Source of the DNA: Bacteroidota bacterium
GTDB taxonomy: Bacteria; Bacteroidota; Ignavibacteria; Kryptoniales; JAKASW01
Direction: 5' to 3'
Length of the DNA stretch: 64,000 bases
Assembly (NCBI GenBank): GCA_021812985.1
Contig: JAKAMG010000002.1
Location: forward strand, 159,879-223,878
In this document: positions 1 to 64,000 of the stretch, piece by piece
How positions within the stretch are numbered: position 1 is the stretch's first letter
Layout: each line of letters starts with the position of its first letter
The notes under the pieces: generated by a model
Seen by the model: only the letters and a program-made list of their open reading frames with translations
Told to the model about the DNA's origin: nothing
Database searches by the model: none
Translations under genes and position numbers: made by a program

Positions 1-274
1 GGGAATTTGCCGGCGATATGTTGTCCGCCCTCCCGGAATCGGTGAAAGCCATCGCAGGAATGGTCCAGGTCTGTGCGACCGAACTTGAAGCGGTTCCTAT
101 GCCTATTCCCTGGGCCCCATCATTTTTCTGATAGCTCATCCAGGAAGTGCCCACCCCGAGATAATTAGTGAGGTTCGTGGCATCGATAGTTATCTGGGAG
201 AACGCCATTTGCTGATGAGACGCAATAAGGGCAACTGACAAAGCCAGGATTGTCCGCAATTTTTTCATTTTCAT
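1..274 (-). CDS. Secreted protein, N-terminal fragment (runs off left edge)
   Basis: The frame reads from ATG at 274 and stays open to base 1, giving 91 residues of an incomplete protein. It starts MKMKKLRTILALSVALIASH, a basic n-region followed by a hydrophobic stretch, and then AFSQ, so it looks like a Sec signal peptide with cleavage near residue 26. The visible mature part (ITIDATNLTNYLGVGTSW) is rich in Thr, Asn and Gly and suggests an extracellular or outer-membrane protein. An AAGGA Shine-Dalgarno sequence lies about 9 bases upstream of the first ATG; a second in-frame ATG at 268 is possible. No family can be named from this fragment. It lies on the same strand as the next gene but is separated from it by a GC-rich hairpin. 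Confidence 0.75.
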   Translation of the reverse strand, partial: MKMKKLRTILALSVALIASHQQMAFSQITIDATNLTNYLGVGTSWMSYQKNDGAQGIGIGTASSSVAQTWTIPAMAFTDSGRADNISPANS

Positions 275-311
275 TTTTCTTAGTCCTTTACAATTTCCGC
301 ATTCTTGGTTT

Positions 312-351
312 CGCGGCGCCCGCATCATAAATACACCCGACGGGCGCCGCG
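312..351 (-). terminator. GC-rich hairpin between two minus-strand genes
   Basis: CGCGGCGCCCG at 312-322 is the exact reverse complement of CGGGCGCCGCG at 341-351, giving an 11-bp stem with an 18-base loop. It sits just after the stop of the gene at 363-1448. No T-run follows on the minus strand, so it is either a weak or factor-assisted terminator or an RNA-stabilising hairpin. Confidence 0.5.
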
Positions 352-362
352 GCAAAACTCAC

Positions 363-1448
363 TTATATGATGACGCCTACTCCGACGCTCGCCGTGCTGT
401 ATTTCGCGAATGAGTAGTCAGCGCTGATGTCGATGAAGACAAGCTTCAACGAGAGACCTGCCGTCAGCCTTGTCGAATTCTCCCCTTTGAGATCGAACGA
501 GACCGGGGTCGTGATTGTCTCTCCGGCGGGACCGGTCGTCTCGAAATTGTAGGTTACGGTCATTTGGGATGTCTCAACCGAGAGTCCCAGGTAAGGAGTT
601 ATGTTCAACGCGCCAGGGCCGAATCTCTTGCTGGCAAATATGCCGTAAGTGTTCGCCGTGCTCTTAAATATAGATCCGACTTTGAGCGTCTGGGTGAAGA
701 AAGACAATGACAGGTCGACAGGAAGCTCGCTGCCAAACCAGACCGCCGGATTATGCTGTAGCCCGAACCCGAAGTAATTGAGGCTCCCCAGTTTGCTGTC
801 AAGCGTCACGCTCGGCAGAAACCTGAACGCAACAGACGTCCCGTACACGGTCCCAAGTGTTATCTGTGGAGCTCCCATCGGAAGCGCCGGAAGGTTCTGG
901 AGAAAACCAGTAACCCCCGTATTTATGTCTATCGGATTGACGGTAACGCTCTGCTGGTGTCCCTGATAATTCACCGTGGCCGTGCCGCCGGAGAAACTCA
1001 CCCTCACGGAGTCACTGTTGGACCCGACGATCGTCGGCCCGGATATGCTGACTGTGAAAGGTATGTTCATGATTTGTTGTATAACGGAATCGCGGAACGC
1101 CCCCGTATAAGTCGTCGGGAGAATCTTCTCCGCGGAATTGTAGTCGAAATTATACGGCGCACTGACGGCGAAGCTCTTGTTAGGACTCGAGAAGAAAGCT
1201 CCCGACCCGACGACGCCGATTTCAAGGTCGAACGAAAATGGCACGGCCCCCGGCGCCCGATGGACCCATCCGGAATTGAGATCGGCTCCAAAACCGGAAA
1301 CTACCGGCGCTACGTATCCCTGCGCCGCGGACGTCGCCAGTTTTCCAAGCGTCGACTGCAGATCGTTGCTCTGAGCATGGAGACTATTGACAACCGAAGC
1401 CATCAAAATTGTTAACACGACAAATGCAGCACTTCTAAACTTGCCCAT
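363..1448 (-). CDS. Exported beta-barrel-like protein, DUF6588-like
   Basis: The protein has 361 residues with a signal peptide (cleavage after HAQ, near residue 26). The mature N-terminus contains GFGADLNSGWVHRA, which resembles my recollection of the DUF6588 family of Bacteroidota, whose function is unknown. The rest alternates polar and hydrophobic residues with many Gly, Ser and Thr, ends in FAKYSTASVGVGVII, and fits an outer-membrane beta barrel with a hydrophobic C-terminus. The start has a GAGAGGG ribosome-binding site a few bases upstream. It lies downstream of a response regulator and sensor kinase on the same strand, but a 333-base gap makes co-transcription uncertain. Family assignment is from memory, not a search. 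Confidence 0.7.
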   Translation of the reverse strand: MGKFRSAAFVVLTILMASVVNSLHAQSNDLQSTLGKLATSAAQGYVAPVVSGFGADLNSGWVHRAPGAVPFSFDLEIGVVGSGAFFSSPNKSFAVSAPYNFDYNSAEKILPTTYTGAFRDSVIQQIMNIPFTVSISGPTIVGSNSDSVRVSFSGGTATVNYQGHQQSVTVNPIDINTGVTGFLQNLPALPMGAPQITLGTVYGTSVAFRFLPSVTLDSKLGSLNYFGFGLQHNPAVWFGSELPVDLSLSFFTQTLKVGSIFKSTANTYGIFASKRFGPGALNITPYLGLSVETSQMTVTYNFETTGPAGETITTPVSFDLKGENSTRLTAGLSLKLVFIDISADYSFAKYSTASVGVGVII

Positions 1449-1781
1449 TTCACCCTCTCGATTATTTTTGTTTTTCCAGGACTGAATCGATCGATTTCAT
1501 CTTCACCATGACAACATGGTGACTATCATCTCGTGCACCATCCGGCGTCAGGCTCGACTCGTCCAACGGAAGAAACTGCTCCTTGGAGGTGAACGCATCA
1601 ATAGCATTTTTGTGTGATTTAAGGAAATGGCCGGTGTCGGAAGTGTCCGCGGCCGATGGTATCCGAAATACGGGGTCGAGACGGGACACCGACCATGGTA
1701 CGGCAAAATTGCGGAAGGCACGCCCTTACCCCAATCACCGGCTTCTTAATCCACGCAAGCCGGAGGGAATCTCCCGCTCGC
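1449..1781. other. Intergenic stretch, no supported gene
   Basis: These 333 bases separate the beta-barrel gene from the response regulator. A GTG-initiated minus-strand frame of 75 codons (1462-1689) ends just before the next gene's ribosome-binding site, but it has no Shine-Dalgarno sequence and no recognisable composition, so I do not call it. The stretch probably contains the promoter of the gene at 363-1448; I cannot identify one clearly. Confidence 0.4.
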
Positions 1782-2414
1782 CTATTTCTTGAGAAACTTC
1801 ACGACGGCTTCCGTCCTCGAACGGACGTGAAGCTTCTCGTAAATGCTTCTGACGTGGCTCCTAACAGTGTCCAGGCTGATGAAAAGAGCCTCCGCCGCTT
1901 CCTTGTATCTGTACCCCTTCGAAAGCAAGTCGAGAATTTCGCCTTCCCGCTTTGACAGTCCGAAGTCCTCGTTTTGGGAAGAGGCCGGACTCTTGAACGA
2001 CTCCACGACCATCCTGGCGACCTGGCTTGTCATCGGAGAGCCCCCTCCGTGAACATCGTTTATCGCGTCGAGGAGTTTGGACGGGGCTGTCCGTTTCAGG
2101 AGATAGCCGCTCGCGCCGGCCTTCAGCGACTCGAATATCTTCTCGCTGTCTTCATAGACAGTGAGCATAAGGATCTGCACTCCCGGATTGGCCAGCTTGA
2201 TCTTCCTCGTGCATTCTATGCCGTCTAGATCGGCTGAACTGAGATTGATGTCCATGATGATAACGTCCGCACCTCCCCTGGATAGGTCGGCGACTGCCCT
2301 CCTCGGGTTGGAATATGCCGCCAGGAACTCGAACCCGTCCGCCTGATCTATCATTTGCGAAAGGCTCTCTCTTATCCCCTCGTTGTCTTCAACTATGGCT
2401 ACTTTAATCGGCAT
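1782..2414 (-). CDS. NarL/FixJ-type response regulator
   Basis: A 210-residue response regulator with an N-terminal receiver domain (residues 3-120) and a C-terminal LuxR/GerE helix-turn-helix (about 150-207). Receiver landmarks are the acidic pair Glu9-Asp10, the phospho-acceptor Asp55 in IIMDIN, Thr85 and Lys107. The helix-turn-helix reads LSKREGEILDLLSKGY followed by SLDTVRSHVRSIYEKL, the canonical DNA-recognition pattern. It lies 48 bases downstream of the large sensor kinase on the same strand, so the two almost certainly form a cognate pair. HisKA_3-type kinases normally signal to this regulator class. The target genes are unknown; the adjacent exported protein at 363-1448 is one candidate. 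Confidence 0.95.
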   Translation of the reverse strand: MPIKVAIVEDNEGIRESLSQMIDQADGFEFLAAYSNPRRAVADLSRGGADVIIMDINLSSADLDGIECTRKIKLANPGVQILMLTVYEDSEKIFESLKAGASGYLLKRTAPSKLLDAINDVHGGGSPMTSQVARMVVESFKSPASSQNEDFGLSKREGEILDLLSKGYRYKEAAEALFISLDTVRSHVRSIYEKLHVRSRTEAVVKFLKK

Positions 2415-2462
2415 TCAATGAAAGTGTCCTCGGGTTTTCGCTTTGTCAATAACATGAAGATG

Positions 2463-5400
2463 TTAAACTCTTCGTGGACCAGCGGCGTTGAACTCGACCG
2501 AGACCCTTGTCCCTGTTTCGCCCGCCCGGCTGATTGTAAGAATCCCGCCGATCCTTTCGGCGCGCTCGCGCATGTTCCGCAGGCCGTTGCCGAGCGAATC
2601 TTCTCCGGTCGCCTGTATTCCTGTCCCATCATCCGCTACAATAATCCTGATCCGGTCGTCCACCGCTTCGAGTCCTATGTTGACCGTGGTTGCCCGCGAG
2701 TGCTTCAGGACGTTTGAAAGACTCTCCTTGACCACGAGAAATATCTCATGCCGCAATTCGGAATCGAGTTCGATCTCCGGAATCGCTGGCGGAAAATCGA
2801 ATCGCGCGGCTATCGAGCTTGCGTCGAAAAGCTCCTGTGCGTACTCGGTGATGTATGCCCAGAGATTCCTCAGGTTGTCGTTCCGAGGATTCACAGCCCA
2901 AACTATCTCATCCATCTTACGGACGGCCTCTTCGGCGGTCCTGGATATGCGCCGGATCGGTTCCGACATCCCTTCGGAAATTCCGCCTGTGCCGGAGCTG
3001 AGGAACAGAATCTTAGTAAGAATTGAGCCGACATCGTCGTGCAAGTCCCTTGATATCCTGCTCCGCTCCCGTTCCAGCGCCTGCTCGCGATGTACCCGCT
3101 CCAGCTGCTTCCTTATTTTTCTGAGGCTGACGTACCTTATGCTCCCCACGAGCGCGACAACCGACAAGACCGATGCCATCTCCCTGAATTCCCAAGTCAT
3201 CCAGAAAGGAGGTACAATCTCAACCGGGACGGCGATCCCTGATTCGTTCCACACACCATCGCTGTTCGAAGCCTTCACGCGAAGGACATATTTCCCCGGT
3301 GGAAGATTCGTATATCGGGCAAACCTGACCGTCCCCGAATAATTCCATCCGGTATCGAATCCGTCGAGCCTGTACGCGTACTGATTCTTCGAGGGATTGG
3401 TGTATTCCAGCGCTGCCATCTCGAATGAGATAGTGTTCTTGTTGTATGGGGCTCTTACTGATGAAAGAACGCTTATATGGTTTTCCTGCAATGTGAATTC
3501 GGTTATCACTACTCGTGGGGTGATGGGATTATCTGTGATGTCCGCCGGCTTAAAGCTGTTGAGCCCGTTGACACCACCGAAGTACATCGTGCCATCATCG
3601 CTCTTGAAATACGCCCCCGTGTTGAACTCGTTCGACTGCAAACCGTCGTCCACGTCATAGTTGCGTGACTTTCCGGTTGATGGGGAGAACCTGCAAAGCC
3701 CCCTGTTTGTGCTGAGCCACAGGTTGCCGGCAGCATCCGATAGCACGCCGTAGATGAAGTTGCTCGGCAAACCGTCTTCCGCGGTGATAGCCGCCCTCCT
3801 GCCACTCTTCTCATCAAGCCGCACCAGGCCGTTTTCAGTCGCGAGCCAGAGGACTCCTTTCGGCTCCTCGCAAATCGATCTGACGATATTGTTCGAGCGA
3901 GAGAAAGTGCCCTGGGCGCCGTCGCTGTAGTCGGATATCACCGAACCGCGTGCGTCAAGGTGCTTGACGAAGCCGAGATACGACCCGATCCACATGGTCC
4001 CGTCACTTCCCTCAAGGATCGAAAAGACATCAATGTTGACGCTCAGCACTCGCGACAGTGTCACGCGCCCCGCGTCGACTGCGGCCCGGAAAAGTCCCGA
4101 GTTGGTGCCGAGCCACATCGTACCATGAGAGTCCATGCATATTGTGTTTATCGTTTTTCCTCTGAGCAGCGTCATGTTCGGTATGTCTCCCGGCTCGTCC
4201 AGGATCTTTACGCCATTCTGGGTTCCGACCCAGATATTGCCGCCGGGGTCATCTCTCATACAGAAGACTTTTTCGTTTGATTCGATGTCGCCGGAGCTCG
4301 TTCTGACTCTCTTCCATGTCCCGCTGCCGGGATCCAGTTTACTCAGTCCGCCAGGAATTGTGGCTATCCACAAATCTTTCCGCGCATCCTGAAAAATAGC
4401 CTTCACGAAATTGCCGGCGGTGCCGCTGTTGTTGCCCCCCGCCAGGAGCGCGCGTGGAAACTTGTCGCGATACGGACTCCACCACATTATCCCGCCGCCG
4501 TCTGTGCCGATCCAGACGCAACCGGAACGGTCTCTAAAAAGCGCCCTGATATCGCTCAATGGCACATCTGTAAATTCAAATCCGGATGCCTCGAATTTTC
4601 TGATCAATCCGGAATGGACATCGAGGACACGCAATCCTTCGTAACCTGCGCCTATCAGAATCTCACCGTCGCTCAACTCGCACGCCGCTCCGACCGGGTT
4701 CCTCGTGCGGGGTTCCCTTCCGGCCGACACGACATACTTAATCAATCCTCCGCGGGATGGATCGTAAACCCCAATAACACCTTCGCTCTCCTCGAAGACC
4801 AATCGCCCATCGGGAAGAAGCTTAAGGAATCTATCGTGGGGTGGGAGCAGCCGGTTCATTCTGCCAAAAGGGGTTTCAAGTTTACGAGTCGCCGGATCAT
4901 AGCGGTTGATCCCGTCTTCATCGGCGTACCACACCATTCCAGCTTTGTCTACCTGGACGAACGCGGAGGGTTTGCCCAGGTGCGCATGTTTCAAACCCAC
5001 AGGGTCGTCAAGCCTGCCGGTTTTCACATCGAGATTGCGGAGACCGAAATTTGTAGCCAGCCAGATATTCCCCCGGGAGTCGAAGGCGATCCCCCACACT
5101 GAAACCGCCTCTGTCTGGAATGGTTCCTTTACAAACCACTGGTAGTTCCTGAATTCAGTGCCGGCCAGGTTCAGTCGGCTCAGCCCCCTGTCGGTTCCGA
5201 CCCAGACGTTGCCGTCCACGTCCTGGCTGATCGCGCGAATGGAACCTCCGAGCAGAGACGTGTTCGAGTCGGGATAGTCTCTGTAGGTGGTGAACTCGTA
5301 TCCGTCGAACTTGTTGAGCCCGTCCGCCGTCCCGAACCACATGAAGCCCTGACGATCCTGATAGATTGCATAGACAGAATTTTGAGAAAGCCCTTCGTTG

Positions 5401-5588
5401 ACGGTGAGTGATTCGATATGATGGTTCGGGGTGATTCCGAAGACACCAGCAAACGGAACGACACTTAGGAGAAGCAGTGCGACGCACTTCGCCAAACGCA
5501 CCGAGAACGATGTACCACTATCTAGCTGAATCGCCCGGTTCAACGTCGCGTGATGAACGCGGCCCCATATACCCCTCGCACCTGACAT
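2463..5588 (-). CDS. Sensor histidine kinase with two-component propeller ectodomain
   Basis: A 1041-residue membrane sensor kinase. After an N-terminal export signal or membrane segment (about residues 32-52) comes a long periplasmic region of repeated Reg_prop-type blades such as QDRQGFMWFGTADGLNKFDG and DVDGNVWVGTDRGLSRL, up to about residue 690. A Y_Y_Y domain (about 715-790, containing YAYRLDGFD and LPPGKYVLRVKASN) follows, then a transmembrane helix (about 800-820). The cytoplasmic part has a HisKA_3 dimerisation domain with SRDLHDDVG, phospho-acceptor His850, and a HATPase_c domain with DDGTGI and GNGLRNMRERA. It lacks the fused receiver and AraC domains of the hybrid sensors of Bacteroides and instead pairs with the separate regulator downstream. 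Ligand unknown; relatives often sense glycans, but no polysaccharide locus adjoins. Confidence 0.95.
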   Translation of the reverse strand: MSGARGIWGRVHHATLNRAIQLDSGTSFSVRLAKCVALLLLSVVPFAGVFGITPNHHIESLTVNEGLSQNSVYAIYQDRQGFMWFGTADGLNKFDGYEFTTYRDYPDSNTSLLGGSIRAISQDVDGNVWVGTDRGLSRLNLAGTEFRNYQWFVKEPFQTEAVSVWGIAFDSRGNIWLATNFGLRNLDVKTGRLDDPVGLKHAHLGKPSAFVQVDKAGMVWYADEDGINRYDPATRKLETPFGRMNRLLPPHDRFLKLLPDGRLVFEESEGVIGVYDPSRGGLIKYVVSAGREPRTRNPVGAACELSDGEILIGAGYEGLRVLDVHSGLIRKFEASGFEFTDVPLSDIRALFRDRSGCVWIGTDGGGIMWWSPYRDKFPRALLAGGNNSGTAGNFVKAIFQDARKDLWIATIPGGLSKLDPGSGTWKRVRTSSGDIESNEKVFCMRDDPGGNIWVGTQNGVKILDEPGDIPNMTLLRGKTINTICMDSHGTMWLGTNSGLFRAAVDAGRVTLSRVLSVNIDVFSILEGSDGTMWIGSYLGFVKHLDARGSVISDYSDGAQGTFSRSNNIVRSICEEPKGVLWLATENGLVRLDEKSGRRAAITAEDGLPSNFIYGVLSDAAGNLWLSTNRGLCRFSPSTGKSRNYDVDDGLQSNEFNTGAYFKSDDGTMYFGGVNGLNSFKPADITDNPITPRVVITEFTLQENHISVLSSVRAPYNKNTISFEMAALEYTNPSKNQYAYRLDGFDTGWNYSGTVRFARYTNLPPGKYVLRVKASNSDGVWNESGIAVPVEIVPPFWMTWEFREMASVLSVVALVGSIRYVSLRKIRKQLERVHREQALERERSRISRDLHDDVGSILTKILFLSSGTGGISEGMSEPIRRISRTAEEAVRKMDEIVWAVNPRNDNLRNLWAYITEYAQELFDASSIAARFDFPPAIPEIELDSELRHEIFLVVKESLSNVLKHSRATTVNIGLEAVDDRIRIIVADDGTGIQATGEDSLGNGLRNMRERAERIGGILTISRAGETGTRVSVEFNAAGPRRV

Positions 5589-5720
5589 GCCCTAAGATAG
5601 AGAGCGCTAAAGTGTATTCCAAGAATCTGATGAGGCGCGGAGCATTTGAAAGCAAGCTTCGTTATTGACTAACTTATCTGAGAATGAAAACAATCTTTCA
5701 CAATGATTGGTGCATGTTTT

Positions 5721-6341
5721 ATGTACGTACCGAAGTTCTTCTCTATAGATGACTGGCCTGAGATTTCCCGTTTCATCAGGGAGAATCCGCTGGCGACAAT
5801 CATAAGCGGGGGTGACGAATATCCGGTGGCAACGCACGTCGCTTTGGAACTGGAGGAATCCCCCAATGGTCCGGCGGTTCTGACCGGACACGTCGCAAAG
5901 GCAAACCCCCACTGGAGATCGTTCGCGTCTAATCCGCGGGTGCTGTCAGTGTTCCTCTCTCCCATCCAGCACTACGTGTCCTCTTCATGGTACAACCATC
6001 CCAACGTTCCGACATGGAATTACATGAGTGTCCACGTCTATGGAATCCTGCGCATCGTGGATGGGGATAGGCTGAAGAAATCTCTGGTAGAAATGACGAA
6101 CCTTCACGAGCGCGTCTCGTCCCATCCGCTGTCAGCCGAAGTTCTGAAGAGCGAGATTGAGAAGCAGATCAGCGGGATAGTCGGATTTGAGATCGAAATA
6201 GAAAAAGTCGAAGCCGCGTACAAGATGAGCCAGAATCGGAGCGATGAGGACTTCGCCAGCATCATCAAAGAACTGGAGAGACTCGAAGACTACAACGCGA
6301 GGATGGTCGCGGCGAAGATGGCTGAGATGAGGAAGACGTAG
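5721..6341 (+). CDS. FMN-binding PaiB-like protein
   Basis: A 206-residue cytoplasmic protein of the FMN-binding split-barrel family related to PaiB of Bacillus, which has been described as a negative regulator of degradative enzymes and sporulation. The start MYVPKFFSIDDWPEISRFI is typical of the family, so I start at the ATG at 5721 rather than the frame's first ATG six codons upstream. Family features include the region around NPLATIISG, the HVAKANPHW stretch and SSWY followed by VPTWNYMSVHVYG. PaiB-like proteins often travel alone in Gram-negatives, and the true role here could be flavin- or heme-related rather than transcriptional. It is divergent from the sensor kinase, with about 130 bases of shared upstream DNA. 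Confidence 0.9.
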   Translation: MYVPKFFSIDDWPEISRFIRENPLATIISGGDEYPVATHVALELEESPNGPAVLTGHVAKANPHWRSFASNPRVLSVFLSPIQHYVSSSWYNHPNVPTWNYMSVHVYGILRIVDGDRLKKSLVEMTNLHERVSSHPLSAEVLKSEIEKQISGIVGFEIEIEKVEAAYKMSQNRSDEDFASIIKELERLEDYNARMVAAKMAEMRKT

Positions 6342-6522
6342 AGCAATTCCAACCCGGAGATTCGCCGGATACGGCCGACGAAGCGGCTCATGTGCCTACG
6401 CCCCTCCTTTCAAGCGCGTCGAATATCAAGCGCCATGCAAGGAAAATGGAGTCTTAGGGAAGATTGCCCCCTTGTCCGGAATAGCTTACAACAAATGGAA
6501 CACGATTTAGCCGAAAAACTCG

Positions 6523-7995
6523 ATGCAAAACAATGAAATGCGCGAAGAGCGCGAAACATCTCTTGATCCTTCCAACTGGAACGACCTGCGCGAGCTAGGC
6601 CACAAGATGATCGACGACATGATGGACCATCTCCAGAACATTCGGGACGAGCCTTCGTGGCGGAAGATTCCGGCCGAGACTAAGGAATTCCTGGATCGGC
6701 CGGCGCCGATGACACCGCAGGACCCACTTGAGATATATGAAGAATTCAAAAGACACATTCTTCCCTACCCCAGCGGGAACATACATCCGCGCTTCTGGGC
6801 GTGGGTGCAGGGAACCGGGACGCCTCTCGGGGCGCTCGCCGAATTCCTCGCGGCCTCGATGAACCCCAACACCGCCATCGGCGAACACGCTGCTATGTAC
6901 GTCGAGCAGCAGGTCCTGAACTGGTGCAAAGAAATGATGGGATACCCGAAGAGCTCATCAGGAATCTTAGTGAGCGGCGGTTCGATGGCCAACATCACGG
7001 CCCTTACCGCGGCGAGAAATCAGCAGACCGGAACGGACATTCGCAGGAAAGGGGTGTCTGCAGCCAACGGAAGTATGACGCTCTACTGTTCGACCGAAAC
7101 ACACAGCTGCGTCGTCAAGGCCGCTGAGGTGATAGGCATAGGATCCGATTCCGTTAGAAGCATAGCGGTGGACGACAATTATCAGATTGATACCGCTAAG
7201 CTGGTCTCGGCAATTGAATCGGACCTGGCTGCTGGCAACACGCCTTTCTGCGTCGTCGGCAACGCGGGGACGGTCAACACCGGAGCCATCGACCCGCTCG
7301 ACCAGCTCCTTTCAATTGCACGAAGATACAATCTGTGGTTTCATGTTGATGGCGCATTCGGCGCCCTGGCTAAACTGGCTCCGGAATATTCCGAGACGCT
7401 GAGGGCAATTGAATCGGCGGACAGCGTCGCTTTCGATCTTCACAAGTGGATGTACATGCCGTTCGAGGTGGGGTGCGTCCTAATCCGAAACGCCGAGGCT
7501 CACAGGAATGCCTTTGCGATAGAGACCGACTATCTCATGAATCATGAGCGTGGGCTCGCCGCCGGGCCCGACCCCATGGGGAACTACGGACTCGAGCTGT
7601 CGCGCGGGTTCAAGGCGTTGAAAGTCTGGATGTCCCTCAAGGAACATGGTATTGAGAAATACACCGCTGCGATAAGGCAGAACATTTTGCAGGCATTCCA
7701 CCTCGCCGAGCTCATCTCGAACGACAAGCACCTGGAACTCTTGGCTCCTGTCAGATTGAACGTGGTGTGCTTCCGATACAGACGTGACGGAGTGACAGAA
7801 GGTCAACTCGATCAGCTGAACAAGGAAATCGTCATGACTTTGCAGGAGTCGGGAACGGCCTCTCCATCATCGACGATACTCCATGGCCGTTACGCGATAC
7901 GAGTAGCAAACACAAACCACAGAAGCCGAAAGAAAGACTTCGATGTTCTCGTCAGTGAGGTCGTGAGAATCGGCAATGGTCTGTCGCCCGCGTGA
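6523..7995 (+). CDS. Pyridoxal-phosphate-dependent decarboxylase (aromatic amino acid decarboxylase-like)
   Basis: A 490-residue group II PLP-dependent decarboxylase, close to the usual length of aromatic-L-amino-acid/tyrosine decarboxylases. Landmarks are the N-terminal NIHPRFWAWVQGTG, the GILVSGGSMANITAL cofactor-site region, STETHSCVVKAAEV, HVDGAFGALA with the Asp that contacts the pyridine nitrogen, and FDLHKWMYMP with Lys308 as the Schiff-base lysine. It would act in the cytoplasm, converting an aromatic amino acid to its amine; the substrate cannot be decided by eye and some homologues make aldehydes. The start at 6523 has no clear Shine-Dalgarno sequence, and the ATG at 6538 is an alternative. 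It stands alone, 180 bases after the PaiB-like gene. Confidence 0.9.
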   Translation: MQNNEMREERETSLDPSNWNDLRELGHKMIDDMMDHLQNIRDEPSWRKIPAETKEFLDRPAPMTPQDPLEIYEEFKRHILPYPSGNIHPRFWAWVQGTGTPLGALAEFLAASMNPNTAIGEHAAMYVEQQVLNWCKEMMGYPKSSSGILVSGGSMANITALTAARNQQTGTDIRRKGVSAANGSMTLYCSTETHSCVVKAAEVIGIGSDSVRSIAVDDNYQIDTAKLVSAIESDLAAGNTPFCVVGNAGTVNTGAIDPLDQLLSIARRYNLWFHVDGAFGALAKLAPEYSETLRAIESADSVAFDLHKWMYMPFEVGCVLIRNAEAHRNAFAIETDYLMNHERGLAAGPDPMGNYGLELSRGFKALKVWMSLKEHGIEKYTAAIRQNILQAFHLAELISNDKHLELLAPVRLNVVCFRYRRDGVTEGQLDQLNKEIVMTLQESGTASPSSTILHGRYAIRVANTNHRSRKKDFDVLVSEVVRIGNGLSPA

Positions 7996-8065
7996 CTTAC
8001 GGCGACACTGGAGTAAATCGGATCTGCGGCCGGAGCAGAAATCGTCCGCCTTCTGTACCCGCAAT

Positions 8066-8518
8066 TCAATACCGAATCCTGATCAAGACTACGACGGAGT
8101 CTTGTCCAACGTAGAATTTCGCGGCTTCAAAATCCGGAGCCCCCATGAAACCTCGGGCATTGTTCGAGAAGCCGTAACCTTCCTTCGGTATGCCGAAGAG
8201 TCCTTTGTCCATCCTTCCGTTCCTGTTCTCGTCGTGGAGCACCGCAATTGCATACAAACCGTAGGGAACGTGTCTGAAGGCCACAAATGATTCCGAGGCT
8301 TCTATATCACCGATCCCAGACATAAAAACTTTTGTGGAATCATCGGGGAAGCCGTCGGCAGAATTGTAGAGAGCCACCGCGGCGTCGCCGTTGTTGTTTC
8401 TCAGATTTGTCAGATGGACGACAATATTCGTGTGCCCTGATGATACCTGACCAGCCACGGGCCACGCTGAAAGAATCATTACCATCACGACGATTATCGA
8501 TCTTAAAGAATCGGACAT
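8066..8518 (-). CDS. DUF2141 exported protein
   Basis: A 150-residue protein with a signal peptide (MSDSLRSIIVVMVMILSAWPVAGQ). The mature part matches the DUF2141 pattern: an opening beta strand and NNNGDAAVALYNSADGF, then VPYGLYAIAVLHDENRNGRM, then GIPKEGYGFSNNARG. The DENRNGRMD segment resembles a calcium-binding loop. The family is periplasmic or secreted, of unknown function, and common in Bacteroidota and Proteobacteria. It is convergent with the decarboxylase and lies downstream of two small minus-strand genes that may form an operon with it. Confidence 0.88.
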   Translation of the reverse strand: MSDSLRSIIVVMVMILSAWPVAGQVSSGHTNIVVHLTNLRNNNGDAAVALYNSADGFPDDSTKVFMSGIGDIEASESFVAFRHVPYGLYAIAVLHDENRNGRMDKGLFGIPKEGYGFSNNARGFMGAPDFEAAKFYVGQDSVVVLIRIRY

Positions 8519-8577
8519 ACTTCTCGTTCGGCTTTGAATTGGTCAATGGAAGGCCGCGCAAAAAAATCCGCAGAACG

Positions 8578-8745
8578 CTATGACGCCTTCAGCAGGTGAC
8601 TCAGCGCCGCGCCGATGTAATAAGGCCATATCACTATCGCGAGCACCCCCTGCCAGAACATAAGCTTCAGAAAGCCGATGGTGAAGAGCCAACCAATCAC
8701 CCAGATTATTCCGAAGCTTGAGTTTTCCACTTTGATTTTTTCCAT
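8578..8745 (-). CDS. Small two-helix membrane protein, 55 residues
   Basis: A short gene read directly from the minus strand: ATG at 8745, TAG at 8578-8580. The product begins MEKIKVENSSFGIIWVIGWL and continues FTIGFLKLMFWQGVLAIVIW, ending PYYIGAALSHLLKAS. It has two hydrophobic stretches (residues 11-25 and 28-50) around a short turn with Lys27, so it should be an inner-membrane peptide. A GGGAGGG ribosome-binding site lies about 8 bases upstream, which together with the strongly non-random hydrophobic composition supports a real gene. It sits 59 bases upstream of the DUF2141 gene on the same strand. I do not recognise a family. Confidence 0.7.
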   Translation of the reverse strand: MEKIKVENSSFGIIWVIGWLFTIGFLKLMFWQGVLAIVIWPYYIGAALSHLLKAS

Positions 8746-8972
8746 CGCATGCCCTCCCGAGATCTGTGGAACAACACGTTATCCGGAGCGACCGCCTGAA
8801 CGCGGCCTGTCGGTCATCCCGCCGACTTGGGTAAATTACCCGCGTCTGGAGTGAAAAGCAATTTGATGGCCCGGCCAACGCAGTCGGACCGCACATCTAA
8901 CTCTTTGCTACCCCACGACCTACGCTCCAGCCCACCGTTACAGGCACATGATCTGGGCACCGTGTTAGGCCC

Positions 8973-9560
8973 TCAAATTCCCGTCGCAAGGTGGGACATG
9001 ACAAAGATAATTCCGATCTGCATCGCCCCCTGTATCGCCACTGTCTTAAAATAACTCTTCATCAGCCGCTGAATCTTCTCTCCGTCCGGTCTCTCCTTTC
9101 TCATTTCGAAATAGACTCTGAGGTTTGTCGGCAGCAAAATCCCAAGCCCCTGAAGCGTCAGAACGGAAAGTATAAAGTAAACCGCGATCATCCACCAATA
9201 CTGAGGGTAGCCGGCATTGAGATATCCCATCATGGACGCGAGGTAAAATCCTGCCGTCGGAGTTATGATGGCAAGCGTCGGCATATAAAAGACCATCTTC
9301 GGCATCAATCTCAGAATTATATTTCGTCTCGAATGCAGATCGAGCCGTCGCATAATTGGCCCCATCACGAATCCCATGAACAAATCTGTACCGGTCCAGA
9401 GAAGGCCGGCAAGCACGTGGATGAAATTTATCAGCCTGAAATCACGAGCGACGATGACAACGATTGTCAACACAATCGCCAGGAGCGACCATATTAAATT
9501 TCGCAACCTGATGCTCGGCAAATCGGCTGCCACAGCTGAGACCGGTATCGCTTCATTCAT
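8973..9560 (-). CDS. Integral membrane protein, unknown function
   Basis: A 195-residue protein with five or so predicted transmembrane helices (about residues 22-40, 43-68, 88-112, 120-145 and 170-190). Notable motifs are INFIHVLAGLLWTGTDLFMG, where a His sits in a helix, and PTAGFYLASMMGYLNAGYPQYWW. The HVLAG..W pattern recalls the CopD/DUF2269-type four-helix membrane proteins, which sometimes carry heme or copper ligands, but this is only a resemblance. An AGGAGG ribosome-binding site lies 6-7 bases before the ATG. It is downstream of the secreted protein at 9655-10422, separated by 94 bases, and may be co-transcribed with it. Confidence 0.75.
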   Translation of the reverse strand: MNEAIPVSAVAADLPSIRLRNLIWSLLAIVLTIVVIVARDFRLINFIHVLAGLLWTGTDLFMGFVMGPIMRRLDLHSRRNIILRLMPKMVFYMPTLAIITPTAGFYLASMMGYLNAGYPQYWWMIAVYFILSVLTLQGLGILLPTNLRVYFEMRKERPDGEKIQRLMKSYFKTVAIQGAMQIGIIFVMSHLATGI

Positions 9561-9654
9561 GCTTTCCTCCTTCTGTTTCGTTCACTATATACCTTTCGAA
9601 GTACCATGATATGTGGGTTCAATTTTCCCGGCCGCGGAAGATGGGCGTAATTGG

Positions 9655-10422
9655 TCACCCGCCAAACCTGCGGCCAAGTATCATCTTGACGACAATTCCG
9701 TCGGTGGAACGCGTGAGCCCCCATCCCGTTCCGAAGTTGAACTCCCATTCTGGCGAAACATTTAAGTCTACTGCCGCGAATATGGAGTGCGATTGATCCT
9801 GAATCGGGTCGGGGCTGAACGCGGGTCCGGTCGTGCCGTAATATTCCGCACCGAGATCGATTTGATTTGTAAGGTGAAAGGCTACTTTGAGATTCGGTTC
9901 AAAATCAAAACCCTTTTTCTGATTCTCCCCCTTGAAAGAAAGTCCAAATGTCGGGTTGATGGCCAGATAAACCCAACTGAAGTCCCTGTCGATTATGGGC
10001 CTGAGTTCAAGCGTCCACGTGTCTGCCGAGTATTCAGGTCGCTGGTATCCGACCTCAGCAGAGAGGCTGACGCCGACAGGCCAGTCCCACGATTCCGGAA
10101 CGCGAACCCGCGGACGAATGTGATCCCCGACCCATTCCCAGCCGTAGCCCGAATGAACATTGGTGAACATGTAGAATCCCAATTCAAACCATGGATTGAA
10201 GCCGTGTGTAACCTCGAGAGTCTCGTGAAGAGCATCCTGGGATGGCCGAACGCCATCTCCGAAAGTCATCCCCCTGGGCGTATAGTTGCTATGGAGTTCC
10301 ACCATGGTGATGCCAGGGCTAACTGTCTCTGACGGATATACCTGTATCTCATAGTTGTCCTGTCCAAATGCGTTGACCGAGATCAGCATAATAAGAGTCG
10401 GTAAGATTATGTTTAGCTTCAT
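9655..10422 (-). CDS. Exported beta-barrel protein (Phenol_MetA_deg-like)
   Basis: A 255-residue protein with a signal peptide ending SVNAFGQ near residue 21. The mature start IQVYPSETVSPGITMVELHS and the alternating-pattern strands with aromatic belts (LGFYMFTNVHSGYGWEWVG, LAINPTFGLSF) indicate an outer-membrane beta barrel. The overall look resembles the MetA-pathway-of-phenol-degradation type of outer-membrane protein, a loosely defined group without established transport specificity. An AGGAGG lies immediately before the ATG, slightly closer than usual. The neighbours do not suggest aromatic degradation, so I leave the function open. Confidence 0.75.
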   Translation of the reverse strand: MKLNIILPTLIMLISVNAFGQDNYEIQVYPSETVSPGITMVELHSNYTPRGMTFGDGVRPSQDALHETLEVTHGFNPWFELGFYMFTNVHSGYGWEWVGDHIRPRVRVPESWDWPVGVSLSAEVGYQRPEYSADTWTLELRPIIDRDFSWVYLAINPTFGLSFKGENQKKGFDFEPNLKVAFHLTNQIDLGAEYYGTTGPAFSPDPIQDQSHSIFAAVDLNVSPEWEFNFGTGWGLTRSTDGIVVKMILGRRFGG

Positions 10423-10506
10423 CTCCTCCTGAGAATTTCAAATACCAACATAGCACAGATGGCTTTTGTTCCGGGCGGACATTCCTCTCCATATCAGGGA
10501 CGGCCA

Positions 10507-10537
10507 AAAAATAGAAAGGCGGCCAGATAAGCCGCCT
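10507..10537 (-). terminator. Rho-independent terminator after the 614-residue secreted protein
   Basis: On the minus strand the stem AGGCGGC (10531-10537) pairs with GCCGCCT (10517-10523) across a 7-base loop and is followed by TTCTATTTTTT. It lies 24 bases after the stop at 10562, the expected place for that gene's terminator. Confidence 0.8.
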
Positions 10538-10561
10538 CAGACAGAAACGATCGTACGCTCC

Positions 10562-12406
10562 TCAAGGAGCCTGCACGATAGCAATCTCAAACGGCTGAAG
10601 TACAAGTGATGCGTTTGTAAACACAGGCCCGCGAAAGTCTTGGAAGCGCGCGAGGCTCGAATCAACGTTTACGTCCACCCTTTCGCCGCGAACAAGTTCC
10701 GCCCAACCTTCCGCTGATAAAGCCTCCCCGAACTTCAAAGATACATCAGCGCTCTTGTCGCTCATGTTGTACAGCACATACTGTTTAGCCCCGAACAAAT
10801 ACATGCCGACGTGTCCCGGCCCGGCGAGCTGGACGCCGAGCTCGCGGGCGAAGGGCATCCTAATGGCGTTGAGGACATCCGGTGGAAGTTCGAGTAGATC
10901 GTAGCTGTTGCTCGGCATGTTGAGTACGTAAACCGTACCATTAAGATATGGTATTCTCATCAGTACCGAGAAGTCGTAGTCTTCTCGTGAGAGAGTTACA
11001 TCGCGAGTCTCGGGCCAAGTCGTCGCCTCCACACCAGGAAACGTGAACGACCTGTCCGCCTTAATTGTTGTCTCCCTATAACCCTGGAGAAGGCCAAACG
11101 TTGATCCGGTTACCTCCCCGCTGTATGGAAGGAGACTCAGTATATTCCTAAACTCAGAGCCTTCATCGGCAAGTTTCCTCCAGAGCCGGTAAGTGATGAA
11201 GATGTCTTTCCCGTCTCTCAGCCTTCCGAGAAGTTCATTTGCAAGTTCCGGATCTTTCATGGAGTTTAGGCAGAATATGGCGTTCTGGCCTTCCTTTGGA
11301 AATGTCGCCACGGGCTCGAGCGGAATTCCGGCCATGCCGAGGTATCCGAATATGTTGTACTCTCCTGTCGACCCGAACGGGAGATAAATCGGCACTCCGC
11401 GCGATTCCCCTTTCAGCAAGCCGGAGACACGGTCGAATTGCGGGAGCTGTTCCACGAAATCAGGATACACATCGCCCGATGGATTGGTCGGCCAGAGTTG
11501 ACCCGCGCACCAAAGGATGATCTCGGGCGACCGCGCGAGGACAGCCTGCCACACTTGGGCTCGGTAGTCGTTTGACTGGCCCGGCATTCCATAGTTGTCC
11601 AACCAGGAACCGACCCATTTGGCAGGATCGACGCTCGACTCCCACTTCTGGAGAACGTACCCGCTGTAAATAGGAATGTGCTGGTGCTGTGTCTCCGGCA
11701 CTCTGGTCTCTATCCCGACCGCCATCCTGTCGAACTGACGAACCTCGTTGTAGACATCGTACCCATTTTCGGCGAACCCTTCGTACCAGTTCGGGAATTT
11801 TATGATTACCTGAACCTTGGGGTTTACCTCCTTTGCCGCATCGATTATATATTTCTTCGATTGTTCAAGGAGGAGCTTCGTCCGGTACTCTCCCCATGTC
11901 ATGCCTCCGCGGTCGTTCACACTCTTCGGGTCGGTCCCGTTCGTGAAAAGCCAATCGTCTATGATTATCTGATCGAAAACCTGAGCGAGACCCTGCATGC
12001 GTCTTTTGAGCTGATCGAGATCGTCCTGATTGTTGTAGACCGATGGTCCTCCGCGAAGCGTGGTCGGGACCATACCTCCTTCAGCATCGATGCCCATCGC
12101 CCTAAACCTGGCGGATATCTCTCTGAGAAGAGGGACATCCACGCTCCCATCGCGTCTGACACCATCGATGTAGACCTTCGACGGTTTCACGGGCGCGAAA
12201 TATTCCATCGTCTTCTTAAAAGCGTCGGGCGTCGCAAGAAGGTGTTGAACGTCGTAAGAGGTGAAGAAGATAGCGTACCTGATGTGCCTCCAACCGGAGC
12301 TCCCTTCCTTAATCCCCTGACCAGAAACAGATTGCGATGTCAGGAGGGGCGAAGTCACGACGATAAGGAGAAAAGTCTTGAGAAATCGAGAAAGCGATTT
12401 TCGCAT
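10562..12406 (-). CDS. Secreted TIM-barrel (glycosidase-like) protein of unknown specificity
   Basis: A 614-residue exported protein with a signal peptide ending SVSGQG near residue 31. The N-terminal two-thirds look like a (beta/alpha)8 barrel: strand-end motifs SKVYIDGVR, DQIIIDDWLFTNG, KVQVIIKFPNWYEGF, DRMAVGIETRV and SPEIILWCAGQLWP carry acidic or aromatic residues at their C-termini. The middle (residues 330-420) has an amidotransferase-like segment GKDIFITYRLWRKLADEGSEF, and the C-terminal part is beta-rich, like the accessory domains of GH42-type enzymes. I infer a carbohydrate-active enzyme but recognise no numbered family. The start has GGGAGG 5-6 bases upstream. It is a single-gene unit bounded downstream by a terminator. 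Confidence 0.75.
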   Translation of the reverse strand: MRKSLSRFLKTFLLIVVTSPLLTSQSVSGQGIKEGSSGWRHIRYAIFFTSYDVQHLLATPDAFKKTMEYFAPVKPSKVYIDGVRRDGSVDVPLLREISARFRAMGIDAEGGMVPTTLRGGPSVYNNQDDLDQLKRRMQGLAQVFDQIIIDDWLFTNGTDPKSVNDRGGMTWGEYRTKLLLEQSKKYIIDAAKEVNPKVQVIIKFPNWYEGFAENGYDVYNEVRQFDRMAVGIETRVPETQHQHIPIYSGYVLQKWESSVDPAKWVGSWLDNYGMPGQSNDYRAQVWQAVLARSPEIILWCAGQLWPTNPSGDVYPDFVEQLPQFDRVSGLLKGESRGVPIYLPFGSTGEYNIFGYLGMAGIPLEPVATFPKEGQNAIFCLNSMKDPELANELLGRLRDGKDIFITYRLWRKLADEGSEFRNILSLLPYSGEVTGSTFGLLQGYRETTIKADRSFTFPGVEATTWPETRDVTLSREDYDFSVLMRIPYLNGTVYVLNMPSNSYDLLELPPDVLNAIRMPFARELGVQLAGPGHVGMYLFGAKQYVLYNMSDKSADVSLKFGEALSAEGWAELVRGERVDVNVDSSLARFQDFRGPVFTNASLVLQPFEIAIVQAP

Positions 12407-12554
12407 TTCGTCCTCCCATTAGTTTTGTTGGGTGTCTATGAGTATGAAGAGTCACAATATCCCAAACCATCGAAGCGAATCGTGCGAGCCGGTGCGCGCG
12501 CAATAACAGGCCTCACCACAGATCCTGCGTATTGGGATGTTCTCGCCGTGCCGG

Positions 12555-13094
12555 TCAGGAAACCCAGGTCAGGCACTTCCCCTTCACTTTCCACTCGCCG
12601 TTCTCCCTGATCAGAAAATACAATGTCCCCGAACCAGCCTCCGGTCCTGGGATAGCCCCAAGTTCCACCGCCGCCTGACTCTTCAGTTGATCGTAGCCGA
12701 CTCTGGAGACACTGATCCAGACAGCATTGTCGCCGGATGCGCCAACATAATCTCCCCTAAGAACCAGAGCCGGAATCTGGCGGATATAATACAGCCGCTC
12801 TCTTACTCTGTTTGCGGAAATAAGATCACTCAGGGTCTCATCCAGGATTCCGGGTAGGTGTGCTTTGAATCGCGCGATTCGAATGGTGTCGATTCCCTCA
12901 CCCGTCACGGTAGTCGAAGTGGAGTCAGCGAGCAAAAGTGGAACAGTGGATGAATCGAAGTGCGCTTCCACAAATATCGCATGATACACATCGTAGTCGT
13001 CTCCGCCTCCGAACTTGACGGGTGCGACTGGGTTGTCGCCGCACGAAGAGAGAATGAGTGTCGAAATGATCAGAGCTGAGAAGACGTGTTTCAA
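12555..13094 (-). CDS. Lipoprotein, unknown function
   Basis: I choose the TTG at 13094 as start, giving 179 residues that open (M)KHVFSALIISTLILSSCGDN, a compact lipoprotein signal with lipobox LILSSC and Cys18. An AAAAGGAGG ribosome-binding site precedes this TTG by 6 bases. The longer frame from ATG at 13118 has no such site and would encode that sequence as protein. After the Cys comes a short linker (GDNPVAPVKFGGGDD), then a folded domain ending VELGAIPG and LYFLIRENGEWKVKGKCLTW, reminiscent of periplasmic NTF2-like or copper-amine-type accessory domains, but no family is certain. It is divergent from the M3 peptidase, across about 270 bases. Confidence 0.75.
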   Translation of the reverse strand: MKHVFSALIISTLILSSCGDNPVAPVKFGGGDDYDVYHAIFVEAHFDSSTVPLLLADSTSTTVTGEGIDTIRIARFKAHLPGILDETLSDLISANRVRERLYYIRQIPALVLRGDYVGASGDNAVWISVSRVGYDQLKSQAAVELGAIPGPEAGSGTLYFLIRENGEWKVKGKCLTWVS

Positions 13095-13367
13095 GATTGT
13101 CCTCCTTTTGACGTTCATCGCTCAATCGATGCACGCACACCGGATATGATTGACCGCGGTCCGGAATTTCCCGATCTAAACTTGAAGGCAGCCCGCCTTG
13201 CTCGGGCAATGTAAAAAACGCGGAGTCCATATTCAAACACCTCACCCATCTTGAACGTCATGCCTGCACGAATTAGTTTTACCGACACCCGCGAATATTT
13301 CAGCGCAATCAGACAAAGTCCGACAGGAGAAAACTGCGGACGTTGGGACCAAAAAACTGGAGAATCT

Positions 13368-15524
13368 ATGACAAAAGTCCAATCACGCATTTTCACCGTC
13401 TCTATCTTCATGCTTTTCCTGGCCGGTGCGGGCCTGCACGGCGAGCCTCGGCAGTCGGGAGCAAGCGCAAATAGTTTCACGAACTCCAATCCATTTGCGA
13501 CGCCGAGTCGCCTTCTGTACCAGGCTCCACCGTTCGACAGGATTCACGATTCAGACTATCAACCCGCGCTTGAGGAAGGGATGCGCCAGCAGCTCGCCGA
13601 GATAAACTCGATCGCCGATAACACTGCCCCGCCGACGTTTGAAAACACCATAATCGCGATGGAACGGTCAGGCGAACTCCTCACGCGCGTGTCGAAGGTT
13701 TTTTTCGCCATCGTACAGGCAAACACAGACGACACGCTTCAGAGCGTCCTCACAGCGGAGGCGCCAAGGCTTGCAGCGCACTCCGACGCGATCTACCTCA
13801 ACAGCCAACTCTTCAAGCGGGTCAAAACGATCTATGACCACCTCGACAAACTAAAGCTCAACAGCGTCCAGAAATTTCTGGTTAAGAGATATTACATCGA
13901 CTTCGTAAGGGCGGGAGCGCTTCTGACGGATCCCGACAAGGAGAAGCTACGCGCGCTCAACCAGGAAGAATCGAAGCTCGAAACTGATTTTCAGAACAGG
14001 CTCCTCGCCGCAACGAAGGCTGGGGCCCTGGTGATAGACAACAGGGACGAACTCGCGGGGCTGAGCGATGCAGAAGTTGCTGCCGCCGCTCAGGCTGCCC
14101 GTGAACGCGGACTGACGGGAAAATGGGTTCTGCCACTCCAGAACACCACGCAACAACCAGCCCAGGTTTCCCTGGCGAACAGGTCGGTAAGGGAAAAACT
14201 ATTCAACGCTTCAATCCTCCGGGCGGAGCACGGCGACAGCAACGACACGCGCCAAGTGATCAGCCAACTCGCCGAGGTCCGTGCTGAGAAGGCCAGACTT
14301 CTTGGTTTCCAGAACTACGCCGACTACTCGCTAGAAGACCAGATGGCCAAGACTCCCGCTGCCGCAATAAAGCTTCTGACAGACATGGTACCGGCGGTCA
14401 TGGCAAAGGCTCACAACGAGGCTGCCAAGATGCAGTCTCTGGTAGACAAGGAAAAGGGCGGATTCAGACTGGAGCCCTGGGACTGGCAATACTACGCCGA
14501 GAAAGTACGGAAGGCAGAGTACGACCTCGATGAATCGCAGACCAGGCCGTACTTCGAGCTGAACCGGGTCCTCGAGGATGGGGTCTTCTTTGCGGCGAAC
14601 AAACTATACGGCCTGACATTCAAGGAGCGGAAGGACATACCCGTTTACCAGCCTGATGTCCGCGTGTTCGAGGTATTAGACGCCAACGGAAAGTCGCTCG
14701 CGCTCTGGTACTGCGATTACTTCAAGCGTGACAACAAGGCTGGCGGAGCCTGGGAAGACACGTTCGTAGACGGCTCCGGGCTGATGCACAGCCACCCCGT
14801 AGTTTACAACGTCGCCAACTTCACGAAGCCAGCCCCAGGCGAGCCGGCTTTGCTCTCGTACGACGATGTAACCACCATGTTCCACGAATTCGGCCACGCC
14901 CTTCACTCCATGCTTACAACGGTCGAATATCCGAGACTGGCTGGGACGAATGTGCCGAGAGATTTCGTGGAGTTTCCATCACAGTTCAATGAGCACTGGG
15001 CGTTATACCCGGAGGTCCTCGCACACTACGCGTTGAATTACAGGACAGGCAAACCGATGCCCCGCGAACTCGTCGAGAAAATAAAGAAGGCGCAGACGTT
15101 CAATCAGGGTTATGCCACTCTCGAGTACATCGAAGCTTCCCTCCTCGACATGGCGTGGCACACACTTCCCGCCGGCAAGACGGTGGCAAATGTCGACTCT
15201 TTTGAAACGGCCGCGCTAAAGCATTACCACGTTTACATGAACCTCATTCCGCCGCGATACCGCTCCACCTATTTCGCCCACATCTGGGACGGCGGATACT
15301 CCGCGGGTTACTACTCCTATATGTGGGCCGAGGTTCTGGACGACGACGCGTTCGAGTGGTTCACCGAACATGGCGGGCTGACCCGCGCAAACGGGGAACG
15401 CTTCGAGAAGATGATTCTTTCGCGCGGGGGTTCGGAAGATGTCGGCGCAATGTACCGCGCGTTCAGGGGGAGAAACCCTGACGTGAAGGCTCTCCTTAAG
15501 GACCGCGGACTTACTGAGAAGTGA
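13368..15524 (+). CDS. dcp: M3 family zinc metallopeptidase (peptidyl-dipeptidase Dcp-like), exported
   Basis: A thermolysin-like M3 oligopeptidase. The zinc motif HEFGHALH occupies residues 506-513 from the chosen start, with the third ligand expected in the FVEFPSQFNEHW segment about 30 residues later. The C-terminal SAGYYSYMWAEVLDDDAFEW is a hallmark of Dcp/OpdA enzymes. I start at ATG 13368 because a GGAG lies 6 bases upstream and the product then opens with a signal peptide (MTKVQSRIFTVSIFMLFLAG). The frame's first ATG at 13251 would add 39 residues before it. With 718 residues the length is right for Dcp. The substrate should be short peptides in the periplasm, with release of C-terminal dipeptides; oligopeptidase A activity is the alternative. 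Confidence 0.9.
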   Translation: MTKVQSRIFTVSIFMLFLAGAGLHGEPRQSGASANSFTNSNPFATPSRLLYQAPPFDRIHDSDYQPALEEGMRQQLAEINSIADNTAPPTFENTIIAMERSGELLTRVSKVFFAIVQANTDDTLQSVLTAEAPRLAAHSDAIYLNSQLFKRVKTIYDHLDKLKLNSVQKFLVKRYYIDFVRAGALLTDPDKEKLRALNQEESKLETDFQNRLLAATKAGALVIDNRDELAGLSDAEVAAAAQAARERGLTGKWVLPLQNTTQQPAQVSLANRSVREKLFNASILRAEHGDSNDTRQVISQLAEVRAEKARLLGFQNYADYSLEDQMAKTPAAAIKLLTDMVPAVMAKAHNEAAKMQSLVDKEKGGFRLEPWDWQYYAEKVRKAEYDLDESQTRPYFELNRVLEDGVFFAANKLYGLTFKERKDIPVYQPDVRVFEVLDANGKSLALWYCDYFKRDNKAGGAWEDTFVDGSGLMHSHPVVYNVANFTKPAPGEPALLSYDDVTTMFHEFGHALHSMLTTVEYPRLAGTNVPRDFVEFPSQFNEHWALYPEVLAHYALNYRTGKPMPRELVEKIKKAQTFNQGYATLEYIEASLLDMAWHTLPAGKTVANVDSFETAALKHYHVYMNLIPPRYRSTYFAHIWDGGYSAGYYSYMWAEVLDDDAFEWFTEHGGLTRANGERFEKMILSRGGSEDVGAMYRAFRGRNPDVKALLKDRGLTEK

Positions 15525-15548
15525 TAGGGAAAATTACTGGCTTGGAAA

Positions 15549-15573
15549 CAGGGTGGGCTACCAGCCCATCCTG
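15549..15573. terminator. Hairpin between convergent genes
   Basis: CAGGGTGGGCT (15549-15559) faces AGCCCATCCTG (15563-15573) with one mismatch, a stem of 11 bp with a 3-base loop, overlapping the end of the YfiT-like gene. It may act as a bidirectional terminator for the M3 peptidase and this gene, although no long T-run follows on either side. Confidence 0.4.
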
Positions 15574-16082
15574 CTTCTGAGAGAAGTGATTTGCGCGACA
15601 TGGTGCCTCCCGTGCCACGCATAAAGCTGAAGGACGTTAGCGAGTGACTGTACCCCAGATTCAGGATGCCTGTAAGTTTTCATGAAGTCATCCGGCTTCA
15701 TGCTTTTCAGAAGTGTCGCCCACCTGCCATGTAATCCCTCGAGGAGTGTGAGAGAAACACTCACAGGAGCGGCCTTCGCATCCGGGAGTTCAGCGAACAA
15801 AGCCTGACTGTACGGCTTTATCGTAGGTTCCTCTTCGGTCAGCGCCAGTTTGAAGCGCATGAAAGCGTTCATGTGGCTGTCGCAAAGGTGATGTGCAACC
15901 TGCCTAACAGTCCAGCCGCCTGGCCGGTACGGTGTATCGAGCTGTGAATCCGATAGGCCATCCACTCCCCTCGCCAACGCGGCCGGAGCGCCCTCGATGT
16001 CGCGTATGCACTCGTCTATCTTCTCCTGAGTCAGCGGAACCTCGGGCTTGAACCGCCCAATCGGGTAACTTAGATCTTCCAT
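15558..16082 (-). CDS. DinB-fold protein, YfiT/bacillithiol-transferase-like
   Basis: A 174-residue four-helix DinB-fold protein closest to the YfiT (putative metal-dependent hydrolase / bacillithiol S-transferase) group. The opening YPIGRFKPEVPLTQEKIDEC, then WTVRQVAHHLCDSHMNAFMR and LYAWHGRHHVAQI, provide the His residues that bind a divalent metal in the family. Thiol-transferase action is known for Firmicutes relatives that use bacillithiol; whether this organism makes such a thiol is not shown here. It overlaps an inverted repeat at its end and lies downstream of yidC on the same strand, with a 52-base gap. Confidence 0.88.
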   Translation of the reverse strand: MEDLSYPIGRFKPEVPLTQEKIDECIRDIEGAPAALARGVDGLSDSQLDTPYRPGGWTVRQVAHHLCDSHMNAFMRFKLALTEEEPTIKPYSQALFAELPDAKAAPVSVSLTLLEGLHGRWATLLKSMKPDDFMKTYRHPESGVQSLANVLQLYAWHGRHHVAQITSLRSRMGW

Positions 16083-16134
16083 CTCAACACCATCGCGTTA
16101 TCGTCCAGGTTTTCTGTCAACAGACCTTCAGCTA

Positions 16135-17976
16135 TTAACTCCTTCTCATCGACCTGTTCCCCATCACGGGTCTAGAAGGTCTCTGCGGCTTCTGTGACTT
16201 TTTCTTATCTGTAGCCTTGACGAGCATTTCCTCCATTGGCTTCTTGTTCAGGAAATACTGCTGCCCAATCGAAAGAAGATTGAAGACAAAGTAGTACAGG
16301 TTGAGACCGGCCGGGAAATTATTGAAGAGGACCCAGAACATGACAGGCATGAAGTATATCATGAACTGCTGGCGCGGGTCTTTGACACTCATCTTCTGCT
16401 GGATGAACATGGTGATAGCCATCAGAAGAGCCAAACCGCTCACCTGGTTCATCCCTACGATGGGAATTGTGAACGGGAGACGCAGTATCGTGTCGGGGAT
16501 CGACAGGTCCTTTATCCACCAGATGAAATCTGATTGTCGAAGCACGATATTGCTCCTGAATATCGCCCAAAGCGCATACAGTATCGGGAGTTGAAGGAAC
16601 ATCGGAAGGCAGCCGCCCATAGGGTTTATCTTGTATTCCTTGTACAAGTTCATGATGGCTTGATTCATCTTCTGCTGATCTTCCTTGTACTTCTCCTTTA
16701 TCTCCTCCATCATCGGCTGCAGAGCCTGCATCTTCCTCATCGACTTCATACTTGATACGGTGAGTGGGTTCAGGAGGAGCTTCAGAATGATCGAGAAGAT
16801 GACGATAACGAGCCCGTAGTTAGGAATGAAGGAGTGTATGAACTCGAATGCCGGAAGCATGACATATTCCGCGATTGGCCTGATAACCCACTTCCAGCCG
16901 AGTCCAACGATATCCTCCAGACCTATGTGGTACGATTTGAGGATGTTATAATCCATCGGGCCAACGTATACCATGAATGAGTCGATCTGTGTGGGCTGCC
17001 CCTCATATCGCATCTCAAGGGCGGTATAGTATTCCCTTTCCTGACCGTTGTTCGGAAGGGGCTTATCGATTCCGTGAAGATAGGCGCCGTCCGCCGGCTT
17101 TCCGAGTGGAACGATCGCCGCCGTGAAATACTTCGTGGTCTGCGCCACCCAGTTCGTGTTGCCGCTCACCTGCTGCTTGACCGACTCGCCGCTCTTCGAT
17201 GCCTCGAGCGATATTGTTTCGCCTCCACTGTAGGCGTAGGCGGTCGAGGAACTTGATTCGTCAACGCTGTTCTCTTCAGTGTAGTTAAGGCCGTGTTCCC
17301 ACGTCACTTGGTACTCATAGTTCGCGATGTAGCCCTGCATGTTTCTCATCACGACACGGGAATCGAAATCGTATCTTCCTCCTTTGAACGTGAACTCGCG
17401 CGCTATGTATGATGAGTCTTTGGGATCAACGTTCAATGCGAACGAAAGAGTATAAGTCTGGCCGTTCTTCAGATCGATTACGCTTCCGCCTGGAACGGAG
17501 GTGGTGAAGAACAGATTCTTTGTGTCGATCAGCTTTCCGTCCATTGACTGGAAGAGAAGGCTGTAGTCCCCTTTGTGTTTGTAGTTGACAAGTTCTACCG
17601 GCTGCCCGCGCCACGTGGTATACTTCGTCAGCGTCCAGTCTTTAATCATGCCCCCTTCTGTCGTGAGGACCGCCTTGTAGAGACTGGTCTTAATTGTGAT
17701 GGTCTTCTCGGTTCCACTGGCGAGCGGCGCGAAGACTTTACCGTAAATCCTGAGTGCGGAAGTATCAACCGAGGAAGCGGCTTCTTCCCTTCCCATCAAC
17801 TTTGGCTCAGTGACACCGCCCTTTGATGCGGACGGGGCTGCTGTGCTATCGATCGAATGCTCCGTCGCCGACTTCGGATGCGGCGGCTGAGGAGGATGTT
17901 TGGGTGTGTTGAAATACATCCACACGAACAGCACGAGCGTAATGAGAATTATTCCTATTGTTTCTTTCTTCCCCAT
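16135..17976 (-). CDS. yidC: Membrane protein insertase YidC
   Basis: YidC/Oxa1 insertase of 613 residues, typical of Gram-negatives. An N-terminal membrane anchor (residues 6-23) is followed by the large periplasmic beta-supersandwich domain (about 60-350) and the conserved membrane core (about 375-580). Core signatures are NYGLVIVIFSIILKLLLNPL, MKSMRKMQALQPMM, YKINPMGGCLPMFLQLPILY and FNNFPAGLNLYYFVFN. The basic C-terminus (KKKSQKPQRPSRP) fits ribosome contact. It inserts and folds inner-membrane proteins with or without SecYEG. Its ATG follows the yidD stop codon directly (TAG-ATG), so the two are translationally coupled in the rpmH-rnpA-yidD-yidC operon. Confidence 0.97.
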   Translation of the reverse strand: MGKKETIGIILITLVLFVWMYFNTPKHPPQPPHPKSATEHSIDSTAAPSASKGGVTEPKLMGREEAASSVDTSALRIYGKVFAPLASGTEKTITIKTSLYKAVLTTEGGMIKDWTLTKYTTWRGQPVELVNYKHKGDYSLLFQSMDGKLIDTKNLFFTTSVPGGSVIDLKNGQTYTLSFALNVDPKDSSYIAREFTFKGGRYDFDSRVVMRNMQGYIANYEYQVTWEHGLNYTEENSVDESSSSTAYAYSGGETISLEASKSGESVKQQVSGNTNWVAQTTKYFTAAIVPLGKPADGAYLHGIDKPLPNNGQEREYYTALEMRYEGQPTQIDSFMVYVGPMDYNILKSYHIGLEDIVGLGWKWVIRPIAEYVMLPAFEFIHSFIPNYGLVIVIFSIILKLLLNPLTVSSMKSMRKMQALQPMMEEIKEKYKEDQQKMNQAIMNLYKEYKINPMGGCLPMFLQLPILYALWAIFRSNIVLRQSDFIWWIKDLSIPDTILRLPFTIPIVGMNQVSGLALLMAITMFIQQKMSVKDPRQQFMIYFMPVMFWVLFNNFPAGLNLYYFVFNLLSIGQQYFLNKKPMEEMLVKATDKKKSQKPQRPSRPVMGNRSMRRS

Positions 17977-18225
17977 CTATTTTCCTCTGCTTCTCCGGAA
18001 GGGATGCGTATCCTGAACCGGATCATATCCGCCAGCGCTGAACGGGTTGCATCGAACGATTCTCCAAACGCTGAGAGCCAGCCCTTTGAAGAAGCCATGA
18101 AGATGGAACGCGTCCATCGAATACGTCGAGCAACTCGGATAGTATCTGCACGATGGCGGAAAAAGTGGCGAGATAAATTTCTTGTACGTTTTTATCAGTG
18201 CGACGGCGGCTTCAGCCGGCAACAT
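17977..18225 (-). CDS. yidD: Membrane protein insertion efficiency factor YidD
   Basis: An 82-residue YidD protein. The family core is intact: ALIKTYKKFISPLFPPSCRY, then YPSCSTYSMDAFHLHGFFKG and VWRIVRCNPFSAGGYDPV, with three conserved Cys. I start at the ATG at 18225 because a longer frame from TTG at 18267 gives residues atypical of the family. The chosen start overlaps the end of rnpA by 14 bases. The protein associates with the inner face of the membrane and assists YidC-dependent insertion. It ends immediately before the yidC start. Confidence 0.92.
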   Translation of the reverse strand: MLPAEAAVALIKTYKKFISPLFPPSCRYYPSCSTYSMDAFHLHGFFKGLALSVWRIVRCNPFSAGGYDPVQDTHPFRRSRGK

Positions 18226-18625
18226 CGCTACCGATTCGACGTAAAAACTGTTCGAAATCTTTTTCAATGTCTTTCAGGGATATGGTTGTCGCGGGGGTCC
18301 CGTGACTGCAGCTGAAAACGATACTCGATGAGGTCTCCTTCCCGCCTAGCGCCGAAAGGAGTCTCTCTCTGTTCAACCTGAAGGCTTCCCTCATAAGCCT
18401 CTTGAGCCTGTTGCGGTCCACCGCTCTTCTGATCCTCCTCGAGACGGTGAACGCTACACTCAGCTCTGTCTGTGTTGCAGACGGCGGGTGCGAGAAGTAG
18501 AAAACGGAAACGTGATTTCCGGTGTAACGCTTTCCCTTGCGGAGGAGCTCGCCGATCTCCCTAGACGACCTGATGATGTCGGACTTTGGGAGTGTGCGCT
18601 TACCAGGATCTCCCCTACGGGACAA
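18212..18625 (-). CDS. rnpA: Ribonuclease P protein component
   Basis: The protein subunit of RNase P, which helps the RNA subunit remove 5' leaders from pre-tRNAs. The core reads LPKSDIIRSSREIGELLRKG, then VSVFYFSH, VAFTVSRRIRRAVDRNRLKR and LMREAFRLNRERL, the RNR basic helix of the family. The most downstream usable start before the core is TTG at 18625, giving 137 residues and placing the start 14 bases after the rpmH stop, with AAGG about 13 bases upstream. The frame itself remains open for 72 more codons to a TTG at 18841, through all of rpmH in another frame. The start choice is therefore inference. Confidence 0.9.
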   Translation of the reverse strand: MSRRGDPGKRTLPKSDIIRSSREIGELLRKGKRYTGNHVSVFYFSHPPSATQTELSVAFTVSRRIRRAVDRNRLKRLMREAFRLNRERLLSALGGKETSSSIVFSCSHGTPATTISLKDIEKDFEQFLRRIGSDVAG

Positions 18626-18639
18626 GCCGCACTCAAACC

Positions 18640-18786
18640 TTACTTCTCGTCGCTGACAGTAAGGCGCCAGCGCCCTTTCGCGCGTCTCCGGGCTAAAACC
18701 TTTCGCCCTGTCTTGCTCTTCATCTTTGAACGAAAGCCGTGTGTTCTGCGCCTTCTCGTGTTGTGAGGCTGAAATGTCCTCTTCAT
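18640..18786 (-). CDS. rpmH: Large ribosomal subunit protein bL34
   Basis: A 48-residue ribosomal protein L34 read directly from the minus strand, ATG at 18786 and TAA at 18640-18642. It starts [20 protein letters not shown] and continues with [20 protein letters not shown], the full family signature; the C-terminus is SDEK. It binds 23S rRNA in the large subunit. It is the first gene of the rpmH-rnpA-yidD-yidC operon, transcribed away from the origin. It overlaps an open frame continuous with rnpA (see rnpA). Confidence 0.96.
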
Positions 18787-18934
18787 CAGAAACTCCTGTA
18801 GATTTAAATTTTGCCTGACAAGATAGCTTGAAGCCTAACAAAATTCAAGGTTGTATCCCCTTAAAACCGACTGAAAATCATTCGTCTGTCCGCGGATTGA
18901 CGGCACGTCAAACAAACCTACGCGGGGATATCTG

Positions 18935-19241
18935 TTTTCCACAAAATTGTTCAACTTTTCCACAAAGTGCGAATAACAACCTTAAAATGAGCGTTTTTCG
19001 CGGTTTTCACCCCAAACAGCACTTTTCCACACAGACCACACGTTTTCCACGTAAAACTCAAGAAATCAACCACTTAGGGGGTTTTCAACAGGTGGCGGCC
19101 ATCTTGTTTTTCCACATTTGCTTTGTTATTATTCGTCGTTGATGGTTTTGATGATCTGGTGTGGATAACTTGTGGAAAACCCCAAAAATTAACCTGTTTT
19201 CGCATAGGGCATATTTACTTTACGCTTTTGAGTTTTCCACA
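18935..19241. other. oriC: Origin region, DnaA-box cluster upstream of dnaA
   Basis: The 584 bases between rpmH and dnaA contain no gene but hold a dense array of DnaA-box-like 9-mers. TTTTCCACA occurs at 18935-18943, 18956-18964, 19023-19031, 19108-19116 and 19233-19241, and TTTTCCACG at 19043-19051. On the other strand lie a perfect TTATCCACA (19160-19168) and another TTTTCCACA (19171-19179). The consensus is TTWTNCACA. This places the replication origin here, consistent with the strand switch from rpmH (leftward) to dnaA (rightward). The same boxes probably let DnaA repress its own promoter. Confidence 0.85.
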
Positions 19242-19267
19242 GTAATGTTAATTATTCGTTACGCTGG

Positions 19268-19297
19268 TTGATAAGTAAAGGTATAGTGTGAGATAAT
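19268..19297 (+). promoter_or_regulatory. Candidate dnaA promoter
   Basis: TTGATA at 19268-19273 and GATAAT at 19292-19297 are separated by 18 bases, a fair sigma-70-type match, about 75 bases before the dnaA start. The 10-mer TTGATAAGTA recurs at 19314-19323. Assignment rests on consensus matching only. Confidence 0.35.
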
Positions 19298-19370
19298 GGG
19301 CATGTTCTTAATGTTGATAAGTAGAACAACCGTGTGGAGAATTATTTGATATCTCAAATGGAGTCTGCTG

Positions 19371-20768
19371 ATGGAAACAGCTACCGAAGCTAAAGGGGTC
19401 TGGCAGGAATGCATGAAGATTATTCACGGGCGGGTAAACAATCTGAGTTACAAAACATGGTTTGAACCGGTCGTGCCAGTAAGCCTGGAAAATGAGAGCC
19501 TTATACTGCGAGTACCCAGCCAGTTCTTTCACGATTGGCTGGAAGAGCACTATTCGACCGTGGTGACAGAGTCGGTTCGTGCAATAATCGGCGAAAATGC
19601 CCGCGTTGACTACACGATTTCTGACGACGACGTCAGTGAGAGCGAATCCCAATTTTACAGGCCTGTACAGCCCGGACAGCTGAACCCGCAGTCTCATCAG
19701 ACGCAACAGCAGCGGTTCAACGTCAAGCCTGCGTTCGAGAGCAACCTCAACCCAAGGTACACATTCGAAAATTTCATAAAGGGGGACAGCAACCAGTTCG
19801 CCCGCGCAGCCGCCTACGCCGTGGCTAACAATCCGGCCGGGACATCGTTCAACCCTCTAGTGGTTTACGGAGGGGTCGGTCTTGGAAAGACACACCTCAT
19901 ACAGGCCATAGGGAACTACGCCCGCCAGATAGGGAAAGCAGACAGAGTACTTTACGTCTCAAGCGAGCGCTTCACTGTGGACTTCGTCGATGCGATTCAG
20001 AAGGACAGGGCAAACGAGTTCTCGAACTTCTACCGCAGCATGGATATACTCATCGTCGACGACATACAGTTCTTTGCCGGTAAGGAGAAGACGCAGGATA
20101 ATTTCTTCCATACCTTCAACGCGCTCCACCAGTCAGGCAAACAGATAATCCTATCGTCGGATCGTCCCCCAAAGGAGCTGAAGGGGGTGGACGACAGGTT
20201 GGTTAGCCGATTTACATGGGGACTCACGGTGGATGTTCAACCACCAGACCTCGAGACTCGCATTGCAATCCTGAGAAAGAAGAGCGAGGACGACGGTATA
20301 CACATGCCTGACGATGTAATCGAATACGTGGCCGCTAACGTGACTTCAAACATCCGCGAACTGGAGGGAAGCCTGATAAGCATACTGGCAAAGGCGTCCC
20401 TGAACAACAGAGACATATCTGTCGACCTCGCGAAGGAGGTCGTGCGAAGCCTGGCCGTGAGCAGGAAGACCGCTGTAACTGTCGAGGATATCCAGAAGAT
20501 CGTTGCCGATATTTTCGACGTCACGGAGGAACAGCTCCGCGGCAAGACCAGGAAACAGGAAATCGTCATAGCACGCCAGACCGCGATGTACCTGACGAAG
20601 GAGCTTACTCAACTCCCTCTGAAGACTATCGGGAGCCACTTCGGAGGGAGAGACCATTCCACTGTCATATACGCATGTCAAATAATCGCGGAGCAGCTCG
20701 CTAACGATACGAGGTTCAGGGAGAAGTACGAAAGGATAAGGAAGAAAATTGAAATGATCGGCATGTGA
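19371..20768 (+). CDS. dnaA: Chromosomal replication initiator DnaA
   Basis: DnaA of 465 residues with the four usual domains. Domain I (1-85) carries the helicase-loader contact surface (WFEPVVPVSLENESLILRVP). A short variable linker follows (about 86-125). The AAA+ domain III has Walker A GGVGLGKTH with Lys173 and Walker B ILIVDDIQF. Domain IV has the DNA-binding signature GGRDHSTVIYACQII near the C-terminus. It melts oriC and loads the replicative helicase. The start has GGAG 7 bases upstream. DnaA-box clusters lie both upstream and downstream of the gene, so autoregulation is likely. Confidence 0.98.
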   Translation: METATEAKGVWQECMKIIHGRVNNLSYKTWFEPVVPVSLENESLILRVPSQFFHDWLEEHYSTVVTESVRAIIGENARVDYTISDDDVSESESQFYRPVQPGQLNPQSHQTQQQRFNVKPAFESNLNPRYTFENFIKGDSNQFARAAAYAVANNPAGTSFNPLVVYGGVGLGKTHLIQAIGNYARQIGKADRVLYVSSERFTVDFVDAIQKDRANEFSNFYRSMDILIVDDIQFFAGKEKTQDNFFHTFNALHQSGKQIILSSDRPPKELKGVDDRLVSRFTWGLTVDVQPPDLETRIAILRKKSEDDGIHMPDDVIEYVAANVTSNIRELEGSLISILAKASLNNRDISVDLAKEVVRSLAVSRKTAVTVEDIQKIVADIFDVTEEQLRGKTRKQEIVIARQTAMYLTKELTQLPLKTIGSHFGGRDHSTVIYACQIIAEQLANDTRFREKYERIRKKIEMIGM

Positions 20769-20787
20769 GTAACTTGTTTAGATCAAG

Positions 20788-21050
20788 GTGGAAAACCTGT
20801 CCGTTCGTGTTGAGAACTAATTTATTATCCACACAAAACGTAGATCAAGTGGTTGAATGTTGACATATACGTTCTTCTCAACAGGAGAGCGAGTACCCGG
20901 CGTTGAGAAGTCGAGGCCAGCCGTCACATGTAATCGACCGCAAACAATTCACTTAGAAAAACCTTTTCAGTTTACCAACATATCCACACTCTTTATTGCT
21001 CTTATTATTTTTTAAATATATATCTCTATTATTATAGTAATAGGAAGTTT
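20788..21050. other. oriC: Second origin segment: DnaA boxes and AT-rich unwinding element
   Basis: The 405-base dnaA-dnaN gap holds a perfect TTATCCACA at 20825-20833, weaker boxes at 20788-20796 (minus strand, TTTTCCACC) and 20980-20988 (ATATCCACA), and then a nearly pure A/T tract from about 20996 to 21050. The tract contains TTATTATTTTTTAAATATAT and ATTATTATAGTAATAGG. AT-rich DNA directly beside a DnaA box is the usual form of a DNA unwinding element. Together with the upstream cluster this looks like a bipartite origin spanning dnaA, as in Bacillus subtilis and Helicobacter. The gap must also contain the dnaN promoter; TTGACA at 20864-20869 is one possible -35 element. Confidence 0.65.
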
Positions 21051-21173
21051 TGAACACAGGGGCTTCATCGGGAGCATCTTCTAATAAATTGAAAGTTAGC
21101 CCCAGAAATGCTAATTTTTAATTAAAATCACGCAACTCGAACAAGAAATGTTCTGCAAACTATGGAGGCGGAA

Positions 21174-22310
21174 ATGAGGTTTAAAGCAAATAGCAGGGAA
21201 CTCCGGGATGTAATCAGCCGCGTAATCGGAGTCGTGCCTGTTAGAACCACAATTCCAGCAATAGAGAATCTTTTACTGGAGACCAGCAAGAAGAGAATTA
21301 CCATTTCCGCGACCGACCTGGAAATATCTATGTCGACGCAAGCCGATGTCACTGATGCGACCGATGGAAAAGTCACAGTGAACGCGAAGGAGTTTTTCGA
21401 CATTGTCAGGAACCTCGACGATTCGGAAATCGAAATAAACGTCGACGAAAGCCTGAAGCTTACGCTCAAGACAAAGTCCGGCTCATACAAGTTCGCATGT
21501 TCTCCTGCAGAAGAGTACCCGACACTTCCGACTATCGGTGATACAGCGGAAACATCGACGATAGCCGCTGACATGCTGAGGACCGTGATAGAGCGCACCA
21601 TCTTTGCGGTGTCAAAGGATGAGCATCGCAGATCGATGAACGGGGTCCTCTTTCTCTTCTCCGGAAAGGGAGCAAGGATATACTCGACAGACGGCCACAG
21701 GCTCGTCCGCATAGAGGACAAGTCGCTTGTCGAAAAGCCTCTCAAGAAGGAAGCAAACATTCAGGAGAAGGCACTCTCTCTCGCCGCAAAGAGTTTCAAG
21801 GGGGGGACAGTCGAAATAACCATAACGGAAGATCACATCAGGCTGAAGAACGCAGACACTGAGCTGATATCGAGGCTGATCAAGGACCCGCATCCTGACT
21901 ATGAGGCTGTAATTCCGAGCGACATAGATAACAACAAGATGATGACCGTCGGTAGGGGAGAGCTTCTCGAGAAAGTGAGGCGGGTTGCCATACTGTCAGA
22001 TTCAGTGAATCATCTCGTGAAGTTCACCGTCGACAAGGATGTTCTGACGATATCTGCTGAGGACACCGACAGAGGTGAGATGGGTGAAGAGAAGCTGCAG
22101 GTTCAATGGAACGGCGGGGAGGCGATGAATATCGGATTCAACTCCACATACATAACGGAGGCGATGGGAAGCATTGATGCTTCGAAGGTCAGGTTCGCAC
22201 TTTCTTCCGCGACAAGGGCGGCAACGATAAAGCCGATAGCTGAAGAGGCAAAAGGTGCACCCCCATCACAGGACATCCTCATACTCGTGATGCCATTGAG
22301 ATTAAACTAG
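21174..22310 (+). CDS. dnaN: DNA polymerase III sliding clamp (beta subunit)
   Basis: The ring-shaped processivity clamp, 378 residues from the start chosen here. It opens MRFKANSRELRDVISRVIGV and has three repeated clamp folds; FACSPAEEYPTLP, VSKDEHRRSMNGVLFLFS and the C-terminal QDILILVMPLRLN (the clamp terminus is normally MP(M/L)R) are diagnostic. The frame has an earlier ATG at 21162, but the ATG at 21174 is preceded by GGAGG at ideal distance and gives the normal N-terminus. It tethers polymerase III and many repair partners to DNA. Confidence 0.97.
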   Translation: MRFKANSRELRDVISRVIGVVPVRTTIPAIENLLLETSKKRITISATDLEISMSTQADVTDATDGKVTVNAKEFFDIVRNLDDSEIEINVDESLKLTLKTKSGSYKFACSPAEEYPTLPTIGDTAETSTIAADMLRTVIERTIFAVSKDEHRRSMNGVLFLFSGKGARIYSTDGHRLVRIEDKSLVEKPLKKEANIQEKALSLAAKSFKGGTVEITITEDHIRLKNADTELISRLIKDPHPDYEAVIPSDIDNNKMMTVGRGELLEKVRRVAILSDSVNHLVKFTVDKDVLTISAEDTDRGEMGEEKLQVQWNGGEAMNIGFNSTYITEAMGSIDASKVRFALSSATRAATIKPIAEEAKGAPPSQDILILVMPLRLN

Positions 22311-22313
22311 AGA

Positions 22314-23432
22314 ATGCGAGTCAGAAAAGTTCAGCTTACAAGTTTCAGAAACCACGCCGAGTCCTCGCTGGAGTTTACAGGCGGAATCAACTTCATAACC
22401 GGCGCTAACGCACAGGGAAAGACAAGCATACTCGAAGCCCTTTCTTACGTTTGTCTAACAAAGAGCTTTCTTCAACAGGCCGACGCAACGGTTCCAAAGT
22501 TCGGCGGAGAACGATTTGCGGTAGACGCAATCCTCGAAACCGATAAAAACATCGTGAACCACGTGCGCGTTGCCTTCGACGGAGCCGCCGGAAAGAGGTA
22601 CTTTCTGGACTCGAACGAAGTGAGAAGAAGCGCCGACGTCATCGGAATGTTTCCCATCGTTGTGCTCTCTCCCGGCGACTTCGCACTGACGGGTGGATCC
22701 CCGGCTGAACGACGAAAGTTCGCAGACCTTGTATTGTCGCAGGTCTCACGATCATACCTGGAAGAGGTTACTGAGTACAGACGGGCTCTGAAGCAGAGGA
22801 ACAAGATACTCCTGGACGGAAAGCTGAGCAACGCGTTTGACGGCGATCTCCTGTCGGCGTGGACCGATGCGCTTATCGCTCACGGCTCGAAGGTGATGGC
22901 CCGCAGGGAAAAGTTCGTCAACGAGTTTCAGGATGCATTCTCAGCTTCGTACAGAAGCCTCGTGGATTCCGGTGAAGTCCCCGGTCTTCGATATGAGCCG
23001 TCCTTCCGCGTCGAGACGGACATAGAGTCTGATTTCAGGAAGGCGATCCGGGAACTGGGAAGGGCGGAACGGGCGAGGGGCGCGACACTTGCCGGCCCGC
23101 ACCGTGACGACATAAGTTTTACGCTGAATGGAATGCCGTTGAAAGAGTTTGCATCGCAGGGACAGCACAAGACGTTCCTGGTGGCCATGAAGATGGCTGA
23201 GTTCGGTTACATCAGGGGCATGCTCGGCGAGACACCGGCTATGCTACTCGACGATGTAATGACGGAGCTAGACTATTCGAGGGCGACAAGGGTCATACAA
23301 GCCGTCGGTACGCTCGGGCAGGCCTTCGTGACGGCAACGGACATGCTGAGCTTCGACGACAAGATGCTAGACGCGCGAGAGACGAAGTTTCATTTCGTCA
23401 GGGAAGGTAGCGTTGTTTATGAAAACGCATGA
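22314..23432 (+). CDS. recF: DNA replication and repair protein RecF
   Basis: RecF of 372 residues, an SMC-like ATPase that loads RecA at single-strand gaps with RecO and RecR. Walker A is GANAQGKTSILEAL near residue 35, the signature region carries VLSPGDFALTGGSPAERRKF, and Walker B is MLLDDVMTELD. The QGQHKTFLVAMKMAEF segment is also typical. The ATG lies 3 bases after the dnaN stop, so the two are tightly coupled, and its end overlaps the next gene by up to 20 bases. Confidence 0.97.
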   Translation: MRVRKVQLTSFRNHAESSLEFTGGINFITGANAQGKTSILEALSYVCLTKSFLQQADATVPKFGGERFAVDAILETDKNIVNHVRVAFDGAAGKRYFLDSNEVRRSADVIGMFPIVVLSPGDFALTGGSPAERRKFADLVLSQVSRSYLEEVTEYRRALKQRNKILLDGKLSNAFDGDLLSAWTDALIAHGSKVMARREKFVNEFQDAFSASYRSLVDSGEVPGLRYEPSFRVETDIESDFRKAIRELGRAERARGATLAGPHRDDISFTLNGMPLKEFASQGQHKTFLVAMKMAEFGYIRGMLGETPAMLLDDVMTELDYSRATRVIQAVGTLGQAFVTATDMLSFDDKMLDARETKFHFVREGSVVYENA

Positions 23433-23709
23433 CGCGAAGAGTCTTGGCGACATAATTAAGGAGTTCTCGAAGAAGGATAGCGTTTCTGACAAGCTCAGAT
23501 CCTACGAAGTCGTTGGAGAGTGGGAGAAGATAGTAGGCGAGCCAATCGCCAGAAACACGGAGATATCGCGGGTCGAGAACGGGATACTTTACGTCAGGTC
23601 CGCTTCGAGTGCCTGGCGAAACGAACTGGTTTTCATGAAGCCGGCGATACTGAAGAAGATTGCGGATGAGTACCCGGATTCAGGGGTGCACGATATATTT
23701 TTCATTTAA
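23413..23709 (+). CDS. DciA-like protein (DUF721)
   Basis: A 98-residue DUF721 protein. The family fold is visible in YEVVGEWEKIVGEPIARNTE, then NGILYVRSASSAWRNELVFM and ending AILKKIADEYPDSGVHDIFF. DUF721 proteins include DciA, which assists loading of the replicative helicase DnaB in bacteria lacking DnaC/DnaI, so a place between recF and gyrB by the origin makes sense. The start is TTG 23413 (with GGAAGG about 5 bases upstream) or ATG 23419, both inside the recF end. The name DciA is an inference from family and context; no experimental link exists for this organism. Confidence 0.85.
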   Translation: MFMKTHDAKSLGDIIKEFSKKDSVSDKLRSYEVVGEWEKIVGEPIARNTEISRVENGILYVRSASSAWRNELVFMKPAILKKIADEYPDSGVHDIFFI

Positions 23710-23721
23710 ATGAGGTAAGAG

Positions 23722-25785
23722 ATGGCAAAGAAACAGGCGGCGACAAAAGGAGTTCAAAAGAGCATTCAAAGCAAGGGAAAGTCGCCAAAGGATAAGTCCG
23801 CCGTCAGGGAAGAAAAATCTGCGAGGAAGGAAACGGCAGTTCTGGAAGAGAAGATAGAGAAGGTGAAAGCGGACAGCGGCAAAGGATACAACGCCGAGAG
23901 CATTACAGTCCTGAAGGGGCTGGAGGCGGTGCGGAAGCGGCCGGCCATGTACATCGGAGACGTCGGACCGCGGGGTCTTCACCACCTCGTCTACGAAATA
24001 GTGGACAACTCCATAGACGAAGCACTTGCAGGATACTGCAAGAACATACTCGTTTCCATAAACAAGGACGGGAGTATAACAGTCGAGGACGACGGCCGCG
24101 GTATCCCAACCGACATGCACCCCGTCGAGAAAAAGTCGGCCCTTGAAGTTGTCATGACAATACTTCACGCCGGAGGCAAGTTCGACAAGTCGACATACAA
24201 AGTATCGGGAGGACTGCACGGCGTGGGTGTATCGGTGGTCAATGCGCTGTCTGAAGTCCTTGAGGTCACCGTCTACAGGGAAGGAAAGGTGTTCTACCAG
24301 AAGTACAAGCGCGGCGAACCTCTCGAAGCGGTGAAGGTAATCGGTAAGGACAAGAAGACCGGTACAACGACCACATTCACACCGGACAAGGAGATATTCA
24401 AGAACAGGAATTACAAGTTCGAGACACTCGCCGAAAGAATGCGTGAGCTGGCGTTCCTCAATCCCGAGATCACCATAAAGCTCATGGACAAACGGGATGG
24501 AAACGAAGAAGAGTTTCATTACAAGGGAGGCATCGTCGAGTTTGTAAGGTACATCGACGGCACCCGAAAGACCCTCGCTAAAGATCCAATCTTCATAACC
24601 GGCGACCGCGAAAACGTAGCTGTTGAAGTCGCGTTCGAGTACTGTGACGATTACCGCGAAAATCTCTTTTCCTACGTGAACGACATAAACACGGTTGAAG
24701 GTGGAACCCACGTTAGCGGTTTCAGGAGCGCGCTCACTAGGACCTTGAAATCGTATGCTGACAAGAACAATCTGGTCAAGTCCGATAAGATCAACCTTAC
24801 AGGAGATGATTTCAGAGAAGGGTTGACTGTTGTCATCAGTACGAAGGTCCCTGAACCCCAGTTCGAAGGGCAAACAAAGACGAAGCTTGGCAACAGCGAG
24901 GTGGAGAGCATAGTTCAGACTATTGTCAACGACAAACTCTCCCAGTACCTCGAAGAGAACCCCGGAATAGCGAGAAGGATAATAGAGAGGGCGGTAAACT
25001 CGGCGGAGGCGCGCGAGGCGGCGAGGAAGGCGAGAGAAATCGTAAGGCGCAAGAACGCCCTCGAGTCGTCAAATCTTCCCGGAAAACTCGCCGACTGCTC
25101 CATCAACGACCCGGAACACTGCGAGATCTTCATAGTCGAGGGAGACTCAGCGGGTGGGTCTGCGAAGCAGGGGCGCGACAGACAGTTCCAGGCCATCCTC
25201 CCTCTGAAGGGAAAAATCCTCAACGTCGAGAAGGCAAGGATGAACAAGATTCTTGAGAACGACGAGATACGCGCGATCGTTCAGGCGATAGGAGCCGGAT
25301 TGGGGGACGGCGACGACTTCGATGCCAGTAAAGCCAGGTATGGAAAAGTCATTCTGATGGCGGATGCCGACGTTGACGGAAGTCATATAAGGACTCTTCT
25401 TCTCACGTTCTTCTTCAGGTATATGAAGGAGCTTGTCGAGCTCGGGAAGGTTTACATTGCACAGCCGCCGCTCTTCAAGGTGAAGAAGGGGAAGATGGAA
25501 CAGTATGCCTACAGCGATGAGGAGCGTGAGGAACTCGTGAAGGAACTGAGGAAGGGAACCGAAAGCGAAGTCCTTGTTTCAAGGTTCAAAGGTCTTGGCG
25601 AAATGAACCCTGAACAGCTGTGGGAAACCACCATGGATCCGAACAAGCGCACGCTCCTTCAGGTTACCATCGACAACGCCGCGGAGGCTGACAGGACTTT
25701 CTCAATCCTCATGGGAGAGGAAGTGGACCCGAGAAAGAAATTTATCGAGAAGAACGCCAAGTACGTCAGGAACCTTGATGTATAA
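23722..25785 (+). CDS. gyrB: DNA gyrase subunit B
   Basis: GyrB of 687 residues: GHKL ATPase ([46 protein letters not shown]), transducer, and TOPRIM domain with [15 protein letters not shown] (Glu473), [13 protein letters not shown] and DADVDGSHI. With GyrA it introduces negative supercoils using ATP. The first 55 residues or so precede the normal GyrB start ([11 protein letters not shown]) and are almost all Lys, Glu, Ala and Ser, an unusual charged extension. GAGGTAAGAG lies just upstream of the ATG. The last codons overlap the start of the WG-repeat gene. Confidence 0.97.
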
Positions 25786-26680
25786 ACACCTCCTGTTCGC
25801 GCTGGCGGTGATTGCCTTGACGTCGATGGCGCGCGGACAATCAAACAGATACCCCATCGAAGAGAATGGGAAGTACGGTTACATCGACTCCTCAGGAAAG
25901 GTAGTTGTCCCGTTGTCCGAAACACAGGCCCCAAATTTCTCCGAGGGCCTCGCGAGAAGAGGCCATTGGCAGATTTTCCTGGGAACTAGGTGGGGGTACG
26001 TCGACACGCTTGGCCGGGAGGTTATTCCGGATCAGTATTCCGAAGAAGGGAATTTTCACGGCGGCAGAGCGTGGGTGCTCGACAGGCCCGTCCTGTTCCC
26101 GTTCCTTTCCAAGGACAAGTACGGCTACATCGACAGGACCGGAAAGCTGGTAATCCCGGATCAGTACGAAATTGCCGGCGATTTCTCAGATGGCCTTGCC
26201 GAGGTTTCATCGAACGGGAAAATCGGCTACATCGATACGCTCGGAAATGTCGCGATCCCCTTCAAGTATGAGCGAGGCGGTATGTTCTCGTGTGGTCTCG
26301 CCCCGGTCTGTGTCGGCGGCAAATGGGGATACGTCAACAGGAGCGGAGAAACCGAGATACAGCCCGGGTTCGACGACGCGAGAAGCTTCTTCGACGGGTT
26401 TGCCCTGGTAAGAGAGGGGGCGGCGTGGAAGTTCATAAACAGGACTGGTGCGACCGCATTCACGCTGAAATTCTCTGACGCCAGGCGGTTCAGCGAGGGC
26501 GTTGCCCCCGTTGAAGTGGATGGTCTCTGGGGCTACGTAGACACACTTGGCACATTCTCTATCAAGCCGAGATTCACCGACGCCAGCCCATTCCTTGATG
26601 GACTCGCTCACGTCAGGACCCAGTCGGGATCTGCATACATCGATCACACCGGCAGGGTAGTCTGGTCATCCGGAAATTGA
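25778..26680 (+). CDS. Exported WG-repeat protein between gyrB and gyrA
   Basis: A 300-residue protein with a signal peptide ([20 protein letters not shown], cleavage near residue 21) and then about eight WG (KWG) repeats that fill the rest. Units include [70 protein letters not shown] and [16 protein letters not shown]-repeat proteins probably form beta-propeller or solenoid surfaces for protein binding; the function is mostly unknown. The ATG at 25778 lies inside the last codons of gyrB (8-base overlap; a TTG at 25775 is also in frame), so translation is probably coupled. It ends 35 bases before gyrA. An exported protein inside the gyrase operon is unexpected. Confidence 0.9.
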
Positions 26681-26715
26681 AATATTTTGAAGTCCTATAA
26701 ACGACAGGAAACGAA

Positions 26716-29211
26716 ATGTCATTGAATGAAAAGCTTGTACCGGTAGACATAGAAGACGAGATAAAAGGCTCGTACATAGATTACGCGATGTCGGTAATCG
26801 TGGCGCGCGCCCTGCCGGACGTGCGCGACGGCCTGAAGCCGGTGCATCGAAGAGTTCTTTTCGGCATGTTCGAGCTGGGTCTCGATTACAACAAGCCGTA
26901 CAAGAAGAGCGCGAGGATCGTTGGAGAGGTGCTTGGAAAGTACCATCCTCACGGCGACTCAGCGGTCTACGATACACTCGTCAGGATGGCACAGGATTTC
27001 TCTATGCGGTACACGCTTGTGGACGGGCAGGGTAACTTCGGGTCTATAGACGGCGACTCTCCTGCCGCCATGCGTTATACCGAGGCGAGGCTCTCCAGAA
27101 TAGCCGGCGAAATGCTCCGCGACCTGGAAAAGAACACCGTCGACTTCGCCCCAAACTTCGACGAATCTCTCAAAGAGCCACTCGTACTTCCGGGACTTGT
27201 GCCAAATCTTCTCGTAAACGGGGCGAGCGGAATCGCCGTCGGCATGGCGACAAATATACCCCCTCACAATCTCAGCGACACAGTAGACGCTATAGCGAAC
27301 CTGATCAGAAATCCGGAGATGCCTATCGAGAAGCTGATCAAGATCATCAAGGCGCCAGATTTTCCGACGGGCGGGATCATATTTGGTTACGAGGGAGTCA
27401 AGGAAGCGTACATGACGGGGCGCGGGCGCATCGTGTTGAGGGCCAAGGCAAACATCGAGACTCTGAAGAACGGCCGCGTAAACATCGTAATAACCGAGGT
27501 CCCTTACCAGGTCAACAAGGCGAATCTGATCGAGAAGATTGCCGAGCTCGTCAGGGAAAAGAAGATCGAGGATATATCTGATATTCGCGACGAGTCGGAC
27601 AGAGACGGAATTCGCGTTGTAGTTGAACTCAAGCGGGACGCCGAGCCGCAGGTTGTGCTCAACAATCTCTACAAGCATACGCAGATGCAGACAACGTTCG
27701 GGGTCATCATGCTGGCACTTGTGGACGGAGTGCCCAAGGTCCTCAACCTGAAAGAGGTGATGGAACATTACATAAACCATCGCCACGAAGTGGTAGTGAG
27801 GCGCACCAAGTTCGATCTGGACGCGGCTGAGAAGAGGGCGCACATACTGGAAGGTTACAAGATAGCTCTCGACAACATCGACGAGGTCGTCCAGATAATC
27901 AAGAAGTCGAAGGATCCTGAGACGGCGAAGACCGCGTTGATGAAGCGGTTCAAGTTGAGCGAGATACAGGCTAAGGCGATACTCGCGCTGACACTGCAGA
28001 GACTGACCGGTCTCGAAAGGAAGAAGATAGAAGACGAATACCGCGAGACGATAAAGCTCATCGAGAAGCTCCGCGCGATACTCGCGAGCAAAGCGATGAG
28101 GATGGATATCATACGCGATGAGCTTCTCGAGTTGAAGAAGACGTTCGGAGACGAGAGGCGGACGGAGATAGTCGAGAAGGCGTCGGAGTTCAGCATTGAG
28201 GACATGATCGCGGAAGAGGACGTCGTCATAACAATAACCCACAACGGTTTCATCAAGCGTTATCCCGTAAGCGGTTACAGGCGTCAGAGCAGAGGTGGAA
28301 AGGGAATCACGGCCCAGTCCACGCGCGAAGACGATTTCGTGGAACACATGTTCGTCGCGTCCACGCACCAGTACATACTGTTCTTCTCTGACAAGGGCCG
28401 CGCTTACTGGCTCAAGGTCCACGAGGTTCCTGAGGGCGGTAGAGTGTCTCGCGGGAGATCGATTGTTAACCTTATAGGAAAGACTCCTGACGAAGAGATC
28501 ACGGCGTTCCTGCCTGTCAAGGATTTCACAGAGAACCTCAACGTCACAATGGTGACGAAACGCGGCAACGTAAAGAAGGTGGCTCTGAACGAGTTCTCGA
28601 ACCCGAGGAAAGTTGGCATCATCGCAATAGGACTCGACAAGGGAGACAGGCTCATCGACGCGTGGATCACCAACGGCAAACAGGATATCATCATCGGAAG
28701 CAAGAACGGAATGTCCCTCCGCTTCAACGAGAAGGATGTCCGCCCGATGGGAAGGAACGCACGAGGCGTTAAGGGAATGAACCTCGCCAAGGGTGACGAG
28801 GTAATCGGAATGATCACCATAAGCAGGCCGGGCGCCAGCGTTCTCGTCGTGACGGACAAAGGCTTCGGCAAACGGAGCGAGGTCGGAGAGTACTCCCTCA
28901 GGCGCCGCGGAGGCAAGGGACTTATCACGGTAAAGACCGGCGACAAGAACGGAAAGCTCCTCTCGATAAAAGAGGTCATCGACAACGACGACATCATGAT
29001 CGTGACGACTAAGGGTTTCCTGATAAGACAGCACGTCAAGGATATAAGGCTTGCCGGCAGGAACACACAGGGGGTCAGGTTGATCCGGCTCCAAGACAGC
29101 GACGTGATTGCCGCCGTAGCGCGAGTACTTGCCGAAGACGACGGAGAATCCGGAGGCGAGAGTGCCGCGAACGGTGACCAGGGTGACCTGTTCGTGGAGG
29201 GTGAAGAATAG
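26716..29211 (+). CDS. gyrA: DNA gyrase subunit A
   Basis: GyrA of 831 residues. The N-terminal breakage-reunion part opens [20 protein letters not shown] and has [35 protein letters not shown] and catalytic Tyr121 in [11 protein letters not shown]. The C-terminal six-bladed pinwheel has the GyrA box QSRGGKG near residue 520, which distinguishes gyrase from topoisomerase IV ParC. The QRVDF-region equivalents and acidic tail ([19 protein letters not shown]) are present. It is the last gene of the dnaA-to-gyrA cluster, followed by a strong terminator. Confidence 0.98.
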
Positions 29212-29267
29212 CCGGGTCAACACGGCTCGTGTGAGCCCCAGGTAATTATCGTCAAGTGAGTGAAGGA

Positions 29268-29295
29268 AGCGGCGTGGGGACACGCCGCTTTTTTT
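29268..29295 (+). terminator. Rho-independent terminator after gyrA
   Basis: AGCGGCGTG (29268-29276), tetraloop GGGA, CACGCCGCT (29281-29289), then an uninterrupted run of T to 29295: a perfect 9-bp stem with a T-tract, 57 bases after the gyrA stop. Confidence 0.95.
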
Positions 29296-29835
29296 GCGAC
29301 CCCGCTAGGTTGAGGAGCATCCGCGTCTGAAACCTCCCGATGTGTTGCCTCGAAGGGAAAGGTCAGAGACGTTCATATCTTTATTCAAGATATGTTGTTA
29401 TGGCTGGGAGCGGTTAAGTTCCAGCTCGATGACGTGACCGGGGAAGACATGCGTCGACGTTGCGTCTGTGGCATAATTACGGAACGATGCGGGGACCCAA
29501 GGACTTTTTTTCAGCGTCGCAAATGGCGGACTTGCACATTACAACTGTACGGATATCCAATTGATATATCCGACAAAATCAATGATCTCTGACGTCGCGG
29601 TTTTCTAAAGGGATGTCTTTATCATAACACGGAGCACAAGTAATGACATTACCATAGTAGTCCGTGTAGTTCTCAGCTACTAATGGAAATTGTTCCGGCC
29701 CAGGATTATCATGCTTAAGCGGGTGGCGGTTTGACTCTAAAAATGGGAGAGGGTAGATTTATGCGCGGGTGAAGCCAGTCGCACAGATAGCAGTGGTGCG
29801 GACAAATTCCGAATAAGTCAGGATGGGCCGATGTC
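29296..29835. other. 540-base intergenic stretch, no supported gene
   Basis: Between the gyrA terminator and the next gene. A 66-codon plus-strand frame (29392-29592) has no ribosome-binding site and no meaningful composition. I find no tRNA-like cloverleaf, no repeat and no clear promoter. The right end must hold the promoter of the gene at 29836. A structured small RNA cannot be excluded by reading. Confidence 0.4.
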
Positions 29836-30465
29836 ATGAAAGCAGGGAGCTTGTTTTGTCTATCTTATCTTCTTCTCGCACTTTCTGCCGCGCACGCTCA
29901 GGAGTTCGGCGCGTTCACTTCATTTCAGCCGAACGAGATAACGCCCGGTATGTATGTGCGTTTTTCGGCGGAGAGGATATCATATCAGTGGAGCATGACA
30001 GTCCCTGTCGTTCTTCATGACAGGTATAACGGAGAGAGGTCGAACGTCTCCTATTGGTCACCGGCCATGGTCGCTCTGGGAGCAGTTGAGTATCTGGCGG
30101 GGGTGGAGCTTTCATCGGACTCTTTGCCAGGATTCCTAGGGAATCTATTCCTGCTGGCGCTTCCCGTCATTTCGAACGGCCAGCTCAATGTGAACCTGGT
30201 ACCAAAGTCTTCGCTCGACGCTGTCGGAGTGCAGGCGTCAGCGTTCATCGGATGGGACACGGCGCTGTTCGGGATGCGGGACATCAAATGGTTCCGGCTT
30301 ACTCCCAAGGCGGGGTTCGCATTCTACAAGCTCATGGGTTCGCCGGGGGACGAGACAAGACTCAGCCTCGGACTCGATGTTGGCGTGAAGCAGAACCTTG
30401 ATTCTCCGGAAGGAAGACGGAATCCTCCCGTCGGGTTCATAGCAGTCGAAGTTGGACTCAACTGA
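29836..30465 (+). CDS. Small exported outer-membrane-type protein
   Basis: A 209-residue protein with a signal peptide (MKAGSLFCLSYLLLALSAAH, cleavage after AHAQ). The mature part opens with FGAFTSFQPNEITPGMYVRF and shows short amphipathic strands ending FIAVEVGLN, a pattern of a small outer-membrane beta barrel. The centre (LGNLFLLALPVISNGQLNVN) is hydrophobic and may be a loop or plug. No family recognised. The GH31 glycosidase follows 74 bases later on the same strand, so the two are probably co-transcribed. Confidence 0.75.
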   Translation: MKAGSLFCLSYLLLALSAAHAQEFGAFTSFQPNEITPGMYVRFSAERISYQWSMTVPVVLHDRYNGERSNVSYWSPAMVALGAVEYLAGVELSSDSLPGFLGNLFLLALPVISNGQLNVNLVPKSSLDAVGVQASAFIGWDTALFGMRDIKWFRLTPKAGFAFYKLMGSPGDETRLSLGLDVGVKQNLDSPEGRRNPPVGFIAVEVGLN

Positions 30466-30539
30466 TGCCCCGCCAAGACGTTTTCCACCGTTTCAAAAGA
30501 GAACATGTTAATAAAATCGCGTCCACGAGGAGGCTTCTC

Positions 30540-32795
30540 ATGAGAACTCTCGGAGCAATCTGGATCCTGTTCATTCTGCTCCCCGTCGTGCATGGGGGGC
30601 AGGCGCGACAGCTTCGTTACTCCATCAGGGCGAATCCCGCGAAAGGGGATATAGTCATTACGCGTGACGGCAAGCCGATAATCGAAGTGGACAGCATACA
30701 GTTCAACTTCAACACACCTTCTCGGATGACGGTAGTGGAGCGGAGCGAACAGCGCATAGTGCTTGATCTTCTTTACAGGGACGTATGGGATCCGGAAAAG
30801 GTCAACACGAAAACGGATTACACGGTGGAGGTTAAGATAGACAGGATCGACAGAGGGTGGCATATCCATGCTCATCCTGAGTGGGCGCGGGACGTATCGA
30901 TTTATTTGAAGGACCTCGGCGGGCGCTATTTCGGGATTCAGGAAAACCTCGTCCCGGACAACCGGAAGAGTCCCGACATCACGGGTTCTGTTCAGAGCTT
31001 TGATGTGAAAGGAGAAGACTCCCGTTATCACGAGAACTACGCCTCAGCCTGGTCGGCGCTTTTCATGAACACGCTCGGTTACGCCTCCTTCTTCGATACT
31101 TTCGCCGAGGGAGAGTACCAGTTTGGCATGAACGGTAACACGGAAATCTATCATCGGACCGGAGTTCTCGATTGGTACATCTTCACCGGGAGAAATGGCG
31201 ACGAGATAATGAGGTCATACTACGGCGTTGTCGGGACTCCAAAGTACGTCCCGGCGTGGGCATGCGGCCCAACTATTTGGCGCGACCAGGACTGGAACGG
31301 GAAAGAAGATATACTGAACGACGCGAGAGAAATGGCGAAGCTGAAAATACCATTCACTTCGATGATGGTCGACAGGCCGTACAGCGACGGGGTCAACGGG
31401 TGGTCCAAGATGAATTTCGGAAAAGGATTTGAGCAGCCGGGGGAATGGATACACGAGCTGAACTCGGACTACAACGTAAAGTTTATGTCGTGGGTCGCGC
31501 CGTGCACGTTTGGAGACACGGGCACAGTGAAGCCGATGCCAGGAGACCACGGTTACATCGATCTCAGCAATCCCGCAAGAGTTACGGCATTCGACGATGC
31601 GCTAACCCGCAACATTTATTATTTCGGCGTGCAAGGCAACAAGATGGACCGCGCGGACGAGGCGTTCCCTGTCGAACAGGCGTGGCATGACAGGACCCCG
31701 CCATGGGAAAGAAGGAACAGATATATTTATCTCTACGCGAAGGTGATCGACTCGGTCCTTACGGCTAAATGGGGAAAGGATAATTTCAATTACTCGAGGA
31801 GCGGCATACAGGGGAGCCAAAAATATCTGAGCGCCCTGTGGGGCGGCGACTCTCGCGCGAGCTGGGACGGACTGGCGTGCAGCGTTGCGAACGCCGTACG
31901 GGTTGGGTTTATAGGTTTCCCAGACTGGGGGAGCGATGTCGGCGGTTATCTTGGCAATGCAGGTATGGAGCCGGAAGAGCTCTACAGCAGATGGCTGCAG
32001 TTCGGAACCTGGTCTGGACTCATGGAGGTGAAGCTAGATGGCGCGGGGGGACGGGGAGAAGACCGCGCGCCATGGCACTATGGGAAGAGTCTTCAGGATA
32101 AATTCAGGCTCGCCTGCAAGGAGAGGATGACGCTCGCGCCTTACGTCTACTCCCAGCTCAATACCTCCGCCGTGAATGGCGTTCTCATGAAGCCACTTGC
32201 CTATTCATTTCCAGATGACCGTTCGACTTATCATATCTGGAACGAGTATCTCTTCGGCAACTCGTTCCTAGTTGCGCCGGTCACTGAGCCGGGGAAAACA
32301 GCTGTGAGAATCTACCTTCCGGAAGGGGGTTGGTACGACTGGCACAATCCGACAAAACGTTATACGGGCGGGCGGGAAATAGAGTATAGACTTTCAGAAG
32401 ATGACATTCCCGTCTTCGTCAAGGAGAACGCGATATTCGTCACCGGTGAAGACTGGCTGAAAGGCAATTCCATTAAATGGAAAAGTGAGACAAATCCCGG
32501 GATCATTGTAAACGTCTTTCCGGGAAAGAAAGATTTCTCCAACCAATTCACATACGTAGACAGGTTTTCGGGAGACAGCCTGAAGGAGATCACGGTATCA
32601 CAGAAGAAGGGACGGATCTCAATCTATGTTCCGGGTCTGGGATGTGACGTGAAAGTGCTGGTCTACAACGTGACTCCAAGTGGGAGGGTAAAAGTAAACG
32701 GCGGGAGTGGAGAATACAAGACGGATGGCGACAAGCGGACTATTGAAATCGCGATTTCGAAGTACGAGCGGGGCGAGGTGGTTATAGAAAGGTGA
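30540..32795 (+). CDS. Glycoside hydrolase family 31 (alpha-glycosidase), exported
   Basis: A 751-residue GH31 enzyme. I start at ATG 30540, preceded by GAGGAGG at 6 bases, giving a signal peptide (MRTLGAIWILFILLPVVHGG). The frame extends 25 codons further upstream without such a site. The N-terminal beta-sandwich is followed by the catalytic barrel: GNKMDRADEAF gives the expected nucleophile Asp370, and LWGGDSRASWDGL gives the acid/base Asp437, followed by GFPDWGSDVGGY, a GH31 landmark. A C-terminal beta domain (GWYDWHNPTKRYTGG and after) completes the usual plan. It should cleave alpha-linked gluco-, xylo- or sulfoquinovosyl glycans in the periplasm; the specificity is not readable. Confidence 0.92.
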   Translation: MRTLGAIWILFILLPVVHGGQARQLRYSIRANPAKGDIVITRDGKPIIEVDSIQFNFNTPSRMTVVERSEQRIVLDLLYRDVWDPEKVNTKTDYTVEVKIDRIDRGWHIHAHPEWARDVSIYLKDLGGRYFGIQENLVPDNRKSPDITGSVQSFDVKGEDSRYHENYASAWSALFMNTLGYASFFDTFAEGEYQFGMNGNTEIYHRTGVLDWYIFTGRNGDEIMRSYYGVVGTPKYVPAWACGPTIWRDQDWNGKEDILNDAREMAKLKIPFTSMMVDRPYSDGVNGWSKMNFGKGFEQPGEWIHELNSDYNVKFMSWVAPCTFGDTGTVKPMPGDHGYIDLSNPARVTAFDDALTRNIYYFGVQGNKMDRADEAFPVEQAWHDRTPPWERRNRYIYLYAKVIDSVLTAKWGKDNFNYSRSGIQGSQKYLSALWGGDSRASWDGLACSVANAVRVGFIGFPDWGSDVGGYLGNAGMEPEELYSRWLQFGTWSGLMEVKLDGAGGRGEDRAPWHYGKSLQDKFRLACKERMTLAPYVYSQLNTSAVNGVLMKPLAYSFPDDRSTYHIWNEYLFGNSFLVAPVTEPGKTAVRIYLPEGGWYDWHNPTKRYTGGREIEYRLSEDDIPVFVKENAIFVTGEDWLKGNSIKWKSETNPGIIVNVFPGKKDFSNQFTYVDRFSGDSLKEITVSQKKGRISIYVPGLGCDVKVLVYNVTPSGRVKVNGGSGEYKTDGDKRTIEIAISKYERGEVVIER

Positions 32796-32907
32796 GTGCG
32801 ACCTCCGGACAGCGAGCTCGCCGGGCAGTCGGTGCGGAACGTCTCTCCAGTACTCTTGGTTACTGGGATTGATAATGTACCGGCTCTGAACTGAAGAGGA
32901 GAGATGC

Positions 32908-33243
32908 ATGCCACCCATAACAGACGAGTTCATGCGCCTGCGGATTTCTCAGGCAAGAAGTTATGCGCTCGTAATTCTTAAGAAGACAGATAAAAGGAGT
33001 GAACCTGGCGCGGATGCCGTCGTGTGGGAGCATGCGCGACGAAACATGTCTCTTAACGCGGAAGGTGTGCTTCCCGTCGTATGCCCGGTAACCGACGGGA
33101 CGGATGTGGCGGGAATCGGGATATTCAATGCGGATGTGGAGGAGACAAAGAAAATTCTTGAGGGCGATCCGGGAGTTAAGGCGGGACTCTTTACCTACGA
33201 AGTACACCCATGCCGTGGATTTCCGGGAAGCGCCCTACCATGA
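32908..33243 (+). CDS. YCII-related domain protein
   Basis: A 111-residue protein. The C-terminal half (VAGIGIFNADVEETKKILEG, then DPGVKAGLFTYEVHPCRGFP) has the YCII fold pattern, in which a small alpha/beta ferredoxin-like barrel binds an unknown ligand. The N-terminal part MPPITDEFMRLRISQARSY is helical and not part of the core. GAGGAGAG precedes the ATG at the right distance. It is a single gene after the GH31 enzyme; family members have no agreed function. Confidence 0.75.
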   Translation: MPPITDEFMRLRISQARSYALVILKKTDKRSEPGADAVVWEHARRNMSLNAEGVLPVVCPVTDGTDVAGIGIFNADVEETKKILEGDPGVKAGLFTYEVHPCRGFPGSALP

Positions 33244-33272
33244 CGGTCTCCACCTCGGAAAACATCCTTGAC

Positions 33273-34016
33273 TCAGTAAAGCGGCAGCCCAATCGAAGTA
33301 GTCAGCATGAAACCACTATCGGCGACGTTCCAGTAAACCTGGCTGTTAGGAGTCGCCGGGTCCGCCGGGACTGTCTCCAAAGAGTAGGCGGACTGACCAA
33401 TGAAGACGCCTCGATAGCCCAACTCCACTGAAAGTTGAAGAGGGCCGACGGGAATCCAGGCACCGACGGTCATTTCCAGGTAAGGCCCGCCGGTGCTTGT
33501 CGACCTCGACCGGCTGTAGATGGTTCCCGCTGAACTCGGTATTTGGAGATTCTCGGTGATTACGGCGGAAAAGCTGGAGTAACCGGGCTTAACGAATGCA
33601 CGGATCGGGCAGCCGGCCACTCTGGCGAGCGTATAGCCTCCCATGAAAACCAACTGAGTGGATCTTACAGAGCCGTTTATCCTGAGGGTGCCCGCAAAAT
33701 CCCGATAGTCCGAGAACGCGGGCGAATACGAATAAGTTACCGACACTCCAAGCCACATGCTCTGGATCGGGCTGTACATGGCGCCGCCGCCGAGCTCTAC
33801 CGTGCGTCCGAAGTCGGTCTGGATTTGGACCGGCACCCCCTCGTCGCGGTAAGTCTGGAGAATATGATGGTACATCGTGCCGACATCGCCGAAGTTCATC
33901 GAACCGTACTGGACGGATATGAAGGGCTGCCAAAAATTGCGGCCGATATAAGTCTGAGAACTGGCATTATGGAAAGTGAGGGCCGAAAGAATCATGACTA
34001 GAGAAAGACGTTTCAT
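33273..34016 (-). CDS. Outer-membrane beta-barrel protein, last gene of an envelope operon
   Basis: A 247-residue protein from the ATG at 34016, opening MKRLSLVMILSALTFHNASS with cleavage near residue 21. The mature part has the strand-turn pattern of an 8- to 10-stranded outer-membrane barrel (WQPFISVQYGSMNFGDVGTM, SMWLGVSVTYSYSP, GPYLEMTVGAWIPVG, VELGYRGVFIG) and ends in ADSGFMLTTSIGLPLY. I prefer this start to the frame's first codon at 34046 because its ATGA overlaps the upstream stop (34013-34016), a coupled junction. No named family. Confidence 0.8.
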   Translation of the reverse strand: MKRLSLVMILSALTFHNASSQTYIGRNFWQPFISVQYGSMNFGDVGTMYHHILQTYRDEGVPVQIQTDFGRTVELGGGAMYSPIQSMWLGVSVTYSYSPAFSDYRDFAGTLRINGSVRSTQLVFMGGYTLARVAGCPIRAFVKPGYSSFSAVITENLQIPSSAGTIYSRSRSTSTGGPYLEMTVGAWIPVGPLQLSVELGYRGVFIGQSAYSLETVPADPATPNSQVYWNVADSGFMLTTSIGLPLY

Positions 34017-35689
34017 TGAGCAGCCCCCCCTATATCCACTATCCACTGATCGGATCCGTCGCAGAGAAATAAATAGCTCCCATTAGCGGATAGACCCAAG
34101 CCAGGCGTGTTCTCTCCGGTGAAAAGCCAGATCCTTTTCTGTTGCATAGAGGCCTGGTCGTATTCGACTAAAAGTGTACCATTATATTGGTAGGGATTCT
34201 CCACCAGATATGCCACATATACGTTGTTAGCATTTACTGCCAGGTCACCGATTCCGTCATACTGAGGCGGTGGGCTGGTGTTGTACGGGGTAGGCGGCTC
34301 GGGGGTTGATAGGTTCGATATGAACTTAAGGGTCTTGGCATCCAAGACGGCGACGTTCTTTGCACCATCAAGGGCGGCATATATCCGGGAAGAATTCCAA
34401 TCGACGGAAATGAAGTTGGGCGTCCACCACGCGGCCGCTGTTGTCCAGCTGTAGGAGGCAGTGAGGTTGACCGAGTCCCCGGCGACCGAAAAGAGTTTAA
34501 TGCCGCTGAAGTCTACGGCTATCAACGCGTCACCTGCCGGAGATAGGTTCAAAGACACGGCCTGCGTACTGAAAAGAGTATAGGTCTTCATAATGCTGTC
34601 TGTTGCGGCGTTATAGACGGTGAGCGTGCTGTTCGACGCAAAGTATATGAGGTTGTTTGGACCAACGGCAAAGACATCATAGGGCGAAAACGAGCGGATG
34701 GACGAAACCGTCTGAAGGGTCTTTGTGTCGACGACAGATATCCCGTAGTCGGATTTGTCCTTTACGTAAAGTTCTGATTTATCAGGATTCAAAACCCCTT
34801 TTCCCGAAGCAGCAGTCGTTCCAAGGTAACCTGACACGGCTTGTGCTGTTGGTGCCGTCGTCGAAACTGATATCAAATGGGAGCCGCCGATGTTAAATAT
34901 CACTTGACCGTTAACATCCTGCGCGAGCACGGAAGCTGTACCAAGACTCAGTGACGTCCCCACCTCTGTCGCAAGATCGGGGGCGTACGCTGTCGTGACG
35001 TTATTTGAGGCCCCGACCTGGTACTCCGCGCTGTCCGGCAATGAGATGCTCTCGGTAGTATCGAGGAACGTTCCGGGAGTTCTCTGGTACACCTTGAACT
35101 CCGCCTGCCTCTTAATATGTTCGGAGTCATAGTACCGTTTTATAATATCGTAATAGGCGAAATTGCCATCGCTGACAGGAGTCCAGGAGACCCTGAAGTG
35201 TTCGTTTTCATAACTCACGCCGACGTTCGTCGGAGCCGTCGGTGGAGTCCTTTCAAAATCGAGTACGATTGAGTACACGACTGTCGCGGGCGCCTCAGGA
35301 AGCTGAAGGAGGCCGAGTGTATCTCCTTTCTCTTGCACGCCAAACACGAACAGATGTTTGCCATCAGGCAAGCCATTTGTATTGAACGCAAATGTATATG
35401 GAGGACGCGTGACAGCTTCGACAAACTGGCTGTCCACAGTCAGCGTTACCTTGGTCACTGATGTATCATTGACGGCGGGAACAAAAGTGGGGTTGATTAT
35501 ACCGTCCACCTGCTGATTGTTTACGTAGTTGCTTACGTATCCCGCAACAGTACCGCTGGCCGGCGGATGAGCGGAACTATTCACGGCCGGATTCGGCTCT
35601 ATGAAACCGCACGAGGCGGAAAAGATTGTGACCGCAATTAAGCCCAGCGCGATGGCTAACCTGGCCTTGATTCCTTCTGTTAGTATCAT
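34013..35689 (-). CDS. Lipoprotein with Ig-like, FnIII and beta-propeller domains
   Basis: A 558-residue protein. The signal (MILTEGIKARLAIALGLIAV) ends at a lipobox-like FSASC, putting the lipid Cys at residue 27. Next come an Ig-like domain (about 60-145, TKVTLTVDSQFVEAVTRPPY), a fibronectin type III domain (about 150-245, PTAPTNVGVSYENEHFRVSW), and then a propeller-like region of YVTN-type repeats (about 280-555, DYGISVVDTKTLQTVSS, NLIYFASNSTLTVYNAATDS, NVAVLDAKTLKFIS). The composition suggests a protein- or glycan-binding surface scaffold. Its stop overlaps the next gene's start by four bases. Confidence 0.85.
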   Translation of the reverse strand: MILTEGIKARLAIALGLIAVTIFSASCGFIEPNPAVNSSAHPPASGTVAGYVSNYVNNQQVDGIINPTFVPAVNDTSVTKVTLTVDSQFVEAVTRPPYTFAFNTNGLPDGKHLFVFGVQEKGDTLGLLQLPEAPATVVYSIVLDFERTPPTAPTNVGVSYENEHFRVSWTPVSDGNFAYYDIIKRYYDSEHIKRQAEFKVYQRTPGTFLDTTESISLPDSAEYQVGASNNVTTAYAPDLATEVGTSLSLGTASVLAQDVNGQVIFNIGGSHLISVSTTAPTAQAVSGYLGTTAASGKGVLNPDKSELYVKDKSDYGISVVDTKTLQTVSSIRSFSPYDVFAVGPNNLIYFASNSTLTVYNAATDSIMKTYTLFSTQAVSLNLSPAGDALIAVDFSGIKLFSVAGDSVNLTASYSWTTAAAWWTPNFISVDWNSSRIYAALDGAKNVAVLDAKTLKFISNLSTPEPPTPYNTSPPPQYDGIGDLAVNANNVYVAYLVENPYQYNGTLLVEYDQASMQQKRIWLFTGENTPGLGLSANGSYLFLCDGSDQWIVDIGGAAQ

Positions 35690-35799
35690 GGTTCGTCCTG
35701 AATCGTGACTTCTGAAAATCTCATTAAATCTTTGAATCGCTCACGGGCAGCAAACGCATGTCGTGATCCGCAAGGTCCGTACCTGAATCCATTTCTTGA

Positions 35800-37242
35800 T
35801 CACGGTTCCCTGACTACTCTGAACCCGCCCCATTCCCCCTTCATGTCCGGATACTGTTCATAACGGCCGGTGACACCGCAATACTGGGGTTGCCACAACC
35901 AAAGGCCTCCCCGCAGAACCCTCTCCTGTCCGCTGGACGGTCCTCTGGGATTTGTTTCTGGTTGATTCGGATAGTCGGCATACCAGTCGCCGCACCACTC
36001 GGCGACATTTCCCGTCATGTCGAATATACCGAGTTCGTTCGGCTGCCTGGCCGCGATCCGCTCAGGCCCGCTGTTTGGGTCAGTTGAACCCACCCAGGCG
36101 ACATCTGACGCATTGTTGCTCCCGCTGTAAAAATAGCCGTGCGTCTCGTTTCCTCCCATGGCCGCGAACTGCCATTCGGCCTCCGTCGGTAACCTGTATT
36201 TTGTTGTCCCTTCCTTCTCGTTCAGATATGTAATCCACGCGTTGACGTCTTGCCAGCTTACGTTCTCGACTGGGAGACTGTCACCTGTGAAGATGCTTGG
36301 ATTAGCATCGAGAAAAGATCCGCCGTGCTGGTCTTTCCAGAGGACGACGTCCCGCCATTGTTTCTCAGTAATTTCACACTTCGAGATGTAGAACGTGCTC
36401 AGTGTGACATTATAGTTTGGGCTCTGCATGAGAAATGTGCCGCCGTCAACTCTCGCGAACTCCATCCCTGTAAATGTGTTGCCCGCCAGATTCTGCCCTA
36501 CGGTATTTGAGAGGGGCGATGTGTTGTGCGGGCTCGTGGCAAATACTCTGAAGTAGTACATGGAATCAGATGAGTAAACACCGGCAACATCTGCGGAAGT
36601 CACGTTCGCAGCCACCGCGGCGACGGAATCGAATGTGATGTCGTCTCGGCTTAACTCAATTGTGAATCCTGTCTGGAACGTGCTGTTGCAGGTCCAGTGG
36701 AGTGTGACCGTCGTCGATGTCATCGCATCTATGGTCAGATCAGTTGGGCTGTAGAATGGAACCGTCCCGGCCACAGATTCTGAGGGAGGACTTTCCTCCG
36801 CATCTATCATGGCGATGAGCCGGAAGTAGTATGGCTTGTTGGTCGTAAAAACCGTTGCTACAGTGCCGGACGAGCCAAAGGCATTTAGAGTGTCGAGGTC
36901 TTTAAAGCTGCCGCCGTCCGTGCTCACTTGAACAACCATCTGGACGGCCTTTGCCTGGTCGGAATTCGTATAGTTGATGTTATCCTTCCATTCTAGAGTA
37001 ATTCCTGTCTCGGTCATGGAGACAATCCGGAGTAGGGCGGGGGACGGCACTGACTTGTTGATCGGATCGAGTGGATTGTTGAACGTTACATTCCTGGAGC
37101 AGGAGATGGAGATAAACCCAAGTACCAGAGTGAGTGTGGCTGTGAGCGTTTGGACGACTGTCTCCCGAGAATGTCTCCTTGGCGCCGTCAGACGATGGCG
37201 CGAGGCACACACGCCTGCGGGAAGACTCTTTTCAGTTCGCAT
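35800..37242 (-). CDS. Lipoprotein with two FnIII domains and a SUMF1-like domain
   Basis: A 480-residue protein from the ATG at 37242 (36 bases inside the longer frame). The signal is long (MRTEKSLPAGVCASRHRLTA and on) and ends at lipobox FISISC. Two FnIII-like domains (about 70-155 and 165-250) lead to a C-terminal formylglycine-generating-enzyme-like (SUMF1/EgtB) fold from about 255, with ITEKQWRDV, VENVSWQDVNAWITYLNEKE, YRLPTEAEWQFAAMGG, DMTGNVAEWCGDWY and GGFRVV. The final segment QYCGVTGRYEQYPDMKGEWG keeps one Cys where true formylglycine enzymes use a Cys pair, so catalysis of sulfatase maturation is doubtful. The start overlaps the end of the upstream gene. Confidence 0.85.
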   Translation of the reverse strand: MRTEKSLPAGVCASRHRLTAPRRHSRETVVQTLTATLTLVLGFISISCSRNVTFNNPLDPINKSVPSPALLRIVSMTETGITLEWKDNINYTNSDQAKAVQMVVQVSTDGGSFKDLDTLNAFGSSGTVATVFTTNKPYYFRLIAMIDAEESPPSESVAGTVPFYSPTDLTIDAMTSTTVTLHWTCNSTFQTGFTIELSRDDITFDSVAAVAANVTSADVAGVYSSDSMYYFRVFATSPHNTSPLSNTVGQNLAGNTFTGMEFARVDGGTFLMQSPNYNVTLSTFYISKCEITEKQWRDVVLWKDQHGGSFLDANPSIFTGDSLPVENVSWQDVNAWITYLNEKEGTTKYRLPTEAEWQFAAMGGNETHGYFYSGSNNASDVAWVGSTDPNSGPERIAARQPNELGIFDMTGNVAEWCGDWYADYPNQPETNPRGPSSGQERVLRGGLWLWQPQYCGVTGRYEQYPDMKGEWGGFRVVREP

Positions 37243-37987
37243 AAGTTGACTCGATGATCCAGGATACAAGAAATCCACCCAGGCCGGAGAACGAGATCGC
37301 CGACGAAGCCGTGTATAAGGTTTGGCTTAACGCGACGCTCTGCCTGGCATCGACCGCCGCGGATGGCGTCAACGCATTTTGGTATCTGTGCGAGAAGTAG
37401 GTTATCCTGCTCTGGAAAAGGATGGCGGCCAGGCCGGCACCAGCGGCTATACCGGCGCTTATCCACTTGTACTTCCTCCATTGTCTTCGTTTCATCCGGA
37501 GATATCTGAGCGAGAGCAGATTGATGGAAATGTTGTGAGGGACGGTATCGTCAATTCTGGCTGACTGAATCGCGCCCCTGAAGCCGGGAGCTGTCGCCAA
37601 GATGTCATAATCACCATGGAACAGCATCAGGGACAAAGGAGCGTTCCATGTCCCGAGTGTATCGGGCGGAAGTTCCGTCTCTGTGGAAGCGTGCGGCGCG
37701 AGCAATATGCTGCTCTTCTTCACTATCGTGATAGCTCCGTTTCTCGCGGCGGCAGGAGTCAATACAATTCTTACTCTAATTGGCAGGTTTAATGAGAGCG
37801 AATCGAGTGGACGCTGTGATGCTATGTTCGACGAGGTATCTGAGAAGAAAATACCGGCAGGGGGAATCGTGGACGGAGCATGACGAGGAGAGTGGAAACC
37901 AGACGGTTTTCCGAACGCGTTGGAGGACAGAAATCCAACAATGAACAGCGCGGCTATTGACAATCGACTGAGGCGCACCCCCATCAT
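37232..37987 (-). CDS. PEGA-like exported protein with C-terminal membrane helices
   Basis: A 251-residue protein, first gene of a four-gene leftward operon. A signal peptide (MMGVRLSRLSIAALFIVGFL) precedes a Pro/Ser-rich stretch and a beta-rich domain (about 65-165) of PEGA-like look (GTWNAPLSLMLFHGDYDILA, TAPGFRGAIQSARIDD). A basic segment (LRYLRMKRRQWRKYKW) leads into two hydrophobic helices (about 178-192 and 225-245, SAISFSGLGGFLVSWI). It therefore seems anchored in the inner membrane with its domain outside. Its stop overlaps the next gene's start by 11 bases. I do not recognise a family. Confidence 0.7.
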   Translation of the reverse strand: MMGVRLSRLSIAALFIVGFLSSNAFGKPSGFHSPRHAPSTIPPAGIFFSDTSSNIASQRPLDSLSLNLPIRVRIVLTPAAARNGAITIVKKSSILLAPHASTETELPPDTLGTWNAPLSLMLFHGDYDILATAPGFRGAIQSARIDDTVPHNISINLLSLRYLRMKRRQWRKYKWISAGIAAGAGLAAILFQSRITYFSHRYQNALTPSAAVDARQSVALSQTLYTASSAISFSGLGGFLVSWIIESTYAN

Positions 37988-38122
37988 TCAACCGCCTCCG
38001 GGATCTGACGATCCATTCGTTCGTTCTCCGGTAACTGTAAAGGACGCCCCAAGTTAGCGGAGGGGGCCAGAATATACAAACACGCCGCTGGCACCGGCCG
38101 GGCGCCGCGGCTTCAAGCACGG

Positions 38123-38704
38123 CTACTTCACTGCGGCAAAAGCGATCGCGTCTTCAGACCAGTCGGGGGAACTCTCTATCGCATTCATTATATCGTCAGG
38201 GTTAGATACGACCGTCCACATCTTCCGGTGTGATTCGGACATGAATCTTTCCCTGATACTCTTTTCCAGCATCTCGATGAGGGGATCGTAATAATTTTCT
38301 ATATTCATGATTATGATTGGCTTCGTGTAGAGTCCGAGCCGTTTGAGAGATATGGCCTCGAGAAGTTCCTCAAACGTTCCGCTTCCGCCCGGAAGCGCTA
38401 TAACCGCGTCTGTCCCTTCGAGCAGCTTTTTCTTCCTCTCATGCATATCGGCGACGACATGTATCTCCTTGAGTTCCTTATGCTGCCATTCGACTTCCGT
38501 CATGAATTTCGGAATGATGCCCACGACCTTACCCCCGCGCTTAAGCGCCGTATCAGCGATGCGCCCCATCAGTCCTACCGCGCCACCCCCGTATACAATT
38601 GTAACGTCGTGCGACACGAGCTGCGCCGCAATCTTTTCGGCGGCTTGAAAATAAGATTCATCAACCCTGGTGCTGGATGCACAGTAAACACATATTCGCT
38701 TCAT
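38123..38704 (-). CDS. LOG family (TIGR00730) nucleotide phosphoribohydrolase
   Basis: A 193-residue Rossmann-fold protein of the LOG/YvdD group, known from plants and some bacteria to release the free base from cytokinin or purine nucleoside monophosphates. It opens MKRICVYCASSTRVDESYFQ and has the binding motif ALPGGSGTFEELLEAI, with a YGGGAVGLMGRIADTAL segment. I start at the ATG at 38704, the normal family N-terminus; the frame continues 19 codons up to GTG at 38761, where GTGA overlaps the stop of the upstream gene. Either is possible, and the chosen ATG has no strong ribosome-binding site. Confidence 0.88.
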   Translation of the reverse strand: MKRICVYCASSTRVDESYFQAAEKIAAQLVSHDVTIVYGGGAVGLMGRIADTALKRGGKVVGIIPKFMTEVEWQHKELKEIHVVADMHERKKKLLEGTDAVIALPGGSGTFEELLEAISLKRLGLYTKPIIIMNIENYYDPLIEMLEKSIRERFMSESHRKMWTVVSNPDDIMNAIESSPDWSEDAIAFAAVK

Positions 38705-38757
38705 CTCATTGGTTCTTTCACTAAATGTTTCCTTAATGATCCATCTTCTCAAAAGTG

Positions 38758-39252
38758 TCACTGGTTAGAATAATATCTTCCGATGATGAATGAAAGCGGA
38801 AGTCCGATGCACAAAACGAGGAATGAGGCCGCGATCAATTCACGGCCGAAGTAAAATGGAGCGTGGTTGACGCGGCTCAAGGGGAGGACGATGAGATTCA
38901 TCACGAACCAGACGAGTATTCCATATGTGACCGCGACAGCGAAGACGTTTCTGAGCCGGGCAAGGATGCGGGGATAAATGAGGAAGAAGACAATCGTCCA
39001 GACGAGTGCGATGGCAAAATGGAATGCAAGGCCGAGAGCCGCCGTCATGGCCCCGCCCGAAAACGCCTTATCGCCGAGGACCCCGCTCGCGATGTTCTGG
39101 TACAGCAGTATGAGCCTGAACCTGAAAGCAAGAGGGTAATAGAGGGACGCAGCTGTAATGTCCAGCGTCCCGGCAACAAGCCATGCGAATACGATCGTGA
39201 CAAATGCCCGCCGCTTATTGGTCGGTACGGGTGGAGTAGTGTTTTCATGCAT
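38758..39252 (-). CDS. Four-helix inner-membrane protein
   Basis: A 164-residue membrane protein. Hydrophobic segments lie at about 18-36 (VTIVFAWLVAGTLDITAASL), 67-98 (AMTAALGLAFHFAIALVWTI), 105-125 and 132-158. The motif AGTLDI and the VVFF-rich helices look like the DUF1440/YagU-type or similar small membrane families of Bacteroidota, but I cannot settle on one. Its function is unknown. It lies between the TMEM175-like channel and the LOG protein on the same strand, with 47 bases to the former. Confidence 0.75.
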   Translation of the reverse strand: MHENTTPPVPTNKRRAFVTIVFAWLVAGTLDITAASLYYPLAFRFRLILLYQNIASGVLGDKAFSGGAMTAALGLAFHFAIALVWTIVFFLIYPRILARLRNVFAVAVTYGILVWFVMNLIVLPLSRVNHAPFYFGRELIAASFLVLCIGLPLSFIIGRYYSNQ

Positions 39253-39299
39253 GGAATGGGGCTCCTTGGCTAGGTGTTGAGACTGCCGTCGACGTCAGT

Positions 39300-39875
39300 T
39301 CAACCGGCGAGCATCCTCTCGATGCGGCGGTCAGGCACCAGCCACATCACCGTGACGAGCACATAGAGCGAGAACGCAAGCCACTGACTGAAGGCGCACA
39401 GCGCTATGGCGATCGCGAAAGTGACTACCGAAACTTTCCCCTTGAAATCCTTCCCAAGCGCGGTCGCTATGACCGAATCTTTGCCGTGCAGCGCCATTAG
39501 TGTCTGAGTGAGTATGAAATAAGCTATCGCCGCGCAGAGGAGTATGACTCCGTATATCGCGACAGGCCACGAGGCGAAGTTGTTCTCACCCATCCACGTG
39601 GTCCCGAAAGGGAATAGTGACAGCCAGAAGAGAAGATGCAGGTTGGCCCAGAGGACTCGTCCGTCCACTCGGTTGGCGGCCTGCAGGAGATGATGGTGGT
39701 TGCTCCAGTAAATCCCGATGTTGACGAAGCTGAGCAGGTAACTCAGTATGACGGGAATCAGCGGGATGAGCGACTCCGGCTGCGCGCTGTGCGGAGCCGA
39801 CAGGCCGAGTACCATGATGGTGATTATGATTGCGAGTACCCCGTCGCTGAAAGCTTCCATCCTTCCTTTGCTCAT
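39300..39875 (-). CDS. TMEM175 family (DUF1211) potassium channel-like protein
   Basis: A 191-residue membrane protein with the family start RMEAFSDGVLAIIITIMVLG, in which the RxxxFSD signature of the pore helix is intact. Five or six helices follow (about 8-28, 38-58, 75-95, 105-125 and 150-185). The bacterial TMEM175 relatives form tetrameric K+-permeable channels whose selectivity rests on hydrophobic pore residues of helix 1. The SNHHHLLQAANRVDG segment after helix 2 is also conserved in the family. It is one of a run of four small minus-strand genes. Confidence 0.9.
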   Translation of the reverse strand: MSKGRMEAFSDGVLAIIITIMVLGLSAPHSAQPESLIPLIPVILSYLLSFVNIGIYWSNHHHLLQAANRVDGRVLWANLHLLFWLSLFPFGTTWMGENNFASWPVAIYGVILLCAAIAYFILTQTLMALHGKDSVIATALGKDFKGKVSVVTFAIAIALCAFSQWLAFSLYVLVTVMWLVPDRRIERMLAG

Positions 39876-39890
39876 TCGTGCTCCAGGTCG

Positions 39891-40313
39891 TTATATGTCA
39901 AGCTCGCCGTTCGCGGAGAGCGGGAGGACGGGATTGTACGCGACCTCGATGAGGTTGTCGTCCGGGTCGCAGAAGTATGAACTGTATACTCCCCAGGTCG
40001 CCTTTTGCGGCTTCTTTGTCTGTTTTCCTCCGAGCTTCTCGACAGATGAAGTGATCTCGTCCACCTCTGCTTCGGAGCTGGCGTAGTAAGTCATTGAGAA
40101 TCTCTTGAATCCCGAACCCACCGATTCCACGTTTGCGTCTTTCGCGAGCGCCTTGTGGCTGAAGAGCGCAAGCACTATACCGGTAAGCCGTATGAAAACA
40201 ATTCCGTCGTTGCTGTATTTCGACCTCCGCTGTGAAAACACGGACTCGTAGAAGGATGCGGACCTCTCGATATCTGACACGCCGAGAGTTATCATGTTTA
40301 ACATTGGTCTCAC
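39891..40313 (-). CDS. VOC (glyoxalase/dioxygenase-fold) protein
   Basis: A 140-residue protein of the vicinal-oxygen-chelate fold. The first beta-alpha module is MITLGVSDIERSASFYESVF; the second contains YASSEAEVDEITSSVEKLGG and ends WGVYSSYFCDPDDNLIEVAY, with the metal-ligand Glu in LIEV. Family members chelate a divalent metal; many act as glyoxalases, isomerases or antibiotic-binding proteins. Here the first metal ligand position is not obvious, so the activity is unclear. The GTG at 40313 has GGAGAG about 10 bases upstream. Confidence 0.85.
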   Translation of the reverse strand: MRPMLNMITLGVSDIERSASFYESVFSQRRSKYSNDGIVFIRLTGIVLALFSHKALAKDANVESVGSGFKRFSMTYYASSEAEVDEITSSVEKLGGKQTKKPQKATWGVYSSYFCDPDDNLIEVAYNPVLPLSANGELDI

Positions 40314-40559
40314 TTAGGGTGCTCTCCTTTGAATGAACCTCTCACAATAAAACCGCGCAAGTGCTCCCTATCGTTCCCGATTTCGGGCCGTGGATTCACC
40401 CCGCCACGCGGAATGCGTAATTCAGATGAGACCTGATTATTTGTGAGTGTAGTATGACCGACTACTCGATCCGGCGCCTGACGTGTCAGGAAGAGGGGAT
40501 GGGAAATTCCGCCTGAGTCTTGAGGTGCGATTCGCCGAAGAGGCGGATCTGATCCTGAA

Positions 40560-40982
40560 TCAGGAAGAGTGAACGATGCTCATCTTGTCAGCCTCGAGTT
40601 TATCGGGGAAGCTTGAGTTGGCGCCTGCTTTTTCAATCTCTGCGGTGATCCATTCCTGATCGATGCGGTTTCTCGCGGCAACGGCACGAATCCATTTCTC
40701 TTCCTTCCGGTCTATTCTGCCGTCGCAAAAGGCCAGGGCAAGTCCGTCCCGAATGAACATCACGGCGACTTCCTGCGAGGAAAATTCAGGAGGAGCGTCT
40801 TCGATGTACTTGTTCCGGAGTATTTCCTTTATCGCCGACTCGCAGAACTCCTTCTCGAATCCCAGACTTTTCCCGATCCGCATTAGGAGAGAGTTTTCCT
40901 GTTCGGTCACCCTGTGGTCTTTCCTGATTAAGAGGAGAAGCCCCTTGAAATAACTGCTTGCGTCTTTGATCCCGATTTGCAT
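40560..40982 (-). CDS. TerB-like protein
   Basis: A 140-residue helical protein from the ATG at 40982, preceded by GGGAGG at 7 bases; the frame's first codon at 41060 lacks one. It opens MQIGIKDASSYFKGLLLLIR and continues KDHRVTEQENSLLMRIGKSL and ALAFCDGRIDRKEEKWIRAV. The pattern of DG-R/D-x-KE-E motifs in paired helices resembles the TerB/DUF533 tellurite-resistance fold, which may bind metal. The function is unknown. It is divergent from the DUF3160 gene. Confidence 0.7.
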   Translation of the reverse strand: MQIGIKDASSYFKGLLLLIRKDHRVTEQENSLLMRIGKSLGFEKEFCESAIKEILRNKYIEDAPPEFSSQEVAVMFIRDGLALAFCDGRIDRKEEKWIRAVAARNRIDQEWITAEIEKAGANSSFPDKLEADKMSIVHSS

Positions 40983-41103
40983 ATCGCACCTCCCTACAAC
41001 AGATAAGGCAAAACAAAACTGCCGGCTAAGTTTAAACAGGCGGCGCGTCAATATCAACATTGTCAGTCGGGTCGCGCGAAGAGGTAATTCTGGGAATCGT
41101 ATA

Positions 41104-41134
41104 TTGACATTTGTTTGAATGCTGCATACGTTTG
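41104..41134 (+). promoter_or_regulatory. Promoter of the DUF3160 gene
   Basis: TTGACA (41104-41109), 17 bases, TACGTT (41127-41132) fits a sigma-70 promoter, and TTG-N20-TACGTTTG (41104-41106, 41127-41134) also fits the TTTG/TTG-N19-21-TAnnTTTG consensus of Bacteroidota sigma factor. It is 37 bases upstream of the ATG at 41172, and an AAAGGAGG follows. Confidence 0.6.
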
Positions 41135-41171
41135 CGTGAGATAAGAAAAGCAGTAAAAGGAGGGTACGACG

Positions 41172-43691
41172 ATGAAGATGTCGTGCATATCGTTCCTGGC
41201 CCTTCTGACGGGGCTTTTTGTCGGCTTCGGGTATGCCCAGCAGAATTCACAGTTCAGCGTAGAGGCCTACCAGGCCTTCCTGAGTTCCAACAAGAACATG
41301 ACGGCGGACGGGCTCATGTCTCTCCATCCGGCAGGTGTGTTCAGAACCGGCTTCCCGACAGATGTGTCGGCCGCCGCCTACTTTGACAGCGTTTCGATCA
41401 AGTACAAACTGACGGATCACGAAAAGACACTTCTGGCGAAGAACGGGTTCGTGGTTACCGAGAGGCTTGGCAACGGCAGATTCGGCGCCGCGTTCGGGGA
41501 TGTCTTCGGCAACGATCTTCCCGTCTTCATCTCGACTGACGCCATACTTCATTCGATTCACAAGTCCTATGACAACATCCTCAGGACCATAGAGGAGCGG
41601 ATGCTTATCCGGAAACTCGATTCTCTCCTCGCGTTAATGCACAACAGCCTGCCTCTCCTCGCCGCAAAGTATGAGTCGCGTTCGGAGATGAAGGAGATGC
41701 TGAACGATGTCGATGTTTATCTAACCGTGCCGCGCGTCTTATTGGGGACTCCGGCAAGGCCCAAGTTCATCTGGAATTCGGAAACAGTGAACGCCTTGTT
41801 GAATCTAATTTCGGCGGAGAAGCCTGCTTCATATCCTCTCTTCTCTTCCTCCGCAAGGGATATCGACTTCAGCCAATTCACGGTTCGCGGACACTACACC
41901 GAATCTCCCGAACTCGGCAGATACTTCAGATCGATGATGTGGCTTGGGAGGACGGAGATTTATCTCATCGCACCGGAAGGATTAAATTCCTCCGTCTCAA
42001 AGGCGGACGTTCAGAGGCAGACAATTGATGCAGTGCTCATAAAAGAGCTTGCCGATACGAGTGGAAGCGCGGGCATCGTCGGGGAGATAGACCGCATCCT
42101 CAAATTTCTCATCGGTGAATCAGACAACGTCACGCTTGCCAACGTGGAGTCAATCGGAAATGAGATAGGGCTGAAGGATGCAGGTGAGCTGCTGGACACG
42201 CTTCGCTGGCAGGAGTTCCAGGACGCGCTTACGGCCACTCCGTTCGCGTTTCAGAGAATCATGTCGCAGATACTTTACTCAGATCCCCTCAATCCCAAGA
42301 AGGTGAAGTCTGCCTCCGCATTTCTCCTCTTCGGCCAGAGGTTCATAATCGATTCATACGTCACGTCAAACGTGGTATATGACAGGGTCGCATCGAGAAG
42401 GATGCTCCCTTCGTCGCTTGACGTCCTCTTTGCGACTGGGAATGACGCCGCCGCTCAGCTTCTGAAGGAGGAACTGGACAAGTACGGATATTCGCAGAAT
42501 CTCGCCGCGCTGAGATACCTCATTGATTCATACGAAGAGGATTTCTGGACGGTGTCGATTTACAATTCGTGGCTGTCGGCGATAAGGGCGCTAAACCCAC
42601 CGGCCGACAGAAGCGGTCTTCCGGCTTTCATGCAGACCGCGGCGTGGTGGCAGGAAAAGATGAATACCCAGCTCGCGTCATGGGCGCAGCTCCGTCATGA
42701 CAACCTCCTCTACGCCAAGCAGTCTTATTCCGCCGGTATTATCTGTTCATATCCCGCGGGCTACGTCGAGCCGTACCCGGAGTTCTATGACGCAGTCAGA
42801 TCTTATGCGGAGGTTGCCGCGGCCCAGTTCGGGGACCTGCCTCTCGGCGGCATTGATCTCGGTTCTTACTTCGCACACTTGAAGAATGTTGCGGATACCC
42901 TCGGGACCATAGCGAGGAAGGAGCTCTCGGATGTCAAGCTCTCGGATGCTGAGAAGCTTTTCATTCAGGGGGTTCTGTATGCGACTCAGATGTGTGGACC
43001 CTCGTATGACGGGTGGTATCCTCGACTCTTCTACGGGGGGGAAGGCCTTACGGAGTCCGACATGGTGGTTGCGGATATTCACACCGCTCCTACGGATGAG
43101 CACGGTACACCTGTCGGCTGGGTGCTCCACGTTGGGACGGGGCCTGTCAACATGGCCATAGTTGTAACTTCGCTTCCCGGCGAGAAGCTAACCGCGTTCG
43201 TTGGGCCGGTCCTCAGCTACTACGAGCATCTTAGCACCGGATTCAAGCGTCTGACAGACGAGGAATGGAAGACGGAGTACGCACTGGCACCGTCGCTCAG
43301 GCCTTCGTTCGTTAACCTCTATTTAGCGAATACTCTTGGGAACTCGAGAGGGGAAGGGGCTTCACTTCTGACGTCGGCAAATGGTGAGACGAGCTCCCCT
43401 TCAGAGCGGCTCCTATTATCGCAGAACTATCCCAACCCATTCAACTCAACTACTACTATTGCCTTCACAATACCGCGAGGGCTTTCACAATCATTCGCTG
43501 ATATATCGGTGTATGACATCAGCGGCCGGCTGGTCAAACGGATCTTCTCCGGGCGGCTTACGGCCGGTAACTATACCGTGAGATGGGATGGGAAGGACGA
43601 CCGCGGGGCATACGTGGCGAGCGGAGTTTACATTTATAAGCTGACTTCGGAAGGGAGAATGGCCTCAGGCAAAGTTGTCCTCATCAAGTGA
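41172..43691 (+). CDS. DUF3160 secreted protein with type IX sorting domain
   Basis: An 839-residue exported protein. The signal peptide (MKMSCISFLALLTGLFVGFG, cleavage near residue 22 after YAQ) is followed by the DUF3160 domain (about 60-720), with GFVVTERLGNGRFG, FISTDAILHSIHKSYDNILR, FMQTAAWWQEKMNTQLASWA and HTAPTDEHGTPVGWVLHVGT. The tail (about 740-839) opens with LLLSQNYPNPFNSTTTIAF and ends YTVRWDGKDDRGAYVASGVY and SGKVVLIK, the type A sorting domain of the type IX secretion system. So it is probably secreted across the outer membrane and anchored at the surface. DUF3160 has no settled function. An AAAGGAGGGT lies before the ATG. Confidence 0.92.
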   Translation: MKMSCISFLALLTGLFVGFGYAQQNSQFSVEAYQAFLSSNKNMTADGLMSLHPAGVFRTGFPTDVSAAAYFDSVSIKYKLTDHEKTLLAKNGFVVTERLGNGRFGAAFGDVFGNDLPVFISTDAILHSIHKSYDNILRTIEERMLIRKLDSLLALMHNSLPLLAAKYESRSEMKEMLNDVDVYLTVPRVLLGTPARPKFIWNSETVNALLNLISAEKPASYPLFSSSARDIDFSQFTVRGHYTESPELGRYFRSMMWLGRTEIYLIAPEGLNSSVSKADVQRQTIDAVLIKELADTSGSAGIVGEIDRILKFLIGESDNVTLANVESIGNEIGLKDAGELLDTLRWQEFQDALTATPFAFQRIMSQILYSDPLNPKKVKSASAFLLFGQRFIIDSYVTSNVVYDRVASRRMLPSSLDVLFATGNDAAAQLLKEELDKYGYSQNLAALRYLIDSYEEDFWTVSIYNSWLSAIRALNPPADRSGLPAFMQTAAWWQEKMNTQLASWAQLRHDNLLYAKQSYSAGIICSYPAGYVEPYPEFYDAVRSYAEVAAAQFGDLPLGGIDLGSYFAHLKNVADTLGTIARKELSDVKLSDAEKLFIQGVLYATQMCGPSYDGWYPRLFYGGEGLTESDMVVADIHTAPTDEHGTPVGWVLHVGTGPVNMAIVVTSLPGEKLTAFVGPVLSYYEHLSTGFKRLTDEEWKTEYALAPSLRPSFVNLYLANTLGNSRGEGASLLTSANGETSSPSERLLLSQNYPNPFNSTTTIAFTIPRGLSQSFADISVYDISGRLVKRIFSGRLTAGNYTVRWDGKDDRGAYVASGVYIYKLTSEGRMASGKVVLIK

Positions 43692-43734
43692 CTTTGCGGC
43701 CGATCCCCTTTTCGCGAGGGCGTCTCTTCTGATT

Positions 43735-43773
43735 GTCGCCGCGGCCTAACCAGACTGCGGCGACTCTTGTTTT
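43735..43773 (+). terminator. Terminator after the DUF3160 gene
   Basis: GTCGCCGC (43735-43742) pairs perfectly with GCGGCGAC (43757-43764) across a 14-base loop and is followed by TCTTGTTTT. It begins 43 bases after the stop. Confidence 0.7.
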
Positions 43774-43957
43774 CACCTCCCAAACGGTATCCCGGGCGGG
43801 GCTTCCGTCGAAGATCGCGCACAATTTGCGTAACAAAGCGCAGATGCTTCGCAGTTCATTAATTCTCCGCTGAAATTCCGCCTCTCACTCGCTATTTCCC
43901 TGGCATGAGCGTTGAACTATCCGCTTAGAACGTAAACAAAAGAGGAGGAGTAAGAGA

Positions 43958-44758
43958 TTGAAGAAGAGCGTTCTCACAATCGCACTAATGACACTGGCCG
44001 TCCTTGCGGCCGGATGCAGCAAATCGTCACCGACATCATCATCCGGGAGCGGAACCTTTCAGGTAAACATGGTCGACAGCCCGGGCGCTTTTGACGCAGT
44101 CAACATTGTTGTAGACAGCGTTCAGGCTCACGTCGCATCGTCCGACTCCACTTCAGGTTGGGTGACTCTCAACAGCACGGCGGGCACCTATGACCTTCTG
44201 CAGCTGGTGAACGGAGTAAACGCAGTGATAGGAAAGGCCGTGGTCCCCGCTGGCCATTATTCACAGATAAGGCTCTTCATCGGAAGCGGATCCAACGTAG
44301 TGATTGCAGGGACAACCTACCCGCTTACCATACCAAGCGGCGTGCAGAGCGGTCTTAAGCTCAACGTGGACGCGACAATTCAGTCGGACATAACATATGT
44401 TCTTACACTCGACTTCAATGTGAACGAGTCGATCGTCACCACGGGCGGGGTAGTCAACACGCAGTTCATGCTCAAGCCTGTCATCCGCGTGATCACTACG
44501 CCGTCGAACGGAGCAATCTCAGGAACGGTTCTTCCGTCGAGCTCCCGGCCGAGCATAACCGCGTTTAACTCGTCGGACACGGTCTCGACTGTGGCGGACA
44601 CCACCGGTAAGTTCATGATCGGTTATCTCCCCGGCGGAACATATACGCTGGATATCGAGCCGTCAGACACGACCGTCAACGACACTACGATCAGCAATGT
44701 CAGCGTCACGGCCGGACAGACGACAAACATCGGAACCATAACGTTGTCAGCAAAGTAG
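43958..44758 (+). CDS. DUF4382 lipoprotein
   Basis: A 266-residue lipoprotein. The signal (MKKSVLTIALMTLAVLAAGC) ends in lipobox LAAGC, so Cys20 is lipidated. The DUF4382 domain (about 34-180) reads TFQVNMVDSPGAFDAVNIVV, LLQLVNGVNAVIGKAVVPAG and QIRLFIGSGSNVV. A carboxypeptidase-regulatory-like beta domain (about 185-266, PSNGAISGTVLPSSSRPSIT) completes it. The start is TTG at 43958 with AGGAGGAG 7 bases upstream. It is followed by a hairpin and then a TonB-dependent receptor. Confidence 0.9.
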   Translation: MKKSVLTIALMTLAVLAAGCSKSSPTSSSGSGTFQVNMVDSPGAFDAVNIVVDSVQAHVASSDSTSGWVTLNSTAGTYDLLQLVNGVNAVIGKAVVPAGHYSQIRLFIGSGSNVVIAGTTYPLTIPSGVQSGLKLNVDATIQSDITYVLTLDFNVNESIVTTGGVVNTQFMLKPVIRVITTPSNGAISGTVLPSSSRPSITAFNSSDTVSTVADTTGKFMIGYLPGGTYTLDIEPSDTTVNDTTISNVSVTAGQTTNIGTITLSAK

Positions 44759-44782
44759 AAGCCAATACGCTCCAAATCAAAA

Positions 44783-44814
44783 GGGACGGTTCATTCTTGG
44801 GCCGCCCCTTTTTT
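44783..44814 (+). terminator. Terminator after the DUF4382 gene
   Basis: GGGACGG (44783-44789) and CCGCCCC (44802-44808) form a stem with one A-C mismatch, preceded by an A-run and followed by TTTTTT. It lies 24 bases after the stop codon. Confidence 0.65.
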
Positions 44815-44909
44815 GTTCCTAATGAGAGCGCGCGGATCCGGACCGCGCTTCATCTCTTTTTCATCATTCACATGTATTTTGGACCACTAATACTGGCAAT
44901 GGAGAGCTC

Positions 44910-47105
44910 TTGAGTAAGACATGTTTTGTCGCGTTGCTTTTTCTTTTCCTGGGAGGGATCGCAGACGCGCAGACGCTGACATCGGTCATCGTGGACAGCT
45001 CGAGCGGCGAGCCCATCATAGGAGCAAATGTACTTGTTAAAGGTACCGCCATAGGTGGCTCAACCGGGACCGACGGCAGGGTTGCGGTGTCGGGAATCCC
45101 TGACGGACGGCAGACAGTCATTTTTTCGGCGGTGGGATACGATAGGAAGATGGTTCTCCTTCATTTCCCGCTCCCCCCAAGATCCCCGCGTCTGCTGGTT
45201 AAGCTGAGACAATCAGATCTGCATATGGAAGGTGTCACTGTGACGACTGCAAGGACGAGCTATCATCTTAATGATGCGCCAGTCCGAATCGAGGTGAAAG
45301 GGGAGGACGACATTCAGGAAACGATGATAGATCACCCGTCGAGCATATCCGAGCTGTTCCTTGAATCGACGGGGATACAAGTCCTTCAGACGTCTGCGGT
45401 ATCGGGTTATGTCAGCGTCAAGCTGCAGGGGCTGGACGGAAGTTTCACACAGATACTGAAGGACGGTTTCCCTCTTTATGGCGGACTATCATCTGGACTG
45501 AGCATGACCCAGATACCGCCTCTCGATCTCAAGCGCGTGGAGATTATCAAGGGACCGTCGTCATCTCTATACGGCGGCGGCGCGATTGCCGGACTGATTA
45601 ACCTGATCTCGAAGAAACCCGATCCAAAGGGAAAGACCACGATCCTCCTGAACGGGGAAAGCAGCCGTGGGATCGATGCGGGCCTGTACTATTCTAAGGA
45701 GTATAATGACAGACTTGGCGTGACTCTTCTTGTGAACGGAAACAGCCATTCGGCTTACGATGCGGACAACAGCGGATTCTCGGACGTCCCCGGGAAGAAT
45801 ATGTACACGATCTCTCCGAACATATTTTATTCACCGGATGACAACACGACAGTAAGATTCGGCGTGACGACGAGCTATGAAAACCTCTTGGGCGGAGACA
45901 TGTCCGCGATTTCATCCGGTTCGAGCGCGCAGCATCCCTATCTCGAGAAGAGCAAATCGGACAGGACTTACACTCAGCTCGAGATGGACTCGAAATTCGG
46001 GGATGTCGCCCTAACGTTGAAGAACAGCTTCGGCTATTTTTCACTCGATAACTCCCTTGAGGCAATGACCTTCACGGGTTCGCAGAGGACGAGCTATACA
46101 GAACTCACACTTCAGTCTCGCCTTGGAGACAACACGGTTACAGGAGGGCTCAACTTGACCACCGATGGCTTCCGTGATGAGCGGGCCAGTCTCGGTATGG
46201 ACAGGAGTTACAACAGGTGGACGGCGGGAGCGTTCGCGCAGGACGACTGGCAGATCACCGCACCGCTTACGGTTGAAGCCGGCCTCAGGCTTGACAAGCC
46301 GAGCGGATACTCCCTTCAGGTCCTGCCGCGGATAGGGGTGATCTACAGAGTCAGCGACGCGGTGGGGCTGAGGGCGAGCGCAGGTATGGGGTATAAGACT
46401 CCGACGATTTTTTCCGAGCAATCTGATCCGTACGCGATCTATTCTATCCTTCCCGTTGGAAGCGGTGTGGCCCCGGAGAAATCCGTCGGAGGGGAGTTCG
46501 ACATAACTTATAACGGCATCGCCTTCGGAGATGTCTCTCTGAATATTGACCAGGCCTTCTTCTACACGCGCGTGAATGACCCGTTTTTATTGACGGCGGA
46601 GAGCTGGCTGGGCCGCCCTTTTCCCGGCCAGCCTTTCTACTCGCTTCTGAACGGTGACGGCTTTCTCTTCAGCAGGGGAATAGAAACCGACGTGAACGCG
46701 ACATGGGGTGATGTGCAGGCGTACATGGGTTACACATACACCGATTCCCGCAAAGCCTTTGCAAACGCTTCGGGCGGGCTGTTTCTGACGCCAAGGAACA
46801 GGTTTATTACAGACATTGCGTATGACATGGGGGGGTACGGCGAAGTCGGGGTTGAACTGCGCTACACAGGCTCACAGCTCCTCCACGATGGAACAAGTTC
46901 TCCCGCATACTGGATCATGGACCTTCTCCTCGAGAAGTCGATCGGAAGATTCACGCTTTTTCTCGCGGCGGAAAACTTTTTCAATTTCAAGCAGGCCGAC
47001 TACTCCCCAATTTATTCAGGCCCGGTGACAAACCCGCAATTCAACGACATATGGGCGCCACTCGAAGGGAGGGTCATAAACGGAGGAATGAAAATTCAGT
47101 TCTAG
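44910..47105 (+). CDS. TonB-dependent outer-membrane receptor
   Basis: A 731-residue TonB-dependent receptor. A signal peptide (MSKTCFVALLFLFLGGIADA) is followed by a CarboxypepD_reg-like domain (about 22-105, VIVDSSSGEPIIGANVLVKG), a plug (about 120-235, with PVRIEVKGEDDIQETM, VKLQGLDGSFTQILKDGFPL and RVEIIKGPSSSLYGGGAIAG) and the 22-strand barrel (GLRLDKPSGYSLQVLPRIGV, ASAGMGYKTPTIFSEQ). It ends GRVINGGMKIQF with the C-terminal aromatic typical of BAM substrates. The plug resembles FecA/BtuB-type siderophore or cobalamin receptors; the substrate is not identifiable. The start appears to be TTG 44910 with GGAG upstream. Confidence 0.9.
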   Translation: MSKTCFVALLFLFLGGIADAQTLTSVIVDSSSGEPIIGANVLVKGTAIGGSTGTDGRVAVSGIPDGRQTVIFSAVGYDRKMVLLHFPLPPRSPRLLVKLRQSDLHMEGVTVTTARTSYHLNDAPVRIEVKGEDDIQETMIDHPSSISELFLESTGIQVLQTSAVSGYVSVKLQGLDGSFTQILKDGFPLYGGLSSGLSMTQIPPLDLKRVEIIKGPSSSLYGGGAIAGLINLISKKPDPKGKTTILLNGESSRGIDAGLYYSKEYNDRLGVTLLVNGNSHSAYDADNSGFSDVPGKNMYTISPNIFYSPDDNTTVRFGVTTSYENLLGGDMSAISSGSSAQHPYLEKSKSDRTYTQLEMDSKFGDVALTLKNSFGYFSLDNSLEAMTFTGSQRTSYTELTLQSRLGDNTVTGGLNLTTDGFRDERASLGMDRSYNRWTAGAFAQDDWQITAPLTVEAGLRLDKPSGYSLQVLPRIGVIYRVSDAVGLRASAGMGYKTPTIFSEQSDPYAIYSILPVGSGVAPEKSVGGEFDITYNGIAFGDVSLNIDQAFFYTRVNDPFLLTAESWLGRPFPGQPFYSLLNGDGFLFSRGIETDVNATWGDVQAYMGYTYTDSRKAFANASGGLFLTPRNRFITDIAYDMGGYGEVGVELRYTGSQLLHDGTSSPAYWIMDLLLEKSIGRFTLFLAAENFFNFKQADYSPIYSGPVTNPQFNDIWAPLEGRVINGGMKIQF

Positions 47106-47247
47106 CGCCACTGTCATCTGCCGGCCGAGGAGTCTTCCCAATTCCATCTCAATTGGTATAGGTATTTTTGCGGTCCGTCTTCTCTATCGAAGGTTCATTT
47201 GAAGCCGCGCGGCAACCCGCGGCGCGATCCCGCATCTAATTTCTTGT

Positions 47248-47466
47248 ATGGACAAAATCACAAAAGACATAACCATTGAGGATCTCGTGAGCACGATTCC
47301 CCCGTCAGTAACCTACCTTATGGAGAAGGGGATAAAATGCATCGCGTGTGGAGAGCCGATTTGGGGAACGCTCGAATCTGCGGCAAAGGAAAAAGGCTTC
47401 GGGGAAACCGACATCGAAGGCTTCGTCGATGATCTGAACAAGTTCGCTGACGTGTCGGATCGCTGA
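47248..47466 (+). CDS. DUF1858 domain protein
   Basis: A 72-residue cytoplasmic protein. It opens MDKITKDITIEDLVSTIPPS and has the signature YLMEKGIKCIACGEPIWGTL with the two Cys (CIAC) that could bind metal or a redox partner. DUF1858 occurs as a small domain often near redox proteins. The C-terminal helix GFVDDLNKFADV completes the fold. There is no clear Shine-Dalgarno sequence. It is convergent with a small cysteine protein across a perfect hairpin. Confidence 0.88.
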   Translation: MDKITKDITIEDLVSTIPPSVTYLMEKGIKCIACGEPIWGTLESAAKEKGFGETDIEGFVDDLNKFADVSDR

Positions 47467-47498
47467 GCAGCGCCGCGTCCAGGGTTGGGTTTCATAAG

Positions 47499-47535
47499 AG
47501 GCCGCGGCTTTTCATGGAACACCATGCCGCGGCCT
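47499..47535. terminator. Bidirectional hairpin between convergent small genes
   Basis: AGGCCGCGGC (47499-47508) and GCCGCGGCCT (47526-47535) form a perfect 10-bp stem, and the loop contains an inner CATGG/CCATG pair. It is 33 bases after the DUF1858 stop and 25 before the stop of the next minus-strand gene, so it could end transcription from both sides. No long T-run follows on either side. Confidence 0.5.
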
Positions 47536-47559
47536 GATAGATGAACCAGGTTTTCGGAC

Positions 47560-47778
47560 CTACTGTGTGCCGACTATTTTCCGCGCGATTTCGATCTGGT
47601 TGGGAAACAAATCACCCGGAACACCCGGCTTACCGAGTGCCTTAAACACAATATGTCTTGCGCATGATTCAAATTGGCCCCTGCAGAATTGTTTTTTGTA
47701 GAGAGTGGCAAGGGCTGGCGCTCCCCCCATCTTGTCGTTGAAGAATGGGCAACCGGCTAGACAATCACAGTCTGCCAT
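47560..47778 (-). CDS. Small cysteine-rich protein
   Basis: A 72-residue protein starting at the ATG at 47778, preceded by AGGAGG at 7 bases; a TTG at 47784 is in frame but lacks spacing. It opens MADCDCLAGCPFFNDKMGG and continues FCRGQFESCARHIVFKAL, with five Cys in C-x-C-x3-C and C-x6-C patterns, suggesting metal or iron-sulfur binding. Its length and composition fit a cytoplasmic redox or regulatory peptide. I do not recognise a named family. Confidence 0.7.
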   Translation of the reverse strand: MADCDCLAGCPFFNDKMGGAPALATLYKKQFCRGQFESCARHIVFKALGKPGVPGDLFPNQIEIARKIVGTQ

Positions 47779-47992
47779 GACCAACCTCCTGATTTTTACT
47801 GTGGGAAGTGACTAAGCGGAAAGGGTGTAGGTGAGAGTCGAATCAACATGCCGTACTTCAAGCGTCCGGAATGACTCAGCACGACTCCGGGACGGCTTCG
47901 ACATAGCGCCCTGACTTAGAATCCCACAGTTTTATGTCGGAACTCCGTCGCCGGAACTTTAGCCCAGGGCAGGCGCGGAATGCCTGCGGCGG

Positions 47993-48907
47993 TCAGGCCC
48001 GGTGCTGCTTTACGAATGTACCTCTCTCGAGCTCGTCGAAGGCCGCGCGAAGTTCTCCTTCGTGATTCATGACTATCGGGCCGTACCATGCTATTGGCTC
48101 TCCGATTGGCTTCCCGGAAAAGAGGAGAAACCTCACAGGCTTATCGGCAGTGGTCACCTCGACGGCCTCCCCATCATCAAACAGGATGAGGCTCTCGTTG
48201 TCGATTATCTGCGTGCTCTCCGATAGGTTTCCATTCGCCCCTTCGACTTCGTATGAGAACAGGTCCTTCTCCTTCGTGAAATATCCCTTCCCTTCGAAGA
48301 CGTAGGCAATTACCTTATGTCCTTTAGTGGTAGGAAAAGCGAAGTTGGAATTGGCCGGAAGAGAGACGTCCAGGTACTGCGGGGTTATTACGATGTCCGT
48401 CACGGGACCCTTGACTCCCTCGATCTCGCCGGCAACTATTTTTATCTTTGTCCCATTCTCTCTCGTCACAACGGGGAAATTCGCGCTCTTCACTTCCTGA
48501 TAGCGGGGGTCCATCATCTTGTGTGACTTCGGGAGATTGGCCCAAAGTTGAAACCCATACATTCCCCCTTTGACATCTCCCTTCGGCATCTCCTGATGGA
48601 TTATCCCGCTCCCAGCGGTCATCCATTGTACATCGCCTGTCGAAATGATCCCTTTGTTTCCCATGCTGTCGCCGTGCTCCACGTCCCCTTCGAGGACGTA
48701 TGTGATTGTCTCAATTCCGCGATGTGGGTGCCAGGGGAAGCCTTTTATGTATTGAGCCGGGTTGTTGGATCCGAAGTGGTCGAGCAAAAGGAACGGGTCG
48801 AACATCTTGATTTCATGGAAGCCAAATGCGCGCTTGAGGTGCACGCCAGCTCCCTCAAGCGTCGGCTTGCTCTTGAAGACCTTCTTTATCTTTCTGTACT
48901 CAGTCAT
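47993..48907 (-). CDS. Pirin family protein
   Basis: A 304-residue pirin of the bicupin fold. The N-terminal cupin has FDPFLLLDHFGSNNPAQYIK, GFPWHPHRGIETITYVLEGD and HGDSMGNKGIISTGDVQWMT, with the iron-binding His pair HPHRG, and GSGIIHQEMP; the C-terminal cupin is shorter (FAFPTTKGHKVIAYVFEGKG) and ends FLLFSGKPIGEPIAWYGPIV, a pirin signature. Known pirins bind Fe and some act as quercetinases; the role here is unknown. AGGAG lies 6-7 bases before the ATG. Confidence 0.92.
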   Translation of the reverse strand: MTEYRKIKKVFKSKPTLEGAGVHLKRAFGFHEIKMFDPFLLLDHFGSNNPAQYIKGFPWHPHRGIETITYVLEGDVEHGDSMGNKGIISTGDVQWMTAGSGIIHQEMPKGDVKGGMYGFQLWANLPKSHKMMDPRYQEVKSANFPVVTRENGTKIKIVAGEIEGVKGPVTDIVITPQYLDVSLPANSNFAFPTTKGHKVIAYVFEGKGYFTKEKDLFSYEVEGANGNLSESTQIIDNESLILFDDGEAVEVTTADKPVRFLLFSGKPIGEPIAWYGPIVMNHEGELRAAFDELERGTFVKQHRA

Positions 48908-49048
48908 TTCATTCTCCTCTATGCGCAGGATTAATGTCGCGCGGTGTGATTCGTTTCACCTGAATAACAGAAAGTTACTGAATGACAGTTCCCGGCGGCT
49001 AAAGAGACCGCCGGGATTCACGTCGGAGGAGCTTGTTTTGGGCCTTAC

Positions 49049-49540
49049 CTATCTTTCGTCAGCGGTAGGTCCGAATGTGGGGGGAACGGGGACATCAAGA
49101 AGTCTGAGATAGACCGTGAGCTGTCCGCGGTGATGAATTATATGGTCGAGTGTGCGCCTTACAACATCGGCGCGCGGCATTTCATAAACCAGCTGATCTC
49201 CTCTCCTCGCCTTCCATACCACCCCCATGTCCTTGTCGGTGGTTTTGCCGAGTGCTTCAACGGCGGCCGCCAGCGACTTATCGAAAGTCTCCAGGATTTC
49301 CGCGACCGTGTTTGGAAAGACGGGCTTGTAAGCCGCGGCGGCGAAATCGAACTCAGCTGTTTGAAGAGCCCTTATTGCCGAGCTGGGGAGCTCAGCAATG
49401 TGCATCCCGAGCCGTCCGATCGGCATCGACTTCTCATGCGGCTTCCATGTGAGTTTTGACTCAGGTATCCTTTCGATGACCTTCCTGCTGTTCTCGGCCT
49501 GGCGCTTTAGCTCCGCGCTTAGTTGTTCTGCAATGCTCAT
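49049..49540 (-). CDS. DinB family protein
   Basis: A 163-residue DinB-fold four-helix protein. It opens MSIAEQLSAELKRQAENSRK; the metal-ligand His lie in RLGMHIAELP and the C-terminal RTLDHIIHHRGQLTVYLRLL. It ends PPTFGPTADER. DinB-fold proteins bind a divalent metal and are mostly uncharacterised thiol-dependent enzymes. AAGGAA lies upstream. The gene at 53815-54300 has a very similar C-terminal segment on the other side of the hybrid sensor kinase. Confidence 0.9.
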   Translation of the reverse strand: MSIAEQLSAELKRQAENSRKVIERIPESKLTWKPHEKSMPIGRLGMHIAELPSSAIRALQTAEFDFAAAAYKPVFPNTVAEILETFDKSLAAAVEALGKTTDKDMGVVWKARRGDQLVYEMPRADVVRRTLDHIIHHRGQLTVYLRLLDVPVPPTFGPTADER

Positions 49541-50333
49541 TATAAGTATTCCTTTCTATTCTCTTCTCATGTCGTCTTTTCTATTTCGATGTCCCGACGT
49601 GGTCGTCCTGACGACACGTGCGGGGTGATGAAAGAATCAACCGAAACTAAGGCAGCGGTTCGGGAAAATCAATTACTCGGAGCCGAGACACTCCGGGATG
49701 ACCAACCGGCTATCGTCGATCGAAAACACCCAAAGGGGTACGATGTGACTCCGGCATTTGTTTTTTTATTTTACCCAGAATAAATTCGACCAGACGTTGT
49801 TCAGGAAGTGATGCACTTGATCCACCTGAAGCACGCCACAGAACGTATGATTCCTCCACGATAGCCAGTGTAGCGTGGGAAATCTGGCAAAATGCCGCGG
49901 TCGTGCCGCCGGCATGGAAATGAAGGGAGGGGGCGTTGGTGGGCAGGTTCTCATGCCGAATAGATATCGTCCGAAAGCGGAGGGCGCCGTTATGTCCGGA
50001 CGGTTGAAGATTAGGCATCCTGAGGTCGATATACCGATTAGGGAGGGCGATCGGAAGGGGCATGTTCGTATCGTGCTGCGGACCTGACTCCTTCAAAACG
50101 CCTTGTCCGGGCAAATTTTTGGCAGTAGTCTGGGAGCTGTGTATGCTGAACTCTGACCTTCTCAGGGCGGTCAGGCGTTCATTTCGGATAGACCCCCCTC
50201 GGGCGGGGGAGAGCTTTCCGTCGCGTCGATTTTTCTCAACCAAGGACTCTGCCTGGTTATGTATTGACCCAGCCGGGCTAAAAGCCGGGCTGTGCAGGGG
50301 GCGGGACGTCCCCTTCAAAAGGAGAATCTAATC
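49541..50333. other. 793-base intergenic stretch with structured leader
   Basis: No convincing gene. A 202-codon minus-strand frame (49710-50318) and short plus-strand frames have no ribosome-binding site or family-like composition. The left half is ordinary non-coding DNA, possibly a decayed gene. The right third (50190-50333) is full of GC-rich palindromes (see the next entry) and leads into the hybrid kinase gene, which starts at 50334 after AAAAGGAGAATC. It also contains the promoter of the divergent DinB gene near 49541-49600. Confidence 0.45.
50193..50312 (+). repeat. GC-rich palindrome cluster (REP-like) in the kinase leader
   Basis: Within 120 bases there are a CCCCC...GGGGG stem (50193-50209), two direct copies of AGCCGGGCT separated by AAA (about 50270-50291), each nearly self-complementary, and a perfect palindrome GGGACGTCCC at 50303-50312, just 5 bases before the AAAAGGAG ribosome-binding site. 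The pattern resembles REP-type palindromic repeats, or a structured leader RNA. I saw no further copy in this window. Confidence 0.5.
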
Positions 50334-53300
50334 ATGAAGAGATCCTTGAACGAGAAGATTGCGAGATACTCTGCCGCTTTAGCTCCATTCATTATGCCGG
50401 GCGAGTTTCGGGATCAGGGGGAGAAGGTTACGGCGCGTCTGCTGATACAATTTCTCGTGCCTATGATGCTCTTTTCGCCGCTGTTTGCGGCAGTGTCTAT
50501 CATTTCTGTGCCATCATGTGCGTGGCGGTGGCTCTCGCTCCTGTCGTTCAGTACCGCCGTCATTGTCACAACGTTTATGATCTTGCGGACGGGGAGGGCC
50601 AGACTGGCATCGGGTGTGATGCTCTCCGGATACTGGGTGATCATCACCATCTACGCGCTTACGGCAGGCGGGGTAACGGCGCCGATCATTGCCGGATACC
50701 TTCTCCTCGTGCTGAGTGGCGGCTTTCTGCTGGGCGCGAAGACGGGGTACGTCGTAGCTTTTGTGTCTATCCTTACCGAGTCCTCTTTTCTGATCGCGGG
50801 CAGGTTTATCGACATGAACTCTAGCACTTTCAAGAACGACGATCTCCTCGTATTGATTGTCAATGTGTTCTTCGCCCTGATCGTCGCGATACTCCAGCAC
50901 GTTGCTTCGCACAACTTCAGGCTCGCGCTGTCAAGAGCCGACAATGAACTGGCAGAGAGGACGCTCACGGAAGCGTCGCTGAGGCAGAGCGAAGAACGCT
51001 ACTCGAGGCTCTCGCAGGCGACCTTCGAAGGAATAATCGTAAGTGAGAATGACCTGATAGCGGATGCAAACAACCAGGCCCTTTCGATGTTCGGATGTGC
51101 CTCCGAAGAAATGATCGGGAGGAAACTCGGGGAGTTTCTGGAAATCGACACGCGCCCATTGTCCTCGGGACTGTATGGTCAATTCGAATCGATCGCAGTC
51201 AGAAGGGATGGCACCACTTTTCCGGTAGAGACGAGGTACCGATCTCTAAACTTCGATGGGCACGACATGCGGCTGACAACTGTCCGCGACGTCTCAGAGC
51301 GCTGGCAGGCTGATTTGCTCCAGAACGCAGTGTACATGATTTCGCAGGCTCCTGACAAGTCAGCCAGCCTCGATGAGCTGTACGAGAGAGTCCACGAGAT
51401 AGTAAAGACTGTAATGCCCGCGAACGATTTCTACATTGCGCTGAACGACGAGGCAAACGGAGGCGTGACATTCCCCTATCTCGTCGAAGAGATGGGGGAG
51501 ATGGCCCGTCAAAAGGTTCATGGTACAGGGCCGGCGGCGTATGTCATCAGGACAGGAAAGCCGCTGATGTGCGATAAAGCCGCGTGGAACGCGCTTGTCG
51601 CGAGCGGAGAGATCCCGGCGCTGATCGAGAGACCCGCAATATGGATAGGCGTCCCGCTCAAGGCGGATGACAGGACTTTCGGGGTCATGGCTGTGCAGCA
51701 TGGGAGTGACCGGAACGCATTCGGAGAACGGGAATTCAAGATGCTTGAGTATGTCTCCGAGCAGGTGGCAAGGGCGATCGACCGCAAACGCGCCGAAGAC
51801 GCTTCGCAGAGGGAGCGAATTCTCCTTAGGACATTGGTCGACAACCTTCCCACGCCAATATGCGTAAAGGACAGGGAGCATCGCAGAACCCTCGTCAATC
51901 CGGCATACGTCAGACATCTGTGCGCGGGCGTAGACAGGGAGGATCTCCGGTCGGAAGAAGCTCTTCTGGGAAAGACTGATTTCGATATATTCCCAAGCAC
52001 GATGGCAGAGGTTCATTTCAGAGAAGACGATCGGATTATTCGCGACGGCACACAGATACTCGACAGAGAGGAATATCGCGTCGGTCCGGACGGGACGCCG
52101 CATTGGAACCTCCTCTCCAAGATTCCGATGCGTGATGAGAACGGCGAGATTACCGGGCTCGTCGGCATCGCCTCAGACATCACCCATCAAAAAATGGCCG
52201 AAGAGGATCTACGTCAGGCTCACGCTTTCAACGAGATGCTCATTAAGACATTTCCATTCGGTATAGAGATCGACGGCGATGATGGCACGATACTCTTCAT
52301 GAGCGAATGGATGAAGACGCTTGTCGGCTACGACGCCGTCGGGAAGAAATGTTGTGACGTGTACATGAAAGAGAATCAGAAATCCAACATGTGTCCGTTG
52401 ATCGGGGACATCACGGTAGGCGAGTCGAAGAGCATCGAGGTGTCGGGTGCGCTGAACGGAAGGACATTTCTCATAAATCATACGGGACTCCTCTACAAGG
52501 GAAGGAAGGCGCTCCTCAAGGTCATCCAGGACATAACCGAAAACAAAAGGCTCCAGGCGCAGTTCCTGCAGGCCCAGAAACTTGAGGGACTAGGGACACT
52601 GGCGGCGGGAATAGCACACGACTTCAACAATATACTTGGGGTGATACTCGGGCATGCGGAGCTGCTCAGAGGCGCGGCTTCCACTCCGGCCAAGGAGCGG
52701 CCCGGTATCAATGCGATCGTGGCCTCTGCCCTTCGTGGAAAGTCGCTTGTGGGCCAGCTCCTCATGTTCGCGCGGAAGACGGAGTCTACTTTTCAACCCG
52801 TGAATCTGGGCCATATCGTGATGGAAGTGGAATCACTGCTGAAGGAGACCTTCCCGAAGACGATCCAGTTTACAGAAAATTTCACCGATGACCTTCCTCC
52901 GATAAAAGCTGACCCGAACCAGCTTCACCAGGTGCTTCTGAACATCTGCGTCAATGCGAGAGACGCCATGCCGCTCGGCGGGACGCTTTCGATTTCCCTG
53001 GATACCGTTTCACGGGAATATCTCGCCGCCAAGCACAACGCCAATGGTGTCTCGAAGTACATCAGACTGGAAATAAGAGACACTGGGATGGGAATGGATG
53101 ATGAGACAAGGGCGAGGATTTTTGAGCCGTTCTTCTCGACCAAGGGTATCGGGAAAGGGACGGGGCTGGGACTCGCGGTCGTTTACGGCATTATCGAAAG
53201 TCACCATGGCTTCGTGGAAGTGAAGAGTGAAAAGGGGAAAGGTACAGCCTTCAGTATTTTCTTCCCGGCTGACGAAGAGTGCGCGATCGGTCACCTCTCC

Positions 53301-53702
53301 CTAAAAGAATCCGCTCCCGTGCCAAAGGGAGGCACAGAGACTATCCTTGTCATCGAAGATGAAGAGATGCTGCGGGAATTGGCTGAGACGATGCTGACCT
53401 CAAGTGGGTACAAGGTTATCCTCGCTGCCGACGGCCATGAAGGCGTAGAGACTTTCCGTGCCAACAAGGAAAGGATAGGTGCGGTCCTCTCGGACATAGG
53501 TCTGCCCAGGCTGAGCGGAGAAGATGTCGTCAGGAAGATAAAAGAGATCGACCCCGGAGCGAAGGTCGTGATCGCGAGCGGCTTCATTTCACCGGACATG
53601 AAGAACGGGTTTGAAAAACTCGGCGTGAAGTCATTCGTCCAGAAGCCGTATACGATCAGAGATGTGCTCGGAGCTGTCAGATGGACTATCGACGCCGCAT
53701 GA
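50334..53702 (+). CDS. Hybrid sensor histidine kinase (TM-PAS-GAF-PAS-PAS-HisKA-HATPase-REC)
   Basis: A 1122-residue hybrid kinase from ATG 50334, with AAGGAG 8-9 bases upstream. The N-terminus has about six transmembrane helices (about 35-200). Then come a PAS domain (about 220-320, EGIIVSENDLIADANNQALS), a GAF domain (about 330-480), a PAS/PAC pair (about 495-620, LPTPICVKDREHRRTLVNPA) and a third PAS (about 630-735). HisKA has QKLEGLGTLAAGIAHDFNN with phospho-acceptor His762; HATPase has DTGMGMD and GTGLGLAVVYGI. The C-terminal receiver has phospho-acceptor Asp1054 (LSDIGLPRLSG). No output domain is attached, so it should pass phosphate to a partner not seen nearby. It stands alone with a structured leader. 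Confidence 0.95.
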   Translation: MKRSLNEKIARYSAALAPFIMPGEFRDQGEKVTARLLIQFLVPMMLFSPLFAAVSIISVPSCAWRWLSLLSFSTAVIVTTFMILRTGRARLASGVMLSGYWVIITIYALTAGGVTAPIIAGYLLLVLSGGFLLGAKTGYVVAFVSILTESSFLIAGRFIDMNSSTFKNDDLLVLIVNVFFALIVAILQHVASHNFRLALSRADNELAERTLTEASLRQSEERYSRLSQATFEGIIVSENDLIADANNQALSMFGCASEEMIGRKLGEFLEIDTRPLSSGLYGQFESIAVRRDGTTFPVETRYRSLNFDGHDMRLTTVRDVSERWQADLLQNAVYMISQAPDKSASLDELYERVHEIVKTVMPANDFYIALNDEANGGVTFPYLVEEMGEMARQKVHGTGPAAYVIRTGKPLMCDKAAWNALVASGEIPALIERPAIWIGVPLKADDRTFGVMAVQHGSDRNAFGEREFKMLEYVSEQVARAIDRKRAEDASQRERILLRTLVDNLPTPICVKDREHRRTLVNPAYVRHLCAGVDREDLRSEEALLGKTDFDIFPSTMAEVHFREDDRIIRDGTQILDREEYRVGPDGTPHWNLLSKIPMRDENGEITGLVGIASDITHQKMAEEDLRQAHAFNEMLIKTFPFGIEIDGDDGTILFMSEWMKTLVGYDAVGKKCCDVYMKENQKSNMCPLIGDITVGESKSIEVSGALNGRTFLINHTGLLYKGRKALLKVIQDITENKRLQAQFLQAQKLEGLGTLAAGIAHDFNNILGVILGHAELLRGAASTPAKERPGINAIVASALRGKSLVGQLLMFARKTESTFQPVNLGHIVMEVESLLKETFPKTIQFTENFTDDLPPIKADPNQLHQVLLNICVNARDAMPLGGTLSISLDTVSREYLAAKHNANGVSKYIRLEIRDTGMGMDDETRARIFEPFFSTKGIGKGTGLGLAVVYGIIESHHGFVEVKSEKGKGTAFSIFFPADEECAIGHLSLKESAPVPKGGTETILVIEDEEMLRELAETMLTSSGYKVILAADGHEGVETFRANKERIGAVLSDIGLPRLSGEDVVRKIKEIDPGAKVVIASGFISPDMKNGFEKLGVKSFVQKPYTIRDVLGAVRWTIDAA

Positions 53703-53814
53703 TGGCGAACTCATTTGCCGCGTGATTTGTTGTGAAATGCGAGACAGGCCGGTAAGCCCGATCGACGGTTGCCGCCTGCCGGCCATTGCAACTTGACACC
53801 GAAAAAGGGAGCAA

Positions 53815-54300
53815 ATGATGATAGAGAAGGACTACATTTCGCGGCTAATGGAGAAAGAGTTCGCTACTACTTTGAGAGTGATCCGCGCCTATCCTGCGGA
53901 TAAACTCACGTTTGCACCTCACGAGAGGTCCTCGACCGCGCGAAACCTGATCAGGACTTTTGTCTTTGAGATGTACCTTATAAAGTCGTATGCCCTCGGG
54001 GCGAACCTCGACAGATCCTTCTTTCAGAGTTATGCTCCTGAGGAGATCCGGACGCTTATGTTGGATTTCGGGAAGGAATCGGCCGAGGTTTTGTCAGCCG
54101 TCCGAAAAATGGGCGAAGAAGAGCTTAACAGTCAGGTGGAGTTCGCCGGCAAAAAGATGAGTGCCGCCGACTTCATCATGCTAATGGTTCTGGATCAAAT
54201 CCATCACAGAGGGCAGCTAACCGTTTACGTCAGGTTGGCGGGAGGCAAAGTCCCGTCAGTATACGGTCCGAGCGCAGACGATCCGTCGGTTAATCTCTGA
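53815..54300 (+). CDS. DinB family protein, paralogue of the gene at 49049
   Basis: A 161-residue DinB-fold protein. It opens MMIEKDYISRLMEKEFATTL, and the C-terminal LDQIHHRGQLTVYVRLAGG, followed by VYGPSADDPSV, closely matches the end of the DinB protein at 49049-49540 (IIHHRGQLTVYLRLL, FGPTADE). The N-terminal halves differ, and the first metal-ligand His at the equivalent of the MHIAELP segment is not obvious. It lies about 110 bases after the hybrid kinase on the same strand. GGGAG precedes the ATG. Confidence 0.88.
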   Translation: MMIEKDYISRLMEKEFATTLRVIRAYPADKLTFAPHERSSTARNLIRTFVFEMYLIKSYALGANLDRSFFQSYAPEEIRTLMLDFGKESAEVLSAVRKMGEEELNSQVEFAGKKMSAADFIMLMVLDQIHHRGQLTVYVRLAGGKVPSVYGPSADDPSVNL

Positions 54301-54393
54301 TCGGCGCTCTCCCCTGCAATCGGTTTCAGCTGAATAAGTGAGCGATCTTCCATATTTTATCTCCATTAAACAACATCATACCACGGTGAACCG

Positions 54394-55554
54394 GTGACCC
54401 GAACAGTCATATTTATCCTTGTCGTCTCCCTTATATTTTCGATATACGGCCTGGCCAACTATTATGTTTTCATTCGAGGCCTGCACGCGCTTCGGCTCGT
54501 TGGAGGCTTTCGTATCGCATACATCTCATCGTTCGTCTTCCTGGCCGCTTCTTTCATAGCGGCGATGTTTCTCGAACGGGCTGACGTCATCTCGATAGGA
54601 ATGCCGCTGAATTGGATAGGGTCGTTCTGGCTCGCGGCGTTCGTTTACTTCCTCCTGATAGTTGCAGCTGTCGATCTCATTCGATTGTTGAACCACTTTT
54701 TACATTTCTTTCCGCAATTCATTACCTCTGACCCGGCACGCGCGGCAAGGGTAACGGCGGTCATTGTCATCTCGATTGTCGTAATGGTCGTGGTCTATGG
54801 CTTTGTGAACGCCCACATTATACGAGTCCGCACCTTTGACGTCGATATAGCCAAGCATGCGGGAGGCAGAAAGTCGCTGAACATAGCGATGGCATCCGAT
54901 ATCCATCTCAGTTCGATAATCAACAACGGCCGGATAGCGGCAATCGTTGACAAACTGAATTCGCTTTCTCCGGACATCGTTCTCCTTCCTGGTGATATAC
55001 TCGATGGGGACCTTAACCCGGTCGTGCGGCAGAACCTCGGTGAGGCTCTCAGGCAAATAAAGGCACCGCTTGGAGTCTACGCCATCACCGGCAACCATGA
55101 ATTCATTGGCGGCGTAGATAAGGCGTGTAAGTATATCTCCGACCACGGCGTGACGCTCCTTCGTGACACGACGGTATTTATCGACAAAAGCTTTTACGTC
55201 GTTGGGAGAGAGGATATGTCGGCAAGGAAGAGAAAGACGCTCGCCGAGCTAATGTATGGGATCGACAGGAGTTATCCGGTGATATTGATGGACCATCAGC
55301 CTTTTCATCTGGAGCAGGCACGAGAGAACGGCGTGGATCTCCAGCTCTCGGGTCACACACACTATGGCCAGATGTGGCCATTCAATTACATAACCGACAT
55401 GATTTACGAGCTGGCTTACGGCTATATGGTGAAGGGCTCGACGCACATATATGTATCTTCCGGAGTTGGAACGTGGGGTCCGCCGGTGAGAATCGTCGCG
55501 AATCCGGAAGTGGCCTACTTCAGACTGCATTTCGCGGACAATGCGAATGAGTAA
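54394..55554 (+). CDS. Membrane-anchored metallophosphoesterase
   Basis: A 386-residue protein with three or four N-terminal transmembrane helices (about 3-25, 42-62, 68-95 and 118-140) and a C-terminal calcineurin-like phosphoesterase domain. Metal-site motifs are MASDIHLSS, LPGDILDGD, ITGNHEFIGG and SGHTHYGQMWP, in the correct order and spacing. This YkuE/YaeI-like class often cleaves phosphodiesters of lipids or nucleotides; the substrate is unknown. The start is GTG 54394, without a strong ribosome-binding site. It is upstream of, and probably co-transcribed with, the MFS transporter. Confidence 0.92.
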   Translation: MTRTVIFILVVSLIFSIYGLANYYVFIRGLHALRLVGGFRIAYISSFVFLAASFIAAMFLERADVISIGMPLNWIGSFWLAAFVYFLLIVAAVDLIRLLNHFLHFFPQFITSDPARAARVTAVIVISIVVMVVVYGFVNAHIIRVRTFDVDIAKHAGGRKSLNIAMASDIHLSSIINNGRIAAIVDKLNSLSPDIVLLPGDILDGDLNPVVRQNLGEALRQIKAPLGVYAITGNHEFIGGVDKACKYISDHGVTLLRDTTVFIDKSFYVVGREDMSARKRKTLAELMYGIDRSYPVILMDHQPFHLEQARENGVDLQLSGHTHYGQMWPFNYITDMIYELAYGYMVKGSTHIYVSSGVGTWGPPVRIVANPEVAYFRLHFADNANE

Positions 55555-55605
55555 ACGGAGTTATTCAGCAGAACCATTTTATAATGTGGATAGGTCAGTA
55601 ATCGG

Positions 55606-56853
55606 ATGAGCGGTCGGCGAACGTGGCCCAGGCCCTGGGCTTTTGGGTTACTCATACTTCCTGTTGCCGTCTACGTCGGCTTCACTGCAACGCCTCTCCC
55701 TTTCTTACTCAGTAAAGCAGGGATCTCCGTTCTTGAAATCGGAACGATCGGATCTCTTCTGCAGCTTCCCAACATACTTGTATTCCTTTGGGCGCCGCTC
55801 GTCGACGTGAAGCTGCGTCGGCGGGCATGGCTCGTCTTATCCGCGGCTGCCACTGGTCTGTTCCTCTGGGGGGCGCTTCCCCTGGTCAGCGGCACGAGTA
55901 TTTATCCGCTCACTGCTCTCCTTCTGGCGGGGGGCGTATCCGCTTCGCTCGTGCTCGCATCGTCCGGCGGGCTGATGGTCACCACTCTCGCGGAGGATGC
56001 TCAGCCGAAAGCGGCAGCCTGGAACCAGGCGGGATACCTCGCCGGCGGTGCGCTCGGCGGCGCGTTCGTGCTGTGGCTCGTCGCGCGTCTCCCGGTACTC
56101 CTGACGGGCCTCCTACTGGCCCTCGTTCTCTTCCTGCCGGCACTGGTTTCGTTCTCCATACCGGAAAAGGAGCCGCGACTGACGCACTGGTTCAAAGGAC
56201 GTCTCCCCGCAATCGGGCGGGAAGTCCGCGGACTCCTCGCGTCGCCCGTCCGGAAATGGAGCGCGCTTCTTCTGATGGCGCCAGCGGGGACTGGAGCCGC
56301 ACAGATGTTACTTCCTGCGATAGCATCCCACTATGGGGTCGGAGCTTCGGGAGTCATCTGGATAAACGGACTCGGGGGAGGAATCGCGCTCGCGCTCGGT
56401 TCGCTCCTCGGCGCACTCGTACCATCAGACTGGGACGGCCGGATCGTCTACGCAGGCGCGGGGTTCCTCAACGGCGTCGCAGCGCTATTTCTCATGTCAG
56501 TCGCAGGGCCGACCGGATATCTTGCTGGAACGATTCTCTATCTAGTGACGGTGGGGTTATGCTGGGCGAGGTTCACCGGGCTCATAGTCGAGATCGTCGG
56601 CCAGGAAGTCAGCGATGCCAGCACTCTCTACAGCGCACTCTCTGCGGCGGGGAGCATACCACTCGCCTACATGACCTGGCTCGATGGCTTCGGTTACTCG
56701 AGACTCGGGACACATGGCATGCTTGTGACAGATGCTGCGGGCAACCTGATTGTATTCTTCGTTGTGGTCTCCGTGTTTCTCTATAACGGGCTGACATTCC
56801 GGCATTCTCCCGGCGCGTTGTTGCACGCCGACGACACGAGTGCAGACGACTGA
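55606..56853 (+). CDS. MFS transporter
   Basis: A 415-residue major facilitator with about 12 transmembrane helices. Loop 2-3 reads LPNILVFLWAPLVDVKLRRR, the D-x-x-RRR motif of the superfamily in AmpG/muropeptide-permease-like relatives. Later segments are LGGAFVLWLVARLPVLLTG and ETSAFIPEKEP-type cytoplasmic loops (FSIPEKEPRLTHWFKGRLPA). The substrate cannot be read; the AmpG-like arrangement hints at amphipathic or peptidoglycan-derived molecules. It starts 51 bases after the metallophosphoesterase. Confidence 0.88.
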   Translation: MSGRRTWPRPWAFGLLILPVAVYVGFTATPLPFLLSKAGISVLEIGTIGSLLQLPNILVFLWAPLVDVKLRRRAWLVLSAAATGLFLWGALPLVSGTSIYPLTALLLAGGVSASLVLASSGGLMVTTLAEDAQPKAAAWNQAGYLAGGALGGAFVLWLVARLPVLLTGLLLALVLFLPALVSFSIPEKEPRLTHWFKGRLPAIGREVRGLLASPVRKWSALLLMAPAGTGAAQMLLPAIASHYGVGASGVIWINGLGGGIALALGSLLGALVPSDWDGRIVYAGAGFLNGVAALFLMSVAGPTGYLAGTILYLVTVGLCWARFTGLIVEIVGQEVSDASTLYSALSAAGSIPLAYMTWLDGFGYSRLGTHGMLVTDAAGNLIVFFVVVSVFLYNGLTFRHSPGALLHADDTSADD

Positions 56854-56962
56854 AGCCGCGGCTTGTCTCCTAACCGGGCACCGAACTCTCCGACGATCTT
56901 CCAGAAACAATGTTGTCGATTTTCCGGTTGCGGCCGATGGGATGGCTGAGCTACATTGAATC

Positions 56963-58060
56963 ATGAAAGCAGACAGTAATGCCTCCATCTGGTCCGACGA
57001 AGTTATGTATGACGCCTTTCTAAGGCGTGATATATCATATGAAGGGATATTCTTCGCCGCAGTCAAGACCACCGGTGTATTCTGCCGTCCGACATGTACC
57101 GCCCGCCGGCCGAAGAGGGAAAACGTCGAGTTCTACAAGTCGACAAAGGAGGCTTTGTCCAGCGGCTACCGCCCGTGCAAGTTGTGCAAGCCGCTGGAGT
57201 ATCTCGGAACAGCCCCAGATTTCATACGACGGCTTGTCGATTTGATCGCCGATAACCCAGCGAAGAAGGTCACCGATTCTGACATCATGAAGATGAACCT
57301 CGAACCGAGCAGGGTAAGAAGATGGTTCAAGGCGAATCACGGGATGACCTTTCAATCATACCAGCGCATGCTTCGCATCAACGGGGCGCTACGAAGGCTT
57401 CGTGAAGGGGCCACGGTCACAGATGCCGCCTTCGAGACAGGCTACGATTCCATGAGCGGGTTCTCTGAATCATTCAAGAAGATTGTCGGGTCAAATCCTG
57501 GCGACGGCAAATACGCCAATGTTATCAACATAAGAAGACTTGCCACGCCGCTCGGGCCTATGATCGTCGGGGGAGTAGATGAAGGAGTTTGTCTGCTCGA
57601 GTTCGCAGACAGAACTGCCCTGGAATCCGAGATCAAAGACCTGAGAAGACTCCTGAAAGCGAACATCATATACGGAGACAACCGGCACACTTCTGAATTA
57701 GAGAAGCAGCTCATGGAATACTTTGAAGGGAAACGAAAAACGTTCGACGTCGGACTCGTGACGCCGGGTACCGGTTTCAGACAGTCAGTCTGGCGGGAGC
57801 TGATGACAATCGGTTATGGTACGACGAAATCGTACGAGGAAGAGGCGTTGGCGATTGGGAACCTGAAGGGGATAAGGGCGGTGGCGAGCGCGAACGGCGC
57901 AAATCGAATCGCGATTGTTATTCCATGCCACCGAGTTATAGGTAAAGACGGAAGCCTGACCGGTTACGGCGGAGGTCTCTGGCGAAAGAAATGGCTACTC
58001 GATTTCGAAAAAAGGAACGCGGGGCAGGCAGTGCTTGATGAGGGGGAGAAAGGGAAATGA
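56963..58060 (+). CDS. ada: Ada-type DNA repair methyltransferase/transcription regulator
   Basis: A 365-residue bifunctional Ada. The N-terminal zinc domain has Cys41, Cys45, Cys72 and Cys75 (VFCRPTCTARRP, YRPCKLCKP), which in the family demethylates phosphotriesters and converts Ada to an activator. An AraC-type helix-turn-helix region follows (about 85-180, MTFQSYQRMLRINGALRRLR). The C-terminal methylguanine-DNA methyltransferase has IVIPCHRVIGKDGSLTGYGG with acceptor Cys322. It repairs O6-alkylguanine and controls the adaptive response. It lies 109 bases after the transporter and is followed by an aldo/keto reductase. Confidence 0.95.
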   Translation: MKADSNASIWSDEVMYDAFLRRDISYEGIFFAAVKTTGVFCRPTCTARRPKRENVEFYKSTKEALSSGYRPCKLCKPLEYLGTAPDFIRRLVDLIADNPAKKVTDSDIMKMNLEPSRVRRWFKANHGMTFQSYQRMLRINGALRRLREGATVTDAAFETGYDSMSGFSESFKKIVGSNPGDGKYANVINIRRLATPLGPMIVGGVDEGVCLLEFADRTALESEIKDLRRLLKANIIYGDNRHTSELEKQLMEYFEGKRKTFDVGLVTPGTGFRQSVWRELMTIGYGTTKSYEEEALAIGNLKGIRAVASANGANRIAIVIPCHRVIGKDGSLTGYGGGLWRKKWLLDFEKRNAGQAVLDEGEKGK

Positions 58061-58064
58061 TCTA

Positions 58065-59048
58065 ATGCAATATCGCGTGCTGGGGCGCACCGGATGGACC
58101 GTTTCAACTGTAAGCTTCGGCGCATGGGCTATTGGAGGAACCTGGGGTAAGGTAGACGACCGGGAGTCTATGGCTGCCCTGCATCGGGCTCTTGATCTCG
58201 GCGTTAATTTCTTTGATACTGCAGACGTCTACGGCGACGGGAGGAGCGAACGCCTGCTGGCACGCCTGCGGAAAGAGAGGGGTCATGAGTTTCACGTTGC
58301 TACAAAGGCAGGCCGTCGTCTCGATCCGCATGTTGCATCAGGGTACAGCAGAAAGAACATCACTTCCTTCGTCGAGCGAAGCCTGAAGAATCTATCTGCG
58401 GAGAGCATAGAGCTCCTCCAGCTCCACTGTCCACCGACGGAGGTCTACTACATGCCAGAGGTCTTTGGCGTACTGGACGACTTAGTCACGGCGGGGAAGC
58501 TGAGATTCTACGGCGTCAGTGTCGAGAAAGTCGAAGAGGGACTGAAAGCCATCGAGTATCCGAACGTTCAGTCCGTCCAAATAATCTTCAACATATTCAG
58601 GCAGAGGCCTGCCGAGCTCTTCTTCAAGGAAGCGGCCCGAAGAGGGGTTGGGATAATAGCTCGGGTACCGCTGTCCTCCGGCCTGCTGACCGGCAAACTC
58701 AGTGCGGCGACAACTTACGCGGCAGATGACCACAGGAGTTTCAACCGGCACGGGGAAGCCTTCGATAGGGGCGAGACGTTTTCAGGTGTCGATTACGAAA
58801 CCGGCCTGAGTGCCGTTGAATCGTTGCGGCGGCTTGTTCCGCCGGGCATCACGATGGCCCAGCTCGCGCTGAGGTGGATACTGATGTATGAAGAGGTGAC
58901 ATGTGCGATCCCGGGCGCGAAGCATGCCGCTCAAGTGGAGGAGAACACGCTCACGGCCGATCTTCCCCCACTGACTGAGGACTCGATGGCGGAGATTCGG
59001 GAGATCTATGACTCTCGCATCAGGCAACACGTCCACCAATGCTGGTGA
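58065..59048 (+). CDS. Aldo/keto reductase
   Basis: A 327-residue NADPH-dependent AKR. It opens MQYRVLGRTGWTVSTVSFGA, and the catalytic tetrad Asp-Tyr-Lys-His lies in FFDTADVYGDGRSE, HVATKAGRR and ELLQLHCPP. The C-terminal part SIEKVEEGLKAIEYPNVQSV to CAIPGAKHAAQVEENT is the cofactor-binding side. I start at ATG 58065 (GGGAAATG upstream), four bases after the ada stop, rather than at 58035 inside ada. Coupling to Ada suggests co-transcription and perhaps removal of reactive aldehydes in the same stress, which is inference. Confidence 0.92.
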   Translation: MQYRVLGRTGWTVSTVSFGAWAIGGTWGKVDDRESMAALHRALDLGVNFFDTADVYGDGRSERLLARLRKERGHEFHVATKAGRRLDPHVASGYSRKNITSFVERSLKNLSAESIELLQLHCPPTEVYYMPEVFGVLDDLVTAGKLRFYGVSVEKVEEGLKAIEYPNVQSVQIIFNIFRQRPAELFFKEAARRGVGIIARVPLSSGLLTGKLSAATTYAADDHRSFNRHGEAFDRGETFSGVDYETGLSAVESLRRLVPPGITMAQLALRWILMYEEVTCAIPGAKHAAQVEENTLTADLPPLTEDSMAEIREIYDSRIRQHVHQCW

Positions 59049-59068
59049 CTGACGCGATGTAACTGGGG

Positions 59069-61639
59069 CTACTTAAGTATTTCGCTGAGTTCCGCGGTCC
59101 AAGTGCAGCCCGGATAGTTTGAGCATCCGGCAAAGAACCCGCGCCTGCCCCTCTTGACCCGTATCTTTCCAGCGCAGATTGGGCAACTCTCTCCGTTTTC
59201 CTCTAATACTGCCTCGATAATCTTGCCGTCCGCCGGAGTCGTGACGCACTGGTTATCAGCGCATTGAGCGACTATCATCCCCTTCATTTGCTTGAGTTCC
59301 ATCTTCCCGCCGCAGACAGCGCAGTGGGCGTCCACCTCGCGGCTCCCGGTTCCGCTCACCTTCGAGCTCTTCCTGGGGAGTATGTAGTTGAACGCCTTTG
59401 CCACTTCCGCCACGCCGATTCTAACGCTGAACGGCTTGTCCCTGCCGAGTATGTCGAAGGCGTGGAGAATCTTGTTGTCGATGAGCCAGAAAAAAACATC
59501 CGATTTGTCGGACGTTATCAGGTTTGTGTTCTTCAGTTTCTGCTGAAGTAGGCTCATGTCAAGCGACGCAAAGTCCTTAGAGGATTCCACTTCCTTGTTG
59601 AGCACATACTTGAAGAACTGGAGCTTTGCCTTAACGGGTTGTATCAGTTTCAGATCGTCAGACGACTCCTGAATGTCTTTGAGGAGCGGGACCGTGCTTT
59701 CCGGGAAACCGGTGCGGATGGATAGACCGGGAAAATTCTTTCCGACGTATCCCTTCTCCTTAGCGTTCTCGATCTGGAGCGGCAGGACAAGCTTCTCTCT
59801 TTTCAGCTTTCCGAGAACGAATCTGAGAAGCGAGTCTTCGCTTGACTTGGTGGAGAGGTATTCAAAGTTGCCAACGAGCAGGAGTCTTTTCCTGGCCCTC
59901 GTCATTGCCACGTTGAGCAGCCGCTCGCCTTCAGGGACGTCGTCGCCGTCGCGTTCGTAAGTCGACAGCAGAACGCCGAGCGGAAGCGGGTTGTCGTCCA
60001 CGAAATCAAACACTATCACGTCCCGCTCATTTCCCTGGAATGTGTGCACGGTGGCCGCCGTTATTGCCATGCTGTCGAGATTCATGCCGTTCAGGACGGC
60101 TCTGAGGAACCTGGACTGTGCTCGATACGGCGTGATGATTCCGACCGTCTTCGCTCCGTGCTTCAGGGCATCCACTGCCAGATCGATGGATGCGATACCG
60201 GAGAGTATGTTGACGCGGCTGTTTGTCGTCGCTTCCCTGAACGCGCGCGAGCTGAGACGAGAAGTATCATGGAACGCTACGGGTTCTTGTTTCGGTTCGG
60301 CCGCCTTGATTTCTGGGCCGGCCTTCAGCTTCCCCGCGTAAATCCTGTCGTTGACGAGCTCCATTATTGGGAGCTGCATGCGGTACTGGATTTCCAGAAC
60401 ATTCATTCGAGGGTGGGGACGGGTCATGTAGCGGTTCATGTTCGTCTCGCGGAAGATGTCCTTCGCCAGCACGCTCAGTACTTTCGTGGAAGACTGCGTT
60501 ATCGGCGGGATCTGCATGAAATCGCCGAATATCGCCACGTGTTTCTTCGCCAGCGACGCGGCGTAGGCGACATAAGGCACATACAGCATGCTGGCCTCAT
60601 CCACCAGGACAGCATCGAACTTCCGTGAGAATATCTGCGATGATATTGCGGCCTTTGCAGCGGTGCAGCCGACGAGGTTTGCCTGTTGTACGATGCGGCT
60701 TTCCTTCGAGTAGGCTTCCTCGCGCAGAGTGGAGAGCTGGTCCCTGAGGTTGGCAAGCTTCCCTTGGTTTGTCGCTCTCTTGGATCTCGGGTTCCTCATC
60801 CTCGCCATAACGCCGCGCATGTCGTCCTCCACCTTGTCGATAGTCGCGTAGAGGCCGGGGTTCTTGTCACGCGCGACGTACTGCGGAAGCGACCAAGGGA
60901 AATCCTCCAACTCCGCGAGGCGAGGTATGCCGAACCGTACGAACTTTCCCTCGAAGTACTCGTTTTCCTCCTGAAGATACTCGAGCGTCTTGTGGAGAGC
61001 GATGTCCACGGCAATGTTTGTGTTGGATATGATCAGCACTTTCTCGCCGAGTGCTATGAGGTTGGCGGCCGCGAAGGCGAGCGTCTGAGTCTTTCCTGTA
61101 CCGGGCGGACCCCACACGAAAGAGACGGGCTTCCTCACAACCGATCGGGCGGCGGAGATCTGAAATTCATTCAGGCGCTTCGATTCCAGCGCCAGCTCAC
61201 CGTCGTATTCTGTGCCGTCCTCCTCGCCAAAGAGCGACTCCATCGTGTCGGCATCTTTATCCTCAAGGCCATCCAGCCTCTCGATCAGCTGTTCAAGTAG
61301 AAAGAAAGGCGCGGTGCGCAGGATGGCCTGTTCCACGGCGTCTCCAATGTGGTTCTGAAGAAGAAGTACCAGCCGGTCGCCATCGACGGCGATGATCGTG
61401 CCGTGCGTTATGTCTCCGGATACTTCTATCTCAACCGGCATATCCTCGACTATTCTCGTTTCGTCCTGGAGCCTGAACTCGTAAAGGAATTCGGTCTCGG
61501 CGTTTCCGAGAAACCTGCCTGCGTTAAGGGAGTAATTGCGTGACGAGTAGTTCCGCAGTGCCTCTATCTCGTTCTGCAGCGCAGTGATATAGAGGGAGAT
61601 CCGCTTTTGGAGGGCCAAATGGTTTTCTGAAAAGTTCAT
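59069..61639 (-). CDS. Superfamily I helicase (UPF1-like) with C-terminal zinc ribbons
   Basis: An 856-residue helicase. Walker A is FVWGPPGTGKTQTLAFAAAN with Lys183, motif II DEAS (VDEASMLYVPYVAYAASLAK), motif III region AIFGDFMQIPPI, motif IV/V GIITPYRAQSRFL and HTFQGNERDVIVFDFVD, and motif VI LNVAMTRARKRLLLVGN: the UPF1/DNA2-type AAA_11/AAA_12 layout. An N-terminal beta domain precedes it (about 55-120). The tail holds two zinc ribbons: CAVCGGKM with a CADNQC pair, and CPICAGKI with GCSNYPGC, the latter like topoisomerase I zinc fingers. It should unwind DNA or RNA and bind nucleic acid by its tail. Such proteins occur in defence islands, but no such neighbours are present. Confidence 0.9.
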   Translation of the reverse strand: MNFSENHLALQKRISLYITALQNEIEALRNYSSRNYSLNAGRFLGNAETEFLYEFRLQDETRIVEDMPVEIEVSGDITHGTIIAVDGDRLVLLLQNHIGDAVEQAILRTAPFFLLEQLIERLDGLEDKDADTMESLFGEEDGTEYDGELALESKRLNEFQISAARSVVRKPVSFVWGPPGTGKTQTLAFAAANLIALGEKVLIISNTNIAVDIALHKTLEYLQEENEYFEGKFVRFGIPRLAELEDFPWSLPQYVARDKNPGLYATIDKVEDDMRGVMARMRNPRSKRATNQGKLANLRDQLSTLREEAYSKESRIVQQANLVGCTAAKAAISSQIFSRKFDAVLVDEASMLYVPYVAYAASLAKKHVAIFGDFMQIPPITQSSTKVLSVLAKDIFRETNMNRYMTRPHPRMNVLEIQYRMQLPIMELVNDRIYAGKLKAGPEIKAAEPKQEPVAFHDTSRLSSRAFREATTNSRVNILSGIASIDLAVDALKHGAKTVGIITPYRAQSRFLRAVLNGMNLDSMAITAATVHTFQGNERDVIVFDFVDDNPLPLGVLLSTYERDGDDVPEGERLLNVAMTRARKRLLLVGNFEYLSTKSSEDSLLRFVLGKLKREKLVLPLQIENAKEKGYVGKNFPGLSIRTGFPESTVPLLKDIQESSDDLKLIQPVKAKLQFFKYVLNKEVESSKDFASLDMSLLQQKLKNTNLITSDKSDVFFWLIDNKILHAFDILGRDKPFSVRIGVAEVAKAFNYILPRKSSKVSGTGSREVDAHCAVCGGKMELKQMKGMIVAQCADNQCVTTPADGKIIEAVLEENGESCPICAGKIRVKRGRRGFFAGCSNYPGCTWTAELSEILK

Positions 61640-62009
61640 GCTAAGTGTTTACTCTCTTGTGAATCCTGTTGGTCGCTTCGGTTTTTCTGGCGGTGGTGTC
61701 ATAAGTTCCGCGGTTGCCCCGAATATTGCCTGTATCTCTTCGTCTTGTTTCTCCGACTTCATTTCCAGCTCTTTCGCTTCTGAGCACGCCCGCCCCGACC
61801 GTTCTTCTCTGAGGTTTCAATTTGAAACCTCAAACCCGCCTGCACTTGTTTGGTCTCATCCTGAGTCAACCGTATCGTGAATATCCTGCCTTCTAGTTAG
61901 TCCGCAGACACTATGTTATGGCCCGATTTCATCTCAGGATCCTCCCATTGAATCGACGCTCAACCAGATCGCATTTCTGCAGCAGGGAGAGTCGGGAGAA
62001 AAGCATCCG
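61640..62009. other. 370-base gap with a perfect inverted repeat
   Basis: The gap lies between the helicase (minus strand, start at 61639) and the end of the lamin-tail protein. An 80-codon plus-strand frame (61638-61880) has no ribosome-binding site. It contains GAGGTTTCA-ATT-TGAAACCTC at 61811-61831, a perfect 9-bp inverted repeat with a 3-base centre, about 170 bases upstream of the helicase start. This may be an operator for the helicase or, less likely, a terminator without a T-run. Confidence 0.5.
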
Positions 62010-64000
62010 TCACCGCATCCTCTTTGCCACGACAAGTGGCGCCTTGTATGTCGCTATCGAGTTACCGTCGGGACCCGTCACTTCAACGAACAAAATATAC
62101 AATCCGAACCTAACAATCTTGCCAGACGCATCTCTTCCGTCCCAGACAAGGCGTCCTTTCGATGGGACGACTATGTTGTCGGCAGGTGTCGCGATAAGAC
62201 GCCCGAGCGAATCGTACACTCTGGTTCTTATCTTCACCGAAGTGACAGGGAACGAATACTCGATAAAGGTGAAATCATCGTGTCCGTCTCCGTCCGGCGA
62301 AAATGGGTTTGGGGTGACGCCTATCGAACCAGCGGTCTGGCCGGCACTCAGGTACAGGCTGTTTTTTGACCCTGGTGTCCCTCCGACGGACGACACGCAC
62401 GTCGACCAGCTCGATCTATCGTTTGACGGGAGCGAAGGGTTGATCTTCTCCAACGATCTACCTGCTGTCGATGCGATGTCTTTGTTGTGCCATGATGGAT
62501 AATATGAGACGCTGTCTACCGTGGTTCCGCCTGGATCTCTGATCACAAGGCAGTCCCCGTCGTCTCGCAGACTGAACGCCCGGCATACGTTTACGGCGTT
62601 GGTGTCGGACAGAAAGCCGAGTATTGCCGAATCAGCCCCGACCACGAAGTATTGTCCCGCGCCCAAGACATGCCCTCCGCTGCAAACAGGTCTCGCGTCG
62701 GGAGAATGAGTCTGGAATGTCCAGCCTGAAAGATCTATTTCGGAGGGCGAGCCGTTTAACAGCTCGAAGTATTCACCTGATTTGCCGGATGAGTACATAA
62801 TCTCGTTGATGGCAAGCGCCTGTTGTTCGAATGACACTTCCAGTATCCCTGAGCATGTGTCGTTCCACATACGCGTATCACGTGGCATTGATGTCTCCGC
62901 CTTTACCCGATAATGGCCAGGTCTGTCAGGCGAAAAGATGAATCGTACGGCGAGACTGTCTTTCGCGGCGAGAGAGGGGAGGTCAGCCTGTATTTCCGAA
63001 AAGACCTCTGAGGAGTCGATTGTTCTGACGATTGATGTACGCGCGGAAAAGCCGGCGGCTGTGTTTCTTCCTGCGTTCAGGATGATGAATGACATATCGC
63101 ACGCATCTCCAACATTCGTGACACCTTGCGGCAAATCAAGTCGCTTGACGGCTATGTCGCATGGCAGAACGGCGACGCTGTTTTCCGTTCCCGGCGTAGC
63201 TCCTGTCGAATCCACGCTCTCGCGCCAGTTGGCGGGACCGCTCCCTTCGAGGTAGTCGATCCTTTCGAGTGAACGGCCGTTCGCGCCGCCGAGGGAAGGA
63301 TCGTACACCGCCGTGTCCAGAACGTTCCCGAAATTGTCTTGGAGTTGGACCCGGTCACCTCCATTGCCGAGAGACGGGCAGGGCCTGGTTATAAGGTGTC
63401 TTATGGGATGGTGCGATGTGGAGGCCGAGGAGTCCCGGCAAATAACAGCATAGTCATGAGCTGTAAGGAAGGGACCGTTTGGGATGGTCGCGGAGCCGCC
63501 GTGCGTAGTAACCTTGAAGCCTGAAAGATCGACATCCGAATAGCCGGCATTGTACAGCTCCAACCATTCCTGCTCTGTTCCTTTCGGAGCATACATTATC
63601 TCATTTATTACTACCGATGCGGGAGGGAGTCCGACGCCTACATCCGCGAAGCCCGAGTTATCCTGCGGACGCTCCTCGTCAGCAAGGTCAACCATAATGC
63701 CGATCCTCTGGACCCCCGCTCCGAGACCTCCGACCAGAAAAGTAATTGCCGCCGAGTCGCCGGGTGCCAGCTCCTGAATCCCCTCTGAACCCAGGTATTC
63801 ATCGCGGCCCATCTTGCCGTCAAGGTTTGCGTCCCTGAAGAAGTATGCGGTGGAGGACCCCGATCTTTTCAGCCCGTTGTTCACCACGTGTAGCATTATC
63901 CTCAAGACGTCTCCGACCCTGGGGTGCGGCGGGTAGGAGGAGATTGAGGAGACTGCGAGGTCATGATCGCGCGGCGACACGCTGTTTATTTTTCCCGGCG
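62010..64000 (-). CDS. Secreted lamin-tail/CARDB protein with FlgD-like tail (runs off right edge)
   Basis: The frame stays open to base 64000, giving at least 663 residues without the N-terminus. A CARDB-like domain opens (DLAVSSISSYPPHPRVGDVL). Two lamin-tail domains follow: VVINEIMYAPKGTEQEWLEL to SLGNGGDRVQLQDNFGNVLD, and ALAINEIMYSSGKSGEYFEL to AFSLRDDGDCLVIRDPGGTT, with a CARDB domain between them. The C-terminus (about the last 100 residues) starts GVTPNPFSPDGDGHDDFTFI and has RLVWDGRDASGKIVRFGLYI, a FlgD-Ig-like sorting tail as in FCB surface proteins. It is probably a large cell-surface protein. The GTG at 63980 seems an internal codon, not the start. Confidence 0.85.
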   Translation of the reverse strand, partial: PGKINSVSPRDHDLAVSSISSYPPHPRVGDVLRIMLHVVNNGLKRSGSSTAYFFRDANLDGKMGRDEYLGSEGIQELAPGDSAAITFLVGGLGAGVQRIGIMVDLADEERPQDNSGFADVGVGLPPASVVINEIMYAPKGTEQEWLELYNAGYSDVDLSGFKVTTHGGSATIPNGPFLTAHDYAVICRDSSASTSHHPIRHLITRPCPSLGNGGDRVQLQDNFGNVLDTAVYDPSLGGANGRSLERIDYLEGSGPANWRESVDSTGATPGTENSVAVLPCDIAVKRLDLPQGVTNVGDACDMSFIILNAGRNTAAGFSARTSIVRTIDSSEVFSEIQADLPSLAAKDSLAVRFIFSPDRPGHYRVKAETSMPRDTRMWNDTCSGILEVSFEQQALAINEIMYSSGKSGEYFELLNGSPSEIDLSGWTFQTHSPDARPVCSGGHVLGAGQYFVVGADSAILGFLSDTNAVNVCRAFSLRDDGDCLVIRDPGGTTVDSVSYYPSWHNKDIASTAGRSLEKINPSLPSNDRSSWSTCVSSVGGTPGSKNSLYLSAGQTAGSIGVTPNPFSPDGDGHDDFTFIEYSFPVTSVKIRTRVYDSLGRLIATPADNIVVPSKGRLVWDGRDASGKIVRFGLYILFVEVTGPDGNSIATYKAPLVVAKRMR

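Follow-up and report, generated by a model that had tools for sequence, protein, structure and literature searches.

The four leftward genes at positions 33273-37987 of the window, that is, of the whole 64,000-nucleotide stretch of an Ignavibacteria genome (3.5 Mb, 98.95% complete) analysed here, are two independently conserved and mostly overlapping gene pairs. Module A comprises an exported PEGA-family protein (A1) and an FnIII lipoprotein (A2), and module B an Ig-FnIII-beta-propeller lipoprotein (B1) and an outer-membrane beta-barrel (B2). An earlier reading of the sequence alone had taken the four as one operon whose products could form an envelope-spanning assembly. A single fixed four-component system is not supported, as relatives carry two separable pairs that usually lie apart and in which the SUMF1 head of A2 is replaced.

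Organization of the gene cluster

All four open reading frames, and the features within them described below, are on the minus strand, at the coordinates given by the sequence-only reading. Its description of the junctions was also accurate: A1 and A2 overlap by 11 bases (37232-37242), B1 and B2 share an ATGA overlap (34013-34016), and a 110-base gap (35690-35799) separates the two pairs. A1 (37232-37987) encodes 251 residues with a signal peptide, one degenerate PEGA domain and a C-terminal hydrophobic hairpin, while A2 (35800-37242; 480 residues) is an FnIII lipoprotein ending in a SUMF1 (FGE-sulfatase) head. B1 (34013-35689) and B2 (33273-34016) encode 558 and 247 residues, respectively. 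Export or lipidation signals are present in all four products, as had been claimed. The ATG start was taken for B2, for which an alternative GTG lies at 34046, and the A2 gene has an in-frame GTG at 37278. SD-like sequences are seen ahead of three genes, as ggagg for the PEGA protein, agga for the propeller lipoprotein and aggggggg for the barrel, and none is obvious upstream of the FnIII gene. Translation may be coupled within the overlapping gene pairs.

The lipobox of a bacterial lipoprotein usually has an aliphatic residue at position -3, which is missing from both lipoboxes of the window (SIS-C and SAS-C), and that of B1 has no match to a strict lipobox regular expression. The lipoprotein Cys is invariant in 16 of 16 aligned B1 homologues, most of which have a canonical box. 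GC content across the cluster gives no sign of a foreign island. Upstream, on the same strand and 135 bp away, lies a LOG-type gene (38123-38761; TIGR00730, cytokinin-phosphoribohydrolase-like), and the operon might thus extend in that direction. On the plus strand, a GH31 glycosidase gene (30465-32795) follows a 209-residue exported open reading frame without a family (29836-30465), and the gene at 41172-43691, divergent from the cluster, encodes a DUF3160 protein (E 3e-162) that carries a type A sorting tail of the T9SS.

Conservation and linkage of the two pairs

Homologues of A1 occur at clear loci in 14 of 381 Ignavibacteria genomes; a fifteenth match, in G132, is a marginal fragment and stands outside this count. 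At 11 of the 14 loci the FnIII lipoprotein gene is directly adjacent and on the same strand, with the PEGA gene first in the window, G005, G233, G075, G310 and G336, and the FnIII gene first in G361, G104, G058, G367 and G187. The FnIII-lipoprotein profile matches these neighbours in other genomes with E-values of 1e-76 to 1e-18. Since it has no more than five matches per genome within the genus, the adjacency is far above chance. T9SS-tailed BNR/sortilin, VIT or FnIII proteins are also encoded beside or near module A at some loci (L163:9222-12434, L164:12345-14792, L165:12069-14906 and L170:10431-14999).

For module B, a search with the propeller lipoprotein recovered full relatives across the class, each followed by the barrel gene, and a search with the barrel brought the total to about 20 pairs, some of them from a second class of the phylum. 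The junctions are tight: in 16 of 18 clear pairs the two genes overlap by no more than 16 bases or lie no more than 38 bases apart, and six pairs share a 4-base overlap. Barrel matches in family f4 (L127, L130, L133, L135 and L137) were excluded as a distinct subfamily that lacks a lipoprotein partner; in five genomes this subfamily directly follows a replicative helicase gene (dnaB-like).

The two modules are joined in just three of the genomes searched, namely that of the window, G005 and G285. The expectation that the four genes stay together in relatives is borne out by G005, of the same genus, which has the same order, and by G285, which has all the classes of gene, but not by the majority of relatives, where the pairs are separate. 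The flanks in G005 differ from those of the window and, with names that we read off the sequence, are presumably lpxD/lpxA-like and panB-like genes upstream and a topA-like gene downstream. Within the genus, G001 has the propeller lipoprotein and barrel only (a 169-residue membrane protein that follows this pair, at L036, was considered as a PEGA counterpart and is not PEGA-like), and the set is absent from the other ten members, leaving cassettes in 3 of 13. In Melioribacter sp. G285, from another family, one strand carries two successive lipoprotein-barrel pairs, a PEGA-DUF5683 gene and an FnIII-WD40 lipoprotein gene, so that the modules are swapped relative to the window. The PEGA protein of G285 is not detectably homologous to that of the window, and this third joined case therefore rests partly on architecture. 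The doubled pair in G285 is a tandem duplication (L055:5462-10279).

Module A: the PEGA protein and the FnIII lipoprotein

PF08308 (PEGA) has no direct match in the A1 protein of the window. The assignment rests instead on relatives that align with A1 and carry PEGA domains, with E-values across the homologues ranging from 0.005 to 4e-53; the long members of the family have four to five such domains. Common to all members is a C-terminal hairpin of the form KWIS...SWxxExSY, which in A1 spans residues 175-245 (37253-37465) and contains two hydrophobic segments, as delineated by an alignment of 15 homologues and by hydropathy. The hairpin probably sits in the inner membrane, but the basic residues ahead of its first segment, odd if that side were periplasmic, make this placement less certain. 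The G285 protein, with PEGA (1e-24) and DUF5683 (1e-11) matches, has a two-segment C-terminus like that of A1 and exemplifies the PEGA-DUF5683 envelope proteins; homology of A1 to it was rejected, as a sequence comparison by hhalign detected none (probability 0.4%). In other families, PEGA genes lie next to genes for a protein of about 320 residues with the motif GGDNxPxxKxQI and for LPP20-like, MltC/SLT and M48-SH3 proteins (L171:2757-8673, L166:313-4582, L167:1375-4328 and L169:111-1798), possibly representing a larger undescribed envelope locus.

A2 has solid Pfam matches to FGE-sulfatase (E 6e-39) and fn3 (E 1e-7). The N-terminus is constant across the FnIII-lipoprotein family, with the lipid Cys followed by [FY]xNPxD (in A2, CSRNVTFNNPLDP at 37063-37101), and the heads are variable. 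SUMF1 heads occur in the window and G104, a Fib_succ_major head in G336, and WD40 heads in G005 (where the repeats take the place of the SUMF1 domain in the second gene), G285, G075, G361 and the g31 genomes G058, G367 and G187, that of G187 being assigned by sequence similarity. The G233 protein has no head. SUMF1 is therefore not a fixed part of the FnIII lipoprotein.

The SUMF1 head of A2 (35809-36450) is predicted to be a binding module. Membership of the FGE enzymes was judged by two active-site Cys residues (GGSYxC...YC), and A2 was rejected as such an enzyme because the pair is incomplete, the first being replaced by Trp and the second kept (RVLRGGLWLWQPQYC versus RVLRGGSYLCHDSYC). Lacking the first catalytic Cys, the head probably serves in binding rather than catalysis. 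Its closest solved relative is TvpA (2y3c; E 8.5e-26), a variable protein of a Treponema denticola diversity-generating retroelement (DGR). Despite this likeness, the head was rejected as a DGR target, since the host genome, at its 98.95% completeness, encodes no reverse transcriptase (RVT_1). The head also matches GldK and solved PorK chains; A2 was not accepted as PorK/GldK, as its 74.7 bits compare with a cut-off of 350 for NCBIfam TIGR03525.

Module B: the propeller lipoprotein and the barrel

B1 is weak in Pfam searches alone, and its identity was set through homologues. Among the window proteins, a Big_7 match (E 1.3e-4) falls below the Pfam cut-off. A profile of the B1 family finds WD40 and S-layer propellers, and the structure model of B1, of low confidence (pLDDT 65.4), matches YVTN/WD propellers, an archaeal S-layer protein (YVTN) and the leptospiral antigen Lp49 (3bws), the last among its best structural matches. 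Lp49, a lipoprotein with an Ig-like domain and a beta-propeller, as in B1, was not recovered by a sequence search of the PDB, and is not known to have an FnIII domain or to be coupled to a barrel gene. Mean Jensen-Shannon (JS) conservation among B1 homologues is highest in the tether that follows the lipid Cys (0.491; CGFIEPNPAVNSSAHP at 35564-35611) and lowest in the propeller (0.349). The propeller is degraded in G233, where the lipoprotein (L059:7617-8563) is cut short, a vestige of the last blade survives just before the barrel start, and a gap of 196 bases separates the two genes. In G564 and G735 the lipoprotein beside the barrel gene has no propeller and retains Ig-FnIII. These losses or absences make the Ig-FnIII stem the barrel's constant partner.

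The AlphaFold model of B2 has eight strands (pLDDT 79.5) and matches structures of OmpA, OmpW and OprG, the best being OmpA. B2 itself reaches 20.2 bits (E 7e-4) against OMP_b-brl (PF13505), below the cut-off of 28.7 that its homologue L140 passes with 30.9, and a PDB profile search with B2 gave nothing significant. B2 was rejected as a PorP/SprF barrel, with no match to that family and just the sub-threshold OMP_b-brl match. The loops of outer-membrane barrels are usually their most variable parts. In this family, the tip of the strand 3-4 hairpin (SPAFSDYRDFAGTLRINGSVR at 33663-33725) is the most conserved barrel segment, scoring 0.507 against a mean of 0.406 and 0.289 for loop 4. As both termini of such barrels usually lie in the periplasm, the modelled hairpin is predicted to be outside the cell.

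A proposed envelope complex and its alternatives

The analysis shows the gene pairs and how they are linked, their domains, the swapping of heads and a modelled barrel. From these we infer a barrel-lipoprotein complex of the Bacteroidota type that is joined to, and would display, a membrane-anchored lipoprotein whose binding heads are exchangeable. We hold this reading tentatively, at slightly short of an even chance. B1 would dock on the B2 barrel, with its post-Cys tether and Ig-FnIII stem probably on the strand 3-4 hairpin and the loop-1 helix, and the docked stem would hold the variable propeller off the membrane. It is the combination of conserved tether and hairpin with a variable propeller that predicts this interface. 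A1 would act as an exported PEGA stalk that links the complex to the cell, with its C-terminal hydrophobic hairpin anchoring it in what is probably the inner membrane, and A2 as an outer-membrane lipoprotein whose FnIII stem carries the exchangeable binding head. Modules A and B would most likely assemble physically into one envelope complex, its heads presumably facing outward and binding ligands in adhesion, ligand capture or sensing.

Docking of this kind has a precedent in the Bacteroidota BAM, where the surface lipoprotein BamH has a conserved N-terminus that inserts like a wedge between strands of the barrel BamG (PMC12578637). BamG-BamH-BamI likewise combines a barrel with lipoproteins bearing a conserved N-terminal tether, one of them the propeller lipoprotein BamI, and bamG2-bamH2 is a putative operon (PMC12578637). 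In contrast, BamG is a 14-stranded FadL barrel (PMC12578637), whereas B2 is OmpA-like and patchily distributed, and BAM has no PEGA protein. With the barrel modelled at eight strands, B2 and B1 were rejected as BamG and BamH.

Several other explanations overlap with the proposed complex, and the weights given to each are not meant to be exclusive. The complex might face the periplasm, the barrel being a small outer-membrane anchor with the lipoproteins on the inner leaflet and the PEGA stalk on the inner membrane, and so form an outer membrane-peptidoglycan-inner membrane tether or an envelope-stress sensor. For the surface export of lipoproteins, a rule of two acidic residues has been quoted (PMC12578637). 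The tethers of the A2 and B1 families are conserved, but their first six positions usually include only a single acidic residue, and as they do not clearly follow this rule the lipoproteins could face inward. The PEGA gene of G277 lies near LPP20, MltC/SLT and M48-SH3 genes, and PEGA number varies from one to five, which could set the length of a tether. An outward orientation accords better with the fast-diverging propeller, the swapped heads and a barrel hairpin that protrudes yet is conserved, and we consider a periplasm-facing complex rather improbable. It is plausible, if less likely than not, that the modules are unrelated envelope pairs that each work alone and adjoin by chance in a few genomes, with the 110-base gap splitting transcription units. 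They are indeed mostly apart, with the two on different contigs in both G233 and G310, and one genus includes G280 with B only and G361 with A only; yet they are joined in three genomes from two families, in both orders and with different flanks, and no terminator-like site is found on the minus strand of the gap. As the modules are usually apart, their joining may also serve co-regulation only.

A role with the type IX secretion system (T9SS) is unlikely, but draws on several observations. As regards the co-occurrence with type IX secretion genes that the sequence-only reading proposed to look for, SprA is encoded in the host genome and makes a T9SS very probable there. The modules could form a platform that receives or anchors T9SS-exported cargo, in which the SUMF1 lipoprotein would correspond to PorK/GldK, itself SUMF1-like, and the propeller lipoprotein to PorE, also a beta-propeller lipoprotein. 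The GldK and PorK matches of the SUMF1 head agree with this, as do the genes with T9SS sorting tails beside or close to module A in G233, G075, G104 and G058. PorP/SprF-like barrels anchor type B CTD cargo (PMC9143113), a precedent for pairing cargo with a barrel. Against these stand a GldK score far under its cut-off, a barrel without a PorP/SprF match, and cassettes too patchy in the genus for a core T9SS function. Additionally, the T9SS-tailed gene of the window is divergent and 3 kb off, and since T9SS cargos should be common throughout the class, their adjacency to module A is weak evidence.

Implications

Consistent with the sequence-only reading, a search confined to the open-access literature turned up no account of a system composed in this way. 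Barrel-lipoprotein complexes are already known, and what is new is this composition together with head swapping. In a bolder interpretation, to which we give little probability, the cluster would represent an undescribed class of modular surface receptors in Ignavibacteria and relatives, in which a PEGA-anchored FnIII lipoprotein plugs into a barrel-lipoprotein complex that receives or displays T9SS cargo. If so, head swapping would retarget one conserved envelope scaffold. Four unannotated genes are here resolved into two defined gene-pair families. Module B extends the Bacteroidota theme of barrel plus lipoprotein to a small barrel, modelled with eight strands, whose conserved surfaces predict a docking site. 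In module A, a single lipoprotein scaffold carries WD40, SUMF1 or Fib_succ_major heads, a variety which suggests that some SUMF1 “enzymes” in the phylum are binding modules.
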